A DNA stretch of 64,000 nucleotides from Acidobacteria bacterium 13_2_20CM_57_17 (GTDB lineage Bacteria; Acidobacteriota; Terriglobia; Acidiferrales; UBA7541), in assembly GCA_001914785.1 (NCBI GenBank), contig MNDE01000179.1, positions 1-64,000 of the forward strand, written 5' to 3'. Shown one piece after another: positions 1 through 64,000 of the stretch. The stretch's first letter is position 1. Each line of letters starts with the position of its first letter. The notes below the pieces were generated by a model. It saw nothing but the letters and a program-made list of their open reading frames with translations, was not told where the DNA came from and did no database searches. The position numbers were made by a program, and so were the translations under genes.

Positions 1-1058
1 GTACTCAGACTCCCTGTTTGAACACTAGAGACGACGCTGGGACTTACGACAACGCCAGGAGGTACGCCAGATGGGCTAGAACCGAGATAATGGTCCGGAC
101 GCGGCAAGTTGTTCGTGACATAAGCCTGGTTGGTAAGCCCAGAGTTGTTTCCGGTATCCAATCCCGGTCCAACGGCAATGCCTGCATTTACGGTAGCGGG
201 GTTCGGAGTGCAGCCAGGAACCGCTGGAGCGTTGCCGCTGCCGTCCTGTCCGTCAATGCGGTACTGATTCGAATTGGCGCCCTGGAAATTGCCGACTTGC
301 CCTCCCAAACTCAGAGCTCCTTGAAAATTGAGGCCAAAGTTGACCGGCGTGACCACATACTGCAGGAGCTTTTGGCTGCCGTTGGGCAGTACCGCAAGCG
401 CGGTGATTTCATATATTTGCTTCTGCGTTGGTGGAAGGACCGGACCTGGCACGTTTCCGACCGCTGGGGGCACGACTATGCTGGCCGGAATGAGCCCTGA
501 ATCGTAGTAAAGGGGAGTTGCAGCATTAGCCGCCGCCAGGCCGGTATTATCGACGTTGGCCTTCAGCGATTGTTTTGTGGCCGCATTGATGCGCACCCAT
601 TTATAAAGCGGACCTGTGCTTCCCGCCGCTGTCCAAATGGAGGCGACATAGGTCTTGGTTGCCGCGCCGAGAGCGCCCAAGATAAATTCCTTGTCAAACT
701 CTGTATCTGGGTAAAGCGCCATAAGGGCGGCGCCAGCCGGTTCTCCGACAGCTGGATTCGTGATGTAAACGACCTGATTTGTAGGCAGGTAGGCGTTGGG
801 CGGCACTCCTACCAACGGAAGAGCGATGGGGTTGGGGTCGGTCGGCACGAGCCGCCCTCTTGCCTCCTCGATGCCTGCTCCGGCGGCGAACGAGGCGCTC
901 AAGGTTGTCCGGTAGTTGCCGGCCAATGAGCTCTCCGTTCCCGAAGAAACCACCAAAGAGATGGCTATCGCGCTGATCAGCAGTAGAACGAAGATGGCGA
1001 TCAGCAAGGCGATTCCAGATTCGGACCGCGTTCTGTGAATTTTGCGAGAAGTTTTCAT
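1..1058 (-). CDS. pilX: PilX-like type IV minor pilin / pilus assembly protein, 3' end beyond window
   Basis: Reading the minus strand from the ATG at 1058 gives an open frame of 352 codons that leaves the left edge, so the C-terminus is missing. The N-terminus is a basic leader ending SESG, then one strongly hydrophobic helix (IALLIAIFVLLLISAIAISL) and SSLAGNYR. This is the PilX_N arrangement, a class III leader without the Glu at +5 of the other minor pilins. The body is Pro/Gly/Asn-rich and looks extracellular. Start: GAGGACGAGG lies just upstream. It is the last visible gene of a four-gene minor-pilin operon, 14 nt after the PilW-like gene. Such proteins sit at the pilus tip or prime assembly. 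The PilX name follows N-terminal type and gene order; the C-terminal domain cannot be judged. Confidence 0.82.
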   Translation of the reverse strand, partial: MKTSRKIHRTRSESGIALLIAIFVLLLISAIAISLVVSSGTESSLAGNYRTTLSASFAAGAGIEEARGRLVPTDPNPIALPLVGVPPNAYLPTNQVVYITNPAVGEPAGAALMALYPDTEFDKEFILGALGAATKTYVASIWTAAGSTGPLYKWVRINAATKQSLKANVDNTGLAAANAATPLYYDSGLIPASIVVPPAVGNVPGPVLPPTQKQIYEITALAVLPNGSQKLLQYVVTPVNFGLNFQGALSLGGQVGNFQGANSNQYRIDGQDGSGNAPAVPGCTPNPATVNAGIAVGPGLDTGNNSGLTNQAYVTNNLPRPDHYLGSSPSGVPPGVVVSPSVVSSVQTGSLS

Positions 1059-1072
1059 GGGGTTCCTCGTCC

Positions 1073-1846
1073 TCACTTATTTGGATTGTGGCGACGGCCA
1101 CGGCCGTTTAGCTCGACCAGGCGCAATTGTTGGTTGGTAGTGTCCCTCAGAAGCGACTCCACGATCAGCGTGACTCCCACGTCGCGGATATTGCAGGGCG
1201 AGTTGGGCACAGATATGCAGCCCGCTGCGCCAAGTGGGGGATCAGGGATGTAACTGAAAATGGGAACCGCATTTCCACCGGGAAACATAGCCGGGTAATT
1301 TACTTTGATCGCCGCGATCTGGGCGGCCGGCGCGTTATTCATCACGTTCCGGATATAAGGAGCCAACACCGCTAGCGTGGGAGCGTTAGGATCCCCAGCC
1401 ACCTTGGGCGTGACCCCCCGCATCAGCGTTGTTCCCTGCAACTGATAGCGCACCCAGCGGACCACGCCCGTTCCGTCATAGTCCTCTTCGAAGATCACGT
1501 CAAAGGGGCCTGGGGTGATACACGTGACTCCAACTGTGCATACGACTAAAGGATAGTTCGGACTCCAGGCCACGGGACTCTGCGCATAACCACCCACGGG
1601 CGGCAGCAAGGTAAAATGGTTCGCGGGCGGAAAGCCGGAGTCGCTGGCCTCGCGCACGATCTGGTCCACGCCCAGCCGCGCCTCTTGGAACGTATCAAGA
1701 AGCTGCGACTCCGCTTGGTTGCGTTTTTGGGAAAGATCAAGGAGACCGAACATTGCTCCCGAAAGGATGACAAAAATCGCAACCGAAACCATCAGCTCGA
1801 TGAGCGTGAATCCTGTTTGTTTCTTCTGTCTCGGTGTGGGTCTCAT
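1073..1846 (-). CDS. pilW: PilW-like prepilin-type N-terminal methylation domain protein
   Basis: 257 residues. The leader MRPTPRQKKQTG is followed by FTLIELMVSVAIFVILSGA, a textbook prepilin peptidase site: cleavage after Gly12, N-methyl-Phe13, Glu17 at mature +5. The hydrophobic helix would anchor it in the inner membrane before incorporation into the pilus. The rest (VDQIVREASDSG and a Pro-rich pilin-like region) fits PilW. An upstream in-frame extension exists, but the ATG at 1846 sits four bases inside the preceding gene (ATGA overlap) with GGTGG ahead, so translational coupling is expected. Role: minor pilin of the type IV pilus or a related pseudopilus, alongside FimT, PilV and PilX proteins. 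Confidence 0.85.
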   Translation of the reverse strand: MRPTPRQKKQTGFTLIELMVSVAIFVILSGAMFGLLDLSQKRNQAESQLLDTFQEARLGVDQIVREASDSGFPPANHFTLLPPVGGYAQSPVAWSPNYPLVVCTVGVTCITPGPFDVIFEEDYDGTGVVRWVRYQLQGTTLMRGVTPKVAGDPNAPTLAVLAPYIRNVMNNAPAAQIAAIKVNYPAMFPGGNAVPIFSYIPDPPLGAAGCISVPNSPCNIRDVGVTLIVESLLRDTTNQQLRLVELNGRGRRHNPNK

Positions 1847-2364
1847 CTTTCCACCATGCTGTCGAGATTTACTGGCAAAAGGGGGGAGTTGCCGCTCACC
1901 CGGCGTACCCCGAGAATGAAACGCCTGCCTCCGTTCGCGAGCGTCCAGGACGCCCATCGAACGTCATAACGAACTTGGGTTGGATCGTTGGGATCAAACC
2001 ACGTGAAGCTGTAGCCGGGCACCGCGCCACCGGCAAAATTGATCACCTGTGCGCCATTGAAAGTGACGACGGGATTGCCCACAAACACGCCTGGCGTTGC
2101 CGGATTGCCAAGCGTGCAGTTGTTACCCCCCGCATCGACGAACGTGGTGTTAGCCAGCGGCTGTTCGATGAGTTGGTTCATTTCACTTTGTGCCAGCACC
2201 AACGCCGTCGAATCATCTCGATTGGCGGTGTTCAAACGAATTGAGAACGGCACGAGCTGTGCCACCGCCAACAATCCTACCGTCATCATCATCATCGCGA
2301 TCATCATCTCGATGAGAGTAAATCCGCGTTGTTTGCTCCCGGGACTTTCCGTGATTGCTCGCAT
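1843..2364 (-). CDS. pilV: PilV-like minor pilin / type IV pilus modification protein
   Basis: 173 residues starting MRAITESPGSKQRG, then FTLIEMMIAMMMMTVGLLAV: prepilin cleavage after Gly14, Phe15 at +1, Glu19 at +5. The helix is unusually Met-rich (six Met in eight residues), tolerated in this family. The C-terminal part has short beta-rich segments and one Cys (NNCTLG), as in PilV-type pilins. The start at 2364 is preferred because it keeps the leader short; the upstream extension lacks a leader. It lies 19 nt after the FimT-like gene and overlaps the PilW-like gene by 4 nt. It probably needs PilD-type processing, encoded outside this window. Confidence 0.85.
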   Translation of the reverse strand: MRAITESPGSKQRGFTLIEMMIAMMMMTVGLLAVAQLVPFSIRLNTANRDDSTALVLAQSEMNQLIEQPLANTTFVDAGGNNCTLGNPATPGVFVGNPVVTFNGAQVINFAGGAVPGYSFTWFDPNDPTQVRYDVRWASWTLANGGRRFILGVRRVSGNSPLLPVNLDSMVER

Positions 2365-2383
2365 AGCTTTCTCTTGTTTCCCC

Positions 2384-2992
2384 TTAGTGAAGAAAGGACC
2401 ACGTACCCGTGGCATCCGCCTTCCACAACTGCATGGACCCTGAAGGTAGAACGATAATGGCCCGGTAGCCCGCCCCGGGCACGCCAGTGTTGCCCACAAA
2501 CGAGACTAAAGCTCCCGCTGGCGGTGGATTCACCGCGCCGCGCTGGTCAAACTGGACCTGCGCAACAGTGTTACCAAGTGGAATCAGCGGGCCGACATTT
2601 GCCGCGAGGACTAGGTTCGCGACTGCGCCCGGCGGAAGGCTGGCGGGGGCAAGCAGCGTGATGACGGGGCTAAAGGTCACCTGCCGCTCCACATTGTCTG
2701 GAACTAAGTTTGCGATGGAATCCGTCCAGGCAATGGTTCCCACTGGCGCCGGCCCAATCACACAATTTATAGGGGTGTTGCGGCGAATGGCTTCGTATCG
2801 GGTGTACTTGATGACATTCGCCATGCTCGTCGCCGCGTTAGAAACTTGGTAATATTGGTATGCACGCATGAAGGATGGCGCGGTGATGGCGCTTGTGATC
2901 AGAATCACGACCAGGACCACCACGAGCTCGATCATGGAAAAGCCGCGGCTTGGACTGTGCCTCCCGCGGCTGTATCTGCCAAAGTTCTTCAT
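2384..2992 (-). CDS. fimT: GspH/FimT-family pseudopilin, first gene of the minor pilin operon
   Basis: 202 residues. Leader MKNFGRYSRGRHSPSRG, then FSMIELVVVLVVILITSAIT: cleavage after Gly17 and Glu22 at mature +5. The following SNAATSMANVIKYTRYEAI matches the helix-to-globule transition of the GspH/FimT fold (alpha helix packed on beta sheet). The C-terminus ends in strands typical of this family. GAGAAG precedes the ATG by a few bases. It heads the operon and is preceded by a candidate -24/-12 promoter. FimT proteins are minor pilins; some bind DNA for natural transformation, which cannot be shown here. Confidence 0.85.
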   Translation of the reverse strand: MKNFGRYSRGRHSPSRGFSMIELVVVLVVILITSAITAPSFMRAYQYYQVSNAATSMANVIKYTRYEAIRRNTPINCVIGPAPVGTIAWTDSIANLVPDNVERQVTFSPVITLLAPASLPPGAVANLVLAANVGPLIPLGNTVAQVQFDQRGAVNPPPAGALVSFVGNTGVPGAGYRAIIVLPSGSMQLWKADATGTWSFLH

Positions 2993-3073
2993 TTTCTTCT
3001 CGCAGCCTCATGTTCGCCCTGTCCGGCAAAAGGGACTTCCCGGGCGCAAGCAGTAACTTCGAACATAGAAAAC

Positions 3074-3089
3074 GGCACTTTCGCTGCCA
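3074..3089 (-). promoter_or_regulatory. Candidate sigma-54 (-24/-12) promoter of the minor pilin operon
   Basis: On the minus strand TGGCAGCG is followed by AAAG and TGC. The GG and GC dinucleotides are exactly 12 nt apart, matching TGGCA-N8-TGC of RpoN promoters. The predicted start is near 3063, about 70 nt upstream of the FimT-like ATG. Pilin genes are often RpoN-dependent. The -12 element is one base off consensus and no activator site was found, so this is a candidate. Confidence 0.35.
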
Positions 3090-3378
3090 ACCTAGAGTGA
3101 GAGCTAAACCATTTATTTGCTATGATTTATATCGATCCTACACAGGGACTCTCTCCCATAGCTAATTCGCATGGGGTAGAAACGTAACAAGTTGGGTGGA
3201 AGGCCTTGGAACTCTCCGCTAACAATAAATGGTTGTCCTTTGCGGTGGTTCGCTTCAATTTGGGATGACTTAGAACCCTGAATCTCCGCTCTTGAGAAAC
3301 GTTCAGGTCATCCAGATTGACCCTCTATTCGTTCCCCGATAATGGCCAAATGACACCGTTGCCCGTCACCCCAGTTTG

Positions 3379-3408
3379 TTGCTGCCAGTTTCAGCGCCTT
3401 GGTATACT
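3379..3408 (+). promoter_or_regulatory. Candidate sigma-70 promoter for gcdH
   Basis: TTGCTG (3379-3384), 18-nt spacer, TATACT (3403-3408). The -10 matches five of six positions; the -35 matches only the TTG core. It predicts a start near 3415 and a 140-nt leader before the ATG at 3555. Confidence 0.35.
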
Positions 3409-3554
3409 CGGAGAGCAAAAGATGCATTCTGGAAACGGCCCCCGCAACACATCATTTCCCGAGGAACCTTTCACGAGTGGCCGGAAGAAGTGCGCGCTAT
3501 CCATCTCTGCGCGCGTTGCCCGCTTTGCGGGCTGTCAGAAACGAGGAGAGCGGT

Positions 3555-4727
3555 ATGGCTGGATATGCCGGAGTCGATTACATCGATTTTGATTCGCAAC
3601 TGAATGACGAAGAAAAACTGGTGCGGCAGACCGCGCGCCAATTCGTGGAAAACGAAATCGTCCCTATCATCGAAAAGCACAGCCGCGAAGCAACGTTTCC
3701 GAAACAATTGATTCCCCAGCTCGGTGAGTTGGGATTTTTTGGCGCGAACCTGCACGGTTACGGCTGCGCGGGAATGTCCAATGTCGCGTACGGATTGATG
3801 ACTCAGGAATTGGAGCGAGGCGATTCCGGCCTCCGCAGTTTTGTTTCCGTGCAAGGTGCGCTGGTGATGTATCCGATTTATTCCTATGGCAGCGAGGCGC
3901 AGAAGAACAAATGGCTCCCGCTTTTGCAGCAGGGCGAGGCCATAGGCTGCTTCGGATTGACGGAGCCGCAGTTTGGTTCGAATCCCGGCGGAATGCTGAC
4001 CCGTGCCGTCAAGAAGGGCCATAAATACGTCCTCAACGGTGAAAAGATGTGGATCACCAGCGGCTCGATCGCTGACGTAGCCGTGGTCTGGGCCAAAGCG
4101 GAAGACGACAAAGTCCGCGGATTCCTCGTGGAAAAAGGTGCGCCGGGATTCAAGGCCTGGGACGTCCATGGAAAATGGTCGCTGCGCGCTTCCGTGACCT
4201 CCGGATTGGCTTTTACAGATTGCGAAATCCCGGAGGAAAATCTTCTGCCCGGCGTTGTCGGCCTGAAGGGGCCGCTGAGTTGCTTGAACCAGGCGCGCTA
4301 TGGAATCGGATGGGGCGCTCTGGGAGCGGCGATGGCGTGCTACGACACGGCGCTGCAGTATGCAAAAACCAGAAAACAATTTGCGAACAAGCCCATCGCT
4401 TCCCATCAATTGGTGCAGGAAAAACTGGCGTGGATGATTACGGAAATCGTGAAAGGCCAATTACTGGCATTGCACGTCGGCCGATTGAAAGACAATGGCA
4501 AAGTCGATCCTTCGCACATTTCCATGTTGAAAATGAACAACGTGGCGATTGCACTGGACACGGCGCGCAAGGCCCGCGACATTCTGGGCGCCAACGGGAT
4601 CGTCGACGATTACTGTATCATGCGGCACATGAACAACCTCGAGAGCGTGTATACCTACGAGGGCACCAACGACATTCACAAGCTGGTGATCGGTGAGCGC
4701 ATCACCGGCATCGCCGCGTTTGTATAG
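3555..4727 (+). CDS. gcdH: Glutaryl-CoA dehydrogenase (acyl-CoA dehydrogenase family)
   Basis: 390 residues, usual family length. It oxidises and decarboxylates glutaryl-CoA to crotonyl-CoA in lysine/tryptophan/aromatic degradation, using FAD and passing electrons to ETF. The FAD/substrate motif GCFGLTEPQFGSNPGG, the WITSGSIADVAVVWAK strand and the family-specific GKWSLRAS, NQARYGIGWG and RHMNNLESVYTYEGT are visible. Glu369 in TYEGT is the catalytic base. The C-terminal ITGIAAF is close to animal and bacterial GCDH enzymes, so glutaryl-CoA is preferred over short-chain substrates. The start at 3555 follows GAGGAG; a 52-codon upstream extension is non-homologous. The enzyme is cytoplasmic and appears monocistronic. 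Confidence 0.9.
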   Translation: MAGYAGVDYIDFDSQLNDEEKLVRQTARQFVENEIVPIIEKHSREATFPKQLIPQLGELGFFGANLHGYGCAGMSNVAYGLMTQELERGDSGLRSFVSVQGALVMYPIYSYGSEAQKNKWLPLLQQGEAIGCFGLTEPQFGSNPGGMLTRAVKKGHKYVLNGEKMWITSGSIADVAVVWAKAEDDKVRGFLVEKGAPGFKAWDVHGKWSLRASVTSGLAFTDCEIPEENLLPGVVGLKGPLSCLNQARYGIGWGALGAAMACYDTALQYAKTRKQFANKPIASHQLVQEKLAWMITEIVKGQLLALHVGRLKDNGKVDPSHISMLKMNNVAIALDTARKARDILGANGIVDDYCIMRHMNNLESVYTYEGTNDIHKLVIGERITGIAAFV

Positions 4728-4849
4728 AGATCCAAAGGCGACAACAATCCGCCTCTGCGCTTTTCATCCTGCCCATCTCCATGCAGACTGAATCTTGTAT
4801 GCTAATGGGGCGCTGGCCGTGGTCGGCGCACTTACAGGAGCATAGTCCC

Positions 4850-6136
4850 ATGCGTCCAGAATTCGTCGTTTCGATTCGATTTCTCCGCTGTTTCGCCGTT
4901 GCAACGTTGCTGGCCTTGATTTTCAACTGCGAAGTTGTTCGGGCCCAGGCGAAAACTTCTGCAACGCCCGGGAATCCCAAGATCCGCGCGATCACTGCCT
5001 TCATCAATCTGGACCGGCCACGATACCAGCAAGACGTGGCGGACGCGCTGAAAATGCTGCGGCGCGCGCAGACGACATTCGAATCGCGCGGCTACCAGGT
5101 GCAAACCATCCGCATCGCGACGCAGCCGTTTCCGGAATACACCAAAGGCCTGACGAAAGAACAGGCCGTCGCGTTTTTCAAGGATTACGACGCGCTGGCC
5201 GTGAAGGAGAATTTCGCGGCGTCGATCGGTCCGGCGATGCTGCACTCCGGAGACAGCGAGTCGCAAGCAGATCTGCTCGGCGAGATTCTGAGTAACACGA
5301 AAAAACTGAATGGAAGCGTCGTGGTGGCCGGTGAGGACGGTGTTCGCTGGAACGCCGTAGGCGCGGCGGCGCGCGTAATGAAAAAACTGGAAGAAACCAC
5401 GGAGCACAGCCAAGGCAATTTTCGTTTTGCGGCGATTGCGATGGTGCCGCCTCTGACGCCTTTCTTTCCGGCCGCGTATCACACCGGCTTCGGACATCAG
5501 TTCGCGATTGCGCTGGAATCGGCGAACCTTGTGGCCGCAGCGTTTAAAGACTCGCGCGATCTTGGGATGGCCAGGCAGCGGCTGATCGATTCGCTTGCGG
5601 CAATTGCTTTCGACGTAGAAGGACACGCAGGGCGCGTCGATCAGGAAACCGGCTGGACGTACATGGGAATCGATCTATCGCCGGCGCCCTCCGGAGACGT
5701 TTCCATTGGTGCGGCCATCGAAAATCTGACGAGGCAACCAGTCGGCATGAGCGGAACGCTGACGGCGGCGGCAACGATTGCGTCGGCGGTGAAAGACGTC
5801 AAAGTGAAGCAAACCGGATATACCGGCTTGATGTTGCCGATCCTCGAAGATACGCGACTGGCGCAGCGCTGGAGCGAAGGACACATTTCCATCGATGCGC
5901 TGCTGAGTTATTCCGCAGTGTGCGGCACGGGGCTGGACACGGTTCCGCTGCCCGGCGACGTTAGCGCGGAACACCTTTCGCTGATTATCGGCGACATGGC
6001 GAGTCTAGCCGTGAAATGGCACAAACCGCTTTCGGCGCGCCTCCTTCCTGTTCTCGGCAAGGGCTGGGGTGAAATGACGGAGTTCAATGATCCGTTCCTT
6101 GTGAATGCCAAGCTGCAGTCGCTGGACGTGAAGTGA
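4850..6136 (+). CDS. DUF711 family protein with signal peptide
   Basis: 428 residues. An N-terminal segment, RFLRCFAVATLLALIFNCEVVRAQ, looks like a signal peptide, unusual because most DUF711 proteins are cytosolic. The body carries family signatures: GWTYMGIDLSPAPSGDVSIG, then AVCGTGLDTVPLPGDVS and a closing KPLSARLLPVLGKGWGEM. The biochemical function of DUF711 is unknown to me; it resembles glycyl-radical-associated/UPF0210 proteins in fold, but no catalysis can be claimed. The ATG at 4850 has AGGAG nine bases upstream; a longer in-frame start lacks one. It lies 122 nt after gcdH on the same strand, so co-transcription is possible. Confidence 0.8.
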   Translation: MRPEFVVSIRFLRCFAVATLLALIFNCEVVRAQAKTSATPGNPKIRAITAFINLDRPRYQQDVADALKMLRRAQTTFESRGYQVQTIRIATQPFPEYTKGLTKEQAVAFFKDYDALAVKENFAASIGPAMLHSGDSESQADLLGEILSNTKKLNGSVVVAGEDGVRWNAVGAAARVMKKLEETTEHSQGNFRFAAIAMVPPLTPFFPAAYHTGFGHQFAIALESANLVAAAFKDSRDLGMARQRLIDSLAAIAFDVEGHAGRVDQETGWTYMGIDLSPAPSGDVSIGAAIENLTRQPVGMSGTLTAAATIASAVKDVKVKQTGYTGLMLPILEDTRLAQRWSEGHISIDALLSYSAVCGTGLDTVPLPGDVSAEHLSLIIGDMASLAVKWHKPLSARLLPVLGKGWGEMTEFNDPFLVNAKLQSLDVK

Positions 6137-6292
6137 TGTTTCAGTTCTAAGTTGTAAGTTGTAAGTTTTATGCAAGAAAAGAAGCAAGATGGCTTTAACT
6201 GAGCTTCGCATGACTGGTGAGCCCGACAGGATCGGGGCAGGTCGGCGGTGCGTGATTTGTGATTCGTGATCCGTGGAAGAGTAGTTCCAGAA

Positions 6293-6316
6293 GGGGGAAA
6301 ATACCCCACCCCCCGG
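6293..6316 (-). repeat. G-rich CCGGGG(G)TGGGGTATT motif, copy A
   Basis: On the minus strand this reads CCGGGGGGTGGGG, then TATTTTCCCCC. Two closely related copies lie on the plus strand at 34528 and 34695, so it is a small dispersed intergenic motif, not chance G-richness. Confidence 0.5.
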
Positions 6317-6319
6317 TTT

Positions 6320-6418
6320 CGCGTAAATGTTGCATCTAAAGGATTTAGGCTGCGCGTAAGTCTTTTGTTTGCAACACTTGGGCGGGGAGGCGCGTAAATG
6401 TTGCAGATAAAGGACTTG
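6320..6418 (+). repeat. Pair of direct repeats (CGCGTAAATGTTGCA...TAAAGGA)
   Basis: The 15-mer CGCGTAAATGTTGCA occurs at 6320-6334 and 6391-6405, 71 nt apart. Each is followed by a related TCTAAAGGATTTAGG or GATAAAGGACTTGGA tail. Similar AAAGGACTTA strings recur near the second dispersed repeat at 51.8 kb. No gene is implied. Confidence 0.55.
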
Positions 6419-6715
6419 GAGAAGATAAAGCAACGAAGTGCAGTAAGGACGCAACGAGGTAAGGGAAGGGCTTGGAGCAAGGCCAACTCAACGCCCCGAG
6501 ATGCTCGGGGCTGGCGGGATATCCGCTCCATGACTGGAGCTTCGATAGTCCGTGGACAGCGGTCAGTCAAGACATTGACAGGAAGCGTAAATCGGCGCGC
6601 GATGAAAGGCCGGCGGGGATGTGGAGCGAGAATCACGCGGAAGAATAGCATGGAAGTAAGGTTTGGCTAAGCGTTTTGCAGTGAACGGTCGAAAATGAGC
6701 GTTGAACGGCAATTC
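6403..6715 (+). repeat. Dispersed imperfect repeat, copy 1 (about 313 nt)
   Basis: Blocks match 51802-52124 in the same order and orientation: AAAGGACTT at the left end, AGTAAGGACGCAACGAGG at 6441, ATAGCATGGAA at 6648, and a 24-nt identical block at 6662-6685 (52070-52093 in copy 2). The middle is divergent. No transposase, clear terminal inverted repeat or target duplication was found. It may be a MITE-like or non-autonomous intergenic element. Confidence 0.6.
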
Positions 6716-6858
6716 TGGGAATTGGAAGGGAATTAGAAATCAGAGATCAAAAATCAGGGATCAGAGAGAAGGGAACACGGCGAGACGGGACGTCCGGATA
6801 AGAGGCGGTTGAAGGGTTTCGGCGATTCGAGTGTCGCATGACTCCAGAGAGTTCTAGA

Positions 6859-7326
6859 TCAAAGAACGACAGCGTGTGCGAAATGCAGTTTCTTCGTCCG
6901 CACGACGCGACCATTTCTCGTCTCCGTTAGGACACCAAGGAGATACGGTACTCCCGATATTGAGTCAACCTGCTCACGCCCGAATCGTCCGCGGAACGAA
7001 AACTCGGTTCCATCTAGAGAGACTGTTCGGAATGAGAATCCTTGAGAAGAGAGGTGTGACGACTTAAAGTGAAAGTGCGATTTACCAGCGTGGAAGCCAG
7101 GTTGGGTCGGTGCATCGGGGTCATTGGCCTTTGGCGCGATTGGCCTTCCATCGGGACTGATCACTAGCGCAACCGAGTTGGATTCTGGACTGTCCCAAGC
7201 CGCGTAATACAGGCCATAAAAATCCCCTGTCTGCTGCTTATGTGTTTGTTGGGTTGCAGAAACAGCCGACGCCTGAACAAGAACCAATGCGAAGAGCAAC
7301 ACTAATCGCAAAATCCTACAATGCAT
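6859..7326 (-). CDS. Hypothetical secreted protein
   Basis: 155 residues with a clear signal peptide (MHCRILRLVLLFALVLVQASAVSA). I do not recognise the mature part; it contains GDFYGLYYAAWDSPESNSVAL, a Gly/Pro-rich linker, HFHFKSSHL and a beta-rich C-terminus. GGAGAAG precedes the ATG at 7326 with good spacing, which supports it as a real gene in this repeat-rich area. It lies downstream of the RHS-type pseudogene on the same strand with a 31-nt gap and may once have been co-transcribed. Confidence 0.6.
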   Translation of the reverse strand: MHCRILRLVLLFALVLVQASAVSATQQTHKQQTGDFYGLYYAAWDSPESNSVALVISPDGRPIAPKANDPDAPTQPGFHAGKSHFHFKSSHLSSQGFSFRTVSLDGTEFSFRGRFGREQVDSISGVPYLLGVLTETRNGRVVRTKKLHFAHAVVL

Positions 7327-7357
7327 CTAGCTTCTCCGTAACAAGCTCCGCTATCAT

Positions 7358-7914
7358 TTATTGCAAGCGACCGACGCTGCACACCGCTCTATAACTGGCA
7401 GCCAGGTTTATCTGAGCTGACCGGTTTCCGGACACCATCTGGAAATGTGGAGGATCGTTCGTAACACGACCGAATCCAAAAATTTCCATTATTGTCTGCA
7501 TCGTCGAGAAGCCAGGGTCCCTGTTTATATCTACCGCTTGGCCGGCCTGGTGCGGCGAGGCTCCCACCGCAGCGGCTGGATTCGACCCAGACCCACCCCC
7601 CACCATCAAAGCCGACTGGTTGCCATACTTGGCTGCCGATTGATTGCCCCAGTTGGAAACCAGACAGAGCTGTCGTAGTGAGCGTCATACTGAAAATTCA
7701 AACCTCGACCAGCCTTGTGAAGTATCGGATACGTCCAGTGAGCGTTGAGATTGGCGTTGTTGATGGTTTCGGGACCGCCACTGAAAGAGCCAAAAGGAGG
7801 AGTGCCGGTGGCGACCTGGGCGGAGGCTGGAAGGCCAGAAAGCAGGAGAAAAACAAAAAGCAGATCCCTCGCTGTGCTCGGGATGACACCCGCTACCTTG
7901 TTTGCGATTTTCAT
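7358..7914 (-). pseudogene. Remnant of an RHS/YD-repeat secreted protein with C-terminal VanY-like peptidase domain, internally deleted and frameshifted
   Basis: From the ATG at 7914 the frame reads a signal peptide ending LPASAQ, then ETINNANLNAHWTYPILHKA and YDAHYDSSVW, the usual start of acidobacterial RHS-type proteins, and stops at 7606. A second frame covering about 7660-7358 reads NWGNQSAAKYGNQSALMVGGG and SPHQAGQAVDINRDPGF, ending PPHFQMVSG. SxHxxGxAxD plus a later PHF is the zinc-site pattern of M15/VanY D-Ala-D-Ala peptidases. The two ends lie about 90 codons apart in different frames, so the repeat-rich middle is lost. The start overlaps the stop of the upstream gene (ATGA), so it was the second gene of an operon. 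Confidence 0.65.
7862..7889 (-). repeat. REP-like palindromic element (TCATCCCGAGC...GAGGGATCT) inside a signal peptide
   Basis: On the minus strand TCATCCCGAGCACAGCGAGG is followed by GATCT, a familiar bacterial intergenic palindrome of the TCATTCYGAGCGAAGCGAAGAATCT kind. Here it lies inside the RHS-type leader and encodes VIPSTARDL between the start codon and the hydrophobic core. A related, interrupted copy lies at 33402-33480. Confidence 0.5.
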
Positions 7915-8705
7915 AGAGCACCAAACGTGCTGGCGGTAAGGCCGGAGTTGAGGGCGACGGAGTCTGCCTGGAAATCGAGGATGAGCGAGTTGTTTAGGAA
8001 TTTCTGAACGTGATGAGGGACCTGGGCGCCATTGACCGTTCGATAGTCGCTGAAGTTGATTTCAACGGGGAAGTCGACGAGTTCGTTGTCGTCTGGATGG
8101 ATATTAAAGGCGATGGAGAGCGGGAGAAATGAAGTGGAGTCGAGGTAGAGGTCAATTTGACTAAGGTGTTGGAGAATTTCTGCTGTCTTTGCGGGTTTGC
8201 TGTACGGCTGGAAAACTGCAACGTGCTCGACGACGTGGCCTTCGTGGGTTTCATGGCCGACGTAGGTGGCGACGTAGCCAGAATTGGACAACCTGCGAGC
8301 GATGGCGAAGGCGGGGAAGAACCACGAAGGCTCAGTGAGCAGATTGTGGAAGGCGATGGGGTGAGCAACGCGGTCGGGGCCTGACCAGCTTCCTGTGGGA
8401 GAGGCTGCGGAGAGATTCTCGACTTCGCTGCGCTGGCCGGAAGATAAGGTGAGATCCATGCGGGCCGCGCCTACGGCAAGGGCTTTGAAGATGCCCGTGC
8501 CGAATTCGTCGTCGGAACCGGCGATGCGGCGGGCAGTGCCGGAGAGGGTGACGTCGGTGAGCGACGTGTTGCCTTGCAAGGCGGCGAGCGACTGCTGCAG
8601 CAATTGCGAGGCCTGAATGCTCGAAGAGGCGGTCTGTTGCGCGGCGGAAGGGATTACGAGCAGAACGCAGAGTCCAAAGGAAAGTATAAGGCGAGCAGAT
8701 CGCAT
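7911..8705 (-). CDS. Hypothetical secreted protein, operon partner of the RHS-type gene
   Basis: 264 residues. Signal peptide MRSARLILSFGLCVLLVIPSAAQQ, then a mixed beta-rich body: GTARRIAGSDDEFGTG near residue 60, conserved-looking EPSWFFPAFAI, VEHVAVFQ, and SQIDLYLDSTSFLPLSIAFN. The layout resembles outer-membrane lipoprotein-sorting/LolA-like sheets, but I cannot assign a family. The start at 8705 has GGAGG six bases upstream; the longer frame lacks one. It overlaps the RHS-type pseudogene by 4 nt, an arrangement implying translational coupling. Its function may have depended on the now-deleted partner. Confidence 0.72.
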   Translation of the reverse strand: MRSARLILSFGLCVLLVIPSAAQQTASSSIQASQLLQQSLAALQGNTSLTDVTLSGTARRIAGSDDEFGTGIFKALAVGAARMDLTLSSGQRSEVENLSAASPTGSWSGPDRVAHPIAFHNLLTEPSWFFPAFAIARRLSNSGYVATYVGHETHEGHVVEHVAVFQPYSKPAKTAEILQHLSQIDLYLDSTSFLPLSIAFNIHPDDNELVDFPVEINFSDYRTVNGAQVPHHVQKFLNNSLILDFQADSVALNSGLTASTFGAL

Positions 8706-8759
8706 ACGACCTCCGGATGGTCCACGGACCGAGCAGGAGCGTGGAGGCTGTAATTTGCC

Positions 8760-8790
8760 GTCCCGCAAAACCGTGCGGGACGCAAAAACC
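8760..8790 (+). repeat. Hairpin repeat, copy 1 (GTCCCGC...GCGGGAC GCAAAAA)
   Basis: GTCCCGC (8760-8766), loop AAAACCGT, GCGGGAC (8775-8781), then GCAAAAACC. A second copy at 9027-9057 has the same layout, with a compensating change in the stem (G-C to A-T). Confidence 0.55.
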
Positions 8791-9026
8791 GCGTCAGGGT
8801 GGGAGACGCGAGCCGGAAAATACAAAGTTCCATGTAGAGCGTCAATCAGGTGAATATCTGAGAAGCGAGTTAGCTGGTCTCGCAGGGAAGGTACTAAGGG
8901 AGTACTAGGGGAAGGGAATCCAAACTAGAAGTTAGAAAGCAGAAACTAGAAGTCGAGGAGAAGAAAGAGAAGAGAGATTTCTCCTCGCAAGAACCGCTCG
9001 GAGAGGAAGAGGTCTCCCGTTGGTCG

Positions 9027-9057
9027 ATCCCGTAACCCCGTCCGGGATGCAAAAGAC
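9027..9057 (+). repeat. Hairpin repeat, copy 2 (ATCCCG...CGGGAT GCAAAAG)
   Basis: ATCCCG (9027-9032), loop of ten bases, CGGGAT (9043-9048), then GCAAAAGAC. It matches copy 1 at 8760 except for paired stem changes, so base pairing seems to be maintained. Confidence 0.55.
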
Positions 9058-9092
9058 GCAAATGACGGGCGGGTAGCTGACGGAGCGAAGAA

Positions 9093-9108
9093 CTGGGCTA
9101 AAGCCCAG
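9093..9108 (+). repeat. Small palindrome CTGGGCT-AA-AGCCCAG
   Basis: A perfect 7-bp stem with a 2-base spacer, of the GGGCTAAAGCCC type that recurs between genes in many bacteria. It lies 46 nt past the stop of the oxidoreductase gene and could help end transcription, though no T-run follows. Confidence 0.4.
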
Positions 9109-9153
9109 CCTCTACAGGGCCGGAGGATGCCAGCGGGGCCTGGAAGGCGAGCT

Positions 9154-10701
9154 TTAGATGGACCAACCCTGGCGGTACTCGCGGCGCAAGAAGTCGTTGG
9201 CTTGCAGGGCGTTGGTGACACGCATGTTGGAGCCGTCATAGTAGATTTTCTTTCCGGCGCGCAGGGCGACGATGCCGAGGAGCATCACCTCGGTGAGGCG
9301 CGCGGCGTACTCGAACGGGCAGGAAGCTTCGACTTTTCCCTTGCAGGCGTCCACCCAGTTCATTTCGTGGAACTGGCCGGCGATGCGCGGAAGCTTCTGC
9401 GGAGGCTTGCCAAAGGATTCGTGGAGCGACTTGGGCAAGAGGCGGGGCTTGAAGCCGTAGGTGTCGTACAGGAGCTTGCCCTTGCTGCCGATGAGCAGCG
9501 CGCCGCCTTCCTTGTTCAACTCCTCATCGCCGAGCTCTTCGGGCTTGTTGGGCTTGAGGCCGCCGTCGTACCAAGTGAGCTTGACGGGCGGCATCGCGCC
9601 GCGCGCGGGAAACTCGTAGAACGTCAGCGTGGCGCTCGGGTAAGAGACGCCATTGAAAGGCGTCGAGACGGTTTCAACGCTGGTCGGGAAGCCCAGGTCA
9701 AGCGCCCACATAGTATGGTCGATTAAATGAGCGCCCATGTCGCCGATGGCGCCGACGCCCCAATCTGTCCAGCCGCGCCAATTGAAGGGGTGATAGATGG
9801 GATGGTAGTCCACGTTGGAGGCGGCAGTGCCAAGAAAAAGATCCCAGGCGAGGCCGCCCGGAACGGGGTAGTCGCCGCAAAGGGCGGCGGCCAGGCGCGT
9901 GTTGACGTCGCGGCCGCTCCACTTAAGAGGTTCGGGGCCGTCCTTCAGCGGCGCGGGGCGCGGGACGCCCTGAGGCCAAAAGCCGAGTGGGCGATTCGTC
10001 CAGATGTGGACTTCGCGCACGTCGCCGATGGCGCCAGCCCAAACGTATTCGACGGCGGTGCGTCCTTCGTCCGAAGAGTGACCCTGGTTGCCCATCTGCG
10101 TGACGACTTTGGTTTCTTTAGCGCGGCGGGAAAGCTTGCGCGCTTCTTCGACCGACCAGCAAAGCGGCTTCTGGACGTAGACGTGTTTGCCGAGTTCCAT
10201 GGCCGCCAAGGCGATGGGTGCGTGCATGTGGTCGGGCGTGGCGACGACGACGGCATCGATGTCCGTCTGGTGTTCAAGCATGTCGCGAAAATCGGTGTAG
10301 CGCCGGGCTTTCGGCACGTGCTCGGTCTTGAGCTTGACCATCAAGTCCACGCGCGCCTGGGCCTTGATGGGATCAAACTCGCCGGGCAGCTCGCCCGGAG
10401 GCGGGGGGGCGGGCAGCTCGATGCGCTTCTTCAGGCGCTCGATGTCGATATCGAGCCGGTCGAGCCGCTTGCCAGCATAGCCCCAGTCCACATCGCACAG
10501 CGCGACGATGTTCTGGCTTGCGAGGTTGATGAGATTGGCCCGGCCCATGCCGCCAACTCCAACGCTGGCGATGTTCAGCGTATCGCTGGGCGGAGTGAAT
10601 CCACGGCCGAGAACGTGCCTGGGAACAATGGCGCACGCGGCGCCTCCAGCGGCAACTTCTGTGAGAAACTTGCGGCGCGACATTTCTTTCTTCTTGCTCA
10701 T
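9154..10701 (-). CDS. Tat-exported Gfo/Idh/MocA family oxidoreductase
   Basis: 515 residues. A twin-arginine leader ([19 protein letters not shown]) predicts folded export. The Rossmann start [26 protein letters not shown], then [30 protein letters not shown] are classic for NAD(P)-dependent Gfo/Idh/MocA enzymes, including the EKPL-like QKPL Lys motif. The C-terminal region holds the [20 protein letters not shown] signature seen in sugar dehydrogenases of this clade. The substrate is unknown, probably a sugar or cyclitol. ATG 10701 is chosen because GGAG sits nine bases upstream; ATG 10707 is only three bases from it. Tat export of an NAD enzyme implies a tightly bound cofactor. It lies 22 nt downstream of the LysE-type gene. 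Confidence 0.85.
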
Positions 10702-10723
10702 CGGCATTTTCTCCAAGGATTCA

Positions 10724-11350
10724 TTATCGCGTATCGGCGATGGCGACGTAAGTCCCAAGGGTGATCATGCCGAGGCCGGACGCGACACGCTGGCCACGGC
10801 GGAAACGCACACTACTTTTGAGTTTGCGCTCAAGAGGAGCGGCGAGGACAACCACAAGAAGATCGGCGGCGGTATTGAGCAACACGGATAAAGCGCCGAG
10901 AACCATGAACTGAAAGAAAACATGACCCTGTTGCGCGGCGATGAACTGCGGAATGAAGGAAAGAAAAAACAGAGCCGTCTTCGGGTTGAGCACTTCGGTG
11001 AGAATCCCCTGACGAAAGGCTCCCGCGGAGGCGGGCTGCGATGCGCTAACGAGCATTTCCGAATTTCGCGCGCGAATCATGCGGATGCCAAGCCAAACGA
11101 GATAGGCGGCACCCGCGTATTTGACGGTATGAAATGCCACAGCGGAAGCAGCAAGGATTGCGGAGACGCCAAGGGCGGCGGCCAGAACATGGAAGAGCCC
11201 ACCGACAAAGGTGCCCATGGAGGAAAGGATGCCCTCACGACGGCCTCCGGCGAGGCTGCGCGCTAAGACATAGAAGACTCCTGGCCCTGGAGTGATTGCC
11301 AGCAGAAGCGCAGCGACAAGGAAAAGCAAGAAACGGTGCGCGTCGAACAT
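10724..11350 (-). CDS. LysE family translocator (amino acid exporter)
   Basis: 208 residues, the usual LysE/RhtB size, with about six hydrophobic segments. The N-terminal motif [22 protein letters not shown] is the family hallmark (TPGP), followed by GxxxG-rich helices, [17 protein letters not shown] and [22 protein letters not shown]. It should export amino acids or small amphiphiles across the inner membrane by proton exchange; the substrate cannot be read. ATG 11350 gives the family start; no good ribosome-binding site is visible and an upstream TTG is possible. It lies between the amidase and oxidoreductase genes on the same strand. Confidence 0.85.
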
Positions 11351-11460
11351 GGCAAAAATTGTAAACGCTAGCCTTCGGGCGCGCAAGACGCCTTATGGAT
11401 TGTCCATGACCGGCGGGAAATACGAGGGCAAGCATTTCCCGTGGTCCACCGCGCGGCCGA

Positions 11461-13281
11461 TCAGAAGGAGGGCGGGCGCTGGGCGGAGACTGCGAAGGCG
11501 CGCTCGAGGGCGATGCCGACGCGGCCGAGTGCGCCTTCCTCGAAGAGGCGGCCGATCAAGGTGACGCCGTGAGGCACGCGGCGCGGTGGAGAAAACTTGG
11601 GCAGAGGATTCTTCGGATCGGGCGCCCAATCCGAACGCGCTTCGGAAACTTCCACGAAGCCGGCGCGGAAGGTGAGCGAAGGATGGCCGGTTTGATTGCT
11701 GATGGTCAGCATTTCGTCGCGCAGCGAAGGCACGAGCAACAAATCCACTTGCGAAAAGATGCGCGCCATCTCCTGCGCGACCTTGCGGCGGAAACGGTCG
11801 GCCTGAACGAAGTCCACGGCGGAGAGGAAACGCGACTGGCGAAAAAGATTGGGCCAAGCGTCAGGTGTCTGCACTTTGAGCTGGTCAATGCCGTGGTTGA
11901 GCGTGAGTTCCTCAAAAGCGGCGGCGCCTTCGGCGAAGAGAATCAGGTTGAGCGAATTGTACGGCCAGTTGGGAAGCCCAACTTCGACGGGAACGAGGCC
12001 GAGCTTGGGGAGAGTATCGAGGGCGGCGCGATCCACGGTGGTGGCGGGATCTTCCTTCATCCACGCCGGGAAATAGCCGACGCGCAGGCCATTGATGCTG
12101 GCGTTTGAATCGAAATCGAGATGGCTGGGGACACTGGAAAGATCGCCGGGGTCAGGCCCGGAGATGGCTTGCAAAACGAGAAGCGCATCCTCGACGGTGC
12201 GCGTCATGGGGCCGAGCTTGTCGAGCGACCAGCAGAGAGTCATCGCGCCGGTGCGCGGCACGCGGCCGTAGGTGGGACGCAGCCCGGTGATGCCGCAACG
12301 CATGCTGGGGCTGACGATGCTGCCGCCGGTCTCGCTGCCAATCGAGAAGCCGACGAGGCCTGCTGCTGTTGCGGCACCGGGACCCGCGCTGGAGCCGGAC
12401 GCGCCTTCTTCGAGCAACCACGGATTCACGGTTTGGCCGCCGAACCAAATGTCGTTTAGCGCGAGGGCGCCGAGACTGAGCTTTGCGAGAAGTACGGCCC
12501 CCGCGGCGTGGAGGCGTTTGACCACGGCAGCGTCGTCTTTCGGAATGCGGTTGCGGAAAGGCTCGGCGCCATACGTGGTGGGAATGCCGGCGGTGTCGAG
12601 AAGATCTTTTCCGCCCCAGGGAATGCCGTGCAGCGGGCCGCGGTATTTTCCGGCGGTGATTTCTTCGTCGGCCTTTTTGGCCTGGGCGAGCGCGAGATCG
12701 CGCGTGAGAGTAATGATGCAGCGGAGCTTGGGATCGAATTGCTCGATGCGGCGAAGGTAGATTTGCGTGAGGCGCTCGGAAGTAAGTTTGTGCTGCTCGA
12801 TCCAGCGGGAGAGTTGCGTGACCGGGGCGAAGGCGATGTCCGCGTCGTTGGATGGTAGCGGGCCGGGGTCGGTGTTGGTGCGGACGAATTGATCGCGCTG
12901 CGGGCCAGCAGACTGACTCAACAGAACGGAATGGTAGCGCGAGAACGGTGCGAGCGTGGGTTCCAGTGCAATGGTGCGTGGCCCGGTGCGCCGCTCATAC
13001 AGAGAAGCCAGGTTTACGCGCCAGGATTCTGCGGCGAGCGCGCGGTCAGCGGGCGTTAAATTCACTTGTACGAGTTTTTCTGCTTCGGCGAAAGTCGCGG
13101 GCGATACTTCGGGTCCGACGGCCGGCCCGGTGCCGAACGCGGGCGGCGCTCCGGGAGGAAGTTGCGTGGGCTCCTGCGCGACTTCTGCTTCGTGGATTTG
13201 CGCGCTGCCGTTAGAAGCGACGGCAGCGCCAATGAGACCGAGCGACGTCTGGGTCAAGAAATCCCTGCGCGATTTGGACAT
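11461..13281 (-). CDS. Tat-exported amidase signature family hydrolase
   Basis: 606 residues. Tat-type leader (SKSRRDFLTQTSLGLIGAAVA), then about 145 residues of Pro-rich N-terminal extension typical of acidobacterial and gut-type exported amidases, and the amidase signature domain. Visible catalytic parts: Lys225 in GIPWGGKDLLDT, the Gly/Ser loop EEGASGSSAGPG, and the nucleophile Ser321 in SETGGSIVSPS. This Ser-cisSer-Lys set hydrolyses amide bonds; the substrate is unknown. GGAGG lies six bases before the ATG. It is about 100 nt downstream of the M14 peptidase gene, so the two may form an exported peptide/amide-degrading unit with the LysE exporter next to them. Confidence 0.88.
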   Translation of the reverse strand: MSKSRRDFLTQTSLGLIGAAVASNGSAQIHEAEVAQEPTQLPPGAPPAFGTGPAVGPEVSPATFAEAEKLVQVNLTPADRALAAESWRVNLASLYERRTGPRTIALEPTLAPFSRYHSVLLSQSAGPQRDQFVRTNTDPGPLPSNDADIAFAPVTQLSRWIEQHKLTSERLTQIYLRRIEQFDPKLRCIITLTRDLALAQAKKADEEITAGKYRGPLHGIPWGGKDLLDTAGIPTTYGAEPFRNRIPKDDAAVVKRLHAAGAVLLAKLSLGALALNDIWFGGQTVNPWLLEEGASGSSAGPGAATAAGLVGFSIGSETGGSIVSPSMRCGITGLRPTYGRVPRTGAMTLCWSLDKLGPMTRTVEDALLVLQAISGPDPGDLSSVPSHLDFDSNASINGLRVGYFPAWMKEDPATTVDRAALDTLPKLGLVPVEVGLPNWPYNSLNLILFAEGAAAFEELTLNHGIDQLKVQTPDAWPNLFRQSRFLSAVDFVQADRFRRKVAQEMARIFSQVDLLLVPSLRDEMLTISNQTGHPSLTFRAGFVEVSEARSDWAPDPKNPLPKFSPPRRVPHGVTLIGRLFEEGALGRVGIALERAFAVSAQRPPSF

Positions 13282-13381
13282 GGGGCCTCCGCGCAGCATT
13301 GTAGCCGAGTCTCGCGGTTACGATGCAGCAGTCCTCGCTTTCACGCGCGGACCAGCAGTTTCAGGCGGCTGGCCCTGCCGC

Positions 13382-16300
13382 CTATTTGCTCGTGATGACG
13401 GCGCTGCCGGCGTCCAGATGGTCGAAGTTGAGCATGGCGTTGAAGACCAGGAAATAACTGCCCATGGTTTCGCCGCGCCACATGGGATTGTTGGCAAAGA
13501 GGACGACGTGGCCCTTGCCGTGGGGGACGTCGACGACGGCGGGCTTTTCGGCGATTTCGTTGCCGCCAGTGATCATGCCACTAAGAAGCAAATCTTTTTC
13601 GGCGGCGAAGCGCAGGACGACGCGCGGCTGCTGATCTTTGGGAGGAATCGCAAAGCGGGCAAAGTCCGGCAGGTCTTCGGGAACGTAGAGTTCTTGCTCG
13701 TGGGGAGTGCGTTTGACAGGTTTTTCCGGAGGCTCGTAGGGGCGGGCCTGGAGGATGTCCGGATCGCTGGCGGTGCCGCGACCGCTCGAACGCGCTGAAG
13801 CGCCTGCGCCTTCCTCAGGCCCACCGCCGCCACCCGGACCGCCGAAATTGCCGCCGACAGTGATAACGGGACCGGTGCGGAAATAGACGTACAGCATGTC
13901 GTCGTAGCCGTAGGTGATGGGGCTTTTCTTGTCGTCGATAGTAGAGAGGACCACGCTGCCGGGCGCCTGCATGGCGCGAGCATCGGAAACGTTCACCATT
14001 TCCGTCATGCCGCCGGCGACGGGGAGCGAAGCGCTGGTTTGCACGGCGATGAGCAAGCCGCCTTCGCGAACGAAGCGCTCGAGATTGGCGAGGCCCTGAT
14101 AGCCGAGGCCGCCGCGAATATCGTCAGTGGAATCCAGGCCAGGAGCGACAAAGTTGGGAGTTTCAGTGGAATTTTTCCAGGGACGCGGATCGCCTCGCAT
14201 GGGCAAGCCGCGCAGCACGGCGCTCAGACCAGCGGGGCCGCCTCCGCCCATGGGAGGAAGGATGATCACGTCAAACTTTTCGCGGAGGTTCGTGGTTTCG
14301 TGCAGCCAGGTATCGGCGACGTAGGTGTAGGGAACTTTCAACTCATCCATAGGAATGCGGAACCAGCCGTCGTTTTGCGTGTTCTGCCAATCGTGGACGA
14401 GAGCGATGCGCGGAGTGGCAAGCGGATGCGTCTTGACGCTCAGTGTCGCATTGGTGGAATGGAGTTTGATTCCGAGATCCTTCGCTGCTTTTTCGAGTTG
14501 AGAGCGATCAGCGTTGCGAATGATAAATGAACCGACTTTGAATTTGATGCCGTCGGCTTCGAAGGAATCTTCCGCGGCGTCCATGGCGACGCTGGCGAGG
14601 CGAAAGCGCAGCGACGCGAGAATATTTTCTGTGTTGTGCTGCACGACAAAAGTTTTGCCCTGTCCATCAATTCCACCCGGCGGATCAATCCTGCCCATTT
14701 TTTGCATGGCGGCGTTGAGGATGGAGAGATCGGTGACGCGGGTGGCCTTTACGTTTCGCAACGCCCCGAGAGTCCAACCGGTGTCGTCATAGGAACGAGG
14801 ATCGCGCGGGCTGTAATACTGAGTGTCGAGGGCCATATCGGCGAGACGGCTGTAAGGCTGGTCCATGCGGACGACGTAGCTCCCCGCGGGGATGACGGTT
14901 TCCGTGGGTTTCTTTTCTTCTTTCGGTTTGGCGGCGGCATCGGATTTCTCCGCCGGTTTTTCTTTATCTTTGTCGCCGGCGGATTCCTGGCTGGTCTGCG
15001 CTGCCGGGATGCGCAATTCTTTTTCGAGGCGGTGAACTTCGACGCCCTGGAGTTCCAGAAGATTCAAGAAGCTGGCCTGTTCGGCGGGGCGCGGGTCGTC
15101 CGCGGGAAAGACCCAGGCCGCAGGGCCTTCGGTGCGGGCTTTCGCAACAGCACGCTTGCTCTTCAAATAAAAGTTGTTGAGAAACTTCTGGCCGTTCGCG
15201 GCGACGTTGTTCATGCCGAAGAGAATGGCGCTCTCCTGCATGTTGATATTGTCGCGGGCGGACCATTTCACCTTAGGGAGTGGGGGATTGGGACGATACC
15301 ACTCGCGACTGGTATCGGGAGGGCGCAGCGTGCGGACGCGAGTGTCGGCGCCGCCATTGCCAAAGGTTTCGTAGAAACGGCCGATAGAGTTGTGATTGTT
15401 GGCGATGGACAGCAGATAGTTGGGAGCCCAGCCGTCGTAAAAGCCGTGAGTCCATACGCCGATGACGCCGCGCTTGGTCATCTCTTCAATTTCGTGGTAG
15501 GCCATCTCCTGCCATTCGCTGATGACGATGGGATCAAGCCATGCGTTGTATGGACCGGTGCCGGTCATGATGTAGAGATAAGGGACGGATTCATGGAGGT
15601 CGTGCATGACGGTGGGATGCCAGTCGAGATAGGTCTTGAGCATATTACGGGAGAGCGCGAGGCTGACGCCGAGATTGTCGCGGTTGTTGTCATGGGAAAC
15701 GTAGTGTCCCCACCAGATAAGGGGATACGGAGGCTGGTCCGGGTGTTTCTTGTGCTGCATATAGATGTCCACCATGCGGTCGTGGCCGTCGGTTTCGACG
15801 ATGGGAGTGATCAGCACGATGGCATCGCGGCGGATTTCTTGAATGAAGGGCGTGTCTTCCACGGCGAGACGGTAAGCAAGCTCCATGAGCATTTCAGGAG
15901 AGCCGGTTTCCGGTGAATGGATGCTTCCGTCAGCCCAGTAGATGGGTTTGCCTTCAGCGATCAGCTTTTGCGCTTCGGCTTCACTAAGGCCACGAGGATC
16001 GGAGAGGCGAGCGGTAATTTCTTTGTAGCGATCGAGTCTTGCGAGATTGGCTTCGTCGGAAACGGCGGCGACGAGCATCTCGCGGCCTTCTTCGGACGTG
16101 CCAATGCTCCAGACCTTCACCCTGGGGCTCTTGTTGGCGAGGAGCCGGAAATAAGCGTTGACATCTTTGGTGTAATCGAGAACCTCGGGCTCTCCCACGA
16201 TGTGATGAAGGGAGACATCTGGCGCGGGAACGCAGGAGCTGAGAGGCAGATGGTCGACGAGCTCGGTGCTGAAGAAGGATTCGGTAGTGAACTCTTTAAT

Positions 16301-16411
16301 TTTCTTGGTGTACAACGTGTGGTCGCTTAGGGAACACGCGTTGGATTGGGCGAACGTCGTGGAAGCGAGGAAACACAATGAGAGGAAACCGCCGAGCAAA
16401 CTGCGCATCAT
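13382..16411 (-). CDS. Secreted M14-family zinc carboxypeptidase, large form
   Basis: 1009 residues with signal peptide (LLGGFLSLCFLASTTFAQ). The M14 domain occupies about residues 60-400: zinc ligands HSPE in WADGSIHSPETG, the later His in VMHDLHESVPY, and YIMTGTGPYN around the substrate pocket. After an acidic/Lys-rich linker (DKDKEKPAEKSDAAAKPKEE) comes a second half of about 450 residues, containing IALVHDW and VIILPPMGGGGPAG, which looks like a glutamine-amidotransferase-like or NEW3-type accessory fold. Such long M14 proteins are common in Acidobacteriota and Bacteroidota. The start at 16411 follows GAGG with six-base spacing. The enzyme probably acts outside the inner membrane on peptides. 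Confidence 0.87.
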   Translation of the reverse strand: MMRSLLGGFLSLCFLASTTFAQSNACSLSDHTLYTKKIKEFTTESFFSTELVDHLPLSSCVPAPDVSLHHIVGEPEVLDYTKDVNAYFRLLANKSPRVKVWSIGTSEEGREMLVAAVSDEANLARLDRYKEITARLSDPRGLSEAEAQKLIAEGKPIYWADGSIHSPETGSPEMLMELAYRLAVEDTPFIQEIRRDAIVLITPIVETDGHDRMVDIYMQHKKHPDQPPYPLIWWGHYVSHDNNRDNLGVSLALSRNMLKTYLDWHPTVMHDLHESVPYLYIMTGTGPYNAWLDPIVISEWQEMAYHEIEEMTKRGVIGVWTHGFYDGWAPNYLLSIANNHNSIGRFYETFGNGGADTRVRTLRPPDTSREWYRPNPPLPKVKWSARDNINMQESAILFGMNNVAANGQKFLNNFYLKSKRAVAKARTEGPAAWVFPADDPRPAEQASFLNLLELQGVEVHRLEKELRIPAAQTSQESAGDKDKEKPAEKSDAAAKPKEEKKPTETVIPAGSYVVRMDQPYSRLADMALDTQYYSPRDPRSYDDTGWTLGALRNVKATRVTDLSILNAAMQKMGRIDPPGGIDGQGKTFVVQHNTENILASLRFRLASVAMDAAEDSFEADGIKFKVGSFIIRNADRSQLEKAAKDLGIKLHSTNATLSVKTHPLATPRIALVHDWQNTQNDGWFRIPMDELKVPYTYVADTWLHETTNLREKFDVIILPPMGGGGPAGLSAVLRGLPMRGDPRPWKNSTETPNFVAPGLDSTDDIRGGLGYQGLANLERFVREGGLLIAVQTSASLPVAGGMTEMVNVSDARAMQAPGSVVLSTIDDKKSPITYGYDDMLYVYFRTGPVITVGGNFGGPGGGGGPEEGAGASARSSGRGTASDPDILQARPYEPPEKPVKRTPHEQELYVPEDLPDFARFAIPPKDQQPRVVLRFAAEKDLLLSGMITGGNEIAEKPAVVDVPHGKGHVVLFANNPMWRGETMGSYFLVFNAMLNFDHLDAGSAVITSK

Positions 16412-16490
16412 GAAACACCTCAGGGCGAAGCGATCGCCGGGGATTTTATAAACCGTTTTTCGGGGAGGCGCAACCCAATCGCCTTGCATG

Positions 16491-16519
16491 TCGACGATAC
16501 CGGCCAATTAGCCTATGAT
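16491..16519 (+). promoter_or_regulatory. Candidate sigma-70 promoter for glpX
   Basis: TCGACG (16491-16496), 17-nt spacer, TATGAT (16514-16519); four and five matches to consensus. The predicted start near 16526 gives a 32-nt leader. It overlaps the divergent region between the M14 peptidase gene and glpX. Confidence 0.4.
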
Positions 16520-16557
16520 TGGCCGCCGACGGCAGGCGAATTTGAGGAGAGCGACGG

Positions 16558-17544
16558 ATGGAAGAACAACTGAGCCTGGATTTTTTGCGTGTGGTGGAAA
16601 ACGCGGCGATTGCGGCGGCGCGTACGATGGGATTCGGCGACCGGCATCATGCCGATGAAATGGCCGTGGAGGCAATGCGCAAAACGATGGACTCGGTGGA
16701 GATTGACGGAACGATTGTGATTGGCGAAGGCGAGCGCGATGAGGCGCCGATGCTGTACATCGGTGAAAAGGTCGGACTGGGGACACACGCGCCGAAGGCT
16801 TTGTTTCCGCAAGTGGACATCGCGGTGGATCCGCTGGAAGGCACGAACCTGTGCGCGACCGGCGCCGCGAACGCGATTGCCGTGCTGGCGGCGAGCGAGC
16901 GTGGGGGGTTGCTGCACGCGCCGGACCTGTACATGGAAAAACTCGTAGTGGGTCCGTCGTGCAAAGGCGCGGTGGACCTGGATGCGCCGGTGGCGGACAA
17001 CTTGAAGGCCATCGCCAAGCGGCTGGACCGCGATGTCGAGGATCTCGTGGTGATCGTACTGGACCGTCCACGCCACGAAAAGCTGATTGAGGAGATACGC
17101 ACGGCGGGCGCGCGCATCCGGCTGATTGGGGATGGCGATCTCTCGGCGGGAATTTCGGTGTCGGTCGTGGGCACGGGCGTACACGCAGTGATGGGCACGG
17201 GCGGCGCGCCGGAGGGCGTGCTGACGGCGGCGGCGCTACGCTGCCTGAACGGGCAGATTCTTGCGCGGCTGGTAGTGAGCAAGCCGGAGCACGCGGAACG
17301 TCTGACAAAAATGGGCGTGAAAGACACGAAGCGGATTTACGACACGGAAGATCTGGCGCCGGGAAAGAAAATGATTTTCGCATGCACGGGCGTGACGGAT
17401 GGAAACTTGCTGAAAGGCGTGCGGTTTTTCGGGGAAGGCGTGCGCACCAGCTCCATGATTTTGACGCTGGATGAACGGCAGGTGCGTTTCATCGATTCGG
17501 TGCACCTGGAGAAGCGTCCGGATATCAAGGTGCGGTTTAACTGA
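16558..17544 (+). CDS. glpX: Class II fructose-1,6-bisphosphatase (GlpX)
   Basis: 328 residues, full family length. It hydrolyses fructose-1,6-bisphosphate to fructose-6-phosphate in gluconeogenesis (cytoplasm, Mn-dependent). The metal/phosphate-binding segments are intact: [12 protein letters not shown] (residues 55-66), [11 protein letters not shown] (88-97), [11 protein letters not shown], and [18 protein letters not shown] near residue 205. GAGGAG lies upstream of the ATG. The gene is monocistronic and divergent from the M14 peptidase. Some homologues also cleave sedoheptulose-1,7-bisphosphate, which cannot be excluded. Confidence 0.95.
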
Positions 17545-17566
17545 AAAGCAATTTCGGGGAATCCGG

Positions 17567-19108
17567 TCAGTGCTGCTGATTTGTGATGGCCAGAAAGACG
17601 CGGTCATCCACGGCAACCGAGCGAGCGAAAAGAGTAGCGGTATTTGCGCCCACGATGGCAACGTGTTTGGCATTGCTGCTCAATGCCGGACCAGCAGGCT
17701 TCGAGGCGACTCCGGTTCCATCACCCGGCTGAAGCGAAATGCGAGTCGTTTTCGGCGTGCAGTTCACCGCGCCGATACACGTATCGCGGACAAACACCTG
17801 ACGGTAGCCGCTGTTGGTGCCGCTTCCGGAAGTCTTCGACTGTGCGGAAGCCTGACTCGCAGAATGGCTCGGAGTGACAGCCAGAAACGCGACAAAGCGC
17901 CCCGAAGCGCTGACGGAAGGCAGAATGCTTTCCGTTCCGACCAATGCTCCGTTCACATCGGTGGAAATCAGATGCGTCGACGGCTTGCAGGTTTCTCCCG
18001 CGCCAGCGCAAGTATCCAGCAGGTAGATTTGCCGTCCCTGCGCCGCATTTTCCACGAGGTTCGTCGCAGCCGAGCTGAAAGCCACATAGCGTCCGTCGGC
18101 GCTCATCGAGGGCGTGTGGTTATCGTCGTTCGCGGCAGTGCCGTCGGCCGCTGCGGAAAGAAGAGTCGTGTGCGATTGGCAAGCAGTCGCGGCACCTTCG
18201 CAGGTATCGCGTAGAAAAATTTGGGAATGATCATTCTGTACCGCCGTGTAGGCAACATAGCGCCCGTCAAGACTGAGCGCCGGAGTCTCTTCGGCAACAA
18301 GCGCCGCCGCTGAAACGCTAGCCGGAGTGCCTGGCGGACATCCGCTCGAAGGACAAATGTAGAAAGCTGCGGGCGCACTGGAACCTCCGCCTCCGCCGCC
18401 AGTACAAGCCGTGGTGCAACCTGCAGGAGCAGGAGACGGAGGATTGAAAACCGTCACACTCGCGGTCAAGTTTGTCGATCCCGAATTGACGAGTAGGTCG
18501 GAAGTGACGGTCGCTTGAATCTGAGACGAAGTTGCCCCCGAAAGAACTGTCAGCTTTCTCTGCGCGCCGCCGACATTCCAATTCACCTGTGATCCGCCTG
18601 AAGGATCCGTGGACGGAAGAAAACCAGAGCCATTGAGCATCAGCGTGAATGCCGCGCTGCCTGCCGGCGCACTCGCGGGACTAATTCCAGTGAGCCCGGG
18701 CAAAGGATTCGGCGGCGGATTGATGGTGAAGGCGAGCGGATTGGAGAGGCCGTTTTGTCCCGCGCCGGATGCGGGGTTCACAGTGATGATGGTAGCAACG
18801 CCGGGCTTGGCGACCAGCGCCGCGGGAACCGTCGCTGTGACGACGTTTCCGAGGGCGACTCCTGTGTTGTCCACCGGGACCGTAGTCGCCAAGGGCTTAC
18901 CGTTCCATTGCACAACGGTTTTTAGGACAAAGCCCTGCCCATTTACCGTCAGAGTAAAGTCCACGCTGCCAGCGCTCATCTGGGCAGGTGAAAGAAAAGC
19001 GAGACCGGCGCCCGTGTTGTTCTGAAACGTGTTGCCGTAGTCGTTGCAGCCGGCTGCGGCGAGAATCGCCATCAGTGCGACAGCCAATGCTGTCCAATAC
19101 CGCTTCAT
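17567..19108 (-). CDS. Lipoprotein with TIG/IPT domains and a TolB-like beta-propeller
   Basis: 513 residues. Lipobox LAAAGC puts the lipidated Cys at position 21. Two IPT/TIG-like Ig folds follow (about residues 35-130 and 135-225, with GLTGISPASAPAGSAAFTL), then a Gly-rich linker, then a propeller built of repeated blocks. The blocks include LSLDGRYVAYTA, MSADGRYVAFSS, VSASGRFVAFLA and LSSNAKHVAIV, each followed by QIFLRDTC or a variant with paired Cys. The WD40-like PD40 pattern suggests four visible blades. AAGGAG precedes the ATG. It is likely an envelope-anchored binding protein; no enzyme site is seen. Confidence 0.82.
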   Translation of the reverse strand: MKRYWTALAVALMAILAAAGCNDYGNTFQNNTGAGLAFLSPAQMSAGSVDFTLTVNGQGFVLKTVVQWNGKPLATTVPVDNTGVALGNVVTATVPAALVAKPGVATIITVNPASGAGQNGLSNPLAFTINPPPNPLPGLTGISPASAPAGSAAFTLMLNGSGFLPSTDPSGGSQVNWNVGGAQRKLTVLSGATSSQIQATVTSDLLVNSGSTNLTASVTVFNPPSPAPAGCTTACTGGGGGGSSAPAAFYICPSSGCPPGTPASVSAAALVAEETPALSLDGRYVAYTAVQNDHSQIFLRDTCEGAATACQSHTTLLSAAADGTAANDDNHTPSMSADGRYVAFSSAATNLVENAAQGRQIYLLDTCAGAGETCKPSTHLISTDVNGALVGTESILPSVSASGRFVAFLAVTPSHSASQASAQSKTSGSGTNSGYRQVFVRDTCIGAVNCTPKTTRISLQPGDGTGVASKPAGPALSSNAKHVAIVGANTATLFARSVAVDDRVFLAITNQQH

Positions 19109-19453
19109 TGAGACTCCTTAAATTCTGACGACCCTCGGCAGTGCCACGGCCAACTTGCCTGTGCAAACTGTAGCCCGCAGCGCTAGCGCGGTTTCGGGGG
19201 GTAAGATGCCAGTTTTGTGCTGCGCGTTGACCGCGACGAAGCCGGGAACCGGGGAACGCCGCCCAGCTTGAATCCACCCACTGCGTCAGGACGCACTTTG
19301 CCACGAATCTGCGGACTCGTGCAACCCTACATGTTTACCATCTGGAAGGGGATGCGGTCAATGTGGATGCCGGAGTATTTCTGTTGAGGGAAGAAGGCCG
19401 CCGTGAAGCTTTTGCAAGAATTTGCCGGCTGTGATTTCGGGGGTGCGGCCTCG
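19109..19453. other. Intergenic region, no gene seen
   Basis: 345 nt between two minus-strand genes. Frames here have no ribosome-binding site and no recognisable protein. It must carry the promoter for the lipoprotein gene at 19108, but no convincing -35/-10 pair is visible. Confidence 0.5.
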
Positions 19454-20407
19454 CTATTGTGAACCAAGCGCTGCGATCGAGACGCGCGCCAGCTCATGAA
19501 TATGATTCTGACACTCCGCATCCTGGACCGGTAATGCGCTTGCGGCGCGATAACAAGCGAGAGCTTGCTGCTTTCGGCCAAGTTTGGCATAGAGGTCGCC
19601 GCGCGCTAGTTGAAACAGCGGGTTTGTCGGATATTTTTCAGCAAGCGGGCCGAGAACGCCGAGGGCTTTTTCATATTGCTGATCGTAACGGTGCAGGTTC
19701 AGAGCGAGATAGAAGCGCGCGATGTTTGAAGTGAGAACGCCCTGGGCCATGGCGTGTTCGAGCAGGCGCACGCCGTCTTGCTTTGAGCCGCCGGGGATGC
19801 CCATAAAAAAACGCAGAATCCTGGCGAGCGAACTCAGCGCATCCACGTAATAGTTATAAAGCCCCAGACCCAGGTCGGCGTCGACGAGATCCGTGTCCAG
19901 AGTTTTGGCGCGCAGGAAATGCTCGCGTCCACGCACTCCGGCGCGGGCCGTGTTGCGATTTTCACCGCGCAATGCGTAGAGCCGTGCGAAAGCGGCTTCT
20001 GCCATGCCGGCATAAAATTGCATTTCCGCGTTTTCACCCTGCTTGTTCTGCGCTTCCGCAAGCGACAAAGCCTTGGCGGCCAATTCAAAATAGCGCCGAT
20101 CCGATTCGAGTTTGGGGCGGCGCCGGGCATCGCTCATTCCGTACTTGAAATCGGCAGAGGCACACCATATCCGCCACCACAATGCTTCCGTTTCCAGCAA
20201 ATAGCCAAGAGGATGATTAAGCCGTTCCTGTTCCATGTGCTGCGCGGCTTCGACGGCTCCCTGGAGGTCAAAGGAATAAATCTTGTCAAGGATGGCGGGC
20301 GTCTCCGGCGGCAGAGTGAGGCTCGAAGCGCGCGCGGGAATGGAAAGAGGTGCCAGGAGGAGCAGGCAAGCCATGCCGAAGCGCCGGGCCATCTGCAATA
20401 AATTCAT
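19454..20407 (-). CDS. Secreted TPR-type protein
   Basis: 317 residues. Signal peptide (RRFGMACLLLLAPLSIPARAS) followed by a mostly helical protein. Repeats of tetratricopeptide type are visible near the C-terminus: YEKALGVLGPLAEKYPTNPLFQLARGDLYAKLGRKQQALACYRAA, and looser helices earlier (ARLYALRGENRNTARAG). The conserved-looking block DLGLGLYNYYVDAL and RFFMGIPGGSKQDGVRLLE recurs in acidobacterial proteins of this kind. TPRs mediate protein contacts in the periplasm; the partner is unknown. The ATG at 20407 is used because the upstream start is TTG without a ribosome-binding site. Confidence 0.75.
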   Translation of the reverse strand: MNLLQMARRFGMACLLLLAPLSIPARASSLTLPPETPAILDKIYSFDLQGAVEAAQHMEQERLNHPLGYLLETEALWWRIWCASADFKYGMSDARRRPKLESDRRYFELAAKALSLAEAQNKQGENAEMQFYAGMAEAAFARLYALRGENRNTARAGVRGREHFLRAKTLDTDLVDADLGLGLYNYYVDALSSLARILRFFMGIPGGSKQDGVRLLEHAMAQGVLTSNIARFYLALNLHRYDQQYEKALGVLGPLAEKYPTNPLFQLARGDLYAKLGRKQQALACYRAASALPVQDAECQNHIHELARVSIAALGSQ

Positions 20408-20558
20408 CGTCCCCGTCCGAGAAAGAGAATTGCGCCGGTTCAAGCTCTGCGCCGGAAGAGTTTAAGCTGTTCAAGTAGAGTTGCAAACCGAAATGGTTTT
20501 TGCGTGTAAGGAATCTGGTTAGGTAGCGCGCCGCGCTTTTGTTATTCTCGGCGGACCC

Positions 20559-21929
20559 GTGAAAGCAGATAACAATACGGCAAGCCCCGGCCTGGAACGC
20601 AGTTTGGGACTGAAAGAAGCCGTTGCCCTGAACATGATCGAGATTGTGGGGATCGGACCGTTCGTGGTCAGTTCCCTGGTGATTCGCGCGATGGGCGGGC
20701 CGCAGGCGCTGATTGCATGGCTGCTGGGAGCGGTCCTAGCTACCCTGGATGCTTTCGTATGGTCCGAGCTTGGCGCGGCAATGCCAAAGGCTGGCGGAAC
20801 TTATGTGTTCCTCCGGGAGGCATATGGGCCGCAGCGCTGGGGCCGATTGATGTCGTTCCTGTTTGTGTGGCAAACATTCCTACACGTGCCACTTTCCGTC
20901 GCGTCGGCGTCAATCGGATTCGCGAACTACGCGGAGTATCTTCATCCATTGACGACGGCCGAGCATAAAGCAATTTCAGGCGGACTCGTCCTTTTCCTGG
21001 TTGTTTTACTTTACCGGCGCATTGGAACGATCGGGAAAATCTCCGTTCTCTTGTGGGTCGGGGTCATCGGAACGATGCTTTGGCTGATCTGGGGAGGCGC
21101 CACGCATTTCAACTCCAGCATCGCGTTTGATTTTCCTCGTGGCGCCTTCAATTTGTCGTGGGTATGGTTCGCGGGCCTCGGGTCTGCGATGGTAAGCACG
21201 ATCTACAGCTATTGGGGCTACTACAACATTTGCCATCTCGGCGGCGAGATCAAGGACCCCGAAAAAAATATTCCACGCGGGATTTTTCTTTCGGTGCTGG
21301 GGATCGCCATCCTTTACCTGGCAATGCAAACGAGCATCCTCGGCGTGGTGCCGTGGCGCGAGGCACAGGACTCCAGGTTCCTGGCCAGTCTATTTGTCGA
21401 AAGGCTTTACGGAGCTACAGCCGCCAAGATTGCGACGGGCATGATCTTGTGGGTGGCGCTTGCTTCCGTTTTCTCGGTTTTGCTGGGTGCTTCACGAGTC
21501 CCCTATTCGGCCGCCTTGGACAACAACTTTTTCCCTGTCTTTGCTCGCGTACACCCCACGAAGCACTTTCCCCACGTTTCTCTTTTGGTTCTGGGAGGAC
21601 TGGCATTCTTGTTTAGTGTGAAGTTGAATTTGCAGACAACTATCGTGGGAATTCTGGCGGTGCGACTGATTGTCCAGTTTATCGGTCAAGCAGCCGGAGT
21701 AATGTTGCTGCGGCGCAGGTGGGGTCCGGAGCGCTTCCCCTTCAAGATGTGGCTTTATCCGGTGCCCGCAGTATTGACGATGATCGGCTGGTTCTGGCTT
21801 TTTTGGAGGACCGGTCCGGTGCGAAAATGGGGCTTGCTCCAGATAGCACTCGGCGTGGTTGCGTTTCTGGTCTGGTCCTGGGACAGAAAGCAGTGGCCGT
21901 TTGGGAAGGCAGTGACAGGCGACTCATGA
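20559..21929 (+). CDS. APC-family amino acid permease
   Basis: 456 residues with about twelve hydrophobic helices. The first helix region NMIEIVGIGPFVVSSLVIRAMGG matches the unwound TM1 of the APC superfamily, followed by GGTYVFLREAYGPQRWG (TM3 region) and NICHLGGEIKDPEKNIPRGI, a signature of amino acid permeases. It should take up amino acids by cation symport or exchange. It starts with GTG, with only a weak GGCGG ahead, so the start is less certain than the gene. It ends in an ATGA overlap region with the next gene, suggesting joint expression with the PIG-L protein. Confidence 0.87.
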   Translation: MKADNNTASPGLERSLGLKEAVALNMIEIVGIGPFVVSSLVIRAMGGPQALIAWLLGAVLATLDAFVWSELGAAMPKAGGTYVFLREAYGPQRWGRLMSFLFVWQTFLHVPLSVASASIGFANYAEYLHPLTTAEHKAISGGLVLFLVVLLYRRIGTIGKISVLLWVGVIGTMLWLIWGGATHFNSSIAFDFPRGAFNLSWVWFAGLGSAMVSTIYSYWGYYNICHLGGEIKDPEKNIPRGIFLSVLGIAILYLAMQTSILGVVPWREAQDSRFLASLFVERLYGATAAKIATGMILWVALASVFSVLLGASRVPYSAALDNNFFPVFARVHPTKHFPHVSLLVLGGLAFLFSVKLNLQTTIVGILAVRLIVQFIGQAAGVMLLRRRWGPERFPFKMWLYPVPAVLTMIGWFWLFWRTGPVRKWGLLQIALGVVAFLVWSWDRKQWPFGKAVTGDS

Positions 21930-21982
21930 CTGGCGAATCACGAAAAGCGTCAGATAGAAGCGGGAGATCCCGCGGTAGCGAA

Positions 21983-24592
21983 ATGCGTTTTTCGGAGAAT
22001 CTAGTGAAGAGAAGAATGTACGGCGTCGCAATCGGATTGCTAAGTCTGCTCGGTACGTGGAGCTACGCGCAATTTCCTCCGGCGCCGGGTACGGGCCCGG
22101 GCTTGCCGGAAACCGTCGAAGCGATCGAGAAGGCTCGCGTCACCACACGCATCCTCTACGTGACAGCTCATCCGGACGACGAGAGCGGCGCTGTGCTCAC
22201 TTACCTTGCCCGCGGGCTTCATGCGGATGTGGCTCTGCTCTCCTTGACGCGCGGCGAGGGCGGACAGAACGACCTTGGGCCCGAACAAGGGCCGCAACTG
22301 GGATTGATCCGAACACAGGAATTGCTGGCGGCCACGCGCGGCTACGGAGTGCGGCTTTTCTTCACTCGCGCCAAAGATTTTGGTTTTTCGAAGACCCCGG
22401 AGGAAACGGAACGGGTCTGGGGCGATCAGGTCGTCGAAGATATGATCCGCGTGATCCGCAGCTTCCGCCCCACTGTTGTAATTAACGGCTGGGGCGGCGT
22501 GCACGGAGGCCACGGGCATCATCAAGCCGCGGGATTGCTCACGCCCAAGGCCGTACAGCTCGCGGCCGACGCTTCCTTCAAGCTGCACGGCTCTCCCCGG
22601 GAAGATCCGGACTCGGCGCCGTGGGGCGACCGCAAGCCCGTGGTTGTCCTGGACCTCGACCGCAGCGAATCCCCCAAGGGTTACATGCTCCCCCTCGATG
22701 ACATTTCGTCACTCTATGGAAAATCCTGGCGTGAAATCGGGCTCGACGCGTTCGCCAATCATCGCACGCAAGGGATCACCGGATTTTTGGGCTCGCCGTT
22801 TCTGCGGCGCGCCGTCGCTCTCCAACGCGAGGACGGCGGTCAACTCGATCCCGCACTTTTGGCTCAGCCGCTCGGCCCCTTGGACGAGGACTACGAGATT
22901 GGCAACATGGGCGTGGACCCGCTCATGCGAACCGTGGATGCCGCTCTGGTCGCGGCCCGCGACGCGGCTCTGCGGCTGGATTGGAAAGCGGCAGCCGATT
23001 CCCTGGTTGCCGCAGGTAGAAAAATCAATGAAGTGCCCGTGCCTTCGAATGCGAACCAAGTTCCCGCTCCCGTCGCATCTCTCGCGCGAAGCCTGAAGCG
23101 GAAACGAGAAAAGATAGATGCAGCGTTAGCTCTCGCCACGGGGCTGCGATTGGATGCTTTTGCCGATCGCAGCGAACTTGTCTCTGGAGAAACGTTCACG
23201 ATCCGCGTCGATACTCATCGTCGCGGTGAAATCACGGGAGACTTCAAGAAGCCCGCGCTAATGTTTCCTTCCGATTGGAGTGTCACGAATGAAGAGCCCC
23301 AAACCGGCGGAGCCATTCGTTTTACAGTTTCTGCCGGGCCGAATCCTCAGCGCGTACCGCCTCCCGCAGCGGCGTTACTGGCGGAACTTCCACCGCTCGT
23401 GATCGCCAGCCAGGAAGCGGTGATCGATGGCTATACGTTCGCCGTCAGCGCACCGGCCATACAACTCCGCGCGACTTCGACTCGCGCGGATCGCATGCCC
23501 TTGCGAATCGTTCCGGCTTATACGCTGGCGATCGAGCCCAAGCAAGCTATCGAAATCGCAGCCAAGCGGGGCAAGCCGTTCGATGTATTGCTGCGCATGC
23601 ATTCCTACGCAACACAACCGGCAGAAGTTCGTGCGGGTCTGACTGCGCCGCGCGGATGGAAAGCAGGCGCGGCCGTGCCCCTGAAATTTGATGGCGCGGG
23701 CGACCACTATGCCCGGCTTACAGTGACTCCGCCACAACGGGTCGCAAAGGGGAACTTCAAGATTGCGGCGTACGTAGAACGTCCGGCCAACCGCGCGCGC
23801 GGCGAAAAAGCGGAGAAATTCACTACTTCCCTGGAACCACTGCCGACGCTGCCGACACAGCTTTGGAGCGAGCCGGCCCTCTGCGCCGTGCACGTGTTTG
23901 ACGTGATTGTTCCGGAGAACCTCCGTGTCGGCTACGTCACGGCGGAAAGCGAGCCTGTGCCCGAAGCGCTTCAGCGCCTAGGTATTCACGTCGAGATGCT
24001 GGACGTTGTGGCCTTGGCGTTTCGAGACTTATCTCCATTCAACGCCATCGTCATCGGTGTACGCGCCTACGAACTTCGGCCGGAATTGGCGGGAGCGAAC
24101 CAGCGGCTGCTGGATTACGTTTCCAGGGGCGGAACGCTGGTAGTGCAATACCAGCGGGAGTTTGCCTGGGACAAATTTCAGTACGCGCCGTATCCTGCTT
24201 TGATCTCACCGCCGCTTCCGCCTGCAAAAGAAGGAACACCGCTGGTCGTTCGTCCGCTTCCGCGCATCACCGACGAGAATTCTCCGGTGAAATTTCTAAA
24301 ACCGAGCGATCTGCTGCTCAATCATCCGAACAAGATTACCCAGGACGATTTCAAAGGGTGGACGCAGGAGCGCGGCCTCTATTTCTGGACGGAATTCGAC
24401 CCCAAGTACACGCCGCTCCTGAGCATGCACGATCCCGGCGAGCTGGAACTCAATGGCGGCCTTGTCTACACGCATCTCGGCAAGGGCACTTACATTTACA
24501 CGGGACTCGCCTTCTTCCGTCAATTGCCTGAAGGCGTTCCTGGTGCTTACCGGCTATTCGTCAATTTACTCAGCGCGCCGCGGAGTCACTGA
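21983..24592 (+). CDS. Secreted PIG-L/LmbE-family deacetylase with long C-terminal region
   Basis: 869 residues from ATG 21983. Hydrophobic leader (MYGVAIGLLSLLGTWSYAQ). The LmbE domain (about residues 40-300) has the zinc motif AHPDDE and later NGWGGVHGGHGHHQAAG, with RGEGGQNDLG between, which matches GlcNAc-type N-deacetylases. The remaining 550 residues include an Ig/NEW3-like segment (VSGETFTIRVDTHRRGE) and a glutamine-amidotransferase-like C-terminal domain (VIVIGVRAYELRPELAG). Alternative starts: ATG 21926 overlaps the permease stop by 4 nt (coupling), and ATG 22016 gives the shortest leader. The substrate is probably an N-acetylated sugar, perhaps imported products handled with the upstream permease. 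Confidence 0.85.
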   Translation: MRFSENLVKRRMYGVAIGLLSLLGTWSYAQFPPAPGTGPGLPETVEAIEKARVTTRILYVTAHPDDESGAVLTYLARGLHADVALLSLTRGEGGQNDLGPEQGPQLGLIRTQELLAATRGYGVRLFFTRAKDFGFSKTPEETERVWGDQVVEDMIRVIRSFRPTVVINGWGGVHGGHGHHQAAGLLTPKAVQLAADASFKLHGSPREDPDSAPWGDRKPVVVLDLDRSESPKGYMLPLDDISSLYGKSWREIGLDAFANHRTQGITGFLGSPFLRRAVALQREDGGQLDPALLAQPLGPLDEDYEIGNMGVDPLMRTVDAALVAARDAALRLDWKAAADSLVAAGRKINEVPVPSNANQVPAPVASLARSLKRKREKIDAALALATGLRLDAFADRSELVSGETFTIRVDTHRRGEITGDFKKPALMFPSDWSVTNEEPQTGGAIRFTVSAGPNPQRVPPPAAALLAELPPLVIASQEAVIDGYTFAVSAPAIQLRATSTRADRMPLRIVPAYTLAIEPKQAIEIAAKRGKPFDVLLRMHSYATQPAEVRAGLTAPRGWKAGAAVPLKFDGAGDHYARLTVTPPQRVAKGNFKIAAYVERPANRARGEKAEKFTTSLEPLPTLPTQLWSEPALCAVHVFDVIVPENLRVGYVTAESEPVPEALQRLGIHVEMLDVVALAFRDLSPFNAIVIGVRAYELRPELAGANQRLLDYVSRGGTLVVQYQREFAWDKFQYAPYPALISPPLPPAKEGTPLVVRPLPRITDENSPVKFLKPSDLLLNHPNKITQDDFKGWTQERGLYFWTEFDPKYTPLLSMHDPGELELNGGLVYTHLGKGTYIYTGLAFFRQLPEGVPGAYRLFVNLLSAPRSH

Positions 24593-24722
24593 CCCGGTCC
24601 GCCGCGAAAACCTTACGCCCGAAAATTTGAAAATCGCTTACCTGGAGCGCTAAACCAATCGGCACACCGCTGTCACCTTCAATTCCCCGTGCTATTCTCT
24701 TGAACCGAGGAGTGCAACGCGA

Positions 24723-25346
24723 ATGTGGAACCATCCTGGAATTTGCTTTGCGCGCGGCGCGACGCACAAGATCCTTCTATTGTTGCTGGTTTCCGCTCTG
24801 TCTCTGGCCAGTGTTTCTCCCGCCACAGCGCAAAAAGAAAAGAAAAAAAAGACAGACGCCTCTTCATCCTCAGACACCTCCAAGCCGCTGATTCCGTTGA
24901 CTGACGAGCAGCAGATTGATTACACGCTGTCGGATATGCTGGGAGCCTGGCAGCTCGGCGACATTGAAAAACTCCACAAGGATTATGCCGACGACGTGGC
25001 GATGGTGAACGGCTCGTGGGCGCCGCCGATTTTCGGCTGGACCAACTACCTGGCGATTTACCAACAGCAGCGCGCGCGGATGACACAGGTCCGCATGGAT
25101 CGCTTTAACACCTATATCAAAGTGAACGGTACCGTGGGTTGGGCATGCTACCAGTGGGACTTCCAGGCGGTCGTCGACGGCCAGCAGGCGCAATCCCAAG
25201 GGCATACGACCGTCGTGTTAGAAAAGCGCGAGAACCATTGGGTCATCGTGCTCAATCACACTTCGGCGGCCCCGAAGCCCCAGCAACCCGCGCCGGCGAG
25301 CGCACCCTCAGAGCAACAGCCACCTGCAAAGCCGGCGCCGCGCTGA
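24723..25346 (+). CDS. Secreted SnoaL/NTF2-like (DUF4440-type) protein
   Basis: 207 residues. Signal peptide (KILLLLLVSALSLASVSPATAQ), a Lys/Ser-rich linker (KEKKKKTDASSSSDTSKP), an NTF2-like core (LGAWQLGDIEKLHKDYADDV ... WTNYLAIYQQQRARM ... VLEKRENHWVIVLNHTS) and a Pro/Ala-rich tail. The core is the cone-shaped alpha+beta fold of SnoaL/DUF4440 proteins, which bind small ligands or serve as polyketide/lipid cyclase-like or steroid-isomerase-like enzymes. No catalytic Asp/His pair is certain. GAGGAG lies upstream. It converges with the small membrane protein at 25379. Confidence 0.72.
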   Translation: MWNHPGICFARGATHKILLLLLVSALSLASVSPATAQKEKKKKTDASSSSDTSKPLIPLTDEQQIDYTLSDMLGAWQLGDIEKLHKDYADDVAMVNGSWAPPIFGWTNYLAIYQQQRARMTQVRMDRFNTYIKVNGTVGWACYQWDFQAVVDGQQAQSQGHTTVVLEKRENHWVIVLNHTSAAPKPQQPAPASAPSEQQPPAKPAPR

Positions 25347-25378
25347 AGCTTAACGACACAGTCGGAAAACCTGAAGAG

Positions 25379-25669
25379 CTAAAGAAGGCCCTTCAGCCCT
25401 TCCTTCAGCCACATTCCGGCAATCAGTAGAAGCAGAACGCCTGCCAGAATGCCCGTTCCCATGATGGGCCGGGAAAGCGCGTTGATCTTCGCTACCAGTT
25501 CGCGCTGCTCCTGGGCCATATGTTCTTCAGCCGCATCGAGAAAGATTTGATCGTCTTCGTGGCTTGAGAGGAGACTCCGCCGGAACAACAGACCGAGGAA
25601 TACAGCGGTAGCGACTCCCCAGGCAATCAGCAGATAGAGCAGCGGCCCAGAAAGGAATTGTGATTCCAT
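25379..25669 (-). CDS. Small membrane protein, two hydrophobic segments
   Basis: 96 residues: LYLLIAWGVATAVFLGLLF near the N-terminus, a charged middle (SSHEDDQIFLDAAEEHMAQEQ) and IMGTGILAGVLLLLIAGMWL near the end. No family recognised. GGGAGG lies five bases before ATG 25669, a strong start. The acidic, Gln-rich middle should form a soluble helix between two membrane helices. The in-frame extension upstream is unsupported. Confidence 0.68.
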   Translation of the reverse strand: MESQFLSGPLLYLLIAWGVATAVFLGLLFRRSLLSSHEDDQIFLDAAEEHMAQEQRELVAKINALSRPIMGTGILAGVLLLLIAGMWLKEGLKGLL

Positions 25670-25985
25670 GGTGACCTCCCATTGGGACCGATCCGCAGTG
25701 CCGGCCGGGGCCGGCAAGGGGGTTTGTAGGGATTTCCAACGCGGAGTATAACACTCTAAATTTAAAATTCTAGTGGTGAGCATCATAAAGATTGATCCCA
25801 AGTCCTGCCTCTAACCAGGCTGGGACCTGGCCACGAAGTGCCGCTAGTTACGGGCCAAAATCAACAAACTAAAGCAACTTACTGACCGGTCGCACCTTCA
25901 CCCTCTGGCATGAGCGGCGTGCTGGTAGCGTAAGGGGACTTGCATGGTTTGCGGCGTACACTCCCATGAAGGTTCTGGCATCGCG

Positions 25986-26014
25986 TTGACAAAGAGAAAC
26001 CTGCCGGGCAGAAT
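25986..26014 (+). promoter_or_regulatory. Promoter of the tRNA-Leu gene
   Basis: TTGACA (25986-25991, perfect), 17-nt spacer, CAGAAT (26009-26014). The predicted start is near 26021, about 50 nt before the mature tRNA. Confidence 0.6.
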
Positions 26015-26072
26015 GAACAAGCCTCATTGCAAGCGGCTCCGGCAACACTGGAACTTGCTTTCTCACACTCGT

Positions 26073-26159
26073 GCCCGAGTGGCGGAACTGGCAGACGCGC
26101 TGCGTTCAGGTCGCAGTGATCGCAAGGTCGTGGAGGTTCGAGTCCTCTCTCGGGCACCA
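26073..26159 (+). tRNA. tRNA-Leu (anticodon CAG), CCA encoded
   Basis: 87 nt. Acceptor GCCCGAG pairs with CTCGGGC, discriminator A and CCA follow (26156-26159). The anticodon stem is CTGCG/CGCAG with loop TTCAGGT, so the anticodon is CAG and it reads CUG. The long variable arm (GATC-GCAA-GGTC) is as expected for class II tRNAs. T arm GGAGG-TTCGAGT-CCTCT with one G-U pair. It stands alone between a small membrane protein and padR. Frames through it, including one starting PEWRNWQTR, are a well-known tRNA artefact. Confidence 0.96.
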
Positions 26160-26271
26160 ATTTTCCCCAACCTTCCAAATCCCTCTGCTTCGGTGGCAAA
26201 AACCTATCCTTAACGCTTGCTCTCCCGCGCGCGGGTCGAGAACCGCGTATAGCTCGCAATCTTCCCCTTGC

Positions 26272-26308
26272 GCTTCTACAAGAGGAGGAGTATGTTTCCT
26301 GTAGAAGC
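26272..26308 (+). promoter_or_regulatory. Perfect inverted repeat around the padR ribosome-binding site
   Basis: GCTTCTACA (26272-26280) and TGTAGAAGC (26300-26308), nine bases each, are separated by 19 nt that hold AGGAGGAG and an in-frame ATG (26292). As DNA this could be the PadR operator; as RNA the stem would enclose the ribosome-binding site. PadR proteins commonly autoregulate through inverted repeats containing TGTA/TACA-like ends. Confidence 0.5.
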
Positions 26309-26321
26309 TATAGGGAGCACA

Positions 26322-26654
26322 ATGCCAGACCCTCGAATAGACCTTCCGCAAGGCACCCTGGACCTACTGATCCTGCGCACGCTCGCCCTTGAGCCGCAGC
26401 ACGGCTGGGCCATCTCGGAGCGCATTCATCAGGTCTCCAGCCAGGCTCTTTTTGTACAGCAAGGCTCCCTCTATCCCGCGCTGCATCGCCTGGAGCGCAA
26501 AGGCTGGATCAAAGCACGGTGGGGCGCGTCGGAAAACAATCGCCGCGCCAAGTTTTATGAGCTGACTCGGCTTGGGCACAAGCAGTTGGAGCGGGAAGAG
26601 AACGCCTGGCGCAAGCTTGCTGCCGCGGTCGCGCAAATCCTGGAGACCACTTAG
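26322..26654 (+). CDS. PadR-family transcriptional regulator
   Basis: 110 residues. The winged helix is complete: LPQGTLDLLILRTLALEPQHGWAISERI, QGSLYPALHRLERKGWIKARWG, NRRAKFYELTRLGHKQLERE. This is the short acidobacterial type that is normally paired with a MacB-like permease and carries no effector domain of its own beyond the C-terminal dimer helix. Two starts are plausible: ATG 26322 with GGGAG, the usual family start, and ATG 26292 with a stronger AGGAGG, which adds MFPVEAIGST. The permease follows after 9 nt, so the regulator likely controls that operon. An inverted repeat surrounds the upstream start. Confidence 0.9.
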   Translation: MPDPRIDLPQGTLDLLILRTLALEPQHGWAISERIHQVSSQALFVQQGSLYPALHRLERKGWIKARWGASENNRRAKFYELTRLGHKQLEREENAWRKLAAAVAQILETT

Positions 26655-26663
26655 GAGGGCCCC

Positions 26664-29315
26664 ATGTTGAACGATGTGCTGTTCCGCTTGCGCTCCCTCT
26701 TCCGCCGGAAAAGTGTGGAGGTCGAACTTGACGAGGAGCTGCGCTTCCACTTCGAGCAACAAGTCGCGAAGTTTATCCAGTCCGGCCTGCCGCCTCAGGA
26801 AGCCAAACGCCGCGCGCGTCTGGATTTTGGCGGAGTGGAACAACTCAAGGAGGAACATCGCGACGCCCGTGGCGTGACCTTCATCGAAACTGTGCTTCAG
26901 GATATTCGCTACGGCCTTCGGACGCTGGCGAAGTCAACAGGTTTCACCGTTGTCGCCATGCTTACTCTCGCCCTCGGCATCGGCGCAAACACCGCCATCT
27001 TCAGCTACGTCAACGCCTGGCTGATCAAGCCGCTTCCCTATCCTCAGGCGGACAGGCTCATGGTGCTTGAGACGCATGACAAGAAAAGGGGATGGACAAG
27101 CGAACATTTTACGTCCGCCGCGGACTTCTTCGATTTTCAGAAGCAAAACACTTCGTTCGAGCAAACCGTAGTTTGGACAGACGCGAATTTCAATCTCACC
27201 GGCGACGGTCCTCCCGCGCTGGTCGAGGGCGGCCGAGTGAGCTGGAATTATTTTGACACCCTGGGCACCAAACCGATTCTAGGGCGCACATTCACGCCAG
27301 ATGACGATCGCTCGGGCGCTCCGCACGTTGCCATTCTTAGCCAGGGACTATGGCAAAGCCGATACGCCGGAGATCCGAAAATCCTTGGGCGCAACATCGC
27401 AATTGGAGGCGAGGCGTACACGGTGGTGGGGGTAATGCCCGGAACATTTCAGTTTCCGTTGATGGGCCTCGCCAATTTATGGACGCCCCTGGCCCTGACA
27501 GACAAGCAGTGCGCGGACCGCGGCAGTACCTGGCTTCCCGCATTTGGCCGGCTGAGGCTTGGCGTGACGAGAAAGCAGGCTCAAGCGGAGACGGCGGTGT
27601 TTTTTGCTGGCCTCGAAAAGCGGTTTCCACAGACGAACACCGGCATGACTTTGCTCGTCAACTCCATGACTGACGAAATTGCCAGGGAAGAAGGCGCGCC
27701 CCAGGTGATGATTTGCCTCTGTATGGTAGGACTGATTCTACTGATTGCCTGCGCGAACGTAGCGAATCTGATGCTGGCCCGCGCGACAAATCGCGCCAGG
27801 GAGTTCGCTGTTCGCGGGGCGCTTGGCGCGACGAGTGGCCGGCTGGCCCGCCAACTTCTGACGGAATCGCTGTTGCTGTTTTTGTTCGGCGGCGCGGCTG
27901 GCGTGTTCTTCGGCCTGTGGGGGATGCGCTGGATCGAGTCTCAGATCCCGGGCCACATCCGTGGTTATCTGGTGAACTACGGACATGCGGATTTGGATTC
28001 CACAACGCTCGGCTTCACGCTGGGAATCACGCTGCTGTGCGGCCTGATCTTCGGCCTCGCGCCGGCACGCGAGAATTCGAAGCTCAACCTGAGCAGCACG
28101 CTCAAGGAAGCATCCGCCCAAGCCACCGGTGCCAAAGGCAGTGCGCGGCTGCGGCGCATATTCGTCGCTGCGGAGATCGCGCTGGCCGTGGTAGTGCTCA
28201 TTTCAGCGACGCTGCTGGTGAAGAGCTTTATGATTTCAGTGCGCTCCAGCCCCGGATACAATCCCGCGAACCTAATGGTGGCGCAACTGGCGCTGCCCAG
28301 GACGAAGTACGCGGGGGAGTCGCGGCAACGCAATTTCAGCGAGGATGTGCTGGCGCGTATCCGGGCGCTGCCACAAGTGGACTCGGCGGGGATGGCGAGT
28401 AACGTGCCGTTCGGCGGGTTCGGTCAAGGAGTCGAGTTCGAAGCCGTCGGGAAGCCCGCTCTTCAACCGGGAGAAAGGCAGGGCACGCACTTCACAGCAG
28501 TTTCTGCGGATTATTTTTCCACGATGCAGATTGGCCTGGTCAGAGGCCGTATGTTCAATTTCGCCGACACGCAGGGCGGTTCCCCGTCTGTGATTATCAA
28601 TCAGACCATGGCGGAGCAGATTTGGCCAAATGAAGATCCCATTGGAAAAGAACTTCGATTTGGCGACCAACATACGGTCGGCACGATTGTGGGCGTCGTG
28701 AACGACGTCAAGATGTACCAATTGCGCCCCCGTCCTGAACGTCAAATGTACGTCCCTTTGGCGCAATTTCCTTCGGCGACCCTCGGATTCGTGGTGCGGA
28801 CAACCGCCGATTCCACAGCGATGGCTACCGCTGTCCGCGACACCATTTGGACTGTGGACCGCGACCAGCCAATCTCTTCCGTCGAGCCACTCGAGACCTT
28901 GATGATCATAGTGGACGCGGGGAACCGCGTGTTGACCAAGCTGATGGTTTTCTTCGGCGTCCTGGCCATGTTTTTGGGAGTGATCGGCATATACGGCGTG
29001 ATGTCAAACCTGGTCTCTCAGCGCACGCACGAAATCGGCATCCGCACGGCGCTGGGCGCGAGCCGGCCGCAGGTGATGGGCATGGTCATCGGCCAGGGGC
29101 TTAAGCTCGCGTTGATTGGCGTCGTTGTCGGAGTGCTGGGGGCGCTGGGAGCAACTAGAGCGCTTGCGACGATGCTCTACCAGGTCACGCCCTACGATCC
29201 CCTGACTTTTATTTCGGTCCCGATTGTGTTTGCGGCGGTCGCTGCGGCCGCGTGCAGTATCCCGGCACGCCGTGCGATGCGGGTCGAGCCCATAGTCGCG
29301 CTGCGCTACGAATAA
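26664..29315 (+). CDS. ABC transporter permease of the acidobacterial duplicated type (ADOP; two MacB-PCD/FtsX units)
   Basis: 883 residues, the family length. After a basic, helical N-terminal domain (LRSLFRRKSVEVELDEEL) comes TM1 with TLALGIGANTAIFSYVNAW, a MacB-type periplasmic core, FtsX helices around residues 350-430 with ANLMLARATNRAREFAVRGALGATSGR, and a second MacB-PCD/FtsX half ending ARRAMRVEPIVALRYE. The repeated R-E-(F/I)-(A/G)-(V/I)-R-(G/T)-A-L-G-A coupling motif is seen in both halves (REFAVRGALGA and HEIGIRTALGA). No ATPase is encoded nearby, as usual for these orphan permeases. AGGAGG precedes the ATG. Substrate unknown. Confidence 0.93.
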   Translation: MLNDVLFRLRSLFRRKSVEVELDEELRFHFEQQVAKFIQSGLPPQEAKRRARLDFGGVEQLKEEHRDARGVTFIETVLQDIRYGLRTLAKSTGFTVVAMLTLALGIGANTAIFSYVNAWLIKPLPYPQADRLMVLETHDKKRGWTSEHFTSAADFFDFQKQNTSFEQTVVWTDANFNLTGDGPPALVEGGRVSWNYFDTLGTKPILGRTFTPDDDRSGAPHVAILSQGLWQSRYAGDPKILGRNIAIGGEAYTVVGVMPGTFQFPLMGLANLWTPLALTDKQCADRGSTWLPAFGRLRLGVTRKQAQAETAVFFAGLEKRFPQTNTGMTLLVNSMTDEIAREEGAPQVMICLCMVGLILLIACANVANLMLARATNRAREFAVRGALGATSGRLARQLLTESLLLFLFGGAAGVFFGLWGMRWIESQIPGHIRGYLVNYGHADLDSTTLGFTLGITLLCGLIFGLAPARENSKLNLSSTLKEASAQATGAKGSARLRRIFVAAEIALAVVVLISATLLVKSFMISVRSSPGYNPANLMVAQLALPRTKYAGESRQRNFSEDVLARIRALPQVDSAGMASNVPFGGFGQGVEFEAVGKPALQPGERQGTHFTAVSADYFSTMQIGLVRGRMFNFADTQGGSPSVIINQTMAEQIWPNEDPIGKELRFGDQHTVGTIVGVVNDVKMYQLRPRPERQMYVPLAQFPSATLGFVVRTTADSTAMATAVRDTIWTVDRDQPISSVEPLETLMIIVDAGNRVLTKLMVFFGVLAMFLGVIGIYGVMSNLVSQRTHEIGIRTALGASRPQVMGMVIGQGLKLALIGVVVGVLGALGATRALATMLYQVTPYDPLTFISVPIVFAAVAAAACSIPARRAMRVEPIVALRYE

Positions 29316-29452
29316 GCCGTGGCTCAGTGAAACCGGCATACAAACCCTGAAAGAATCACCAGACGTCCCTCACCCTGATACATTGGAGCACGTGAGCGCG
29401 TACTTGCCTGATGTATGCTCAGGAAGCAACAAAGAATCACCGAGGTGCACGA

Positions 29453-30235
29453 ATGCTTTTGCATTTGATCGCGCTGAGCTTTCCGGAGTGGCACCCGCAC
29501 TTCTCGTTCCTCGACACACCGCACGCGAACGAAATGATGGCCTTGCGTTGGTTGCATCTCATCTTCGGCATTATTTGGATCGGCTTGCTCTACTTTTTCA
29601 ATCTGGTCCTGACGCCCGCGATGAAACAGTGCGATCCCAAGCTTCGCGTCAAGATTTATCCCGAGCTGATGCCCGGCGCCATGGCGTGGTTCCGCTGGTC
29701 CGCGCTGGTTACCTTGTTTGTTGGGATGCGCTATTACGCCATTCATCTGGCGTCCGACGCGAAACTCGTGGGCAACCCTGCGCTCGTCGGCAAGTGGTTC
29801 GGCTGGTGGTTTCTCGTGTGGCTCGTGGCATATGTTTTCATTTACGCGCTGCAGCTTCCCGCTAAGGGAATCTTGAATAGTGTCTGGATTCGGACAGTGG
29901 GAATTACCTTGGTCGTGGTCGCAGCGTCCTGGCTAATTCTCGCGTTGAATGGCGGGCCCAACGTTTCCAATCCGCACCTCGCCATCAGCGTGGGAGGCGG
30001 ACTCGGCTTGATCATGCTGCTGAACACTTGGGGCGTAGTCTGGCGCGTCCAGAACCGCCTAATCGCGTGGTCGCGCGCGAGCGCAGAGCAGGGCATCCCC
30101 ATGCCGCCGGAAGCCGAACGTTTGATGCGTTGGAACTATCTCACCGCGCGAACCTCGTTCTGGCTGTCCTTTCCCATGTTGTTTTTCATGGCCGCGGCCA
30201 GCCACTATCCGTTCTTGAGCACCGTCGCGCGATGA
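29453..30235 (+). CDS. PuuD-like membrane protein (urate oxidase N-terminal domain), short form
   Basis: 260 residues with about seven hydrophobic segments. The opening HANEMMALRWLHLIFGIIWIGLLYFFNLV is the hallmark of the membrane domain of PuuD-type urate hydroxylase (pfam Urate_ox_N). Full-length PuuD carries an extra cytochrome-c-like domain of about 100 residues after it; here the protein ends right after ASHYPFLSTVAR, so the haem domain is missing. Whether this short form oxidises urate is therefore doubtful; no other purine-catabolism gene is near. ATG 29453 is preferred (GAGGTG upstream) over ATG 29411, which lacks a ribosome-binding site. Confidence 0.75.
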   Translation: MLLHLIALSFPEWHPHFSFLDTPHANEMMALRWLHLIFGIIWIGLLYFFNLVLTPAMKQCDPKLRVKIYPELMPGAMAWFRWSALVTLFVGMRYYAIHLASDAKLVGNPALVGKWFGWWFLVWLVAYVFIYALQLPAKGILNSVWIRTVGITLVVVAASWLILALNGGPNVSNPHLAISVGGGLGLIMLLNTWGVVWRVQNRLIAWSRASAEQGIPMPPEAERLMRWNYLTARTSFWLSFPMLFFMAAASHYPFLSTVAR

Positions 30236-30283
30236 ATTTCATTATTTAAGCGAGAGGTTATGACGTCCGGCGAGAAAAATGAA

Positions 30284-30316
30284 AAGGGAGGCGGGCCAGG
30301 TCGTCCCGCCTCCCTT
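30284..30316 (+). terminator. GC-rich hairpin after the PuuD-like gene (terminator, possibly bidirectional)
   Basis: AAGGGAGGCGGG (30284-30295), loop CCAGGTCGT, CCCGCCTCCCTT (30305-30316): a perfect 12-bp stem. On the plus strand only two T follow, but on the minus strand it is followed by TTTTCATTTTT. It is 48 nt past the upstream stop, so it probably ends that transcript with reduced efficiency. Confidence 0.55.
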
Positions 30317-30385
30317 CTATCCCCTCTCGGGGAATCCGGCCAGTCTGACGGAGGGCGACTAGCCGGTCGTGTGTTGGCCTGCCTA

Positions 30386-30391
30386 TATAAT
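30386..30391 (+). promoter_or_regulatory. -10 element candidate upstream of rnr
   Basis: A perfect TATAAT lies 92 nt before the rnr start. No matching -35 is seen at 16-18 nt. GC-rich hairpin-forming sequence surrounds it (30318-30400). Confidence 0.3.
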
Positions 30392-30483
30392 CCCCGGGGG
30401 GTGAAAAAAGTTCCTGTGAAACCTAAAAAAATTGACTAGAATCTTAGTGGAAATCGGCATACGCCGTCTGCCGCCACACCCCT

Positions 30484-33204
30484 ATGCCACGCCCTTCGCA
30501 GCTAAGTCCCGATAACATCCTTCGTTTTCTGCAAGTTAGAAGCGCTCCCGCTTCCACCGCCGAGATCTCTCAGGGACTCCATCTGAGAAAGTCCGACAAT
30601 CGCCCCTTGTTCAAAATGCTTTCCAAGCTCAAAAAACGCCGCGCCATCGAAGAATTGCCTGGGGGCCGTTACCGCCTGCCGGGCCGCAAGTCCGAACGCA
30701 GCGCGCCTATCCAAAAAGCTCCCCAGGACGCCCCGCGCCGGCCTCTACCGCTCGCGAGTCATGACGAAGTCACGGGCCGCCTGGTCCTTCACCACGACGG
30801 TTACGGCTTCGTCGTGCCGGACTCCCCCATGCCCCAGCTCGACGGCGATGTCTTCATCCCCCGCGACGCCATTCAAGACGCCATGCACGGCGATCACGTT
30901 CTCGCAAAGATCCAACGCCTGGGCGGCGTCACCGGCGCGCAGCGCGCCGAAGGCCGCATCGTTCGAGTGCTCGACCGCGCGCACCCCACCGTTGTCGGTC
31001 TGTTTCGCTACGGCTCCCAGCGGAATGTCGTCCTGCCTTACGACGTTCGCATCCAGCACGAAATTGAAATCCCGCGCGGCAACGAGCTCACTCCGGGTCT
31101 CTGGAAAAAACTCGGCTTCAGCGGCGCCGATGAAACCAGTATCCGCTCGCGGCGCATCCCGCGCCTCGATGAGCTCGACGGAGCCGTCGTCAACGTGGAG
31201 TTGCTCCGCTATCCGCACGGAGGCGCATCGCCAACCGGCCGCGTCATCGAAATTCTCGGCCGTCCCGGCGATCTCGGCGTCGACACCGAGATCATCATTC
31301 GCAAGCATCATCTCCCGCACGTCTTCTCCGCAGGAGTTCTTGACGAAGCCGAGCGTGGCGCCAACCCCGTCGGCGAATCCGAGCGCGAGGGCCGCGAAGA
31401 TTTCCGCAACCTGCCCATCGTCACTATTGACGGAGAGACCGCACGCGATTTCGACGACGCCGTCTACGTCGAGCATCGCGCCGACGGAGGCTGGCATCTT
31501 CAAGTCCACATCGCCGACGTCGCGCACTACGTTCGAACCGCCACGCCACTCGACCAGGAAGCGCGCCTCCGCGGCACTTCCGTTTATTTCCCCGATCGCG
31601 CCGTCCCCATGCTTCCCGAAGCCCTTTCGAACGGCATGTCTTCGCTCAAGCCCCGTGAAGATCGCCTGGTGATGAGCGCGCTCGTGGAATTCGACGCCGC
31701 AGGCAACATGAAGTCCTCGCGCATGACTTCTGGCGTCATTCGCTCCGCCGAGCGCATGACCTACACCAACGTCAACAAAGTCCTCGAAGGCGACCCGGAG
31801 ATGTCCAAGCGTTACGCTTCGCTCGCGCCACGCTTCCGCGACATGAAGGAGCTGGCTCTGCTTCTCAACGCCCGCCGCAACGAGCGCGGCTCCATCGATT
31901 TCGATCTTCCCGAGCCGGTCATCGAATTCGACGACGAGCAGCGCATGACCAACATCACCCGTAGCGAGCGCAACATCGCTCACCGCCTCATTGAGGAATT
32001 CATGCTCGCCGCCAATCGCGCCGTCGCCGCGTACCTTCTTCGCCGCGGCATCGAATCGCTCCATCGCGTTCATGAAAAGCCCGATGTCCGCAAAGTCCTC
32101 GAGTTCGAAGAACTGGCCCGCGCCTTCGGCTACTCTCTCGGCGTCGAAGACTTGCATCAGCGCGAAGTCGCCGTTCGCCACGGCCGCGTCCCCGCCCCTG
32201 CAAAAGCCGGCCGCCCGGACTCCTACGGCCATGGCCGCGAGCGCGGGATGAAGGTGGCGCTCCCGGCCGGCGATCTGCGTATCACGCCGCAGCACTATCA
32301 GCGCCTCATTAAGAAGGTAGTCGGCAAGCGCGAAGAGCGCATCGTCTCCTACCTCATGCTGCGTTCCCTCAAGCAGGCCCGCTACGCCGCCGAGCCGCTC
32401 GGCCATTTCGCTCTCGGCTTCGAAGAGTACACCCACTTCACTTCGCCCATTCGTCGTTATCCCGACCTCATCGTTCACCGGATTCTGAAATGGGCGCTCG
32501 AGAATCCCAACGGTGCTCCTCCAACATCGCAGATGCACTCCGCCGCGCCGCGAGGCGCTGAAGCTGTCCTCTATTCGCACAAGATCCTTGAAGAAATCGC
32601 CGCGGAAACCTCCGAAGCCGAGCGCCGCGCCAATGGCGCCGAGCGCGAACTCATGGACTGGAAAACCGCTCAATTCATGGAAGAACATCTCGGCGAGGAA
32701 TACGACGGCCTGATCATTTCCGTCCAGAAATACGGCTGCTTCATCGAACTTTTCGAAGTCTTCGTTGAAGGCCTTCTTCCAATCAACGCGTTGGAGGAAT
32801 TCGCAGGCGCGCGCTGCGTCCTTCGCGAGCGTGATCACGCCATCGTCGCCCTACAGAGTGGCGGCAGCCGCGAAGCAGGTAGTGGTCGCGCGGCCCGCGG
32901 CTCTCGCCGTTCAGGTTCTGCCTCTTCGTCCGTAGGGCCGGGCCTTGCCCCGCCCGTCCGCGTCGGCGGCGCATCACCTTCTCGTCTCGTTAGCAACGCC
33001 AAAGCAGGCGCTTCGGCCTCTGGCCGCGGCGCAAAGCCCGGCCAACTCGAATGGCATCTCGGTGATAAAGTCCGCGTCCGCGCCGAACGCATCGACCCCA
33101 TGCGCCACCGCGTCGAATTCGCCCTCATCCCGGATCCAGATTTTCGCCCTGTCGAAATCTCTGGCGAGCCCTTGTCCAAGACAATTCTCCGTGGGAGGCG
33201 CTAG
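30484..33204 (+). CDS. rnr: Ribonuclease R (RNB-family 3'-5' exoribonuclease)
   Basis: 906 residues. Domain order: N-terminal helix-turn-helix (about 1-70), cold-shock domains (about 90-270), RNB domain (about 300-640) with ETARDFDDAVYV (catalytic Asp cluster), GTSVYFPDRAVPMLPEALSN and YTHFTSPIRRYPDLIVHRIL, and a C-terminal S1 domain (EYDGLIISVQKYGCFIELFE). It degrades structured RNA 3' to 5'. Odd: residues about 790-855 inside the S1 domain are a low-complexity Gly/Ser/Arg/Ala block (REAGSGRAARGSRRSGSA and PSRLVSNAKAGAS) before the barrel resumes at WHLGDKVRVRAERID. The inserted DNA contains a GC palindrome. A 697-codon minus-strand frame antisense to it is a codon-bias shadow. The start ATG 30484 has no strong ribosome-binding site. 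Confidence 0.93.
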   Translation: MPRPSQLSPDNILRFLQVRSAPASTAEISQGLHLRKSDNRPLFKMLSKLKKRRAIEELPGGRYRLPGRKSERSAPIQKAPQDAPRRPLPLASHDEVTGRLVLHHDGYGFVVPDSPMPQLDGDVFIPRDAIQDAMHGDHVLAKIQRLGGVTGAQRAEGRIVRVLDRAHPTVVGLFRYGSQRNVVLPYDVRIQHEIEIPRGNELTPGLWKKLGFSGADETSIRSRRIPRLDELDGAVVNVELLRYPHGGASPTGRVIEILGRPGDLGVDTEIIIRKHHLPHVFSAGVLDEAERGANPVGESEREGREDFRNLPIVTIDGETARDFDDAVYVEHRADGGWHLQVHIADVAHYVRTATPLDQEARLRGTSVYFPDRAVPMLPEALSNGMSSLKPREDRLVMSALVEFDAAGNMKSSRMTSGVIRSAERMTYTNVNKVLEGDPEMSKRYASLAPRFRDMKELALLLNARRNERGSIDFDLPEPVIEFDDEQRMTNITRSERNIAHRLIEEFMLAANRAVAAYLLRRGIESLHRVHEKPDVRKVLEFEELARAFGYSLGVEDLHQREVAVRHGRVPAPAKAGRPDSYGHGRERGMKVALPAGDLRITPQHYQRLIKKVVGKREERIVSYLMLRSLKQARYAAEPLGHFALGFEEYTHFTSPIRRYPDLIVHRILKWALENPNGAPPTSQMHSAAPRGAEAVLYSHKILEEIAAETSEAERRANGAERELMDWKTAQFMEEHLGEEYDGLIISVQKYGCFIELFEVFVEGLLPINALEEFAGARCVLRERDHAIVALQSGGSREAGSGRAARGSRRSGSASSSVGPGLAPPVRVGGASPSRLVSNAKAGASASGRGAKPGQLEWHLGDKVRVRAERIDPMRHRVEFALIPDPDFRPVEISGEPLSKTILRGRR

Positions 33205-33401
33205 CAGCGGCTTTTTACTACGTGGAGAGGAGCGCGCTCTGCTGCAGCCATCGCCCACGAGAAAGAAAACCAAACCCTGGGCCACAGCATAATAGCCGCT
33301 GGATCGAATCGTCGAATCCCCCAATGAAAAGACTTGAGCACTTGGCTGTAGAAGGAATACGGGAATACTGTTAGTCTCCCCACGATCTAATCACCCGGAC
33401 A

Positions 33402-33480
33402 GTCATTCCGAACGAGCAGGCCGACTTTTTCTTCCGCTTTCACTCCTGCGAAAGCGTCGGCCTGCGAAGAGAGGAATCTC
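33402..33480 (+). repeat. REP-like element interrupted by a 50-nt hairpin
   Basis: GTCATTCCGAACGA (33402-33415) and GAAGAGAGGAATCTC (33466-33480) are the two halves of the common GTCATTCCGAGCGAAGCGAGGAATCTC element. Between them lies a separate fold-back: GCAGGCCGAC (33416-33425) pairs with GTCGGCCTGC (33456-33465), with an inner GCTTTC/GAAAGC stem. It appears to be one palindrome inserted into another. Confidence 0.55.
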
Positions 33481-33541
33481 TCTTCCTCTTGCATCGGCCG
33501 GACGGAAGACCCGTTCCTTTGGCACGCCGGGCCGTCGTAGC

Positions 33542-33559
33542 GCCGCCCTTCAGGGCGGC
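33542..33559. terminator. GC hairpin GCCGCCCT-TC-AGGGCGGC
   Basis: An 8-bp perfect stem (33542-33549 with 33552-33559), followed on the plus strand by ATCTTTG. It lies between convergent genes, so it may work as a weak terminator or be another REP-type palindrome. Confidence 0.35.
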
Positions 33560-33742
33560 ATCTTTGATTCCTTCCGGTCGCTTCGTCCAAATACATTTCG
33601 CTTGTCGCGTTATCGCTTGCGCGACTATCGCATCATCTGCCAGCTTCGGCACGCCAAGCTCATCGTCCTCGTCGTCGCCATCGGCCACCGCAGCATCATC
33701 TACGACGACTAGTAGCCAATGTCATCCCGCCCTAGCCTATTG

Positions 33743-34267
33743 TTATTCAACAACCTGATACTCGCTCTGAACCAAGCCGCTCGGATAATGCCTCGTCGCG
33801 AGGTGGCGAAGCCGAATGTCGCGCGGCAGACTGCCGAACAGAGGAATTCCCTCTCCAATGAGCACGGGCACGCGCGTGATAATGAGCCGTTGAATGGCCC
33901 CCTCGCGCAGAAACCGCTGAATCGTGATTCCCCCGTCGATGTACAGGTGCTTGATCCCGCGGGCAGCGAGCTGCGAGACGATCTCCGCTGGCGGCCCGGC
34001 CATTTGTTCCACGACGCCTCCGCGCACTGCGGACAAATCGAGTGGGCGGCTGCTCAGCACAACGACTCGCTTGTCGCCGTAGGGCCAGGACTCAAAAGCC
34101 AGAACCGTCTCGAAGGTCTTGCGGCCGATCACAATCGCGTCGACGCTGGCAATAAACTCGTTGTAGCCGTGGGGCTCGCCTCCGCCCTCCGGCAAAAAGT
34201 CGAGATCGCCGTTCGTCCGAGCAATAAAGCCGTCAACACTGGTGCCGATAAACACCGATGCCGTCAT
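33743..34267 (-). CDS. Dihydrofolate-reductase-fold (RibD C-terminal domain) protein
   Basis: 174 residues, one domain. Family signs: SVFIGTSVDGFIARTNGDLDFL at the start, DAIVIGRKTFETVLAF near residue 45, KRVVVLSSRPL, IKHLYIDGGITIQRFLREGAI, and LIITRVPVLIGEGIPLFG. It is the stand-alone type annotated as dihydrofolate reductase family/RibD C-terminal; these are NADPH-dependent reductases of uncertain substrate, not the folate-pathway FolA (no W-P-E active site). GAGGAG lies upstream of ATG 34267. It is single on the minus strand and convergent with rnr. Confidence 0.87.
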   Translation of the reverse strand: MTASVFIGTSVDGFIARTNGDLDFLPEGGGEPHGYNEFIASVDAIVIGRKTFETVLAFESWPYGDKRVVVLSSRPLDLSAVRGGVVEQMAGPPAEIVSQLAARGIKHLYIDGGITIQRFLREGAIQRLIITRVPVLIGEGIPLFGSLPRDIRLRHLATRHYPSGLVQSEYQVVE

Positions 34268-34527
34268 CGTGGACTCCTCGCCTACGGCCGTCTAACTATA
34301 GACTCATAACCCGCAATCATTCCAACGTCCTACCGCTCTATTCGAATGATACCCAACAAATAATTTTACAGAATAACTATTTACTGCTACACTTTTTATG
34401 TTTGTCACCTCGTATCCCCGTCGACCTGACATTCTCCAAGCCCCTTACTTTCCTGCATCTCGTTCTCCGTACCCTCTTCCAAGTTCCGTATCCCGTAAGT
34501 CCTGCAGTTGCCACTCTTACGAACTGC

Positions 34528-34550
34528 CGGGGGTGGGGGTATTCTTCCCA
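34528..34550 (+). repeat. G-rich CCGGGGGTGGGGGTATT motif, copy B
   Basis: CCGGGGGTGGGGGTATT followed by CTTCCC. It matches copy A at 6293 (opposite strand) and copy C at 34695. Confidence 0.5.
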
Positions 34551-34694
34551 TTTCGGAAAGTTTGCTGGTTGCGGCGACGAGAACTCGCATTTCATTCAAG
34601 CTCTTTCTTTTCACATCCTTGCGCACTCTTTTGCACCGCCAAAAACTCAACTCGTTTCTTTTCAATCGATTCCGCACTCTTTGCCCAAAACCAC

Positions 34695-34721
34695 CCGGGG
34701 TGGGGGTATGCCTCTCTTCCC
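34695..34721 (+). repeat. G-rich CCGGGGTGGGGGTATG motif, copy C
   Basis: CCGGGGTGGGGGTATG followed by CCTCTCTTCCC, a close relative of copy B in the same orientation. Confidence 0.5.
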
Positions 34722-34815
34722 AAGCCAGTCACTTCTGCTATTCTGGAAGGCCAAAAATGATCGCTAGGCCACCGCTATTGGCGCAGAACATCACACGAAA
34801 GAGGAAACCCATTCC

Positions 34816-35982
34816 GTGAGTCAAGTAACCGTCAGCGCCCGCGCCGCCAAGCGCGTCCACAACTTCAACGCAGGTCCGGGAGCGATTCCTCTTGCCGTCC
34901 TCGAACGCATCCGTGAGGAACTTCTCGACTGGCGCGGCAGCGGCATGTCCGTCATGGAGATGAGCCATCGCTCGCCCGAGTTTGAAAGCATCAACGCCGC
35001 CGCGGAACAAAAGCTCCGCAATCTCCTCGGAATTTCCGACGATTACGCCGTCATCTTCGTCCAAGGCGGCGGCAGCATGCAGTTCATCATGGCTCCGATG
35101 AATCTCGTCCTTCCCGGAAAGCCCGTTGACGTTCTCCATACCGGCACCTGGACCGCCAAGGCCATCGGTGAATTGAAAAAAGGTTTTCCTTACAATATCG
35201 CTGCCTCCACCGAACTGGAAAAGTTCGCGCGCCTTCCCCGCCGAGACGAAATCAAATTTTCGCCCGACGCCTCCTACGTCCATCTCTGCACCAACAACAC
35301 CATCGAAGGCACGCAATGGAACGCCCTTCCGGAAACCGGCGCCACTCCCATCGTCGCGGACATGTCTTCCGACATTGCTTCGCGTCCCGTCGACGTAAAA
35401 AAGTACGGCGTCATTTTCGCCGGTGCCCAGAAAAATCTCGGGCCCTCTGGCGTCACGATCGTCATCATTCGCAGGGATCTCGCCGAGCGCGCGGACAAAA
35501 ATCTCCCCACGCTTCTGCAATACGGAACTCATATCAAGGAGAAGTCGCTCTATCACACTCCGCCGACCTTCGCCGTTTACATTGTCGGCTTGGTGCTCGA
35601 ATGGATCGAATCCGAAGACGGAATTCCGGGAATGGTGAAGCGCAACGACGCCAAAGCAGGATTGCTCTACGAGACGATTGAATCTAGCGGCGGCTTCTAT
35701 TCCTGCCCGGTCGAAAAATCCTCGCGCTCAAGAATGAACGTAGTCTTCCGCGTCGGCGGCGGTGTCGGCCGCTCAACGGCCGCCCAGAACATGGAAGCCC
35801 CCCGCAACATGGAAACAATAGAAAAGAAGTTCGCCAATGAAGCCGCCGCTGCCGGCCTCGTCGGCACGCCTGGTCACCGCTCCGTCGGCGGTATGCGCGT
35901 TTCGCTTTACAACGCCGTCGAGCCCGCCGCCGTCGAAGCTCTCACCAGCTTCATGCGCGAATTCCAGCGCACCCGCGGCTAA
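34816..35982 (+). CDS. serC: Phosphoserine aminotransferase
   Basis: 388 residues, slightly longer than the 360-residue norm because of an N-terminal MSQVTVSARAAKR extension. It converts 3-phosphohydroxypyruvate and glutamate to phosphoserine (serine biosynthesis; also pyridoxine synthesis), cytoplasmic, PLP-dependent. NFNAGPGAIP, GSGMSVMEMSHRSPEF, FVQGGGSMQF and PLP Lys206 in IFAGAQKNLGPSG are all in place; FRVGGGVGRSTA and GTPGHRSVGGMRVSLYNAV form the C-terminal subdomain. Odd: the block CPVEKSSRSRMNVVFRVGGG between the halves is loop-like. It starts with GTG with GAGG ten bases upstream. No serA or serB is next to it. Confidence 0.95.
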   Translation: MSQVTVSARAAKRVHNFNAGPGAIPLAVLERIREELLDWRGSGMSVMEMSHRSPEFESINAAAEQKLRNLLGISDDYAVIFVQGGGSMQFIMAPMNLVLPGKPVDVLHTGTWTAKAIGELKKGFPYNIAASTELEKFARLPRRDEIKFSPDASYVHLCTNNTIEGTQWNALPETGATPIVADMSSDIASRPVDVKKYGVIFAGAQKNLGPSGVTIVIIRRDLAERADKNLPTLLQYGTHIKEKSLYHTPPTFAVYIVGLVLEWIESEDGIPGMVKRNDAKAGLLYETIESSGGFYSCPVEKSSRSRMNVVFRVGGGVGRSTAAQNMEAPRNMETIEKKFANEAAAAGLVGTPGHRSVGGMRVSLYNAVEPAAVEALTSFMREFQRTRG

Positions 35983-36093
35983 GAGGATTTTGCGTTTTGA
36001 ACTGCCTCTTCGGCCAGTTTCCGGCGGCGCCTGCTTTGGTGTAAAGTGGTAAGGAAAGCGCGGCGGCCGCGCCGCGGCCCTGAGGGTTTTTCA

Positions 36094-37434
36094 ATGGACT
36101 CCCCACTCTCCGCAACGGCAACGAGAAAGGAAGAGGGCTCCGCTACGCCCCGCCAAACCCTCACCATCGTCGACAATCGCACCGGCAAGTCCTACGAAAT
36201 CCCCATCACGCACGACACCATCCGCGCCGCCGACCTCCGCCAGATAAAAGTGGATCCAAAAGATTTTGGCCTGATGAGCTACGACCCGGCGTTCAACAAC
36301 ACCGCTTCGTGCATCAGCAGGATTACGTACATCGATGGCGACGCCGGCATCCTCCGTTATCGCGGCTATCCCATCGAAGACCTGGCGGAAAAAAGCACCT
36401 ATCTGGAAACGGCGTTTCTGCTCCTGCATGGCGAATTGCCGACGTCTTCGCAGCTGAATGATTGGACCTACAACGTCACGCACCACACTTTCATTCACGA
36501 AAGCATCAAGAAATTCCTCGACGGCTTTCACTACGACGCTCATCCCATGGGCATGATGATCTCGACGATCGCCGCGCTTTCCACTTTTTATCACGACGCG
36601 AAAGACATCTTCAGCGTCGAGTCTCGCAAGAAGCAGACTTATCGCCTGGTTGGAAAAGTCCCGACCATCGCGGCGTTCTCCTATCGGCACACTCTGGGCA
36701 TGCCGTTCGTGTATCCGGACAATGAGCTCAGCTATCCCGGCAATTTCCTGAACATGCTCTTTCGCACTACCGAGCCGAAGTACCGGCCGAATCCAACGCT
36801 GGAACGCGCCCTCGACGTTCTCTTTATTCTTCATGCCGACCACGAGCAAAACTGCTCGGCCAACACCATCCGCGGTGTCGGCAGCTCTCACGTCGATCCG
36901 TATTCCGCCACGGCTGCCGCGATCGCCGCGCTGTACGGTCCGCTCCATGGCGGCGCCAATGAAGAAGTTCTCCACATGCTCTTGCAAATCGGCTCGGTCC
37001 AGAAGGTTCCCGAGTTCATCAAGCGCGTCAAGGCGGGCGAAGTCAAGCTGATGGGATTCGGCCATCGTGTGTACAAGAATTATGATCCGCGCGCGCGGAT
37101 CATCAAGCACATCGCGTATGAAGTGTTTGAACTCATGGGCAAGAACCCGCTCCTCGAAATCGCCCTGGAGTGCGAGCGCATCGCTCTGGAAGACGATTAC
37201 TTTGTGAAGCGGAAACTCTACCCCAACGTGGACTTCTATACCGGCCTCATTTATCAATCGATGGGCTTCCCAATGACCATGTTCCCCGTGCTGTTCGCGA
37301 TTCCGCGGACTTCGGGTTGGATTGCGCAATGGGAAGAGATGCTTCTGGATCCCGAGCAGAAAATTGCCAGGCCCCGGCAGATTTACCTCGGACACGATAC
37401 CCGCCACTATGTTCCGATCGATCAGCGCAGTTAG
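36094..37434 (+). CDS. gltA: Citrate synthase
   Basis: 446 residues, hexameric bacterial-type length. It condenses oxaloacetate and acetyl-CoA to citrate in the TCA cycle. N-terminal SYEIPITHDTIRAADLRQIK, FNNTASCISRITYIDGD, and catalytic residues in SYRHTLGMPFVYP, GPLHGGANEEVLHML (active-site His) and GFGHRVYKNYDPRARI are complete. VDFYTGLIYQSMGFP holds the C-terminal catalytic Asp. ATG 36094 has GAGGG nine bases before it; a GTG at 36046 is in frame but adds a non-homologous basic segment. It lies about 110 nt past serC on the same strand. Confidence 0.95.
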   Translation: MDSPLSATATRKEEGSATPRQTLTIVDNRTGKSYEIPITHDTIRAADLRQIKVDPKDFGLMSYDPAFNNTASCISRITYIDGDAGILRYRGYPIEDLAEKSTYLETAFLLLHGELPTSSQLNDWTYNVTHHTFIHESIKKFLDGFHYDAHPMGMMISTIAALSTFYHDAKDIFSVESRKKQTYRLVGKVPTIAAFSYRHTLGMPFVYPDNELSYPGNFLNMLFRTTEPKYRPNPTLERALDVLFILHADHEQNCSANTIRGVGSSHVDPYSATAAAIAALYGPLHGGANEEVLHMLLQIGSVQKVPEFIKRVKAGEVKLMGFGHRVYKNYDPRARIIKHIAYEVFELMGKNPLLEIALECERIALEDDYFVKRKLYPNVDFYTGLIYQSMGFPMTMFPVLFAIPRTSGWIAQWEEMLLDPEQKIARPRQIYLGHDTRHYVPIDQRS

Positions 37435-37476
37435 GAAACGCCGTATCCGTTTCGCATATCTCCTACTGGGAGGCCC

Positions 37477-37504
37477 TCGACAATCGCGTTCCGCAGGGTA
37501 TAGT
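37477..37504 (+). promoter_or_regulatory. Sigma-70 promoter for the PilZ gene at 37532
   Basis: TCGACA (37477-37482), 16-nt spacer, TATAGT (37499-37504), five of six matches in each element. The start near 37511 gives a 20-nt leader, so the PilZ gene seems independent of gltA. Confidence 0.5.
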
Positions 37505-37531
37505 TGATTTCTGGATTTGGAGAGAGGTTGC

Positions 37532-37927
37532 ATGGCTCAAGTCTCGAATACAACCGCGCACACGGGAGTTCGCCGCCGCAGTCAGCGTGTACTGATGCAA
37601 GTCCCTGTACGCATTCGCGGGAAGAACGCTCAAGGAGCGGAGTTCGACGAACACACGGAAACGCTGGCCATAAACGCTCACGGCGCGCTGATCTTACTTA
37701 ACGCTCGCCTTACCAGCGGCGCGGTTGTGCTCATGAAGCACAACAAAACGGAAGAGGAACAGGAGTGCCACGTGGCGTTTCTCGGTCCGGTGCGTGGCGG
37801 CAAGGCAGAGATCGGTCTGGAATTTACGGCGCCGCGTCCAACTTTCTGGCGCGTGGCCTTTCCTCCGGAAGATTGGACCCCGAAGAGCCCAGAGGCCCGC
37901 AACGTTCTCGGCAATCGTTCGAAATAA
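37532..37927 (+). CDS. PilZ-domain protein (c-di-GMP receptor candidate)
   Basis: 131 residues. The PilZ fold starts with VRRRSQRVLMQVPVRIRG (an RxxxR-like basic motif, here RRRSQR) and has a following TLAINAHGALILLNARL in the position of the (D/N)xSxxG motif (here N-A-H-G-A), then a hydrophobic strand (GAVVLMKHN) and the sheet end AEIGLEFTAPRPTFWRVAF. The second motif is changed, so c-di-GMP binding is plausible but not certain. GAGAGG precedes the ATG at 37532. It converges with a second PilZ gene 106 nt downstream. Confidence 0.8.
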   Translation: MAQVSNTTAHTGVRRRSQRVLMQVPVRIRGKNAQGAEFDEHTETLAINAHGALILLNARLTSGAVVLMKHNKTEEEQECHVAFLGPVRGGKAEIGLEFTAPRPTFWRVAFPPEDWTPKSPEARNVLGNRSK

Positions 37928-38033
37928 GTAACTCGTTCCCGCTAACATCTGCCGCTTCATACTTCTTGCGAACTTGCAGGATGGAAGTTTACGGAAGAAC
38001 GTGAGCGCGAAGATTTTCTGATCGTAAAAAACT

Positions 38034-38369
38034 TCAGCCCTGCGGGGCCTTTTTTCCCATCATTGCCGTCAACAGCCATTTCCTCAGCACCATCAGGTAG
38101 TAGGGTTTGGTTTCGCGAAACATCAGACCCATGCCTTGATTGGGCTGCGAATAAATGACGCTCGCTTGCGCTTCAAAAAATTCAGTCTCAGTGAAAAGCT
38201 TTATGGCCAGGGACGTTCCCATCGGATAAGGGCTCTCCATATCCACGTAACAACCGTTCAAACTCAGTTCTTTGACGCGCGCTGTCCGTTTGTCTTCGGA
38301 CGTGCTTTCGCGCACCTCAATGGAGCCGACGAACGGATACCGGGGACTGCGGCGCCGATCCTGTTCCAA
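38034..38369 (-). CDS. PilZ-domain protein, short
   Basis: 111 residues, one PilZ domain. It has RRRSPRYPFVGSIEV at the start (RxxxR: RRSPR) and ELSLNGCYVDMESPYPMG, which matches the D/NxSxxG motif (LSLNGC), then a hydrophobic strand (SLAIKLFTETEFFEAQASVIYSQ). It ends GMGLMFRETKPYYLMVLRKWL, as usual. c-di-GMP binding is likely. It starts with TTG at 38369 with GGAGG five bases upstream and no ATG nearby, so the start is unusual but well supported. It converges with the PilZ gene at 37532. Confidence 0.82.
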   Translation of the reverse strand: MEQDRRRSPRYPFVGSIEVRESTSEDKRTARVKELSLNGCYVDMESPYPMGTSLAIKLFTETEFFEAQASVIYSQPNQGMGLMFRETKPYYLMVLRKWLLTAMMGKKAPQG

Positions 38370-38499
38370 TGGGCCTCCGGGCGAAAACCGTAGTGATTCT
38401 ACTCCGGCACACGCAATCTCGTCGAAAATATGTATTTAATTGTTCAACTAGATAGAATCTGAAGACGTGAAGACCAACCGCTTCCGTGCCGTTCGTTAA

Positions 38500-39231
38500 T
38501 CAATCTCCGCAGGGGCACTCCGCAAACGCTCGTAGCGATATTCTCTGGTCACTCTTGCGTTCCTCGCCGCGACGCGCTGCGTTCATCGCCATAGTCGCGG
38601 GCGAATTCCGTCGCATCGCGGGCTGCAGCGAGACGCTGAGTTTTTCCCGGAGCCTGCGGTGTGCGCGGAAAAGCCTCAGACGCACAGCCATCGCCGAAAT
38701 CCGCAGCCGCCTGGCAACTTCGTGAGTGGAGTACTGCAACACATCACGCAGCAGGCATACCTGCCGAAGATCGGGCGGAAGCTGCCGTATCGCCTCCGCC
38801 ATGTACGCACGCATTTCGCGGCGGGCGAAGCGCTCTTCAGGATTGTCTTCGCGCGCCCTGAAGTTACTTCCAAGAGTTTCTTCGCCCGCGCCGCTGGGCT
38901 CATCGAGCGAGAACAGTCTCCCGTCACGCCGCTTGCGGATCACGTCGATGGAGGCATTGGCCGCAATGCGCGAAACCCAGGCGTGAAGGTCGTCTCGGTT
39001 TTCCGTAGGATTGCCGACAAATTGTTCGAGGCGGTTCATCACTTTCAGGAAAGCGTCCTGTCGCACATCTTCCGCGTCGGCGGGATTGCGTGTCAGGCGC
39101 AGCGCCCCCAGGTACAAGCCAGGAGCGTAGGGCAGTATCAACCTGGCGAGAGATTCATAGTTGCCCCTTCGCGCCTGCAGGAGCAACGCGGATCGGCTCG
39201 CGCCATCCAGGAACAAAGATGTGCTGCTCAT
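38500..39231 (-). CDS. ECF-type RNA polymerase sigma factor, no adjacent anti-sigma
   Basis: 243 residues. Region 2: LYLGALRLTRNPADAEDVRQDAFLKVMNRLEQF, region 2.4 HAWVSRIAANASIDVIRKRR, and region 4: AIRQLPPDLRQVCLLRDVLQYSTHEVARRLRISAMAVRLRLFRAHRRLRE. The length is larger than typical ECFs because of a basic, disordered C-terminal tail (residues about 205-243). Unlike the pair at 43.8 kb, no anti-sigma gene adjoins, so regulation must come from elsewhere. ATG 39231 is chosen; a GTG at 39354 would add a hydrophobic stretch of 41 residues. No strong ribosome-binding site is visible at either. Confidence 0.82.
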   Translation of the reverse strand: MSSTSLFLDGASRSALLLQARRGNYESLARLILPYAPGLYLGALRLTRNPADAEDVRQDAFLKVMNRLEQFVGNPTENRDDLHAWVSRIAANASIDVIRKRRDGRLFSLDEPSGAGEETLGSNFRAREDNPEERFARREMRAYMAEAIRQLPPDLRQVCLLRDVLQYSTHEVARRLRISAMAVRLRLFRAHRRLREKLSVSLQPAMRRNSPATMAMNAARRGEERKSDQRISLRAFAECPCGD

Positions 39232-39483
39232 GACGGAAGATGGAGTGGCAGGCGAATCGCCAAGCCAGATCCAGTTGTAAATGACAGAAACTAAAGGACT
39301 AACTGTTTTCCCTAATACGAGGCCTAGAAATGGGAGTGACCGCTTGTGGGACACGGCGTGGCGAATCCGGTCATTTGGAGCGATGAAGAATTCCGCCGTT
39401 TCATAGCACGGCTCAAAGGGAATTTGACAGCATAAGCCCGCTACAGAGGCGCTTCGAATGGGAGACTCAAAATTATGACGGCG

Positions 39484-39747
39484 TTATTCGGCAATTTGAA
39501 GTTTGTCCCCCCGCATTTCCCATTCGATGCGCACCAAAGAGTCGAAGTGCATGCCTTCGGTTTTGAGCCAGGCTTCCAAATCTTCGCGGGAATTGGCGCG
39601 AAACTCGACGAACATTTTTCCCTCGAGCATGTTGACGAGGACACGCTCGGCGCGCGCGAGCCCGCCGGCTTGCATGCGTTGCGCGAGCGCTTCGGCTCCC
39701 TGGCGAGTGAGGCAGGCGAGGGTGTGTTGGGTGACGTAGCGTGGCAT
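39484..39747 (-). CDS. Small ferredoxin-fold-like (DUF4242/SCO4226-type) protein
   Basis: 87 residues starting MPRYVTQHTLACLTRQGAEA, with ARAERVLVNMLEGKMFVEFRANS and EDLEAWLKTEGMHFDSLVRIEWE. The beta-alpha-beta-beta-alpha layout resembles small dimeric alpha+beta barrel proteins of the DUF4242/SCO4226 kind, some nickel-binding, but the match is by pattern only. AGGAG lies upstream of the ATG at 39747; the frame extends upstream, but that part has no start signal. It is cytoplasmic. Confidence 0.6.
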   Translation of the reverse strand: MPRYVTQHTLACLTRQGAEALAQRMQAGGLARAERVLVNMLEGKMFVEFRANSREDLEAWLKTEGMHFDSLVRIEWEMRGDKLQIAE

Positions 39748-39921
39748 CGGAACTCCTGCAGTCGATTGCTTTCCAAGTATTCCATAGAAGGAAAGCTCCT
39801 GCACGAGGGCAGGGTGGGGGACCGATGATTTTCGAAAACAAATTTTGCAGTGGACAACGCGAAAGATATTGTGTGCATCTTGATGGACAAGTTAGCTGTC
39901 GATTTTTTACGGGGGTGGTTC

Positions 39922-42369
39922 ATGAAGCGGGTTCTAGCAGTAGTGTGTCTCATCGCATGTTGCAGTCCGAGTCCTGCCCAAGAAAAATCAAAGTCCAAAA
40001 TTACTCAAGCTGGAACGGAAGTCGGGGAGAGCGCGAACTTAGCAACTGCCAAGCTACCAGTGCGGCGAGTAGTGCTCTACAAAAATGGGGTGGGATATTT
40101 CGAGCATCTCGGACACGTACGCGGCAACCAGGACGTACACGTGGATTTTACGAGCGCGCAATTGAACGATGTTCTTAAGTCGCTGACGGTTCTGGACCTT
40201 TCAGGCGGACGCATTACGGGCGTGGATTACAACTCTGAAGCTCCGCTGGCGCTGCGGCTGGCAACGCTGCGGCTGGCGCTGGGCGAGCGTCCTACCATGG
40301 CGGAGTTTCTCGGCGCTCTGCGCGGCGCACGATTGGAAGTGCGCAGCGGCAACGGGCCGGCGTTGGTGGGAAAGCTGCTGAGCGTGGAACGAAAAACGCG
40401 GACGGGGGCAGGTGCCGGGGGGACGGTCGAGATAGACGAAATTTCTGTGATCACCGATACTGGCGAAGTGCGAAGCGTTGACTTAGGTTCCGCGACAAGC
40501 GTGCGGATTGCCGAAAAGGATTTGCAGGCGGAAGTCGGGCGCTACATGAACCTGATGGTAGCATCGCGCGATCAGGATGTGCGGCGGATGACCATCTCGA
40601 CGACAGGTACGGGCGAACGCAATTTGTATTTGAGCTACATTAGCGAAGTACCGATCTGGAAGACCACGTACCGGATCGTACTGCCCGCCAAGGCGGATAA
40701 GAAGCCGCTGCTGCAGGGGTGGGCGATTGTGGACAACACAGTGGGAGAGGATTGGGACAATGTGGAGCTGTCACTGGTGGCGGGAGCGCCTCACTCGTTT
40801 ATTCAGCAACTCTCCGAACCGTTCTACGGCAGACGACCGGTGGTGGCGTTGCCAGAGAGCGTACAACTGACGCCGCAGACGCACGCGGCAACGCTCATGA
40901 GGGGAAACGGGCGATTGGCCGGAACAGTGACTGACCCATCTGGCGCAGTAGTGCCTGGGGCAAACGTGCGGCTGCTGGATGAGAACAATGGAGTGGTTGC
41001 GCAGACAACGACGGAGAGCAACGGACAGTATTCATTTTCGGGAGTTTCGCCGGGAAGCTACCGCGTAGAAATCGAACGGCAGGGCTTCCAGAAAAACCTG
41101 ATTAGCGGCCTCGATGTCGCGCCAGGAGAGAATCAGTTCAACACGCAACTGCGATTGGGATCAAGCACGGAAACTGTAGAGGTCAGCGCAGGGCTTGCTA
41201 CGGCAGTGCAGACTCAGTCAGCGATGGTCGGCACTGTTGGCAAACTGAGTGGCGTGGCAAACCGACCGCATGTGGGAGTCGGGTCGGGGAGCGGCGGTGG
41301 AATAGGGGGCGGGACTTTCAGGGCAGGGCTTTCCGTGGCGAGTCTCGAGGAAGCACGCGCAATGGGCGAAGCGGCGGCAAGCGGGCGGGAATTGGGTGAT
41401 TTGTTCGAATACAAGCTAAAAGACCGTGTGACGCTGAAAAAGAATCAATCCGCGCTGGTACCAATCGCGCAGACGGAGATTGAAGCGGAGAAAATCTCCT
41501 TGTGGAACAGGACGGCCGGATCGGGGCGGCCATTGCGTGGATTGTGGCTGAAAAACACAAGTCCGCTAACGTTTGATGGGGGAAGCTTCAGCGTTCTGGA
41601 AAACGAAGTGTTCGCCGGTGAAGGATTGACGGACCCGATCAAGCCGGGAGAGCGGCGGCTGATTTCGTACGCTACGGACCTGGGACTGCTCGTCGAAGCG
41701 TCGAAAAACAACCAGCCGCAGCACGTCACGCGAGTGAAGATTTTGAAAGGCGTGCTGACACACGTGAGCGAACTGCATGAGCGGACGCTTTATGTTGCGC
41801 GAAATCAGGAAGATGCATCGCGCACGCTGGTGATCGAGCATCCGGCGCGTCCGGATTGGCAGCTGGCCAAAGGATCGAAGGAGCCGGAAGAAAAAGCACC
41901 GGGGGAATACCGGTTCCGCCTGGAAGTGCCGTCGAAGGCCACGGCTTCCCTGCCCATCGAAGAAGTGCGAACGCTATCATCAAACTACGCGCTTTCAGAC
42001 ATAACCGAGGATCAGATCGGAGTGTTCATCAAGCAAGGCACGATTACGCCGAAGATGGCGGATGCGCTGAAGAAAATCACGGCGCAGAAAGCAGTGGTTG
42101 CGAAACTTGAAGAGGAAATGGAGAACCGGCAGAAGGACATCGACAGGATTGTGGAGGATCAGGGGCGTTTGCGCGAGAACATGAAGGCTTTGCGAGGCAG
42201 CGCAGAGGAAAAAGCACTACTGCAACGGTATACAAAGCAGTTGGACGAGCAGGAAACGCAGATCGACACGCTGCGGAAAAAGATCCGAGAGACGGAAGAA
42301 CAACGCGACAAAGCGAACGAAGTACTCGAAAAAATGATCGACGACCTTCAAATCGAGGCGACGCTCTAA
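39922..42369 (+). CDS. DUF4139 domain protein with inserted carboxypeptidase-regulatory-like domain
   Basis: 815 residues with signal peptide (MKRVLAVVCLIACCSPSPAQ). The DUF4139/mucoidy-inhibitor-like parts are visible at both ends: LPVRRVVLYKNGVGYFEHLG and TSAQLNDVLKSLTVLDLSGG early, ERNLYLSYISEVPIWKTTYRI in the middle, LRGLWLKNTSPLTFDGGSFSVL and FRLEVPSKATASLPIEE later. Between residues about 330 and 410 lies a complete Cna-B/CarboxypepD_reg fold (GRLAGTVTDPSGAVVPGANVRL ... GQYSFSGVSPGSYRVEIERQG), followed by a Gly-rich linker. The C-terminal 100 residues form a charged coiled coil. GGGGGTGG precedes the start at 39922. Its role is unknown, probably at the envelope. Confidence 0.82.
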   Translation: MKRVLAVVCLIACCSPSPAQEKSKSKITQAGTEVGESANLATAKLPVRRVVLYKNGVGYFEHLGHVRGNQDVHVDFTSAQLNDVLKSLTVLDLSGGRITGVDYNSEAPLALRLATLRLALGERPTMAEFLGALRGARLEVRSGNGPALVGKLLSVERKTRTGAGAGGTVEIDEISVITDTGEVRSVDLGSATSVRIAEKDLQAEVGRYMNLMVASRDQDVRRMTISTTGTGERNLYLSYISEVPIWKTTYRIVLPAKADKKPLLQGWAIVDNTVGEDWDNVELSLVAGAPHSFIQQLSEPFYGRRPVVALPESVQLTPQTHAATLMRGNGRLAGTVTDPSGAVVPGANVRLLDENNGVVAQTTTESNGQYSFSGVSPGSYRVEIERQGFQKNLISGLDVAPGENQFNTQLRLGSSTETVEVSAGLATAVQTQSAMVGTVGKLSGVANRPHVGVGSGSGGGIGGGTFRAGLSVASLEEARAMGEAAASGRELGDLFEYKLKDRVTLKKNQSALVPIAQTEIEAEKISLWNRTAGSGRPLRGLWLKNTSPLTFDGGSFSVLENEVFAGEGLTDPIKPGERRLISYATDLGLLVEASKNNQPQHVTRVKILKGVLTHVSELHERTLYVARNQEDASRTLVIEHPARPDWQLAKGSKEPEEKAPGEYRFRLEVPSKATASLPIEEVRTLSSNYALSDITEDQIGVFIKQGTITPKMADALKKITAQKAVVAKLEEEMENRQKDIDRIVEDQGRLRENMKALRGSAEEKALLQRYTKQLDEQETQIDTLRKKIRETEEQRDKANEVLEKMIDDLQIEATL

Positions 42370-42605
42370 GATCACAGCGCTGCTTAAACACACTTTCGAG
42401 CGCGATACATTCGAAGCGCGCCCCGCGGCTTGGTACCTGACCGATAAGGCAGGTTGATGGTGAGGCACATTCCACAGGTTGACGCAGAACACCCGGACGA
42501 ACGCGTTTTACACTCAAGGCAGAAGCGGAGGACGAGCGGGGAATGCACCGGTGTGGCCCGGCTTCCTTGCGGCGTTCCAGGAAAGAACTCCAAAGAGGTT
42601 GAAAA

Positions 42606-42995
42606 ATGAGACGCGTACTGTTCTTGACTGTGACATTCCTGCTGGCGCTGGCGGCGGCTCGCGGGGCAGCTGCAGCGCCACAACACAGGGGTTCGTCCAC
42701 GCTGAATGGCGTGGTGCTGGGTCCGGACGATAAGCCGGTGGCTCACGCGAGCGTTTCGTATCAATCGTCAGGCGGCAACGCGCCGCACGCTGTGCATACG
42801 GACGCGCAGGGCCGTTTTACGATTTCCGGCCTGCGAGCAGACAGTTATGACGTCCGGGCGTCCGGAAAGGGCGTTTCCTCAGAGTGGGAGAGAAACATCC
42901 CGTTGCGGGCCCGGCAAACCAAGACCGTGACGCTGCGTTTGATTTATGCAAAAGAAATTCCCAAGGCGTACGTGAAGAGCAAGCCAAAGCAGTAG
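42606..42995 (+). CDS. Secreted single-domain carboxypeptidase-regulatory-like protein
   Basis: 129 residues: signal peptide (RRVLFLTVTFLLALAAARGAAAA), then one Ig-like Cna-B/CarboxypepD_reg domain (LNGVVLGPDDKPVAHASVSYQ, DAQGRFTISGLRADSYDVRASGKG) and a basic tail. This is the same domain type as the insertion in the preceding DUF4139 protein and the start of the TonB receptor at 61.7 kb. GAGG lies 11 bases upstream. The gene is 236 nt after the DUF4139 gene on the same strand. Stand-alone copies probably add rigidity or binding in the periplasm. Confidence 0.78.
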   Translation: MRRVLFLTVTFLLALAAARGAAAAPQHRGSSTLNGVVLGPDDKPVAHASVSYQSSGGNAPHAVHTDAQGRFTISGLRADSYDVRASGKGVSSEWERNIPLRARQTKTVTLRLIYAKEIPKAYVKSKPKQ

Positions 42996-43039
42996 GCCGA
43001 GGCTCCCAAGTTAAGTCCGGGCACTGAAACGCGACTCCT

Positions 43040-43798
43040 CTATTGATACAAAAGCTGGGCAAGCTCGTACAAGTCGGAATCGGAAACATCCGAGACGGCG
43101 CAATACTCCATCCCCTGCCGGCGCCAGTGGCGCCACTGATACCCTTGCCGAAGGCCGGGCGGATGAATCGGAGTGTCCGGCTCCCTGGTAGGCAGAACAA
43201 AAACATTAATGAAGTGCTTGCGACGGGAATAGACGAGCGCCGCGACGTTCTGCCCGCCGAGAACATCCAAGCGGCCACCGACCAGGGAAAAACCCTCATC
43301 CGCAAAATCCTTTACCGGGGGGACGAACGCAAGCTTGCCGTCGAACCAAGGCTTGACGGTGTGATTGTCGGTGGAAGCAACGTCGGTGAGATGCCCAGGT
43401 TGCAACGAACGAACATGGGCGTCAATGATCTCGGCAGCGGTGAAAGGGGCGCTAGCTGCGCTATCCCTGGCGGGACGTAGCCAGGCAAACCAGAAAACAG
43501 AAGCGACGAGCAGAATGGAGGCGGCAACGGCAAGCCAACGCCATGCGGGAATGCGAATGGCACCGGGGGGAGCCGTCGCGGCATCAAGACCGGCACGGAT
43601 TTTCTTGCGAAGACCAACGGGAGCGCTTTCGTAAAGACCGCTGCGCTGAAGCGACGAGCGCAGCGATTCCTCCGCCCCAAGGGCGGTAGTGCATTCGCGG
43701 CAGGACTCGAGGTGGCGCTCAAATTCCGCGGCGCCCGTGGCGTCCAGTTCGCCATCCAGGTAGCCGTGGAGGGCCGTGCGAGTAAAATCACAGCTCAC
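43040..43798 (-). CDS. Anti-sigma factor, zinc-finger (zf-HC2) type
   Basis: 252 residues from GTG 43798. The cytoplasmic zinc-binding anti-sigma domain is at the start: ALHGYLDGELDATGAAEFERHLESCRECTTAL (HxxxC...C pattern). A membrane helix (WLAVAASILLVASVFWFAWL) follows at about residue 85, then a periplasmic part of 150 residues that ends EYCAVSDVSDSDLYELAQLL. It binds and silences the sigma factor encoded just upstream; release would follow proteolysis or a periplasmic signal. The start overlaps the sigma stop by 11 nt with AGGAGG six bases upstream, so the two are coupled. A longer reading to 43906 lies in the sigma gene and is not used. Confidence 0.87.
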   Translation of the reverse strand: MSCDFTRTALHGYLDGELDATGAAEFERHLESCRECTTALGAEESLRSSLQRSGLYESAPVGLRKKIRAGLDAATAPPGAIRIPAWRWLAVAASILLVASVFWFAWLRPARDSAASAPFTAAEIIDAHVRSLQPGHLTDVASTDNHTVKPWFDGKLAFVPPVKDFADEGFSLVGGRLDVLGGQNVAALVYSRRKHFINVFVLPTREPDTPIHPPGLRQGYQWRHWRRQGMEYCAVSDVSDSDLYELAQLLYQ

Positions 43799-44354
43799 GG
43801 GAGGCCTCCTGGGGAGAAGCGTGCGTGAGCTCGCGCTGGAGACGCTGGCGGGCGCGGGCAAGGGCAGACATGACGGTGCCGATCGGAATGGCAGTGATGG
43901 CGGCAATCTCCTTGTAAGAACAGCCTTCGAGTTCGCGAAGGACTAAAACTTCGCGGAAACGCGGAGGGAGCGTTTCGAGGGCGCGCGTTAGGCGTTCGCG
44001 ATTATCTCCAGCGATGGCCAGAGCTTCGGGCGAGGTGCTGGGCTGAGGATGCAGTTCTTCGTCGAATTCGGTCATGAGTTCCACAGGGCGATTTTTCTCC
44101 AACCAGGTGTAACAAGTGTTGCGCACAATCTGCAAAAGCCAGGCGCGCGCATCGCCACCGTGGAATCCACGGAAAAAACGGTAGGCGCGGAGCATGGCCT
44201 CCTGAGCAACGTCTTCGCAGTCAGCGCGGCTTTTGAGGATCCACCGCGCGAGATTGAAGGCGGCATCGAGGTGCGGCAGAACGAGCTGTTCGAAGCGCGC
44301 CCGGTCCTGCGCATCCAACACGTCCGAGCCTTTCCCCTGGTCAGAGCCACTCAT
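43788..44354 (-). CDS. ECF sigma factor, operon with anti-sigma factor
   Basis: 188 residues, standard ECF length. Region 2: NLARWILKSRADCEDVAQEAMLRAYRFFRGFHGGDARAWLLQIVRN, region 4: LTRALETLPPRFREVLVLRELEGCSYKEIAAITAIPIGTVMSALARARQRLQREL. The motif NTCYTWLEKNRP follows region 2. ATG 44354 is chosen; its ribosome-binding site is weak. It is divergent from the metallophosphoesterase cluster and overlaps the anti-sigma gene. A promoter candidate lies at 44410-44438. The pair probably responds to an envelope signal through the anti-sigma periplasmic domain. Confidence 0.9.
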   Translation of the reverse strand: MSGSDQGKGSDVLDAQDRARFEQLVLPHLDAAFNLARWILKSRADCEDVAQEAMLRAYRFFRGFHGGDARAWLLQIVRNTCYTWLEKNRPVELMTEFDEELHPQPSTSPEALAIAGDNRERLTRALETLPPRFREVLVLRELEGCSYKEIAAITAIPIGTVMSALARARQRLQRELTHASPQEASREL

Positions 44355-44409
44355 GGATAGGAACCGCCTGGGTGAGCATTTTATTCCCAAACCTCCCTTC
44401 GATGTGACT

Positions 44410-44438
44410 AATAAAGCAAAAGATTCGTGAGCAGCCAA
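44410..44438 (-). promoter_or_regulatory. Promoter candidate for the ECF/anti-sigma operon
   Basis: On the minus strand TTGGCT (44438-44433), 17-nt spacer, TTTATT (44415-44410), four matches in each. The start would be near 44403, 49 nt before the ATG. No clear ECF-type (GGAAC) element is seen on either strand of the 257-nt divergent region. Confidence 0.35.
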
Positions 44439-44611
44439 GCCGGGAATAATTAGCGGGCCCCCGTGGTCTGCACAAACGAAACACGTCCCATATGCGGCGC
44501 GGGCTCCCTGGACTCTCTCACCCGCGCCGCCCTCCCAAGCAAATTGGCAGGAAAGGGCGACCGCGAATGGTAACGGATACGGGTGTCTTCAAATGCCCAG
44601 GAGGAAAAACG

Positions 44612-45580
44612 ATGGCGGGTACGGCGAAAGACGAAATCCAGTACGACCACAATCACGACGGGATCGACCGGCGCGGATTTCTGAAGTGCATGGCTTGGGC
44701 GGGCACAGGGGCTCTTTGTGTGATGAGCGGGGGCGTGCTGAAGTCGTACAGCCTCAGCCGGCTGCCGGAGATGAGTTCGAAGGAAACGATGGGCGAGTTG
44801 AGCTTTGTGCAGATCAGCGACAGCCACATGGGTTTCAATAAGCCGGCGAACCCAGACGTTGCAGGAACTCTGAAAGCCGCGGTGGTCAAGATCAACGCCC
44901 TATCAGCGGCGCCGGAATTCATGCTGCACACGGGGGACATCAGCCATCTCTCGAAGCCAGAGGAATTCGATACCGTTGACCAGATTCTGAAGAGTGCAAA
45001 GCCTCAGGATGTTTTCTATGTGCCCGGTGAGCATGACGTGCTGAACGACGATGGGAAGCAGTTCCTCGAACGCTATGGAAAAGGGAGCAAGGGCGGCGGT
45101 TGGTACAGTTTTGACAAGAAAGGCGCGCACTTTATTGGCCTCGTGAATGTGATGAATCTGAAGGCCGGAGGACTTGGCACGCTGGGCCACGAACAGCTCG
45201 AATGGCTGGAAGACGACGTAAAGCACTTGAAACACAGCACGCCTGTTGTGGTATTCGCGCACATTCCGCTGTGGTCGGTGTATCCGGAGTGGGGATGGGG
45301 TACGGAAGACAGCGCGCAGGCGCTGGCCTACCTGAAGAAGTTCGGCTCGGTGACGGTGCTCAACGGGCACATTCATCAGACGATGCAAAAGGTCGAAGGC
45401 AACGTCACGTTCCATACGGCGGCGTCGACGGCGTTTCCGCAACCGCAACCGGGCAAGGCGGATTCGCCAGGACCTATGAAAGTACCGGCGGAGCAACTCA
45501 AGAGCGTACTTGGAATCACGGATGTGAATTACGTTCAGGGGCAGCACGCGCTGGCGGTCGTCGATTCGACGCTTGCGTGA
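44612..45580 (+). CDS. Tat-exported calcineurin-like metallophosphoesterase
   Basis: 322 residues. Tat leader DRRGFLKCMAWAGTGALCVMSGG, then the phosphoesterase: FVQISDSHMGFN (first Asp and His), HTGDISHLS (second Asp), VPGEHDVL (the usual GNHD, here GEHD), VVFAHIPLW and VLNGHIHQ (two His). Asn in GNHD is normally a metal ligand; the Glu here is either a family trait or an altered metal site. It likely hydrolyses phospho-esters outside the inner membrane. AGGAGG lies seven bases before the ATG at 44612. Gene order downstream (cupredoxin, DUF2231, broken gene, DUF420) and the divergent sigma pair suggest one co-regulated envelope module. Confidence 0.87.
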   Translation: MAGTAKDEIQYDHNHDGIDRRGFLKCMAWAGTGALCVMSGGVLKSYSLSRLPEMSSKETMGELSFVQISDSHMGFNKPANPDVAGTLKAAVVKINALSAAPEFMLHTGDISHLSKPEEFDTVDQILKSAKPQDVFYVPGEHDVLNDDGKQFLERYGKGSKGGGWYSFDKKGAHFIGLVNVMNLKAGGLGTLGHEQLEWLEDDVKHLKHSTPVVVFAHIPLWSVYPEWGWGTEDSAQALAYLKKFGSVTVLNGHIHQTMQKVEGNVTFHTAASTAFPQPQPGKADSPGPMKVPAEQLKSVLGITDVNYVQGQHALAVVDSTLA

Positions 45581-45641
45581 ACGGAATGACCCAAAACTAA
45601 GAAACCAGTCAGACAACAAATCAATGGAAAGGAAGAGAAAC

Positions 45642-45998
45642 ATGAGGAGAAGTGTGTCTATTGCAGTTCTAACTATGACGCTGGTGGTCGGGCTGGGAGC
45701 GATCGGCATCGGCCAGAGGAGCGTTCTAGCAAGCGCTCAACAGAAAGCGGAAACGACAGAAGTGAAGATCGATAACTTCAGCTTTGGTCCGGGGACGCTG
45801 ACCGTTCCCGCGGGTACGACCGTAACGTGGACCAATCGCGATGACATTCCGCATACCGTGGTCAGCACAGACGGGGTCTTCAAATCCAAGGTGCTCGACA
45901 CGGACGAGAAGTTTTCCTTCACCTTCAGCAAAACGGGAACGTATCCGTACTTTTGCTCGATTCATCCGAAGATGACCGGCAAAGTCATCGTGCAGTGA
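45642..45998 (+). CDS. Cupredoxin-domain (plastocyanin-like) secreted protein
   Basis: 118 residues. Signal peptide (RRSVSIAVLTMTLVVGLGAIGIG) then a blue-copper fold: VKIDNFSFGPGTLTVPAGTTVTWTN, the first ligand His in DDIPHTVVS, and the Cys-His-Met set in YPYFCSIHPKMTGKVIV. All four ligands of a type 1 copper site are present. It should carry electrons or copper in the periplasm. ATG 45642 has GGAAGAG just before it and is preferred over ATG 45624. The preceding gene ends 61 nt upstream and the next begins 13 nt after the stop. Confidence 0.9.
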   Translation: MRRSVSIAVLTMTLVVGLGAIGIGQRSVLASAQQKAETTEVKIDNFSFGPGTLTVPAGTTVTWTNRDDIPHTVVSTDGVFKSKVLDTDEKFSFTFSKTGTYPYFCSIHPKMTGKVIVQ

Positions 45999-46011
45999 AC
46001 TGGGAGAAACC

Positions 46012-46461
46012 TTGCACCCTTTCGACATCAAAGCGGCGCTGCTCGCGAAACACGCGCAACACGTGGTCTTGATTCATTTTCCGATCGCCTTGTTCATCGT
46101 GGGCGTGGCGTTTGATTTTGCGGCGCAGTGGACGAAGCGCCAAATTCTGGCCGCGGCAGCCTATTGCAATTTGCTGGCTGCGGCAGTCGTCACGGTGCCG
46201 GTCTTGATCACAGGAATTCTCGCGTGGCAGTGGCAACTCGAAGGGCAACGGCTCAAAGGCATTCTCTTGATGCATTTGATCCTTGGGTGCGCTTCCGGCC
46301 TGCTGATCTGGATGGTGTTTTTTGTCCACCTGAGAGCGCGGGGGAGCCATGGAAGAGTTCTGCCTGGTTACCGCTTGCCCATCGAGGCGATCACGGTTGC
46401 GCTTGTGACACTGACGGGCCACCTCGGAGGGTTCCTGAGCGGCGTGAATGGACCAGGCTAA
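46012..46461 (+). CDS. DUF2231 family membrane protein
   Basis: 149 residues with about four hydrophobic helices: HPFDIKAALLAKHAQHVVLIHFPIALFIVGVAFDFAA at the start, AAAYCNLLAAAVVTVPVLITGILAW, LMHLILGCASGLLIWMVFFVHL, and LPIEAITVALVTLTGHLGGFL. HFPIAL and TGHLGG with conserved His are typical DUF2231 (predicted haem- or metal-associated membrane proteins). It starts with TTG at 46012 with GGGAG five bases upstream. Only 13 nt separate it from the cupredoxin gene, so they are co-transcribed. Confidence 0.85.
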   Translation: MHPFDIKAALLAKHAQHVVLIHFPIALFIVGVAFDFAAQWTKRQILAAAAYCNLLAAAVVTVPVLITGILAWQWQLEGQRLKGILLMHLILGCASGLLIWMVFFVHLRARGSHGRVLPGYRLPIEAITVALVTLTGHLGGFLSGVNGPG

Positions 46462-46492
46462 GTCGCCGGAAATACTATAGAAGCGGAGTAGA

Positions 46493-46953
46493 ATGGCAAT
46501 GAAACTGTTGTGCGGATTGATGGCCCTGGCCTGCGTGCCAGCGGGTCTAGCAGAAAATCGCGCGACACTTCCCAAAGAAAGGTTGCCGAGTTCGTGGCCG
46601 AGAAGTTAGATGTTACAACGCTTCCCGCCTCCATTCGGCCGAAACCGGAGAAGAGAAAGAAGACGTTCGGCGATTATGGCTACATGACCCAATTCGTCGA
46701 CGAGAGCCAAATACACGCCGAAGCGACGCCGGGCGGGACGCAAATTAATATCAGGATACTGGAAGAAGAGACGTCCGAAATTTACGTTTGCGTTGAAGGT
46801 GAGGGCCGAATGGAGAGCGGCCGTGTCCAGCGAGTGTTTCTGCTGAAACTGAAAAACGCGAACGGACTCTTGAAGGGTAGAGAGTCCTGGAAGGAATTCG
46901 ACGGCTGTCCGGTGATTGGCGGGGCCGACGGTGATTCTCCATCAGAGTACTAA
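46493..46953 (+). pseudogene. Frameshifted gene for a small secreted protein
   Basis: ATG 46493 (GGAG four bases upstream) opens a signal peptide, MAMKLLCGLMALACVPAGLA, continuing ENRATLPKER, and then meets TAG after 38 codons. A different frame (shift of 2) continues from there: KVAEFVAEKLDVTTLP, KRKKTFGDYGYMTQF, INIRILEEETSEIYVCV, VFLLKLKNANGLLKGRE, ending 46953. Neither frame alone has both a leader and a body, so a single indel near 46590 seems to have split it, or the assembly has an error there. I do not recognise the body. It lies inside the cupredoxin/DUF2231/DUF420 cluster. Confidence 0.6.
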
Positions 46954-47029
46954 GACTCGTCCTGAGGATCACAATTCCCACTCGAGCTGTCTTAAGCATC
47001 GACGGAACGACTAGCCCGGAGTAGCTCCC

Positions 47030-47485
47030 TTGAGCAAGAGTTTCCTAGGAACGGCGGCTCCCACTTATGCCGAACTGACTCTGGTCCTTGAAATTGCCAT
47101 GGGCGTGGGACTGCTCATTGGAGCTCAACTCGCGCGCCTGCGACGCTATCGGTGGCACGCATGGTGCCAGTCATTGATCGTGCTTCTCAATCTTGTCTTG
47201 ATCGCTCTGACGATGATTCCTGCGTTTCATCGCCAGGTACTCCCCAAACTCCCAAGCCGGATCGGAAAGCGCTACTACGCGCTCGCCGCAACGCATGCGG
47301 CGTTGGGCGGCGTTGCCGAGTTCGGAGGAATGTATATCTTGCTGGCAGCGGGAACGGAGATCCTTCCGAAGAAGGTCCGGATCAAACGCTACAAATTCTG
47401 GATGCGAAGTGTTCTTGTGGTTTGGTGGATGGTTCTTTTCCTCGGAATTGCAACCTACGCTCGCTGGTATATGATTTGGCGGTGA
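47030..47485 (+). CDS. DUF420-like membrane protein
   Basis: 151 residues with four hydrophobic segments: ELTLVLEIAMGVGLLIGAQLA, CQSLIVLLNLVLIALTMIPAF, HAALGGVAEFGGMYILLAAG, and FWMRSVLVVWWMVLFLGIATYARWYM. The layout and the conserved His in FHRQV and ATHAALG fit DUF420, a family associated with respiratory cytochrome oxidase (CtaM-like) or haem proteins. It starts with TTG at 47030, with GGAG eight bases upstream. It is the last gene of the cluster. Confidence 0.75.
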   Translation: MSKSFLGTAAPTYAELTLVLEIAMGVGLLIGAQLARLRRYRWHAWCQSLIVLLNLVLIALTMIPAFHRQVLPKLPSRIGKRYYALAATHAALGGVAEFGGMYILLAAGTEILPKKVRIKRYKFWMRSVLVVWWMVLFLGIATYARWYMIWR

Positions 47486-47669
47486 AAGATCAATTCCCAG
47501 GATAGGCCTCAAATCGCTGCTGGAAAGCTCCGAGGCTGGATTAGTACTATTAGCGGTTTTGGCTAAAACCCGCTTGCATCATATCCTTCTATCTTACTGA
47601 TAGTTGGATGTTTATCTCCGGCGTTGAGTTTGGTTTTTGGCTCTAAGTAGCCTTGATGTACTACTACTC
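47486..47669 (+). other. Intergenic region before the candidate RNA
   Basis: No gene seen. GCGGTTTT/AAAACCCGC forms a short stem near 47551-47571, and ATCC-TT-CTATC-TTACT-GATAG-TT-GGAT folds back at 47582-47606. A TTGAGT element (47624) has no convincing -10 partner, so the start point of the RNA that follows is not fixed. Confidence 0.45.
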
Positions 47670-47877
47670 AGGTACCCCATCGAGTGGCTCCAGTGACCCA
47701 TTGAGGCTCCCGCTCCAGGTGCGTAGTCTCCTAAGAACGGGTTGGGGGCCGCGCGGGGACAGCGACTTCGCAAGGAGTCGTGTGCGAGCTACCCAACCCG
47801 CCAAGTTTCGGTTTCCTGCTTCCCTCAAGCCACGGCATGTGATTTGGAGGGCCTGCAACCAGGCCCTCCTTTCTTTT
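47670..47877 (+). ncRNA. Candidate structured small RNA, 6S-like architecture (ssrS candidate)
   Basis: No gene frame fits, yet a strong terminator closes a region 360 nt past the last stop codon. Nested pairings give a long rod: GTGGC (47684) with GCCAC (47829), TTGAGG (47701) with CCTCAA (47823), then an open bubble of about 31/22 nt, then CGGGTTGGG (47738) with CCCAACCCG (47792), and a terminal CGACT/AGTCG hairpin (47763/47776). A rod with a large central bubble near 190 nt is the shape of 6S RNA, which sequesters RNA polymerase. Sequence motifs of 6S were not recognised, so the identity is inferred from shape. The 5' end is uncertain. Confidence 0.5.
47846..47877 (+). terminator. Strong intrinsic terminator of the candidate RNA
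   Basis: GGAGGGCCTG (47846-47855), loop CAAC, CAGGCCCTCC (47860-47869), then TTTCTTTT. The perfect 10-bp GC stem and T-run make it the clearest rho-independent terminator in the window. Confidence 0.88.
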
Positions 47878-47947
47878 AAGTTCGCCGGTATGGAACTTGC
47901 ATTCTAGAGGCGCCGTGGATACGCATATTTCCGTGAGCCTTCGTGGA

Positions 47948-48871
47948 ATGAATTACTTGAGAGGACTTGTGTTGCTGCGATCTGAAGGATTCGCGCGACA
48001 GGTGAAATCCATAGACAGCATTGCTGCGAAACTGATCTTTGTGGTGATGCTGGGCTTGATCCCGATGTCTACGAAGGTCGTGCAAGCCGGGGAACCCCCC
48101 ATCCCAAAATTGAAAACGGAAACTGAGGCAGCGTTTGAGCGCTACGTAAAACTGACGGAAGCACGAAATGAAGGTGAATTGAAGCGCGGCACTGGCCTGC
48201 TGTGGGTGGATGGACTCCCACCGGATCAACGGACAGCGGCCTACGCGGCGCTCAAACGTGGCGAAGTAGAGATGCAGAAACTGGAAATCCTCGATAACGG
48301 TAAGCCCATCGCTTGTCCGGGCGGCATGATTCATCACTGGAGCGGCGTGGTTTTCATTCCGGGAGCGAAACTCGAGGATGTCCTGGGCGTGCTCGAAAAT
48401 TACGACAAGCACTCCGTTTATTACGCGCCGGACGTCGAGCGATCGAAAATCGAATCGCGAAACGGCGATCATTTCAAGGTCTTTCTGCGGTTTCGGTGGC
48501 ACAAAGTGATCACCGCGGTGTTGAACGCTGAGCATGAAGTGCAGTACTTCCACGATGGGCCGAGCAAGGCACACAGCCGCAGTTCAGCGGTGCGCATTGC
48601 AGAAGTCGAAAACGCAGGGAAGAGCGATGAACGGGAAAAACCGCCTGGAGATGATGGCGGGTTCCTGTGGCGGATGGAAACGTGGTGGCGGATGGAAGAG
48701 CGCGACGGCGGAGTCTACGTGCAAAGCGAGGCGGCTTCGCTGACAAGAGACATTCCCACAGGGGTTGGCTGGATGATCAATCCCTTTGTGACGGGCATCC
48801 CGAAGGAAGCGCTGACGTTCACGCTGGAAGCTACGCGAAAAACAGTTGAAGCCCAGCGCTCCAGGCGCTGA
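47948..48871 (+). CDS. Hypothetical protein with START/SRPBCC-like pattern
   Basis: 307 residues from ATG 47948. A hydrophobic stretch (AAKLIFVVMLGLIPMSTKVV) near the start may be a signal sequence; the mature part has GLLWVDGLPPDQRTAAYAALK, MIHHWSGVVFIPGAKLEDVLG, YYAPDVERSKIESRNGDHFKV, a long strand set and a closing ALTFTLEATRKTVEA helix. The beta-rich middle with a C-terminal helix fits the START/SRPBCC helix-grip fold, a lipid- or small-ligand-binding pocket, though no family is firm. GTG 48002 would give a shorter leader; TTG 47897 a longer one. No strong ribosome-binding site decides it. It converges with the first glycosyltransferase. Confidence 0.65.
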   Translation: MNYLRGLVLLRSEGFARQVKSIDSIAAKLIFVVMLGLIPMSTKVVQAGEPPIPKLKTETEAAFERYVKLTEARNEGELKRGTGLLWVDGLPPDQRTAAYAALKRGEVEMQKLEILDNGKPIACPGGMIHHWSGVVFIPGAKLEDVLGVLENYDKHSVYYAPDVERSKIESRNGDHFKVFLRFRWHKVITAVLNAEHEVQYFHDGPSKAHSRSSAVRIAEVENAGKSDEREKPPGDDGGFLWRMETWWRMEERDGGVYVQSEAASLTRDIPTGVGWMINPFVTGIPKEALTFTLEATRKTVEAQRSRR

Positions 48872-48885
48872 TCTCAGGTTGTGTA

Positions 48886-50106
48886 CTATGGCTTCCGCGC
48901 GGAAGGCACGGCTTTTTTGCTGGCAGCATCTTTCAACAGGTCCCAGACGCCAGCGGCATTCGCGTCCCAGGTCCATTGGATGGCAGCCTTCGCGGCCGCT
49001 GAACCGACATTGTCTCGCAAGACTTCATCCGCATAAAGCCGGCCGAGCAACTTCGCGAGAGCCTGGAAATCCTCTGACCGCCTGAGAATGAAGCCGTCCA
49101 TTCCGTCGTGAATCAGTTCGGCAACGCCGGCATCCATGGAGGTAATGACAGGCAGGCCACAAGCCATGGCTTCCGCAACAGGCAAAGCGAAGGAATCTTC
49201 CCGGCTTGGACTGACGTAGAGATCAGCGGCCGAATAGAAATCCAGAACATCTTCGCGAGATGGCTCAAAACGGCAGCGCTCCGATATGCCCAGAGCGTTT
49301 GCCGTCTCAAGGAAAAAATCAGGGGAATCATCCCCAGCCGCAATCACGAGAATGGGGAGTTCTCGAAGGGCGCCGACGGCACGAAGAACGGTTTCAAGTC
49401 CTTTGACGCGCCAATCGTTTCCAATCAGGAGCAGCACAAGATCAGCTTTCTGAATTTTCCGCCTCAGGCGGGCTTCGTGACGTAGTGCGAGGCGTGCAGA
49501 AGGCGAAAACCGCGCCGTATCAACACCGTTGGGTATGACGCGCACATCTCGACGATGAAAGTAATCGTTTAGGAGAGTGGCTGTGCGTTGCGAAACGGCC
49601 GCGAGAGAAACTGCGGGGTCCGCATAGATGCGGCGTTCCAATCGCGCAAGAAGAGTGTAATAAGCGCGACGATGAAGCCTTCGAAGAAAACCGGGCTTTG
49701 CCAAATCGTGGACTTCTTCGTTGGCAAGTTCCTGGAGGCGACGAAAGAGCGCGTGGACAATAATGACATCGGCATCCAAACAGTTAATTCCGGGCGAAAC
49801 AACAACGTCGAAACGGAGTCCGTGGACCCAGCGGCCCCATGCGCGACAGATGGAATTCAGGATTAACCAGGCGGGAAATTGCAGGAGATGAGGACCGGGA
49901 ATGGAGGGAACTTTATGCCAGATGATCGCGCCGGATTCCTGCGCGCGTGGGACACGGGGTTGAACTACGGCAAGGCCATCAACGCGCTGGGCGTAGAGAT
50001 GAATCTCGGAATGCTCGTCGCTTGCGAGGCGCCCCAGCAATTCGGCAAGGGCGCGCTCCGTCCCATGACGGCGGTCAACGAAGGGTGAAACCACTGCTAG
50101 GCGCAA
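48886..50106 (-). CDS. GT4-type glycosyltransferase
   Basis: 406 residues. GT-B fold: RLAVVSPFVDRRHGTERALAELLGRL at the N-terminus, VIPNGVDTARFSP (linker), LVLLLIGNDWRVKGLETVLRAVGAL, then SREDSFALPVAEAMACGLPVITSMDAGVAEL, the EX7E-type nucleotide-sugar motif of family GT4. It should transfer a sugar in exopolysaccharide synthesis at the cytoplasmic membrane face. It starts with TTG at 50106, one nt after the ligase stop, so translation is probably coupled; no ribosome-binding site is visible. It is the last gene of the minus-strand polysaccharide operon seen here. Confidence 0.88.
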   Translation of the reverse strand: MRLAVVSPFVDRRHGTERALAELLGRLASDEHSEIHLYAQRVDGLAVVQPRVPRAQESGAIIWHKVPSIPGPHLLQFPAWLILNSICRAWGRWVHGLRFDVVVSPGINCLDADVIIVHALFRRLQELANEEVHDLAKPGFLRRLHRRAYYTLLARLERRIYADPAVSLAAVSQRTATLLNDYFHRRDVRVIPNGVDTARFSPSARLALRHEARLRRKIQKADLVLLLIGNDWRVKGLETVLRAVGALRELPILVIAAGDDSPDFFLETANALGISERCRFEPSREDVLDFYSAADLYVSPSREDSFALPVAEAMACGLPVITSMDAGVAELIHDGMDGFILRRSEDFQALAKLLGRLYADEVLRDNVGSAAAKAAIQWTWDANAAGVWDLLKDAASKKAVPSARKP

Positions 50107-50107
50107 G

Positions 50108-51691
50108 TCAGCGCATCCAGGGAATGAACCGTGGAAGTTGAGGGGCGGGGGTGTACTGCGCAGAAGCAGCCAGACTGGGCAATCGGAAGAGAATGCCTAG
50201 GAGAAGCCAAAGATAAGCGTTCAAGACGAAATCCTGGTAGGGCTGCATCCCGGTAAACGTCATGGGGAAAAGGAGAAGTCCCGCGTACCAGAAAATAACA
50301 AACGCGACTGGAAACCAAAATGAACCTCTCAGCTTTTTTACGACTCGCCACGCCGCAAACAGGATCGCGAAACTCATGACAAACCAGAGTATGAGACCTC
50401 CCGCGCCCATCTCAAGAACAATTGTGCCGAAGCCACTTTCCACGCCCGCCGCTGGAGGTTTTACATGGAAGAAACGCGCGACATACTGCGTACCAAGGGA
50501 TTGCGTGCCAATACCATATCCATAAGGCCAGCGCTCGAAACCGAACGCCCCGAGGAAATTGGTCAACGGATAATCCCAAGTCCGGTTTTGAAGCTGGCTG
50601 TTGCTGCTGCCGGGCGAAAGAGTCTCGGTATAAAACGCAACGCGTGAGAGGAGCGCCTCGGGAAAAGCAAAAAACAGCAATCCAATACCCATGGAAATAC
50701 CGAGGGCGGCGCGCTGCAAGATACGGAAAACGCGCATCACCTCACGCTGGCGCCAGGGGGCCCCCCAAACGAAGGCCACGGCGAAAACCAACACGCTTCC
50801 GGCGCCCCACAGCAGAACGCCTCGCGCAGCGCCCAAAACGATCGCGCTGGAAACGAGCGCCAGCGCGAAGAAAGCTAGGTGCCTTCCCTTCTTGTGACGC
50901 AGCAGAAGATAACCTATGAAACCAACGACCATGAGCAGGGAAACGAGCATGAAGTCGCCGAAGCGCCCGGTACTGACGAACACGGAGGTCGGGCGATAGG
51001 ACCTCAGACCGGAGATCGGCGAAACACGATAATTCGTGCTCAGTTCGCGAATTTCCTCGGCAGGCCGCGCGGGATTCAAAAACGTGTGTCCCAGGATGGA
51101 TTGCGCAATCCCTAGGGAGGCGATGATCATGACGAGGATAATGTTCACGAAGAAAAAACGGCGCAACTGTTCTTCGGAATTGAGCAGGGCGTATCCCACA
51201 AAGAGCAGCGGAACATAGTAGAAAAAGAGTTTAAAGCCCAGAATACCGAATACCAAACTGGGAGAGGCAAGATTAAACATCTGCAGCACTCCAAACCAAA
51301 CAAAAAGAAGAAGCGGCACCAGGAAAGGAGGCCGGAAGACAGCGGCTTCTTTCCGGCGGTAGGCGGCGAAAAAGGAAAGATAGACGACAGCGACGAGAAC
51401 GTCCTTGGCGAAATAGATCGCCATATTGTTCCCGAGGTATTTCCTAGCAAAATCCTCGAACAAGAGCCATGCCAGGAAGAAATAGACACCGTTGCGCCAG
51501 CTATTGAGCATGGCCACGACGAAAGCGGAACCGATGAATAGCAGGGCGACGTAGGCAAGGCCGTTCATATCGCCGGTGACGACATAACCTGCGGCCTTAT
51601 AGGCGGTGGCAATAAACAACCCTATGAAGCCGAGAAGGGGAAGCGGTCTCCGGAGTTGATCCCCAGCCATCGCTCGCTGAGCAAGATTCAT
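50108..51691 (-). CDS. O-antigen ligase/polymerase-family membrane protein
   Basis: 527 residues with at least eleven hydrophobic helices. It has the Wzy/WaaL plan: several helices, then a large hydrophilic loop near the middle (RLGDFM, ILGHTFLNPARPAEEIREL, YRVSPISGLRSYRPT), and a closing set of helices with GYGIGTQSLGTQYVARF and VESGFGTIVLEMGAGGLILW. Such enzymes join or polymerise oligosaccharide units on the periplasmic side. Starts at 51691 (ATG) or 51670; the ribosome-binding site is weak at both. A 1-nt gap to the downstream glycosyltransferase indicates an operon. The family is sure; polymerase versus ligase is not. Confidence 0.82.
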   Translation of the reverse strand: MNLAQRAMAGDQLRRPLPLLGFIGLFIATAYKAAGYVVTGDMNGLAYVALLFIGSAFVVAMLNSWRNGVYFFLAWLLFEDFARKYLGNNMAIYFAKDVLVAVVYLSFFAAYRRKEAAVFRPPFLVPLLLFVWFGVLQMFNLASPSLVFGILGFKLFFYYVPLLFVGYALLNSEEQLRRFFFVNIILVMIIASLGIAQSILGHTFLNPARPAEEIRELSTNYRVSPISGLRSYRPTSVFVSTGRFGDFMLVSLLMVVGFIGYLLLRHKKGRHLAFFALALVSSAIVLGAARGVLLWGAGSVLVFAVAFVWGAPWRQREVMRVFRILQRAALGISMGIGLLFFAFPEALLSRVAFYTETLSPGSSNSQLQNRTWDYPLTNFLGAFGFERWPYGYGIGTQSLGTQYVARFFHVKPPAAGVESGFGTIVLEMGAGGLILWFVMSFAILFAAWRVVKKLRGSFWFPVAFVIFWYAGLLLFPMTFTGMQPYQDFVLNAYLWLLLGILFRLPSLAASAQYTPAPQLPRFIPWMR

Positions 51692-51801
51692 AGTATCGCC
51701 GCCGGGAGTAGCCCAGATGTGTGGCAAATACAGCACTTAGACAGGGGCGCTGTCGGATCTGTTGCAATGGCAGGGCTTAGGGGCGAATTCTCGGAGGTGT
51801 G

Positions 51802-52124
51802 GCAGGGAAAGGACTTAACGGAGAAGAAGTAAGGAAGTAAGGACGTAACGAGGCAAGGAAAAGACTTAGAGCGAGAATGCCCCTCCCCCCTCACCTTTTT
51901 GAAAAGATTTGATTCTAAAAGGTTTAGAGGGTGGGGGTCGGCAAAAGATATGACTTCACGGGACTTAGGGTTTATGGGACAGAAAATAGAAGCTAGGCAG
52001 GAGAAAGGGAAATGAGTTCGGCGAGGATGGAGCTTGGCAAACACGACGAAATATAGCATGGAAATTAGTTTTGGCTAAGCGTTTTGCAGTGAATGGCCGA
52101 AATTGAGGATTGAACTGTCATTTC
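51802..52124 (+). repeat. Dispersed imperfect repeat, copy 2 (about 323 nt)
   Basis: It pairs with 6403-6715: GGCAGGGAAAGGACTT, AGTAAGGACGTAACGAGG at 51835, ATAGCATGGAA at 52053, and a 24-nt block (52070-52093) identical to 6662-6685. The order and orientation agree; the middle differs and here contains two G-rich runs (GAGGGTGGGGGTCGG at 51927). Confidence 0.6.
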
Positions 52125-52349
52125 AGAGGGTTGAAGTGCACCAACGCCTTCAACTAATCAGGCCCCGTCTTGCAGTCAACTCAGCGTCGCCTTCCTCAAC
52201 GTTGTAGCTCGTGGGGTGTCCCGCCACATGGGTCATCCATTTTAGCGCCCTTCCAGAGCCAGCATGGGTGAGCGAACGGCCTTCCTACTAAGGCTCTTGC
52301 ATAGTAATTATAGAGTACTCATGTAATACTCATAGGCGAATTTAAACAG

Positions 52350-52378
52350 TTGACAACATACGGGCGCGGTGTTAAGAA
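52350..52378 (+). promoter_or_regulatory. Promoter candidate for the small gene at 52388 (leaderless?)
   Basis: TTGACA (52350-52355, perfect), 17-nt spacer, TAAGAA (52373-52378). The start point would fall at about 52385-52388, on or next to the ATG, which has no ribosome-binding site. This fits a leaderless transcript. Confidence 0.4.
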
Positions 52379-52387
52379 CCCCCTCGT

Positions 52388-52657
52388 ATGGCCCTTAAGC
52401 GCAAGCCCTCTTACCCCGTAGATGCGCTGTGTGTCGCGGAAGCTTGCCGGGGTGTAAGGACCGACCTCCTGTGCTCATGCAAACAGTGGGCGGAACACTA
52501 CGCAGTCCCACTAGATGTCGTCTTTGCGATCGTCGCCGACCAATTCATCTTTGAGCGAAGTGGAATCCCACGGCTGGAAGCGGAGTACTTCGCGCAGATG
52601 GCGAACGACATGCTCACGGAAGAACTCATCGGATTTTTACAAAGAGACCAAGGCTAG
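52388..52657 (+). CDS. Hypothetical protein, small, Cys-containing
   Basis: 89 residues: MALKRKPSYPVDALCVAEAC, CSCKQWAEHYAVPLDVVFAI, IFERSGIPRLEAEYFAQMAND, LIGFLQRDQG. Four Cys in the first half (positions 15, 20, 29, 31) could bind zinc. No family recognised. The gene is supported by the TTGACA element directly upstream and the even amino acid composition; the lack of a ribosome-binding site weakens it. It lies in the accessory stretch between parts of the polysaccharide locus. Confidence 0.45.
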   Translation: MALKRKPSYPVDALCVAEACRGVRTDLLCSCKQWAEHYAVPLDVVFAIVADQFIFERSGIPRLEAEYFAQMANDMLTEELIGFLQRDQG

Positions 52658-52815
52658 GCTAGTGGCCAAGCTAGCAGAAACCGAGACCAGACTAGCAAGC
52701 TTGTGTGCCACTCCTAATGGGAATCTCGCGGACCACAAATGAGCCCTTGGACTCGGAGTAATCCACGGGCAAGAAAGATAATGGCTTAAAGTCATCGTGG
52801 AGTTGGAAGGAGAAC

Positions 52816-53040
52816 ATGCAATCGCTTGAATGGCGCCCACTGACCCTTGATGAAGCCTGTATACAGCATATCCGGCTGATGATTGATTTCTGCGGAGGGA
52901 ATCGAAAGCGCGCTGCTCAGATGCTCGGAATCGGTCGTACTTCCTTATATCGTTACCTGAAAAAAGGCAAGAAGGTGAGTGGCCCTGCACCGCTTCTAGC
53001 GGAGCGCCAGATTCACCTTCGACGTTGCGGCGATCGGTAA
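52816..53040 (+). CDS. Fis-type helix-turn-helix mini-protein
   Basis: 74 residues. Residues about 15-50 (CIQHIRLMIDFCGGNRKRAA and QMLGIGRTSLYRYLKK) match the C-terminal DNA-binding helices of Fis and NtrC-type activators (HTH_8): a helix ending before GGN, then rAAqmLGIgrtsLYRyLKK. There is no AAA+ or receiver domain, so this is a free-standing DNA-binding piece, either a small regulator or a fragment of an NtrC-like regulator. AAGGAG lies five bases before the ATG at 52816. It may regulate the polysaccharide locus around it. Its last 45 nt overlap the convergent gene at 52996. Confidence 0.7.
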   Translation: MQSLEWRPLTLDEACIQHIRLMIDFCGGNRKRAAQMLGIGRTSLYRYLKKGKKVSGPAPLLAERQIHLRRCGDR

Positions 53041-53655
53041 CGAGGGAGCTAGGCAGAGCTTTAGATTGTGACCGCAGCCTGGAAACCATTTCGGCGGAAG
53101 GAGGGGTTTTTCACGCCTCGGGGCCACAACCCAGGCTTGTCCTCTTGCGCGCGCCGCCCGCCGGAACTGAGCCTGCCCAAACATCACGGTCGAGGAGGAA
53201 GTGAGCGACACGGATTTCGACTGCGATGCGAGGCTGTAGTTGTGAACAATGTCTGGAACACTGATCGCAGCGTCGATGCCAGGCATTAGCGCGTCGCAGG
53301 CAATCCGCCATGGGCGGGAGTCCCAGTTGACGTCGGGGCAGTGCACGGAACTGGCTATGTGCAAAGCCGTTTCGATTCCGAATCCGACGCTGCTCAAGGC
53401 AATGATGTCACCGTTCCCTGGGTGCTTACCAATGATCGGATTTGTTTCGATGCATCCCGCGCACCGCGAGCGTGCGAGCGCAGTGCTGTGTGCATCCGCG
53501 AACCGAATCCCGGCGATGGCAGCTTCACCCACCCACCACTTCCAGTCTGTATACCAGTGTCTCGGCTTGTCATTCCACCTGTGTTGCGCTTGTGCCCCTC
53601 CGTTCGTGAGTAAGAGAACGACTAGCAGTGTTCCGAGGCGGCTGCGTGGTGTCAT
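52996..53655 (-). CDS. Hypothetical secreted protein
   Basis: 219 residues. Signal peptide (RSRLGTLLVVLLLTNGGAQAQ), then an unfamiliar body: KWWVGEAAIAGIRFADAHST, CAGCIETNPIIGKHPGNGD, GIETALHIASSVHCPDVNW, ACDALMPGIDAAISVPDIVH. The first 140 residues look like real, well-formed protein; the last 75 (from SSSTVMFGQAQ) are basic and lower in order and overlap the Fis-type gene on the other strand. GAGG lies nine bases before the ATG. It could be an envelope protein of the polysaccharide locus. Confidence 0.6.
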   Translation of the reverse strand: MTPRSRLGTLLVVLLLTNGGAQAQHRWNDKPRHWYTDWKWWVGEAAIAGIRFADAHSTALARSRCAGCIETNPIIGKHPGNGDIIALSSVGFGIETALHIASSVHCPDVNWDSRPWRIACDALMPGIDAAISVPDIVHNYSLASQSKSVSLTSSSTVMFGQAQFRRAARARGQAWVVAPRREKPLLPPKWFPGCGHNLKLCLAPSLPIAATSKVNLALR

Positions 53656-53957
53656 GGTATCCTCGACTGCAAATTTACTTCCGGTTGATGTGGGCAGCGG
53701 CCGTGGGCGGATCGGTTTTTGGATTCGAAGTCAATTTGTTTGTTTTCAGCGACCGGCAGGTTAGTGGATTCTCAAAACGCTGGGTCCGGATAGGTGACGG
53801 TTGGACAAATTCCGCATACGAGGATTCCAGAATGGAACTCACTCCCACTTTAGGTTAGGTTTTGTATCGGGAATAGCGCTTGGTTCTGACTAGGCGCTTT
53901 TCTCATTGATCGCAGGTAGGATTCATGACGGCTTGAGAACTAGAACGTGGTTATCGC
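53656..53957. other. Intergenic region, terminator-like hairpin only
   Basis: 300 nt without a credible gene. A plus-strand frame ending at 53858 lacks a ribosome-binding site and recognisable content. The hairpin at 53875-53903 is the only structure. Confidence 0.45.
53875..53903 (+). terminator. Possible intrinsic terminator
   Basis: AGCGCTTGG (53875-53883), loop TTCTGA, CTAGGCGCT (53890-53898), then TTTTC. The stem has two G-U pairs. No plus-strand gene directly precedes it, so it may be a fortuitous or minor terminator. Confidence 0.3.
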
Positions 53958-54161
53958 TCAAAAGAGCGGTGCCGGAGAAGCATGAGAGAGCAGTCGAAGC
54001 GTCCAGGCGATGGGCTTCCTCGTGAGTTGGTAGCCGTTGGGTGAAAGACCATGTGCTCGCTTAGCTGCAAGCCAGCCCGCAAAAGGAATTGGCGAGTAAC
54101 GCCGCAGAACTCGGTCGGTGACAAACTCTTGAAGTCCGCTGTTGGTCGTCGTTCGAATCAT
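53958..54161 (-). CDS. Small hypothetical protein coupled to the glycosyltransferase gene
   Basis: 67 residues. The ATG overlaps the glycosyltransferase stop in the order TGATG, a typical termination-reinitiation junction. The sequence is basic (MIRTTTNSGLQEFVTDRVLR, YSPIPFAGWLAAKRAHGLSP, PIAWTLRLLSHASPAPLF) with no recognised domain. It may be a real small protein, or the remnant of a longer gene of the polysaccharide locus cut by the accessory stretch downstream. Confidence 0.35.
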   Translation of the reverse strand: MIRTTTNSGLQEFVTDRVLRRYSPIPFAGWLAAKRAHGLSPNGYQLTRKPIAWTLRLLSHASPAPLF

Positions 54162-55333
54162 CAAGTTTTTTGCGTAGGTTGCACCGCGAAATATAGGCGT
54201 GCGTGAGCCTCTATCATACGGCTCCTATTGCAAAAATCGATTGCGCGCTGTCGGGCGCGTTGACCAAGGGAGGCAGCGAACAAAGGATCGTCGACAACGC
54301 GGGAGAGCGCAGCGGCAAGGTCTGCCGGGTTGTCCGCGCAGAATATTAGTCCGGCGTCGCCTAGTACTTCCTTAAAAGCCCCCAGGTCTGAGGCCACGAC
54401 CGGCAAAGCGCGAAGCATATTTTCAACGACAACCAAGCCGAAGACTTCCCCGCCAAGCGAGGGAACGGCCACTACGGTGGCCTGCGCGAGTGCCGTTTCG
54501 AGCTGCGCTCCGTTAAGACGGCCGACAAACCGAACCTTAGCCGGAAAGGCGGGGTCTTGCGCCAACTTTTCGAGGCCTGCGCGCTCTGGACCGTCGCCGA
54601 TAATTAATAATTCAAAGCGACGGTTTTGCTCGGTCAGGATTTTCGCAGCCCTAAACAAAAGGGGCACGCCCTTGGTGGTCACCAGTCGACCGATGAAAGC
54701 AATGACTGGTGGGCTGGATTTCGGTGCGGGAAGAAGAATCGCGTGTGCGGCGTCGAGCCCATGAGGTATGTGGGTGACGCGCGGAAGATCTAGTACCTCG
54801 CCAAGCCATTGCGTGGGGGTAATATTGGCTGAGGCGCGGGCGCAAAGGAGTCGACGAGCGAACGTGAGCAGCCAGAGTTTCCCAGAAGCAACCCAGCCTT
54901 GCGCGGCATTACAGCGCAGGCATTTTGAGTGACGATTGGCCATGAAATGACCTGGACAGGGTACGCCCGGAGGATCGATGAGGAGCTGGCCGTTCGGACA
55001 AATCGTCTGGAAACCGTGATGCTCAACGACGACCGGCTTTCCTGCCAGCAAAGCTAGGGACAGAGGTGCGATCGTCGGGCCAGCGAGGTGAACGACATCG
55101 CACGAGCGGATAAAGCGCCAGAGCCGAAGGAAGCCCGGCTGGCGGACCACGGTGAAAGGAAGTGCGTTGTCGTCGTGATTTAGCGCGGGGGTTTGCGTCA
55201 CCAGGGTGATTTCGATCTCGGGAGCACCGTTGGAGAGGCGTAGCTCTGAGAGCCCGCTGGCCAAGGATTGAACGATGTTCTCCACGCCGCCGATACTAGG
55301 GCCGAAAAAGTGAGAGTAGATGAGCAGCTTCAT
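54161..55333 (-). CDS. GT4-type glycosyltransferase
   Basis: 390 residues, GT-B fold. The N-terminal part is LLIYSHFFGPSIGGVENIVQSLASGL, with ITLVTQTPA and VEHHGFQTICPNG. The C-terminal part has VIAFIGRLVTTKGVPLLFRAA, LLIIGDGPERAGLEKLAQ, and the nucleotide-sugar motif SLGGEVFGLVVVENMLRALPVVASDLGAFKE (EX7E). A four-Cys cluster (CPNG, CPGH, CLRC) around residues 105-145 is unusual and may bind zinc. It overlaps the preceding gene by 4 nt (ATGA). It is probably part of exopolysaccharide or glycan assembly. Confidence 0.87.
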   Translation of the reverse strand: MKLLIYSHFFGPSIGGVENIVQSLASGLSELRLSNGAPEIEITLVTQTPALNHDDNALPFTVVRQPGFLRLWRFIRSCDVVHLAGPTIAPLSLALLAGKPVVVEHHGFQTICPNGQLLIDPPGVPCPGHFMANRHSKCLRCNAAQGWVASGKLWLLTFARRLLCARASANITPTQWLGEVLDLPRVTHIPHGLDAAHAILLPAPKSSPPVIAFIGRLVTTKGVPLLFRAAKILTEQNRRFELLIIGDGPERAGLEKLAQDPAFPAKVRFVGRLNGAQLETALAQATVVAVPSLGGEVFGLVVVENMLRALPVVASDLGAFKEVLGDAGLIFCADNPADLAAALSRVVDDPLFAASLGQRARQRAIDFCNRSRMIEAHARLYFAVQPTQKT

Positions 55334-56595
55334 CTCTTTTTTGGCTCTGGGGAGACACCGGGATGTGTTGGAGGGACGATGGGGATGGCAGCCGTGCAGA
55401 TGCGACGGATCCGCGTTACCGCAGTTTGTACCGAATCCACGGTCGCCGTGACATTTTCTTGTGGCCCGCGTGTCTCCATTTGCTTACGAGAGGCACTGGC
55501 AAGACCCGATAACCACATGGGGCTGGCATGGGCGCGTTGAAGGATGGCGGCTAGCGCATCGGTGTTCCCGAACGGGTAGATGAGCTCGGGACATAGGGGA
55601 GCGACGAGGTCACGGCCTGCTCCGACACGATCGCTGACAATGACCGCACAGCCGCAGCACATGGCTTCATTTACCACAACGCCGAAGGGCTCAAATTCGG
55701 AAGGCAACACTAGAAGGTCGGCGGCAGTGTAAACGGCGGGAAGCTGCGTTTGGTTGAGGAACCCGAGGAACCGGACGCGGTAGGCTACGCCTAGGCTGGC
55801 TGCTTCGGACTCAAGCTGGGGAAGTAGAGGGCCTGCGCCGGCAAAAACGAGGATGGCGTTTGAAAGATTTGCTTTTGCAAAGGCGCGGAGAAGATCGAGC
55901 GGCCGCTTCCAGGGCTGCAACTTGGCGGAGAAGAGAATTACAAGCGTGTCGGGCGCGGCGCCCCAGCCAGCGCGAACAGCGGGGCGATCGACGAGCTTCG
56001 ATTGCTGCATCCACCAATCGTTATCAACGACGAAGGGTGTCAACGTGACGCGCTCCTGGGGGATTCCTAGTGAGCGCATTAGATCGACACCACTCGCGGA
56101 TGGAACGATCACTTGATCAGCGAGGCGGAAGAGCCGAGGCCATAAAAACTTCTTCGCCTTGGACTTCCAGGCGCGTTGGTCTCTGGGAGCTAAGGAAACA
56201 GCATCGGTGCCAAAAATGAAAGCAGCGTTGGAGAGTTTGGCAGCGGCGAGAGCGACCCAAAAGCTGGCGCGAACGTAACCAACGTAGGAAACAACCGCGT
56301 CATAATTGCCGCTGCGGATGAGTTTCCAGAGACTCGGATTGAACAGGCCGAAGAACGATTCCGCGCCGGAGCCGCGATTCAGGACATGCGTCCAGGAGTA
56401 GCCGTCGAGAAGAGGCACGTCCCATTGAATACTCGCGCCAAATTCCGGGTCGTGACCAGCTTCCGCACCTCGAAGAGTGCAATACGCAACATGGAGATCC
56501 AGGGAGGACTGTTTAGCCATGCGGCGGAAAAGCGGCGCCTGGTATTGCACGGGATGGGAAGCGACAAACAGAATGCGGTACCGGCGCTCAGGCAT
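55330..56595 (-). CDS. GT4-type glycosyltransferase
   Basis: 421 residues. Start RYRILFVASHPVQYQAPLFRRMAKQSS, the Gly-rich loop of the N-terminal domain, then VILFSAKLQPWKRPLDLLRAFAKA, FLGFLNQTQLPAVYTAADLLVL, and PSEFEPFGVVVNEAMCCGCAVIVSDRVGAG (EX7E). It appears to be the first gene of this glycosyltransferase pair. ATG 56595 follows AGGTG at seven bases; the upstream GTG is less likely. It overlaps the next gene by 4 nt. The C-terminal tail (PIVPPTHPGVSPEPKKR) is Pro-rich and probably disordered. Confidence 0.87.
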   Translation of the reverse strand: MPERRYRILFVASHPVQYQAPLFRRMAKQSSLDLHVAYCTLRGAEAGHDPEFGASIQWDVPLLDGYSWTHVLNRGSGAESFFGLFNPSLWKLIRSGNYDAVVSYVGYVRASFWVALAAAKLSNAAFIFGTDAVSLAPRDQRAWKSKAKKFLWPRLFRLADQVIVPSASGVDLMRSLGIPQERVTLTPFVVDNDWWMQQSKLVDRPAVRAGWGAAPDTLVILFSAKLQPWKRPLDLLRAFAKANLSNAILVFAGAGPLLPQLESEAASLGVAYRVRFLGFLNQTQLPAVYTAADLLVLPSEFEPFGVVVNEAMCCGCAVIVSDRVGAGRDLVAPLCPELIYPFGNTDALAAILQRAHASPMWLSGLASASRKQMETRGPQENVTATVDSVQTAVTRIRRICTAAIPIVPPTHPGVSPEPKKR

Positions 56596-56881
56596 GGCGG
56601 GCACCTACTTTTTTGGCGTGATGCGCGGCAGGCTTGAGGAAGTCGGTCGGATTCAACGAGATGCCCCGCCGCGAAGTATAACCCGTTTCCCGAGGTGGGC
56701 GCGTGTGCTAAACTACCGTGGGTCCGCAGGGGTTTGCGGTTCACCGTAAGTCTCCGCACCGGTGTCTTTTTATAGGCGACCGTAGTCGGCCGCCGTCGTC
56801 CGAAGCCGCTATGCGGCGCAAAAATTCCTATTTCGATGATCGCGGTGGGCCGCGGTCACGTGAAACAAATGAGGATGTGTC

Positions 56882-57637
56882 ATGTCCGGACATTCAAAAT
56901 GGGCCACAATTAAGCACAAGAAAGCGGCCACCGACGCGAAGCGCGGCCGCGCTTTCACGCGAATCATCCGAGAAATTACCATTGCGGCGCGGATCGGCGG
57001 CGGCGAGCCAAACTCCAACCCGCGCTTGCGAACGGCGATTTTGGCGGCAAAGAACGAAAACATGCCGAATGAGAACATCGAGCGCGCGATTCTTCGCGGC
57101 ACCGGCCAACTGGAAGGCGAGCAGTACGAGGAAGCTACGTTTGAAGGCTACGGCCCGGGCGGCGTAGGCATGCTGATTCAGGTCGTAACCACGAACCGCA
57201 ACCGCATCGTCGGCGAGTTTCGCCACCTGATGAGCAAGAACGGGGGCAACTTGGCCGAAGCCGGCGCCGTGGGATGGATGTTCCACCGCAAGGGCGAGAT
57301 CTCTGTGCCCAAGGAAGCGGCCAGCGAAGACAAGCTGCTGGATCTCGTGCTGGAAGCGGGCGCCGAAGACCTGAAGGACGATGGCTCCTCATGGTACATC
57401 GTGACTCCGCCGGATGCACTCGAAAAGGTCAAGGAAGCATTGACCAAGGCGGGGATCACGGCCACGTCCGCGGAAATAGCGATGGTCCCGCAGAACTACA
57501 TTAAGCTGACCGGCCCGCAGGCCACGCAAATGGTGCGTTTAGTCGAGGCTCTTGAAGAACACGACGACGTGCAACACGTTTACGCAAACTTCGACATCGA
57601 CGAATCCGAAATCCAAGCGGCTGTCGGCGCGAACTAG
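56882..57637 (+). CDS. yebC: YebC/PmpR-family translation/transcription factor
   Basis: 251 residues. The family signature is complete: MSGHSKWATIKHKKAATDAKRG, FTRIIREITIAARIGGG, NPRLRTAILAAKNENMPNENIERAI, then EEATFEGYGPGGVGMLIQVVT and NRIVGEFRHLMSKNGGNLAE. The closing part is QATQMVRLVEALEEHDDVQHVYANFDI. YebC proteins bind RNA or DNA and relieve ribosome stalling at proline stretches or regulate nearby genes. GAGG lies nine bases upstream. It precedes ruvC, its usual neighbour. The leader (56740-56880) is GC-rich and foldable. Confidence 0.95.
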   Translation: MSGHSKWATIKHKKAATDAKRGRAFTRIIREITIAARIGGGEPNSNPRLRTAILAAKNENMPNENIERAILRGTGQLEGEQYEEATFEGYGPGGVGMLIQVVTTNRNRIVGEFRHLMSKNGGNLAEAGAVGWMFHRKGEISVPKEAASEDKLLDLVLEAGAEDLKDDGSSWYIVTPPDALEKVKEALTKAGITATSAEIAMVPQNYIKLTGPQATQMVRLVEALEEHDDVQHVYANFDIDESEIQAAVGAN

Positions 57638-57652
57638 ACTTTCTTTCTACTG

Positions 57653-57680
57653 AGGCCGCTGCGGTGCTGTGGCCTTTTCC
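57653..57680 (+). terminator. Possible intrinsic terminator between yebC and ruvC
   Basis: AGGCCGC (57653-57659), loop of nine bases, GTGGCCT (57669-57675) with one G-U pair, then TTTCCCTTT. It would reduce read-through from yebC into ruvC. Confidence 0.35.
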
Positions 57681-57791
57681 CTTTACAGCGAAATACTCAC
57701 AAAAGGTTGGCGAGAGTCGCGCGTTCGCCGTAGACTTGGTGCCATGGGTGAAGCGACCTTCACTGGGATAAGCAGCGGAAAGAACGGCTGG

Positions 57792-58412
57792 ATGCGCGTG
57801 CTTGGAGTTGATCCCGCGGCTGCGGGACCGACCGGCTTCGGGATCGTCGAGAGCGACGGGCGCCGCTGCCGAATGCTCCATTATGGGGCATTGAAGGTGA
57901 CTCCCAAGCGGCAGAGAGAATGTGCGAGCGCAGCGCTTCAGGATGTGCATGCTCGCGTTTGCAGGCTGATTGAGCAGTTTTCTCCGGATGCCATGGCCAT
58001 CGAGAGCGTGTTCACCGCGTTGAATATGCGTACGGCACTGAAGCTGTCCGAGGTGCGCGGCGTGATCTTGCTTGCCGCTGCGCAGCACGGCGTTGTGGTC
58101 CATAGCTATGCCCCTCGCGAAGTGAAGGCTTCCGTTGCTGGCCACGGCCACGCCGACAAACGCCAGATGCAACTGATGGTGCGTGCCTTGCTCTCAATGA
58201 ACGAGACACCCGAACCCTCGGACGCCGCAGACGCCCTGGCCGTGGCGCTTTGCCATTTGCAGAAGGAACAAGCTCGGCGGCGGTTTGGGCTGCGGGATGA
58301 AGACTTATCTCTCAAGCTGCGGTCCGCGGCGCGATCTGCCGGATTGTCGGCCGAAATTCGGCCGAGCCGCGCAACGCGTGGCGTGTTGCCGCGCATCGTA
58401 TCGACGCGTTGA
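57792..58412 (+). CDS. ruvC: Holliday junction endonuclease RuvC
   Basis: 206 residues from ATG 57792 (MRVLGVDPAAAGPTGFGIVE). It resolves Holliday junctions with RuvAB. The acidic active site is visible: Asp in VLGVDP, Glu in AIESVF, and the C-terminal Asp pair in PSDAADALAVALCH; HGHADKRQMQLM holds the intermediate helix. The C-terminal 45 residues (ARRRFGLRDEDLSLKLRSAA) extend beyond the usual RuvC end. Odd: ATG 57744 would add GEATFTGISSGKNGW; both starts are possible. yebC-ruvC is a common pair, but ruvA and ruvB do not follow here; an unrelated secreted protein does. Confidence 0.92.
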   Translation: MRVLGVDPAAAGPTGFGIVESDGRRCRMLHYGALKVTPKRQRECASAALQDVHARVCRLIEQFSPDAMAIESVFTALNMRTALKLSEVRGVILLAAAQHGVVVHSYAPREVKASVAGHGHADKRQMQLMVRALLSMNETPEPSDAADALAVALCHLQKEQARRRFGLRDEDLSLKLRSAARSAGLSAEIRPSRATRGVLPRIVSTR

Positions 58413-58491
58413 CCGCTTTGCGGGCACGCATGACATGGACCGCTTGGCGGTCACACAGGACATTGATCGCTCTGCGGCCACGAAGAACCAT
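58411..58491 (+). repeat. Three 27-bp tandem repeats at the ruvC end
   Basis: Units begin at 58411, 58438 and 58465, each GACCGCTTxGCGGxCACxCA-like, about 27 nt, with a small CCGC/GCGG hairpin in units 1 and 2. The frame across them reads DRFAGTHDM, DRLAVTQDI, DRSAATKNH. The ATG of the following gene (58490) is the last codon start of unit 3. Confidence 0.65.
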
Positions 58492-59146
58492 GAAGACTTC
58501 GCTGCTCCGTTTCTTTCTGGTGATTGCCGCCGCTCTGGCGGCATGTGCGGCGCTCTCCGCCACTGCGCCTTCCGGCGCCAAGCTGACCTTTCGGCGCGTC
58601 TTCAAAGGAAGCTCGCCCGAATTCATCGAAATCACCGTGCGGGAAGATTCGGATACTGCTGCGTATGAAATCCGCCAGTTGGACGAAGATCCGGGCGCGT
58701 TGCCTTTTCAAGTGAGCGCGGCGTGGCGCACGAAGATGTTCGATCTGGCGGCGCAACTCAAGCATTTCCAGGGGCAGGATCTGGACGTGCATCGCAAAAT
58801 CGCTAATCTCGGTGAGAAAACCTTTCGATGGGAATCCCGCAGCGAAGTGCATGAGGCGAAATTCAATTACACACTGAATTCAGCGGCGGCTCAGCTCCTG
58901 CAGATCTTTGAAGGGCTGGCACGACAGCAGGAACACGTGGACTTGATTACACGCCGCATGAAGTACGACCGGTTGGGAATCAATGACGCCTTGCTGCAGT
59001 TTGAATCCGACCTCAACCGCAGCCTTATGCCGGAACCGCAGCGCGTTCTGCCCATGCTCGACCAGATCGCGGGCGATTCGCGGTTTGTCGACATCGCGAG
59101 GCAGCGCGCCCGCTCCCTCGCCGAACGCATCCGCCACCAGGGCTGA
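58490..59146 (+). CDS. Hypothetical secreted protein
   Basis: 218 residues. Signal peptide (LLRFFLVIAAALAACAALSA), with a possible lipobox-like ALAAC but no second conserved residue. The mature protein is helical and charged: FRRVFKGSSPEFIEITVRED, KMFDLAAQLKHFQGQDLDV, KTFRWESRSEVHEAKFNYTL, HVDLITRRMKYDRLGINDAL, then QRVLPMLDQIAGDSRFVDIA. No family recognised. The start ATG lies at the end of the third tandem repeat, with a weak ribosome-binding site; it should be taken as tentative. The GWxTD gene follows after 68 nt, so they may be an operon. Confidence 0.68.
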   Translation: MKTSLLRFFLVIAAALAACAALSATAPSGAKLTFRRVFKGSSPEFIEITVREDSDTAAYEIRQLDEDPGALPFQVSAAWRTKMFDLAAQLKHFQGQDLDVHRKIANLGEKTFRWESRSEVHEAKFNYTLNSAAAQLLQIFEGLARQQEHVDLITRRMKYDRLGINDALLQFESDLNRSLMPEPQRVLPMLDQIAGDSRFVDIARQRARSLAERIRHQG

Positions 59147-59214
59147 AAGATTGTTGAGATTTATTTTGGGCAGCATGCGCGATATGGCTAAGGCGATAAA
59201 TAAGGAATTCTGCG

Positions 59215-61374
59215 ATGGATCGTCTGCAATGGAACGATTTCGGTGGCAATGCGGCAGCGATTAAGAACGCACGCGGCCTCCGTTTTTTTCCCCGCAGGAC
59301 AATAGTTCTTCTTGCGGCCATTCTCTTCGCGCACAGTGGGATCGGTTTTGCCCAGAAAAAGCAGAAACTCGATAAGAATTTTCGCGATTGGCTGGAGCGG
59401 GACGTCGCTTACATCATCACCAAAGACGAACGAGACGCCTTTCTGAAGCTAACAAGTGACGAGGCCCGTGAAAAGTTCATCGAGACGTTTTGGGAAATCC
59501 GCAATCCCTCTCCGGGCTCGCCCACCAACACTTTCAAGGATGAGGTTTACCAGCGCATCGCTTTTGCCGATGCGCGTTTCGGCGTCGGTTCCGGTGTAGA
59601 AGGCTGGCGCACCGACCGGGGCCTCACCTACATTACGCTGGGCCCTCCGCAACAAAAACAGGTTTACCGTAACTCCGCCAATCTCTATCCCATGGAAATC
59701 TGGTTTTACAGCGGCGCCAATCCCGCGCTGCCGCCCTTCTTCTACGTCATGTTTTATCAGCGCGAAGGCAGCGGCGATTACCGCTTTTATAGCCCATATA
59801 CCGATGGCCCGGACAAGCTGGCTACCGGCGTGGAGGCCATCAACTCGCGTTCGGCCGCGCTGCGGATGATTCGAGATTCTGCGGGCCCGGAGGTCGCACG
59901 GGTTTCGCTTTCGCTTCTGCCTGATGAACCCGTCGATGAGACCACAGGAATCGTGAGCCTGGAATCCGACATCCTGCTGAACAGCATCAAGAATCTCGCC
60001 AATCTGCCGGTGAACCGCGATGACATCCTCCGCCGGAGAGCCAATCGCGAGGCGGTAACATCCAGGTTGGTCCTTGAGGGGCGCAGTCTCGACATCGTCA
60101 CTTTCCCGGCTCGCGATTCCCATGGATTGACGCGTCTCGATTATGCTCTCCGATTGCACAGTCCGAGCGACCTCAGCATGGCCGAGGAGAAAGATGGACG
60201 CTATTCCTACTCTGTGGAGGTCCGCGTTCGCGTTCTCAGCGCCGAGAACAAGCTTATCTTCACGCAGCAAAAAACGCTCGCGCATTCGATCACCACGAAA
60301 CGCCTTGATGTCATCAAGGACAAAGTATTCGGTTACGAAGGGACCCTTCCTCTCCCGCCCGGCAAGTACCATCTCGAGTTTCAGTTCACGGATTGGTCCA
60401 AGAAAGCGGCCTTCCACACGGTTCGGGAAGTCTCAATCCCTGCGCTCGCAAGAGACTCTATAGTTGTGCCAGACGTGATGCCATTCTTGTCCGCTGAAAA
60501 TGCTGATCCTGCCCTCGCTGATTTGCTGCCTTTTACCATCGGCGGCGTGCAATTTACCCCCATGCCCAGCAGCACGCCCACTCTCGTCCCGGGCGCCAAC
60601 CTCCAGGTCGTCTACCAGATTTGGAGTCCGCCTTCGGATCCACGCGAGAATCTCGGGAAAAGACTGAACGTGGAATACGCCTTCGGCCGGCCTGCCGCTC
60701 CTGGCAGCGCTACCAAGGTTACGGATGAAATCAACCGGGAACAATTCGACGCGACAGGCTCCCTGGTAACCGGCAAGAAGCTCTCTCTCGATCAACAATC
60801 CAGCGGCAATTATATTTTGAACGTCACCGTGAATAATCCCGAGACGAAGCACAGCGGTTTCGGAACCATGAATTTCAAAGTGCTAGATGGCCCTTCCCAG
60901 CCGGAACCTTGGGATGTGCTTGAGCCGGGAATTGCTCAGGACGCGGAAAAGGGCATTCTCGACCAGCAAAGGGGTCTTTGCTATTGGGCCCTTGGCCAGT
61001 ATGACGAGGCTCGCGTCTGGTTCCGGCGCGCCTTGCAACTGGATCATTCCAACGATGTCGCTCGGGCCCGCCTTGTGGACGCCTACTTTTCAAGGAAGGA
61101 TTATGCCGCGGTTGTCAGCCTCTTTTCGGATGCGGGCGTAACGGAAACCACGGATTCTGAAACGCTGCTTCGCATCGCGACCAGTCTCCAGAAGCGCGGT
61201 GACACGTCCAAAGCCATCTCCGTGCTCGAAAGCGTCCTACCTTCCCACTCGGAGGAGGGCGCTCTCTATCTGGCCCTGGCCCAGTACTACACCGAAGCCG
61301 GGAACTCGAAGAAAGCAGCGGAACTGTCGCAAAGGGGCAAGTCGCTGCGAGGGGAAGCTCCAGTCAAGCCTTAA
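59215..61374 (+). CDS. GWxTD domain-containing protein with C-terminal TPR
   Basis: 719 residues. N-terminal signal anchor (RRTIVLLAAILFAHSGIGFAQ), then the GWxTD domain: DERDAFLKLTSDEAREKFIETFWEIRNP and GWRTDRGLTYITLGPP, with Gly130-Trp131, Thr133 and Asp134 of the signature, and MEIWFYSG. Middle Ig-like segments follow (PGKYHLEFQFTDWSKKAAF; PGANLQVVYQIWSPP). The C-terminus carries TPR-like helices (GLCYWALGQYDEARVWFRRALQLDHSNDVA and TSKAISVLESVLPSHSEEGALYLALAQYYTEAG). The role of GWxTD is unknown; these occur mainly in Acidobacteriota and Bacteroidota relatives. AAGGA lies nine bases upstream. Confidence 0.85.
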   Translation: MDRLQWNDFGGNAAAIKNARGLRFFPRRTIVLLAAILFAHSGIGFAQKKQKLDKNFRDWLERDVAYIITKDERDAFLKLTSDEAREKFIETFWEIRNPSPGSPTNTFKDEVYQRIAFADARFGVGSGVEGWRTDRGLTYITLGPPQQKQVYRNSANLYPMEIWFYSGANPALPPFFYVMFYQREGSGDYRFYSPYTDGPDKLATGVEAINSRSAALRMIRDSAGPEVARVSLSLLPDEPVDETTGIVSLESDILLNSIKNLANLPVNRDDILRRRANREAVTSRLVLEGRSLDIVTFPARDSHGLTRLDYALRLHSPSDLSMAEEKDGRYSYSVEVRVRVLSAENKLIFTQQKTLAHSITTKRLDVIKDKVFGYEGTLPLPPGKYHLEFQFTDWSKKAAFHTVREVSIPALARDSIVVPDVMPFLSAENADPALADLLPFTIGGVQFTPMPSSTPTLVPGANLQVVYQIWSPPSDPRENLGKRLNVEYAFGRPAAPGSATKVTDEINREQFDATGSLVTGKKLSLDQQSSGNYILNVTVNNPETKHSGFGTMNFKVLDGPSQPEPWDVLEPGIAQDAEKGILDQQRGLCYWALGQYDEARVWFRRALQLDHSNDVARARLVDAYFSRKDYAAVVSLFSDAGVTETTDSETLLRIATSLQKRGDTSKAISVLESVLPSHSEEGALYLALAQYYTEAGNSKKAAELSQRGKSLRGEAPVKP

Positions 61375-61670
61375 GTGATTTCTTCCGTTCCATTGGTCCA
61401 ATCCATATTTTTGCATAATTATCCAAGAATCAGGAACCGATCATGTTTCGGCTCGTCAGACACTCATCTAATATAGTTCTAACTCGCTGAATTTTCGAAT
61501 CTTAGCATTAGATAAATTACCTTCGATTTTGGCAGTTTTTATGCACAGTTTGTGAGAGGATGCCCGTGGATTTTGGGGAATCGATGGGCTCTTATAGACA
61601 TTTCTGCCGTATCCGCTAGACGCAACAAGTTTTTCAATCGCTGAGATGTAACGAAGGGAGTTCGAGCTCT
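61375..61670 (+). other. Leader region of the TonB receptor gene
   Basis: 296 nt, AT-rich (61395-61550), with several A/T-rich hexamers but no convincing -35/-10 pair. GAAGGGAG lies 11-18 bases before the receptor ATG. No gene is seen here. Confidence 0.45.
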
Positions 61671-64000
61671 ATGAGAAATAAATGGCTCGCGATCAGCATG
61701 GCTTTGACCTTTGGCACGGCCTTTTCACCCTCAGTCGATGCCCAAGACCAAGGGGCCGCGCGCGGTAATTTGGGCGGCATTGTTTATGACGCCTCCAAAG
61801 CTTCCGTTCCGGGGGCCCAAGTTACAATTACTGGTCCGATCGGAAGTCTCTCCCAATCAACGACGGATCAGGGATCCTTCCTCTTCTCCACCTTGATTCC
61901 CGGCATTTACTCCGTCAAAGTGCAGAAACCAGGCTTCAAGGTCGCCAGCGTAAAGAGCGCCGAAGTCCAGATTAATAAGACCACCAGCATCGAAGTCATT
62001 CTCGAAACGGGCCAAGTCTCTGAAACCGTGGAAGTCAGCGCCGCCACGGTCACGGTTGACACTTCCACTTCGGCGGTTACTGCGGACATCTCCGACACCT
62101 TCTTCCAAAACATTCCCGTGCAGCGGGGCGTTGCCAACCTGTTTTATCTGAGCCCGGGCGCGGTCGACGGTATTCAAACCGGCGGCAACAATCCGTCCAT
62201 TTCTGGGTCCAGCGGACTCGAGAATTCCTATGTGGCTGACGGCGTTTCCATCAATGACCCCGCCTTCGGGGGTTTGGGCGTTTGGGCACGTTCTTACGGC
62301 GCGCTCGGCAGCGGCATCAACCAGTCTTTCGTCAAGGAAGTGCAGATCAAGACTGGCGGGTTTGAGCCGCAGTATGGGCACGCCAGCGGCGGCATCGTGC
62401 AGATTGTCACCAAATCCGGCAGCACCAAGACCCATGGCGAAGTCGGCGGCTACTTCCATCCCCTAGGGATGCAGACCACTCCGCTCAATGCGGACGACCC
62501 CCAGTTCGGCAGAGTAAATTTGTTTGGCCGCTATCTCGGCAATGCCAACTACGAAGGTGATGCCGAGCTTGGCGGTTACGTTCCCCTCGGAAAGTTGCGC
62601 GATCACCTCTTCTATTTTGGAAACTTCAATCCGAGCGTGAACAATCAGTATGTCGCACCGGCCGTTGGCTCAGGCCTTTTCACACTCTATAACGGTCAGT
62701 TGCAGCGCACGAAAACCTCCTACGACTATGCCGGCAAGCTGACCTTTAAGATTAACGACCGTCAGACCGTAGAATCCTCGGTTTTCGGTGACCCCTCGCA
62801 CACCAATAATGTCCCATGGGCGACGCTGAATGCTGCGGACAAGACGGTAAGCTCCAAGTGGGACTTTGGCACGCGCAACTGGGCGGTACGTTATGACGGT
62901 GCACTTACCAATACCTGGCTGATCGACAGTGCGTTTACCTGGAGTTGGAACCACTTCAGCGAAACCCCTCTGGCTGACGTGACCCAAATCGTGGATGAGT
63001 CCGGTCTATTCAAGGTCGGGACGTTCAATGCTCAAGGGTTTGGCTTTCTCGAGCCATACGACTCCAACACCCGCAGCATTGCGCTCGATACATCGAAGAC
63101 CTATCACTTCCTTGGACAGCACAGCTTTAGTATCGGCTACACTTGGCAGTTTCCCCTCTACGACGACACTACCTCGTACTCTGGAGGCAAATTTGCCATA
63201 CCGTCCACAAATGCTTCGGGCGGAGATCCCGGGTATCAGAATGCAACAAACCCAACCGTAGCAGGGAAGATGACAAACGCCTCCTTGGTGCTAGAGGCCG
63301 CCAGTATCCTAGCCCCCGATCCAAATTTTCCAAACGATCCGACAAAGACGACTTGTACTCTCTGTCCCTACATGGGTAATACGCCGGTTGTCCTGGTGCA
63401 GTCCCGCGGCCGGTTTGATGGGGGGGTGACAAAGAGCAGCGGAAAGTATCACGCGGCTTACGTAAACGACTCCTGGGCTATGGGCAAACACGTGACTTTG
63501 AATCTAGGCCTGCGTTGGGAACAGCAGCGCTTGATCGGCAACCAGACCCAGAAGCTTTTCAATGACATGTGGTCTCCGCGCTTCGGTTTGGTTGTTGATC
63601 CGAAAGGCAATCGGAAGACAAAGTTTTATGCAAACTACGGCCGGTATGCGTTCATTCTGCCGCTGGACGCAGCAGTCCGTGCGCTGAGTGCCGAGGATGA
63701 CGTATTGGGTGCGTTTTGGGCTCCGGCTTTCACCTCGTCCGGCTGCCCGGCGGGACAGTCACCCTGCATCGTTGCCAATTCCGACGGCTCCCCCAATTAC
63801 AGCGCAATGTTCGTTCCTGATTCCGCCCACCTTCTCAATAAGGCCACGAACGGTATCGGCAAAGGCGTGAACGTTGGTCTTAGCGGCGGCGAACCATTCG
63901 CACCAGGCACACGCATGGAATATACGGACGAGTATGTTGCGGGTTTTCAACACGAATTCAACAACGGCATAGTTTTTGGTGTGCGTTACATCGACCGGCG
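61671..64000 (+). CDS. TonB-dependent receptor, Oar-like, with N-terminal carboxypeptidase-regulatory domain; 3' end beyond window
   Basis: At least 776 codons, open at the right edge. Signal peptide (NKWLAISMALTFGTAFSPSVDAQ), a CarboxypepD_reg/Cna-like domain (GGIVYDASKASVPGAQVTIT, DQGSFLFSTLIPGIYSVKV), a plug-like region (RGVANLFYLSPGAVDGIQ, VQIKTGGFEPQYGHASGGIVQ) and the first beta-barrel strands (LRDHLFYFGNFNPSVNNQYV, VTLNLGLRWEQQRL). The canonical N-terminal TonB box is not obvious. These Oar-like receptors import large ligands or contribute to surface structures and are numerous in Acidobacteriota. The barrel end and any C-terminal signature lie outside the window. It follows the GWxTD gene by 296 nt. 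Confidence 0.9.
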   Translation, partial: MRNKWLAISMALTFGTAFSPSVDAQDQGAARGNLGGIVYDASKASVPGAQVTITGPIGSLSQSTTDQGSFLFSTLIPGIYSVKVQKPGFKVASVKSAEVQINKTTSIEVILETGQVSETVEVSAATVTVDTSTSAVTADISDTFFQNIPVQRGVANLFYLSPGAVDGIQTGGNNPSISGSSGLENSYVADGVSINDPAFGGLGVWARSYGALGSGINQSFVKEVQIKTGGFEPQYGHASGGIVQIVTKSGSTKTHGEVGGYFHPLGMQTTPLNADDPQFGRVNLFGRYLGNANYEGDAELGGYVPLGKLRDHLFYFGNFNPSVNNQYVAPAVGSGLFTLYNGQLQRTKTSYDYAGKLTFKINDRQTVESSVFGDPSHTNNVPWATLNAADKTVSSKWDFGTRNWAVRYDGALTNTWLIDSAFTWSWNHFSETPLADVTQIVDESGLFKVGTFNAQGFGFLEPYDSNTRSIALDTSKTYHFLGQHSFSIGYTWQFPLYDDTTSYSGGKFAIPSTNASGGDPGYQNATNPTVAGKMTNASLVLEAASILAPDPNFPNDPTKTTCTLCPYMGNTPVVLVQSRGRFDGGVTKSSGKYHAAYVNDSWAMGKHVTLNLGLRWEQQRLIGNQTQKLFNDMWSPRFGLVVDPKGNRKTKFYANYGRYAFILPLDAAVRALSAEDDVLGAFWAPAFTSSGCPAGQSPCIVANSDGSPNYSAMFVPDSAHLLNKATNGIGKGVNVGLSGGEPFAPGTRMEYTDEYVAGFQHEFNNGIVFGVRYIDR

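Follow-up and report, generated by a model that had tools for sequence, protein, structure and literature searches.

A new family of intergenic small RNAs with a conserved hairpin and promoter in soil Acidobacteria

The stretch of DNA analysed here, referred to below as the window, is 64,000 nucleotides long and corresponds to contig C108 of a 4.58-Mb, 78%-complete assembly, whose source genome is a Ca. Acidiferrum-like member of the Acidobacteriota. The loci that we gathered together with the downstream gene come from MAGs of Acidobacteriota subgroup 2, one of which is named Candidatus Acidiferrum typicum and placed in the order Ca. Acidiferrales, class Terriglobia. The RNA stretch is intergenic, lying between a DUF420-like gene on its 5' side (stop at 47485; so called from a sub-threshold Pfam match) and a 324-aa ORF that starts at 47897 on its 3' side, and its features are collected in Table 1. 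A row of genes for a calcineurin-like phosphoesterase, a cupredoxin and a DUF2231 membrane protein lies nearby, at 44492-46461. At gathering thresholds, Rfam annotated one tRNA in the window and nothing else, and a cmscan of 47450-47950 against all 4227 Rfam 15 families at E<=10 gave no credible match. Pattern searches of viral contigs and blastn searches of plasmids likewise returned no match.

Table 1. Coordinates of the features at the small RNA locus, in positions of the window
Feature	Position	Strand	Basis or remark
GTAC-N10-GTAC dyad (GTACTA...GTAC)	47658..47675	+	Both boxes almost unchanged across 36 genus copies; probable DNA site
Dyad TGnnnCnnnnGnnCCA	47685..47700	+	T, C, G and CCA columns invariant or nearly so in alignment A1
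-35 box TTGAGG, sigma70-type promoter	47701..47706	+	TTG in 57/60 copies
-10 box TAGTCT	47724..47729	+	xAnnnT in 60/60 copies
Predicted small RNA, about 142 nt	47736..47877	+	Start predicted from -10 box, end from terminator; fold z -3.44
Hairpin 1	47738..47800	+	Covariation in alignments A2 and A3; alignment-free check of apical stem; close copies
Hairpin 1, outer stem CGGGUUGGG/CCCAACCCG			
Hairpin 1, internal strand GCGGGGAC	47753-47760		Nearly invariant
Hairpin 1, apical stem with GNRA-type loop GCAA	47770-47773		
Pyrimidine-rich single-stranded tail UUUCGGUUUCCUGCUUCCCUC	47806..47826	+	Candidate pairing segment
Intrinsic terminator	47846..47869, T tail to 47877	+	Best of 46000-50000
Sigma54-like element GG-N10-GC, putative separate promoter of downstream gene	47886..47901	+	Read from sequence
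Downstream ORF, START-like look	47897..48871	+	Frequent, not obligate neighbour

Blastn with 47640-47880 recovered homologues from 33 of the 35 genus relatives, plus a single genome from a different genus, with up to 94% identity in a conserved core. Among the genus relatives, conservation of the stretch is well above chance, and this breadth and identity imply strong selection on it.

The most strongly supported structural element is hairpin 1. A sequence-only reading of the locus had proposed a set of nested stems, the inner two of which (47738/47792 and 47763/47776) belong to this hairpin. All 25 of its pairs are retained in 10/10 close copies, and 95% of cells still pair across 32 mostly divergent copies. 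In these 32 copies, double-sided changes occur at 17 of 26 pairs, compared to 5.1 in shuffled and 3-6 in slid controls; the observed values were reached by no shuffle, and 60 copies give the same picture. Since the 32- and 60-copy alignments were model-fitted, the apical stem was rechecked without an alignment, and a near-perfect helix was found directly after a conserved GGGGAC in 26 of 40 copies (0.8 in shuffled sequences), with 18 different 5' strands among these helices. In a plain MAFFT alignment of the hairpin (A5), the apical stems of different genera fall out of register, and the outer stem is all that RNAalifold recovers from it. This comparative evidence establishes hairpin 1 as a genuine RNA structure, with frequent G-U pairs in its apical stem. 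Over 40 divergent copies, the outer stem and the GCGGGGAC strand change very little. Pairing alone would leave the outer stem free to vary, and the constancy of both elements suggests that sequence as well as shape is recognised.

Immediately upstream lies a conserved promoter module. The -35 and -10 boxes are 17 bp apart in the window and 16-18 bp (mostly 17) apart in 60/60 copies, and the end of the -10 box lies 5-11 nt (mode 8) from hairpin 1 in the same copies. From the position of the -10 box, the predicted RNA start is 47736 or 47737, just before the hairpin. The GTAC-N10-GTAC dyad, with its centre near -70, is probably an activator site, and the TGnnnCnnnnGnnCCA dyad, with its centre near -44, would probably be another site of protein binding. 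Two genomes of a different genus carry the same module, lacking the hairpin, before an adenylate kinase gene (L105 2972-3039; L106 2977-3044), again with a -35/-10 pair at 17 bp and with the TGnnnCnnnnGnnCCA dyad columns kept, and we therefore regard the module as DNA and not as part of the RNA. This arrangement points to a probable shared regulon. In the genus genomes searched, the module was found once per RNA copy and never in a reversed-pattern control. We also considered the conserved 5' part as an RNA domain, with the GUAC/GUAC pairing drawn by RNAalifold; this was rejected because the pairs never covary, because the module occurs without the hairpin and because the -35/-10 boxes are present in 60/60 copies. 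Taken together, the cassette is almost certainly an RNA gene with its own promoter. Further conserved boxes were seen upstream in many genus copies, TAGTACTATTCGG at about 47553-47562 and TATCTTACTGATAATA at about 47580-47600, and these are perhaps more sites of the same regulator.

The earlier reading had joined the inner stems to outer ones in a rod with a large central bubble, and had expected covarying stems in aligned relatives and a transcript of 180-210 nt. Hairpin 1 does covary; the outer stems (47678-47698 / 47808-47839) are broken, and nine close relatives retain just 5-12 of the 16 pairs. The 5' arm of these stems precedes the predicted start site and falls within promoter DNA. The 208-nt stretch as first given folds weakly better than its shuffles (z -1.8), compared to z -3.44 for 47736-47877. 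Given the position of the 5' arm and this difference in z, the predicted transcript now runs from 47736 to about 47877, or about 140 nt. Its 3' end is placed at the terminator that the earlier reading had already picked out; this does exist, about 360 nt past the stop at 47485. Among the relatives, comparable terminators were seen in some close ones (L002, L003, L007, L008, L019 and L024), and in many copies the scan found no canonical terminator.

Between the hairpin and the terminator, the window's genus has an unpaired pyrimidine tail in which enrichment is modest: 29 of the 35 genus copies have [CU]CCC within 45 nt past hairpin 1 (20.7 in shuffles), and 2 have GGG[AG]. In other genera there is a clear exposed C-rich segment, and a second hairpin is found in 13 of 42 copies (1.55 in shuffles), with CCCC in nine of the 13 loops (for example UUCCCCCAGUUUUAACCCC in L096). 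When sought in the window's genus, this second C-loop hairpin was not above chance.

The distribution of the RNA was assessed with two covariance models, R1, which was built from 36 genus copies (alignment A1) and also picks up diverged copies in the family's other genera, and R2, which was built from 60 copies. With R2, the RNA was found in 70 of the 89 genomes of the family, covering 9 of its 13 genera, and nowhere else among 399 genomes of the class, and R1 matched the window's genome only among 396 genomes of the phylum; searches over more than 40 genomes use strict filters, which weak distant relatives could escape. Among the genomes sampled, the cassette thus appears restricted to one family of soil Acidobacteria, where it is mostly present as one copy per genome in a syntenic place. 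One genome of another genus carries a tandem pair of promoter and hairpin (L084 2941-3095 and 3114-3274). Incomplete copies were also seen, with two hairpins lacking the promoter (L022, L102) and one internal deletion (L062).

We favour, with confidence slightly better than even, a regulated, free-standing small RNA that would act in trans, its C-rich segment pairing with ribosome-binding sites and hairpin 1 serving as a stabiliser or protein handle. Transcription would start at about 47736 from the sigma70-type promoter, under an activator bound at the two upstream dyad sites, and the RNA would fold at once into the long, nearly invariant hairpin with its purine-rich internal loop. The C/U-rich segment would be left exposed, with other genera often using the C-rich loop of the second hairpin, and transcription would stop at the intrinsic terminator. 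We infer that the C-rich segment could then pair in trans with G-rich ribosome-binding sites, blocking translation or altering stability, while hairpin 1 may protect the 5' end or bind a protein. The antisense step, taken by itself, seems to us evenly balanced.

Two points speak against an antisense view. In the window's genus the C-rich second hairpin was not found and the unpaired tail shows modest enrichment, and conservation is much higher in hairpin 1 than in the tail, a pattern that a protein- or ligand-binding RNA would explain at least equally well. Hairpin 1 with GCGGGGAC might titrate or scaffold a protein, with the tail serving termination only. The near-invariance of GCGGGGAC and the outer stem over divergent copies, in which the tail drifts, and the small variation of an outer stem that pairing would leave free to vary are both consistent with this possibility; the recurrence of C-rich loops and tails in divergent genera argues against it, and no partner protein can be named. 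We consider it possible, if on balance doubtful. A version in which hairpin 1 with GCGGGGAC is a module binding a specific protein or small molecule, as a global regulator of the family and with a factor shared with the adenylate kinase gene, strikes us as unlikely.

A cis-acting leader, riboswitch or attenuator of the START-like gene is very improbable. No Pfam match was found for this gene, and its actual start is probably internal to the ORF. In most genus copies it lies 3' of the RNA in the same orientation, with the terminator in between, as such a leader would have it. In many copies, however, it is inverted (L025/L108; G024 among the genus genomes), about 2.2 kb away (L013/L107; G031 among the genus genomes), absent nearby (L017) or replaced by a convergent gene (L092, L094, L095, L098, L099 and L103). 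In other genera, the RNA usually lies 3' of a small carboxypeptidase-regulatory-like gene, and its own 3' neighbour is either the START-like gene or a long opposite-strand gene. A sigma54-like element also separates the RNA from the gene, with the consensus GGCAT-N5-CTTGCATCC before the START-like gene in the window and L002-L030; a stricter pattern occurs 3' of the RNA in 17 of 35 genus copies, compared to one on the opposite strand. Gene order and this element together exclude a leader function for many copies and make it unlikely for the rest, and with no consistent co-oriented placement the leader or riboswitch reading was rejected. The RNA gene, with a promoter of its own, is thus independent of its neighbours.

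Equally improbable is an element acting at the level of DNA, such as a recombination hairpin, a repeat or a protein site. The outer stem is nearly invariant in sequence, as such an element might be, and its half-sites GTTGGG/CCCAAC presumably resemble integron attC boxes. That resemblance is in letters only and the attC box order would be reversed; an integron-like DNA hairpin was rejected on these grounds. The cassette is also mostly single-copy and syntenic, its conserved promoter is aimed at the start of the hairpin, and the frequent G-U pairs of the apical stem are what an RNA would show.

The main proposal of the sequence-only reading, 6S RNA (RF00013), was rejected and is almost surely wrong. 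The two have in common a free-standing intergenic RNA gene of similar size, and for one sequence the predicted fold is rod-like; however, relatives do not keep the rod, whose 5' arm falls in promoter DNA, and the Rfam covariance model found no match in 47450-47950 at E<=10. The best RF00013 match in the same genome lies elsewhere, on another contig (G000:C15:2104-2327, or L031 1501-1724, - strand), with 42.5 bits against a cut-off of 46.4 and E 5e-7. Of the 36 genus genomes, 24 had an RF00013 match, which exceeded the gathering score in ten; annotation at the Rfam cut-off would miss the 6S matches of the other 14. The fallback offered by the same reading, an undescribed RNA, has held up, as no credible Rfam 15 match was found and a covarying hairpin with its own promoter recurs family-wide. 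A short coding gene can be dismissed as the earlier reading had done, since an 84-aa ORF is open over the stretch in the window but the three forward frames are open in just 10, 3 and 1 of 35 genus copies, and loop lengths vary freely between relatives.

As a candidate trans-acting small RNA, the present RNA may be compared to the C-rich small RNAs of Firmicutes (IsrR, FsrA and RsaE type). Staphylococcal IsrR has C-rich regions that pair with Shine-Dalgarno sequences, and its first stems are strongly conserved with little covariation (PMC9410917). Our RNA shares with them a free-standing gene under its own promoter and conserved stem-loops, and a terminator is found in the window and some relatives; an exposed C-rich stretch is clear in other genera, with a modestly enriched pyrimidine tail in the window's genus. 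It differs in belonging to another phylum, in having another hairpin and in showing no detected homology; Fur control and targets are traits of the Firmicutes RNAs. It also differs from Acido-1 and Acido-Lenti-1 (RF01686, RF01687), which were listed as non-cis-regulatory RNA candidates of Acidobacteria (PMC2864571), as neither model matches at E<=10 (cmscan, 47450-47950). One further motif survey aside, we found no description of the RNA in the literature or among the Acidobacteria motifs of PMC2864571. We conclude that it represents a new family of bacterial intergenic small RNA, absent from Rfam.

Acidobacteria are among the most abundant soil bacteria, and to our knowledge very few of their non-coding RNAs have been described. 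The present RNA persists across most genomes of an entire family, with promoter and hairpin conserved almost letter by letter, and the shared promoter module points to an undescribed regulator. A covariance model and a clearly predicted 5' end make it readily searchable in soil metatranscriptomes.
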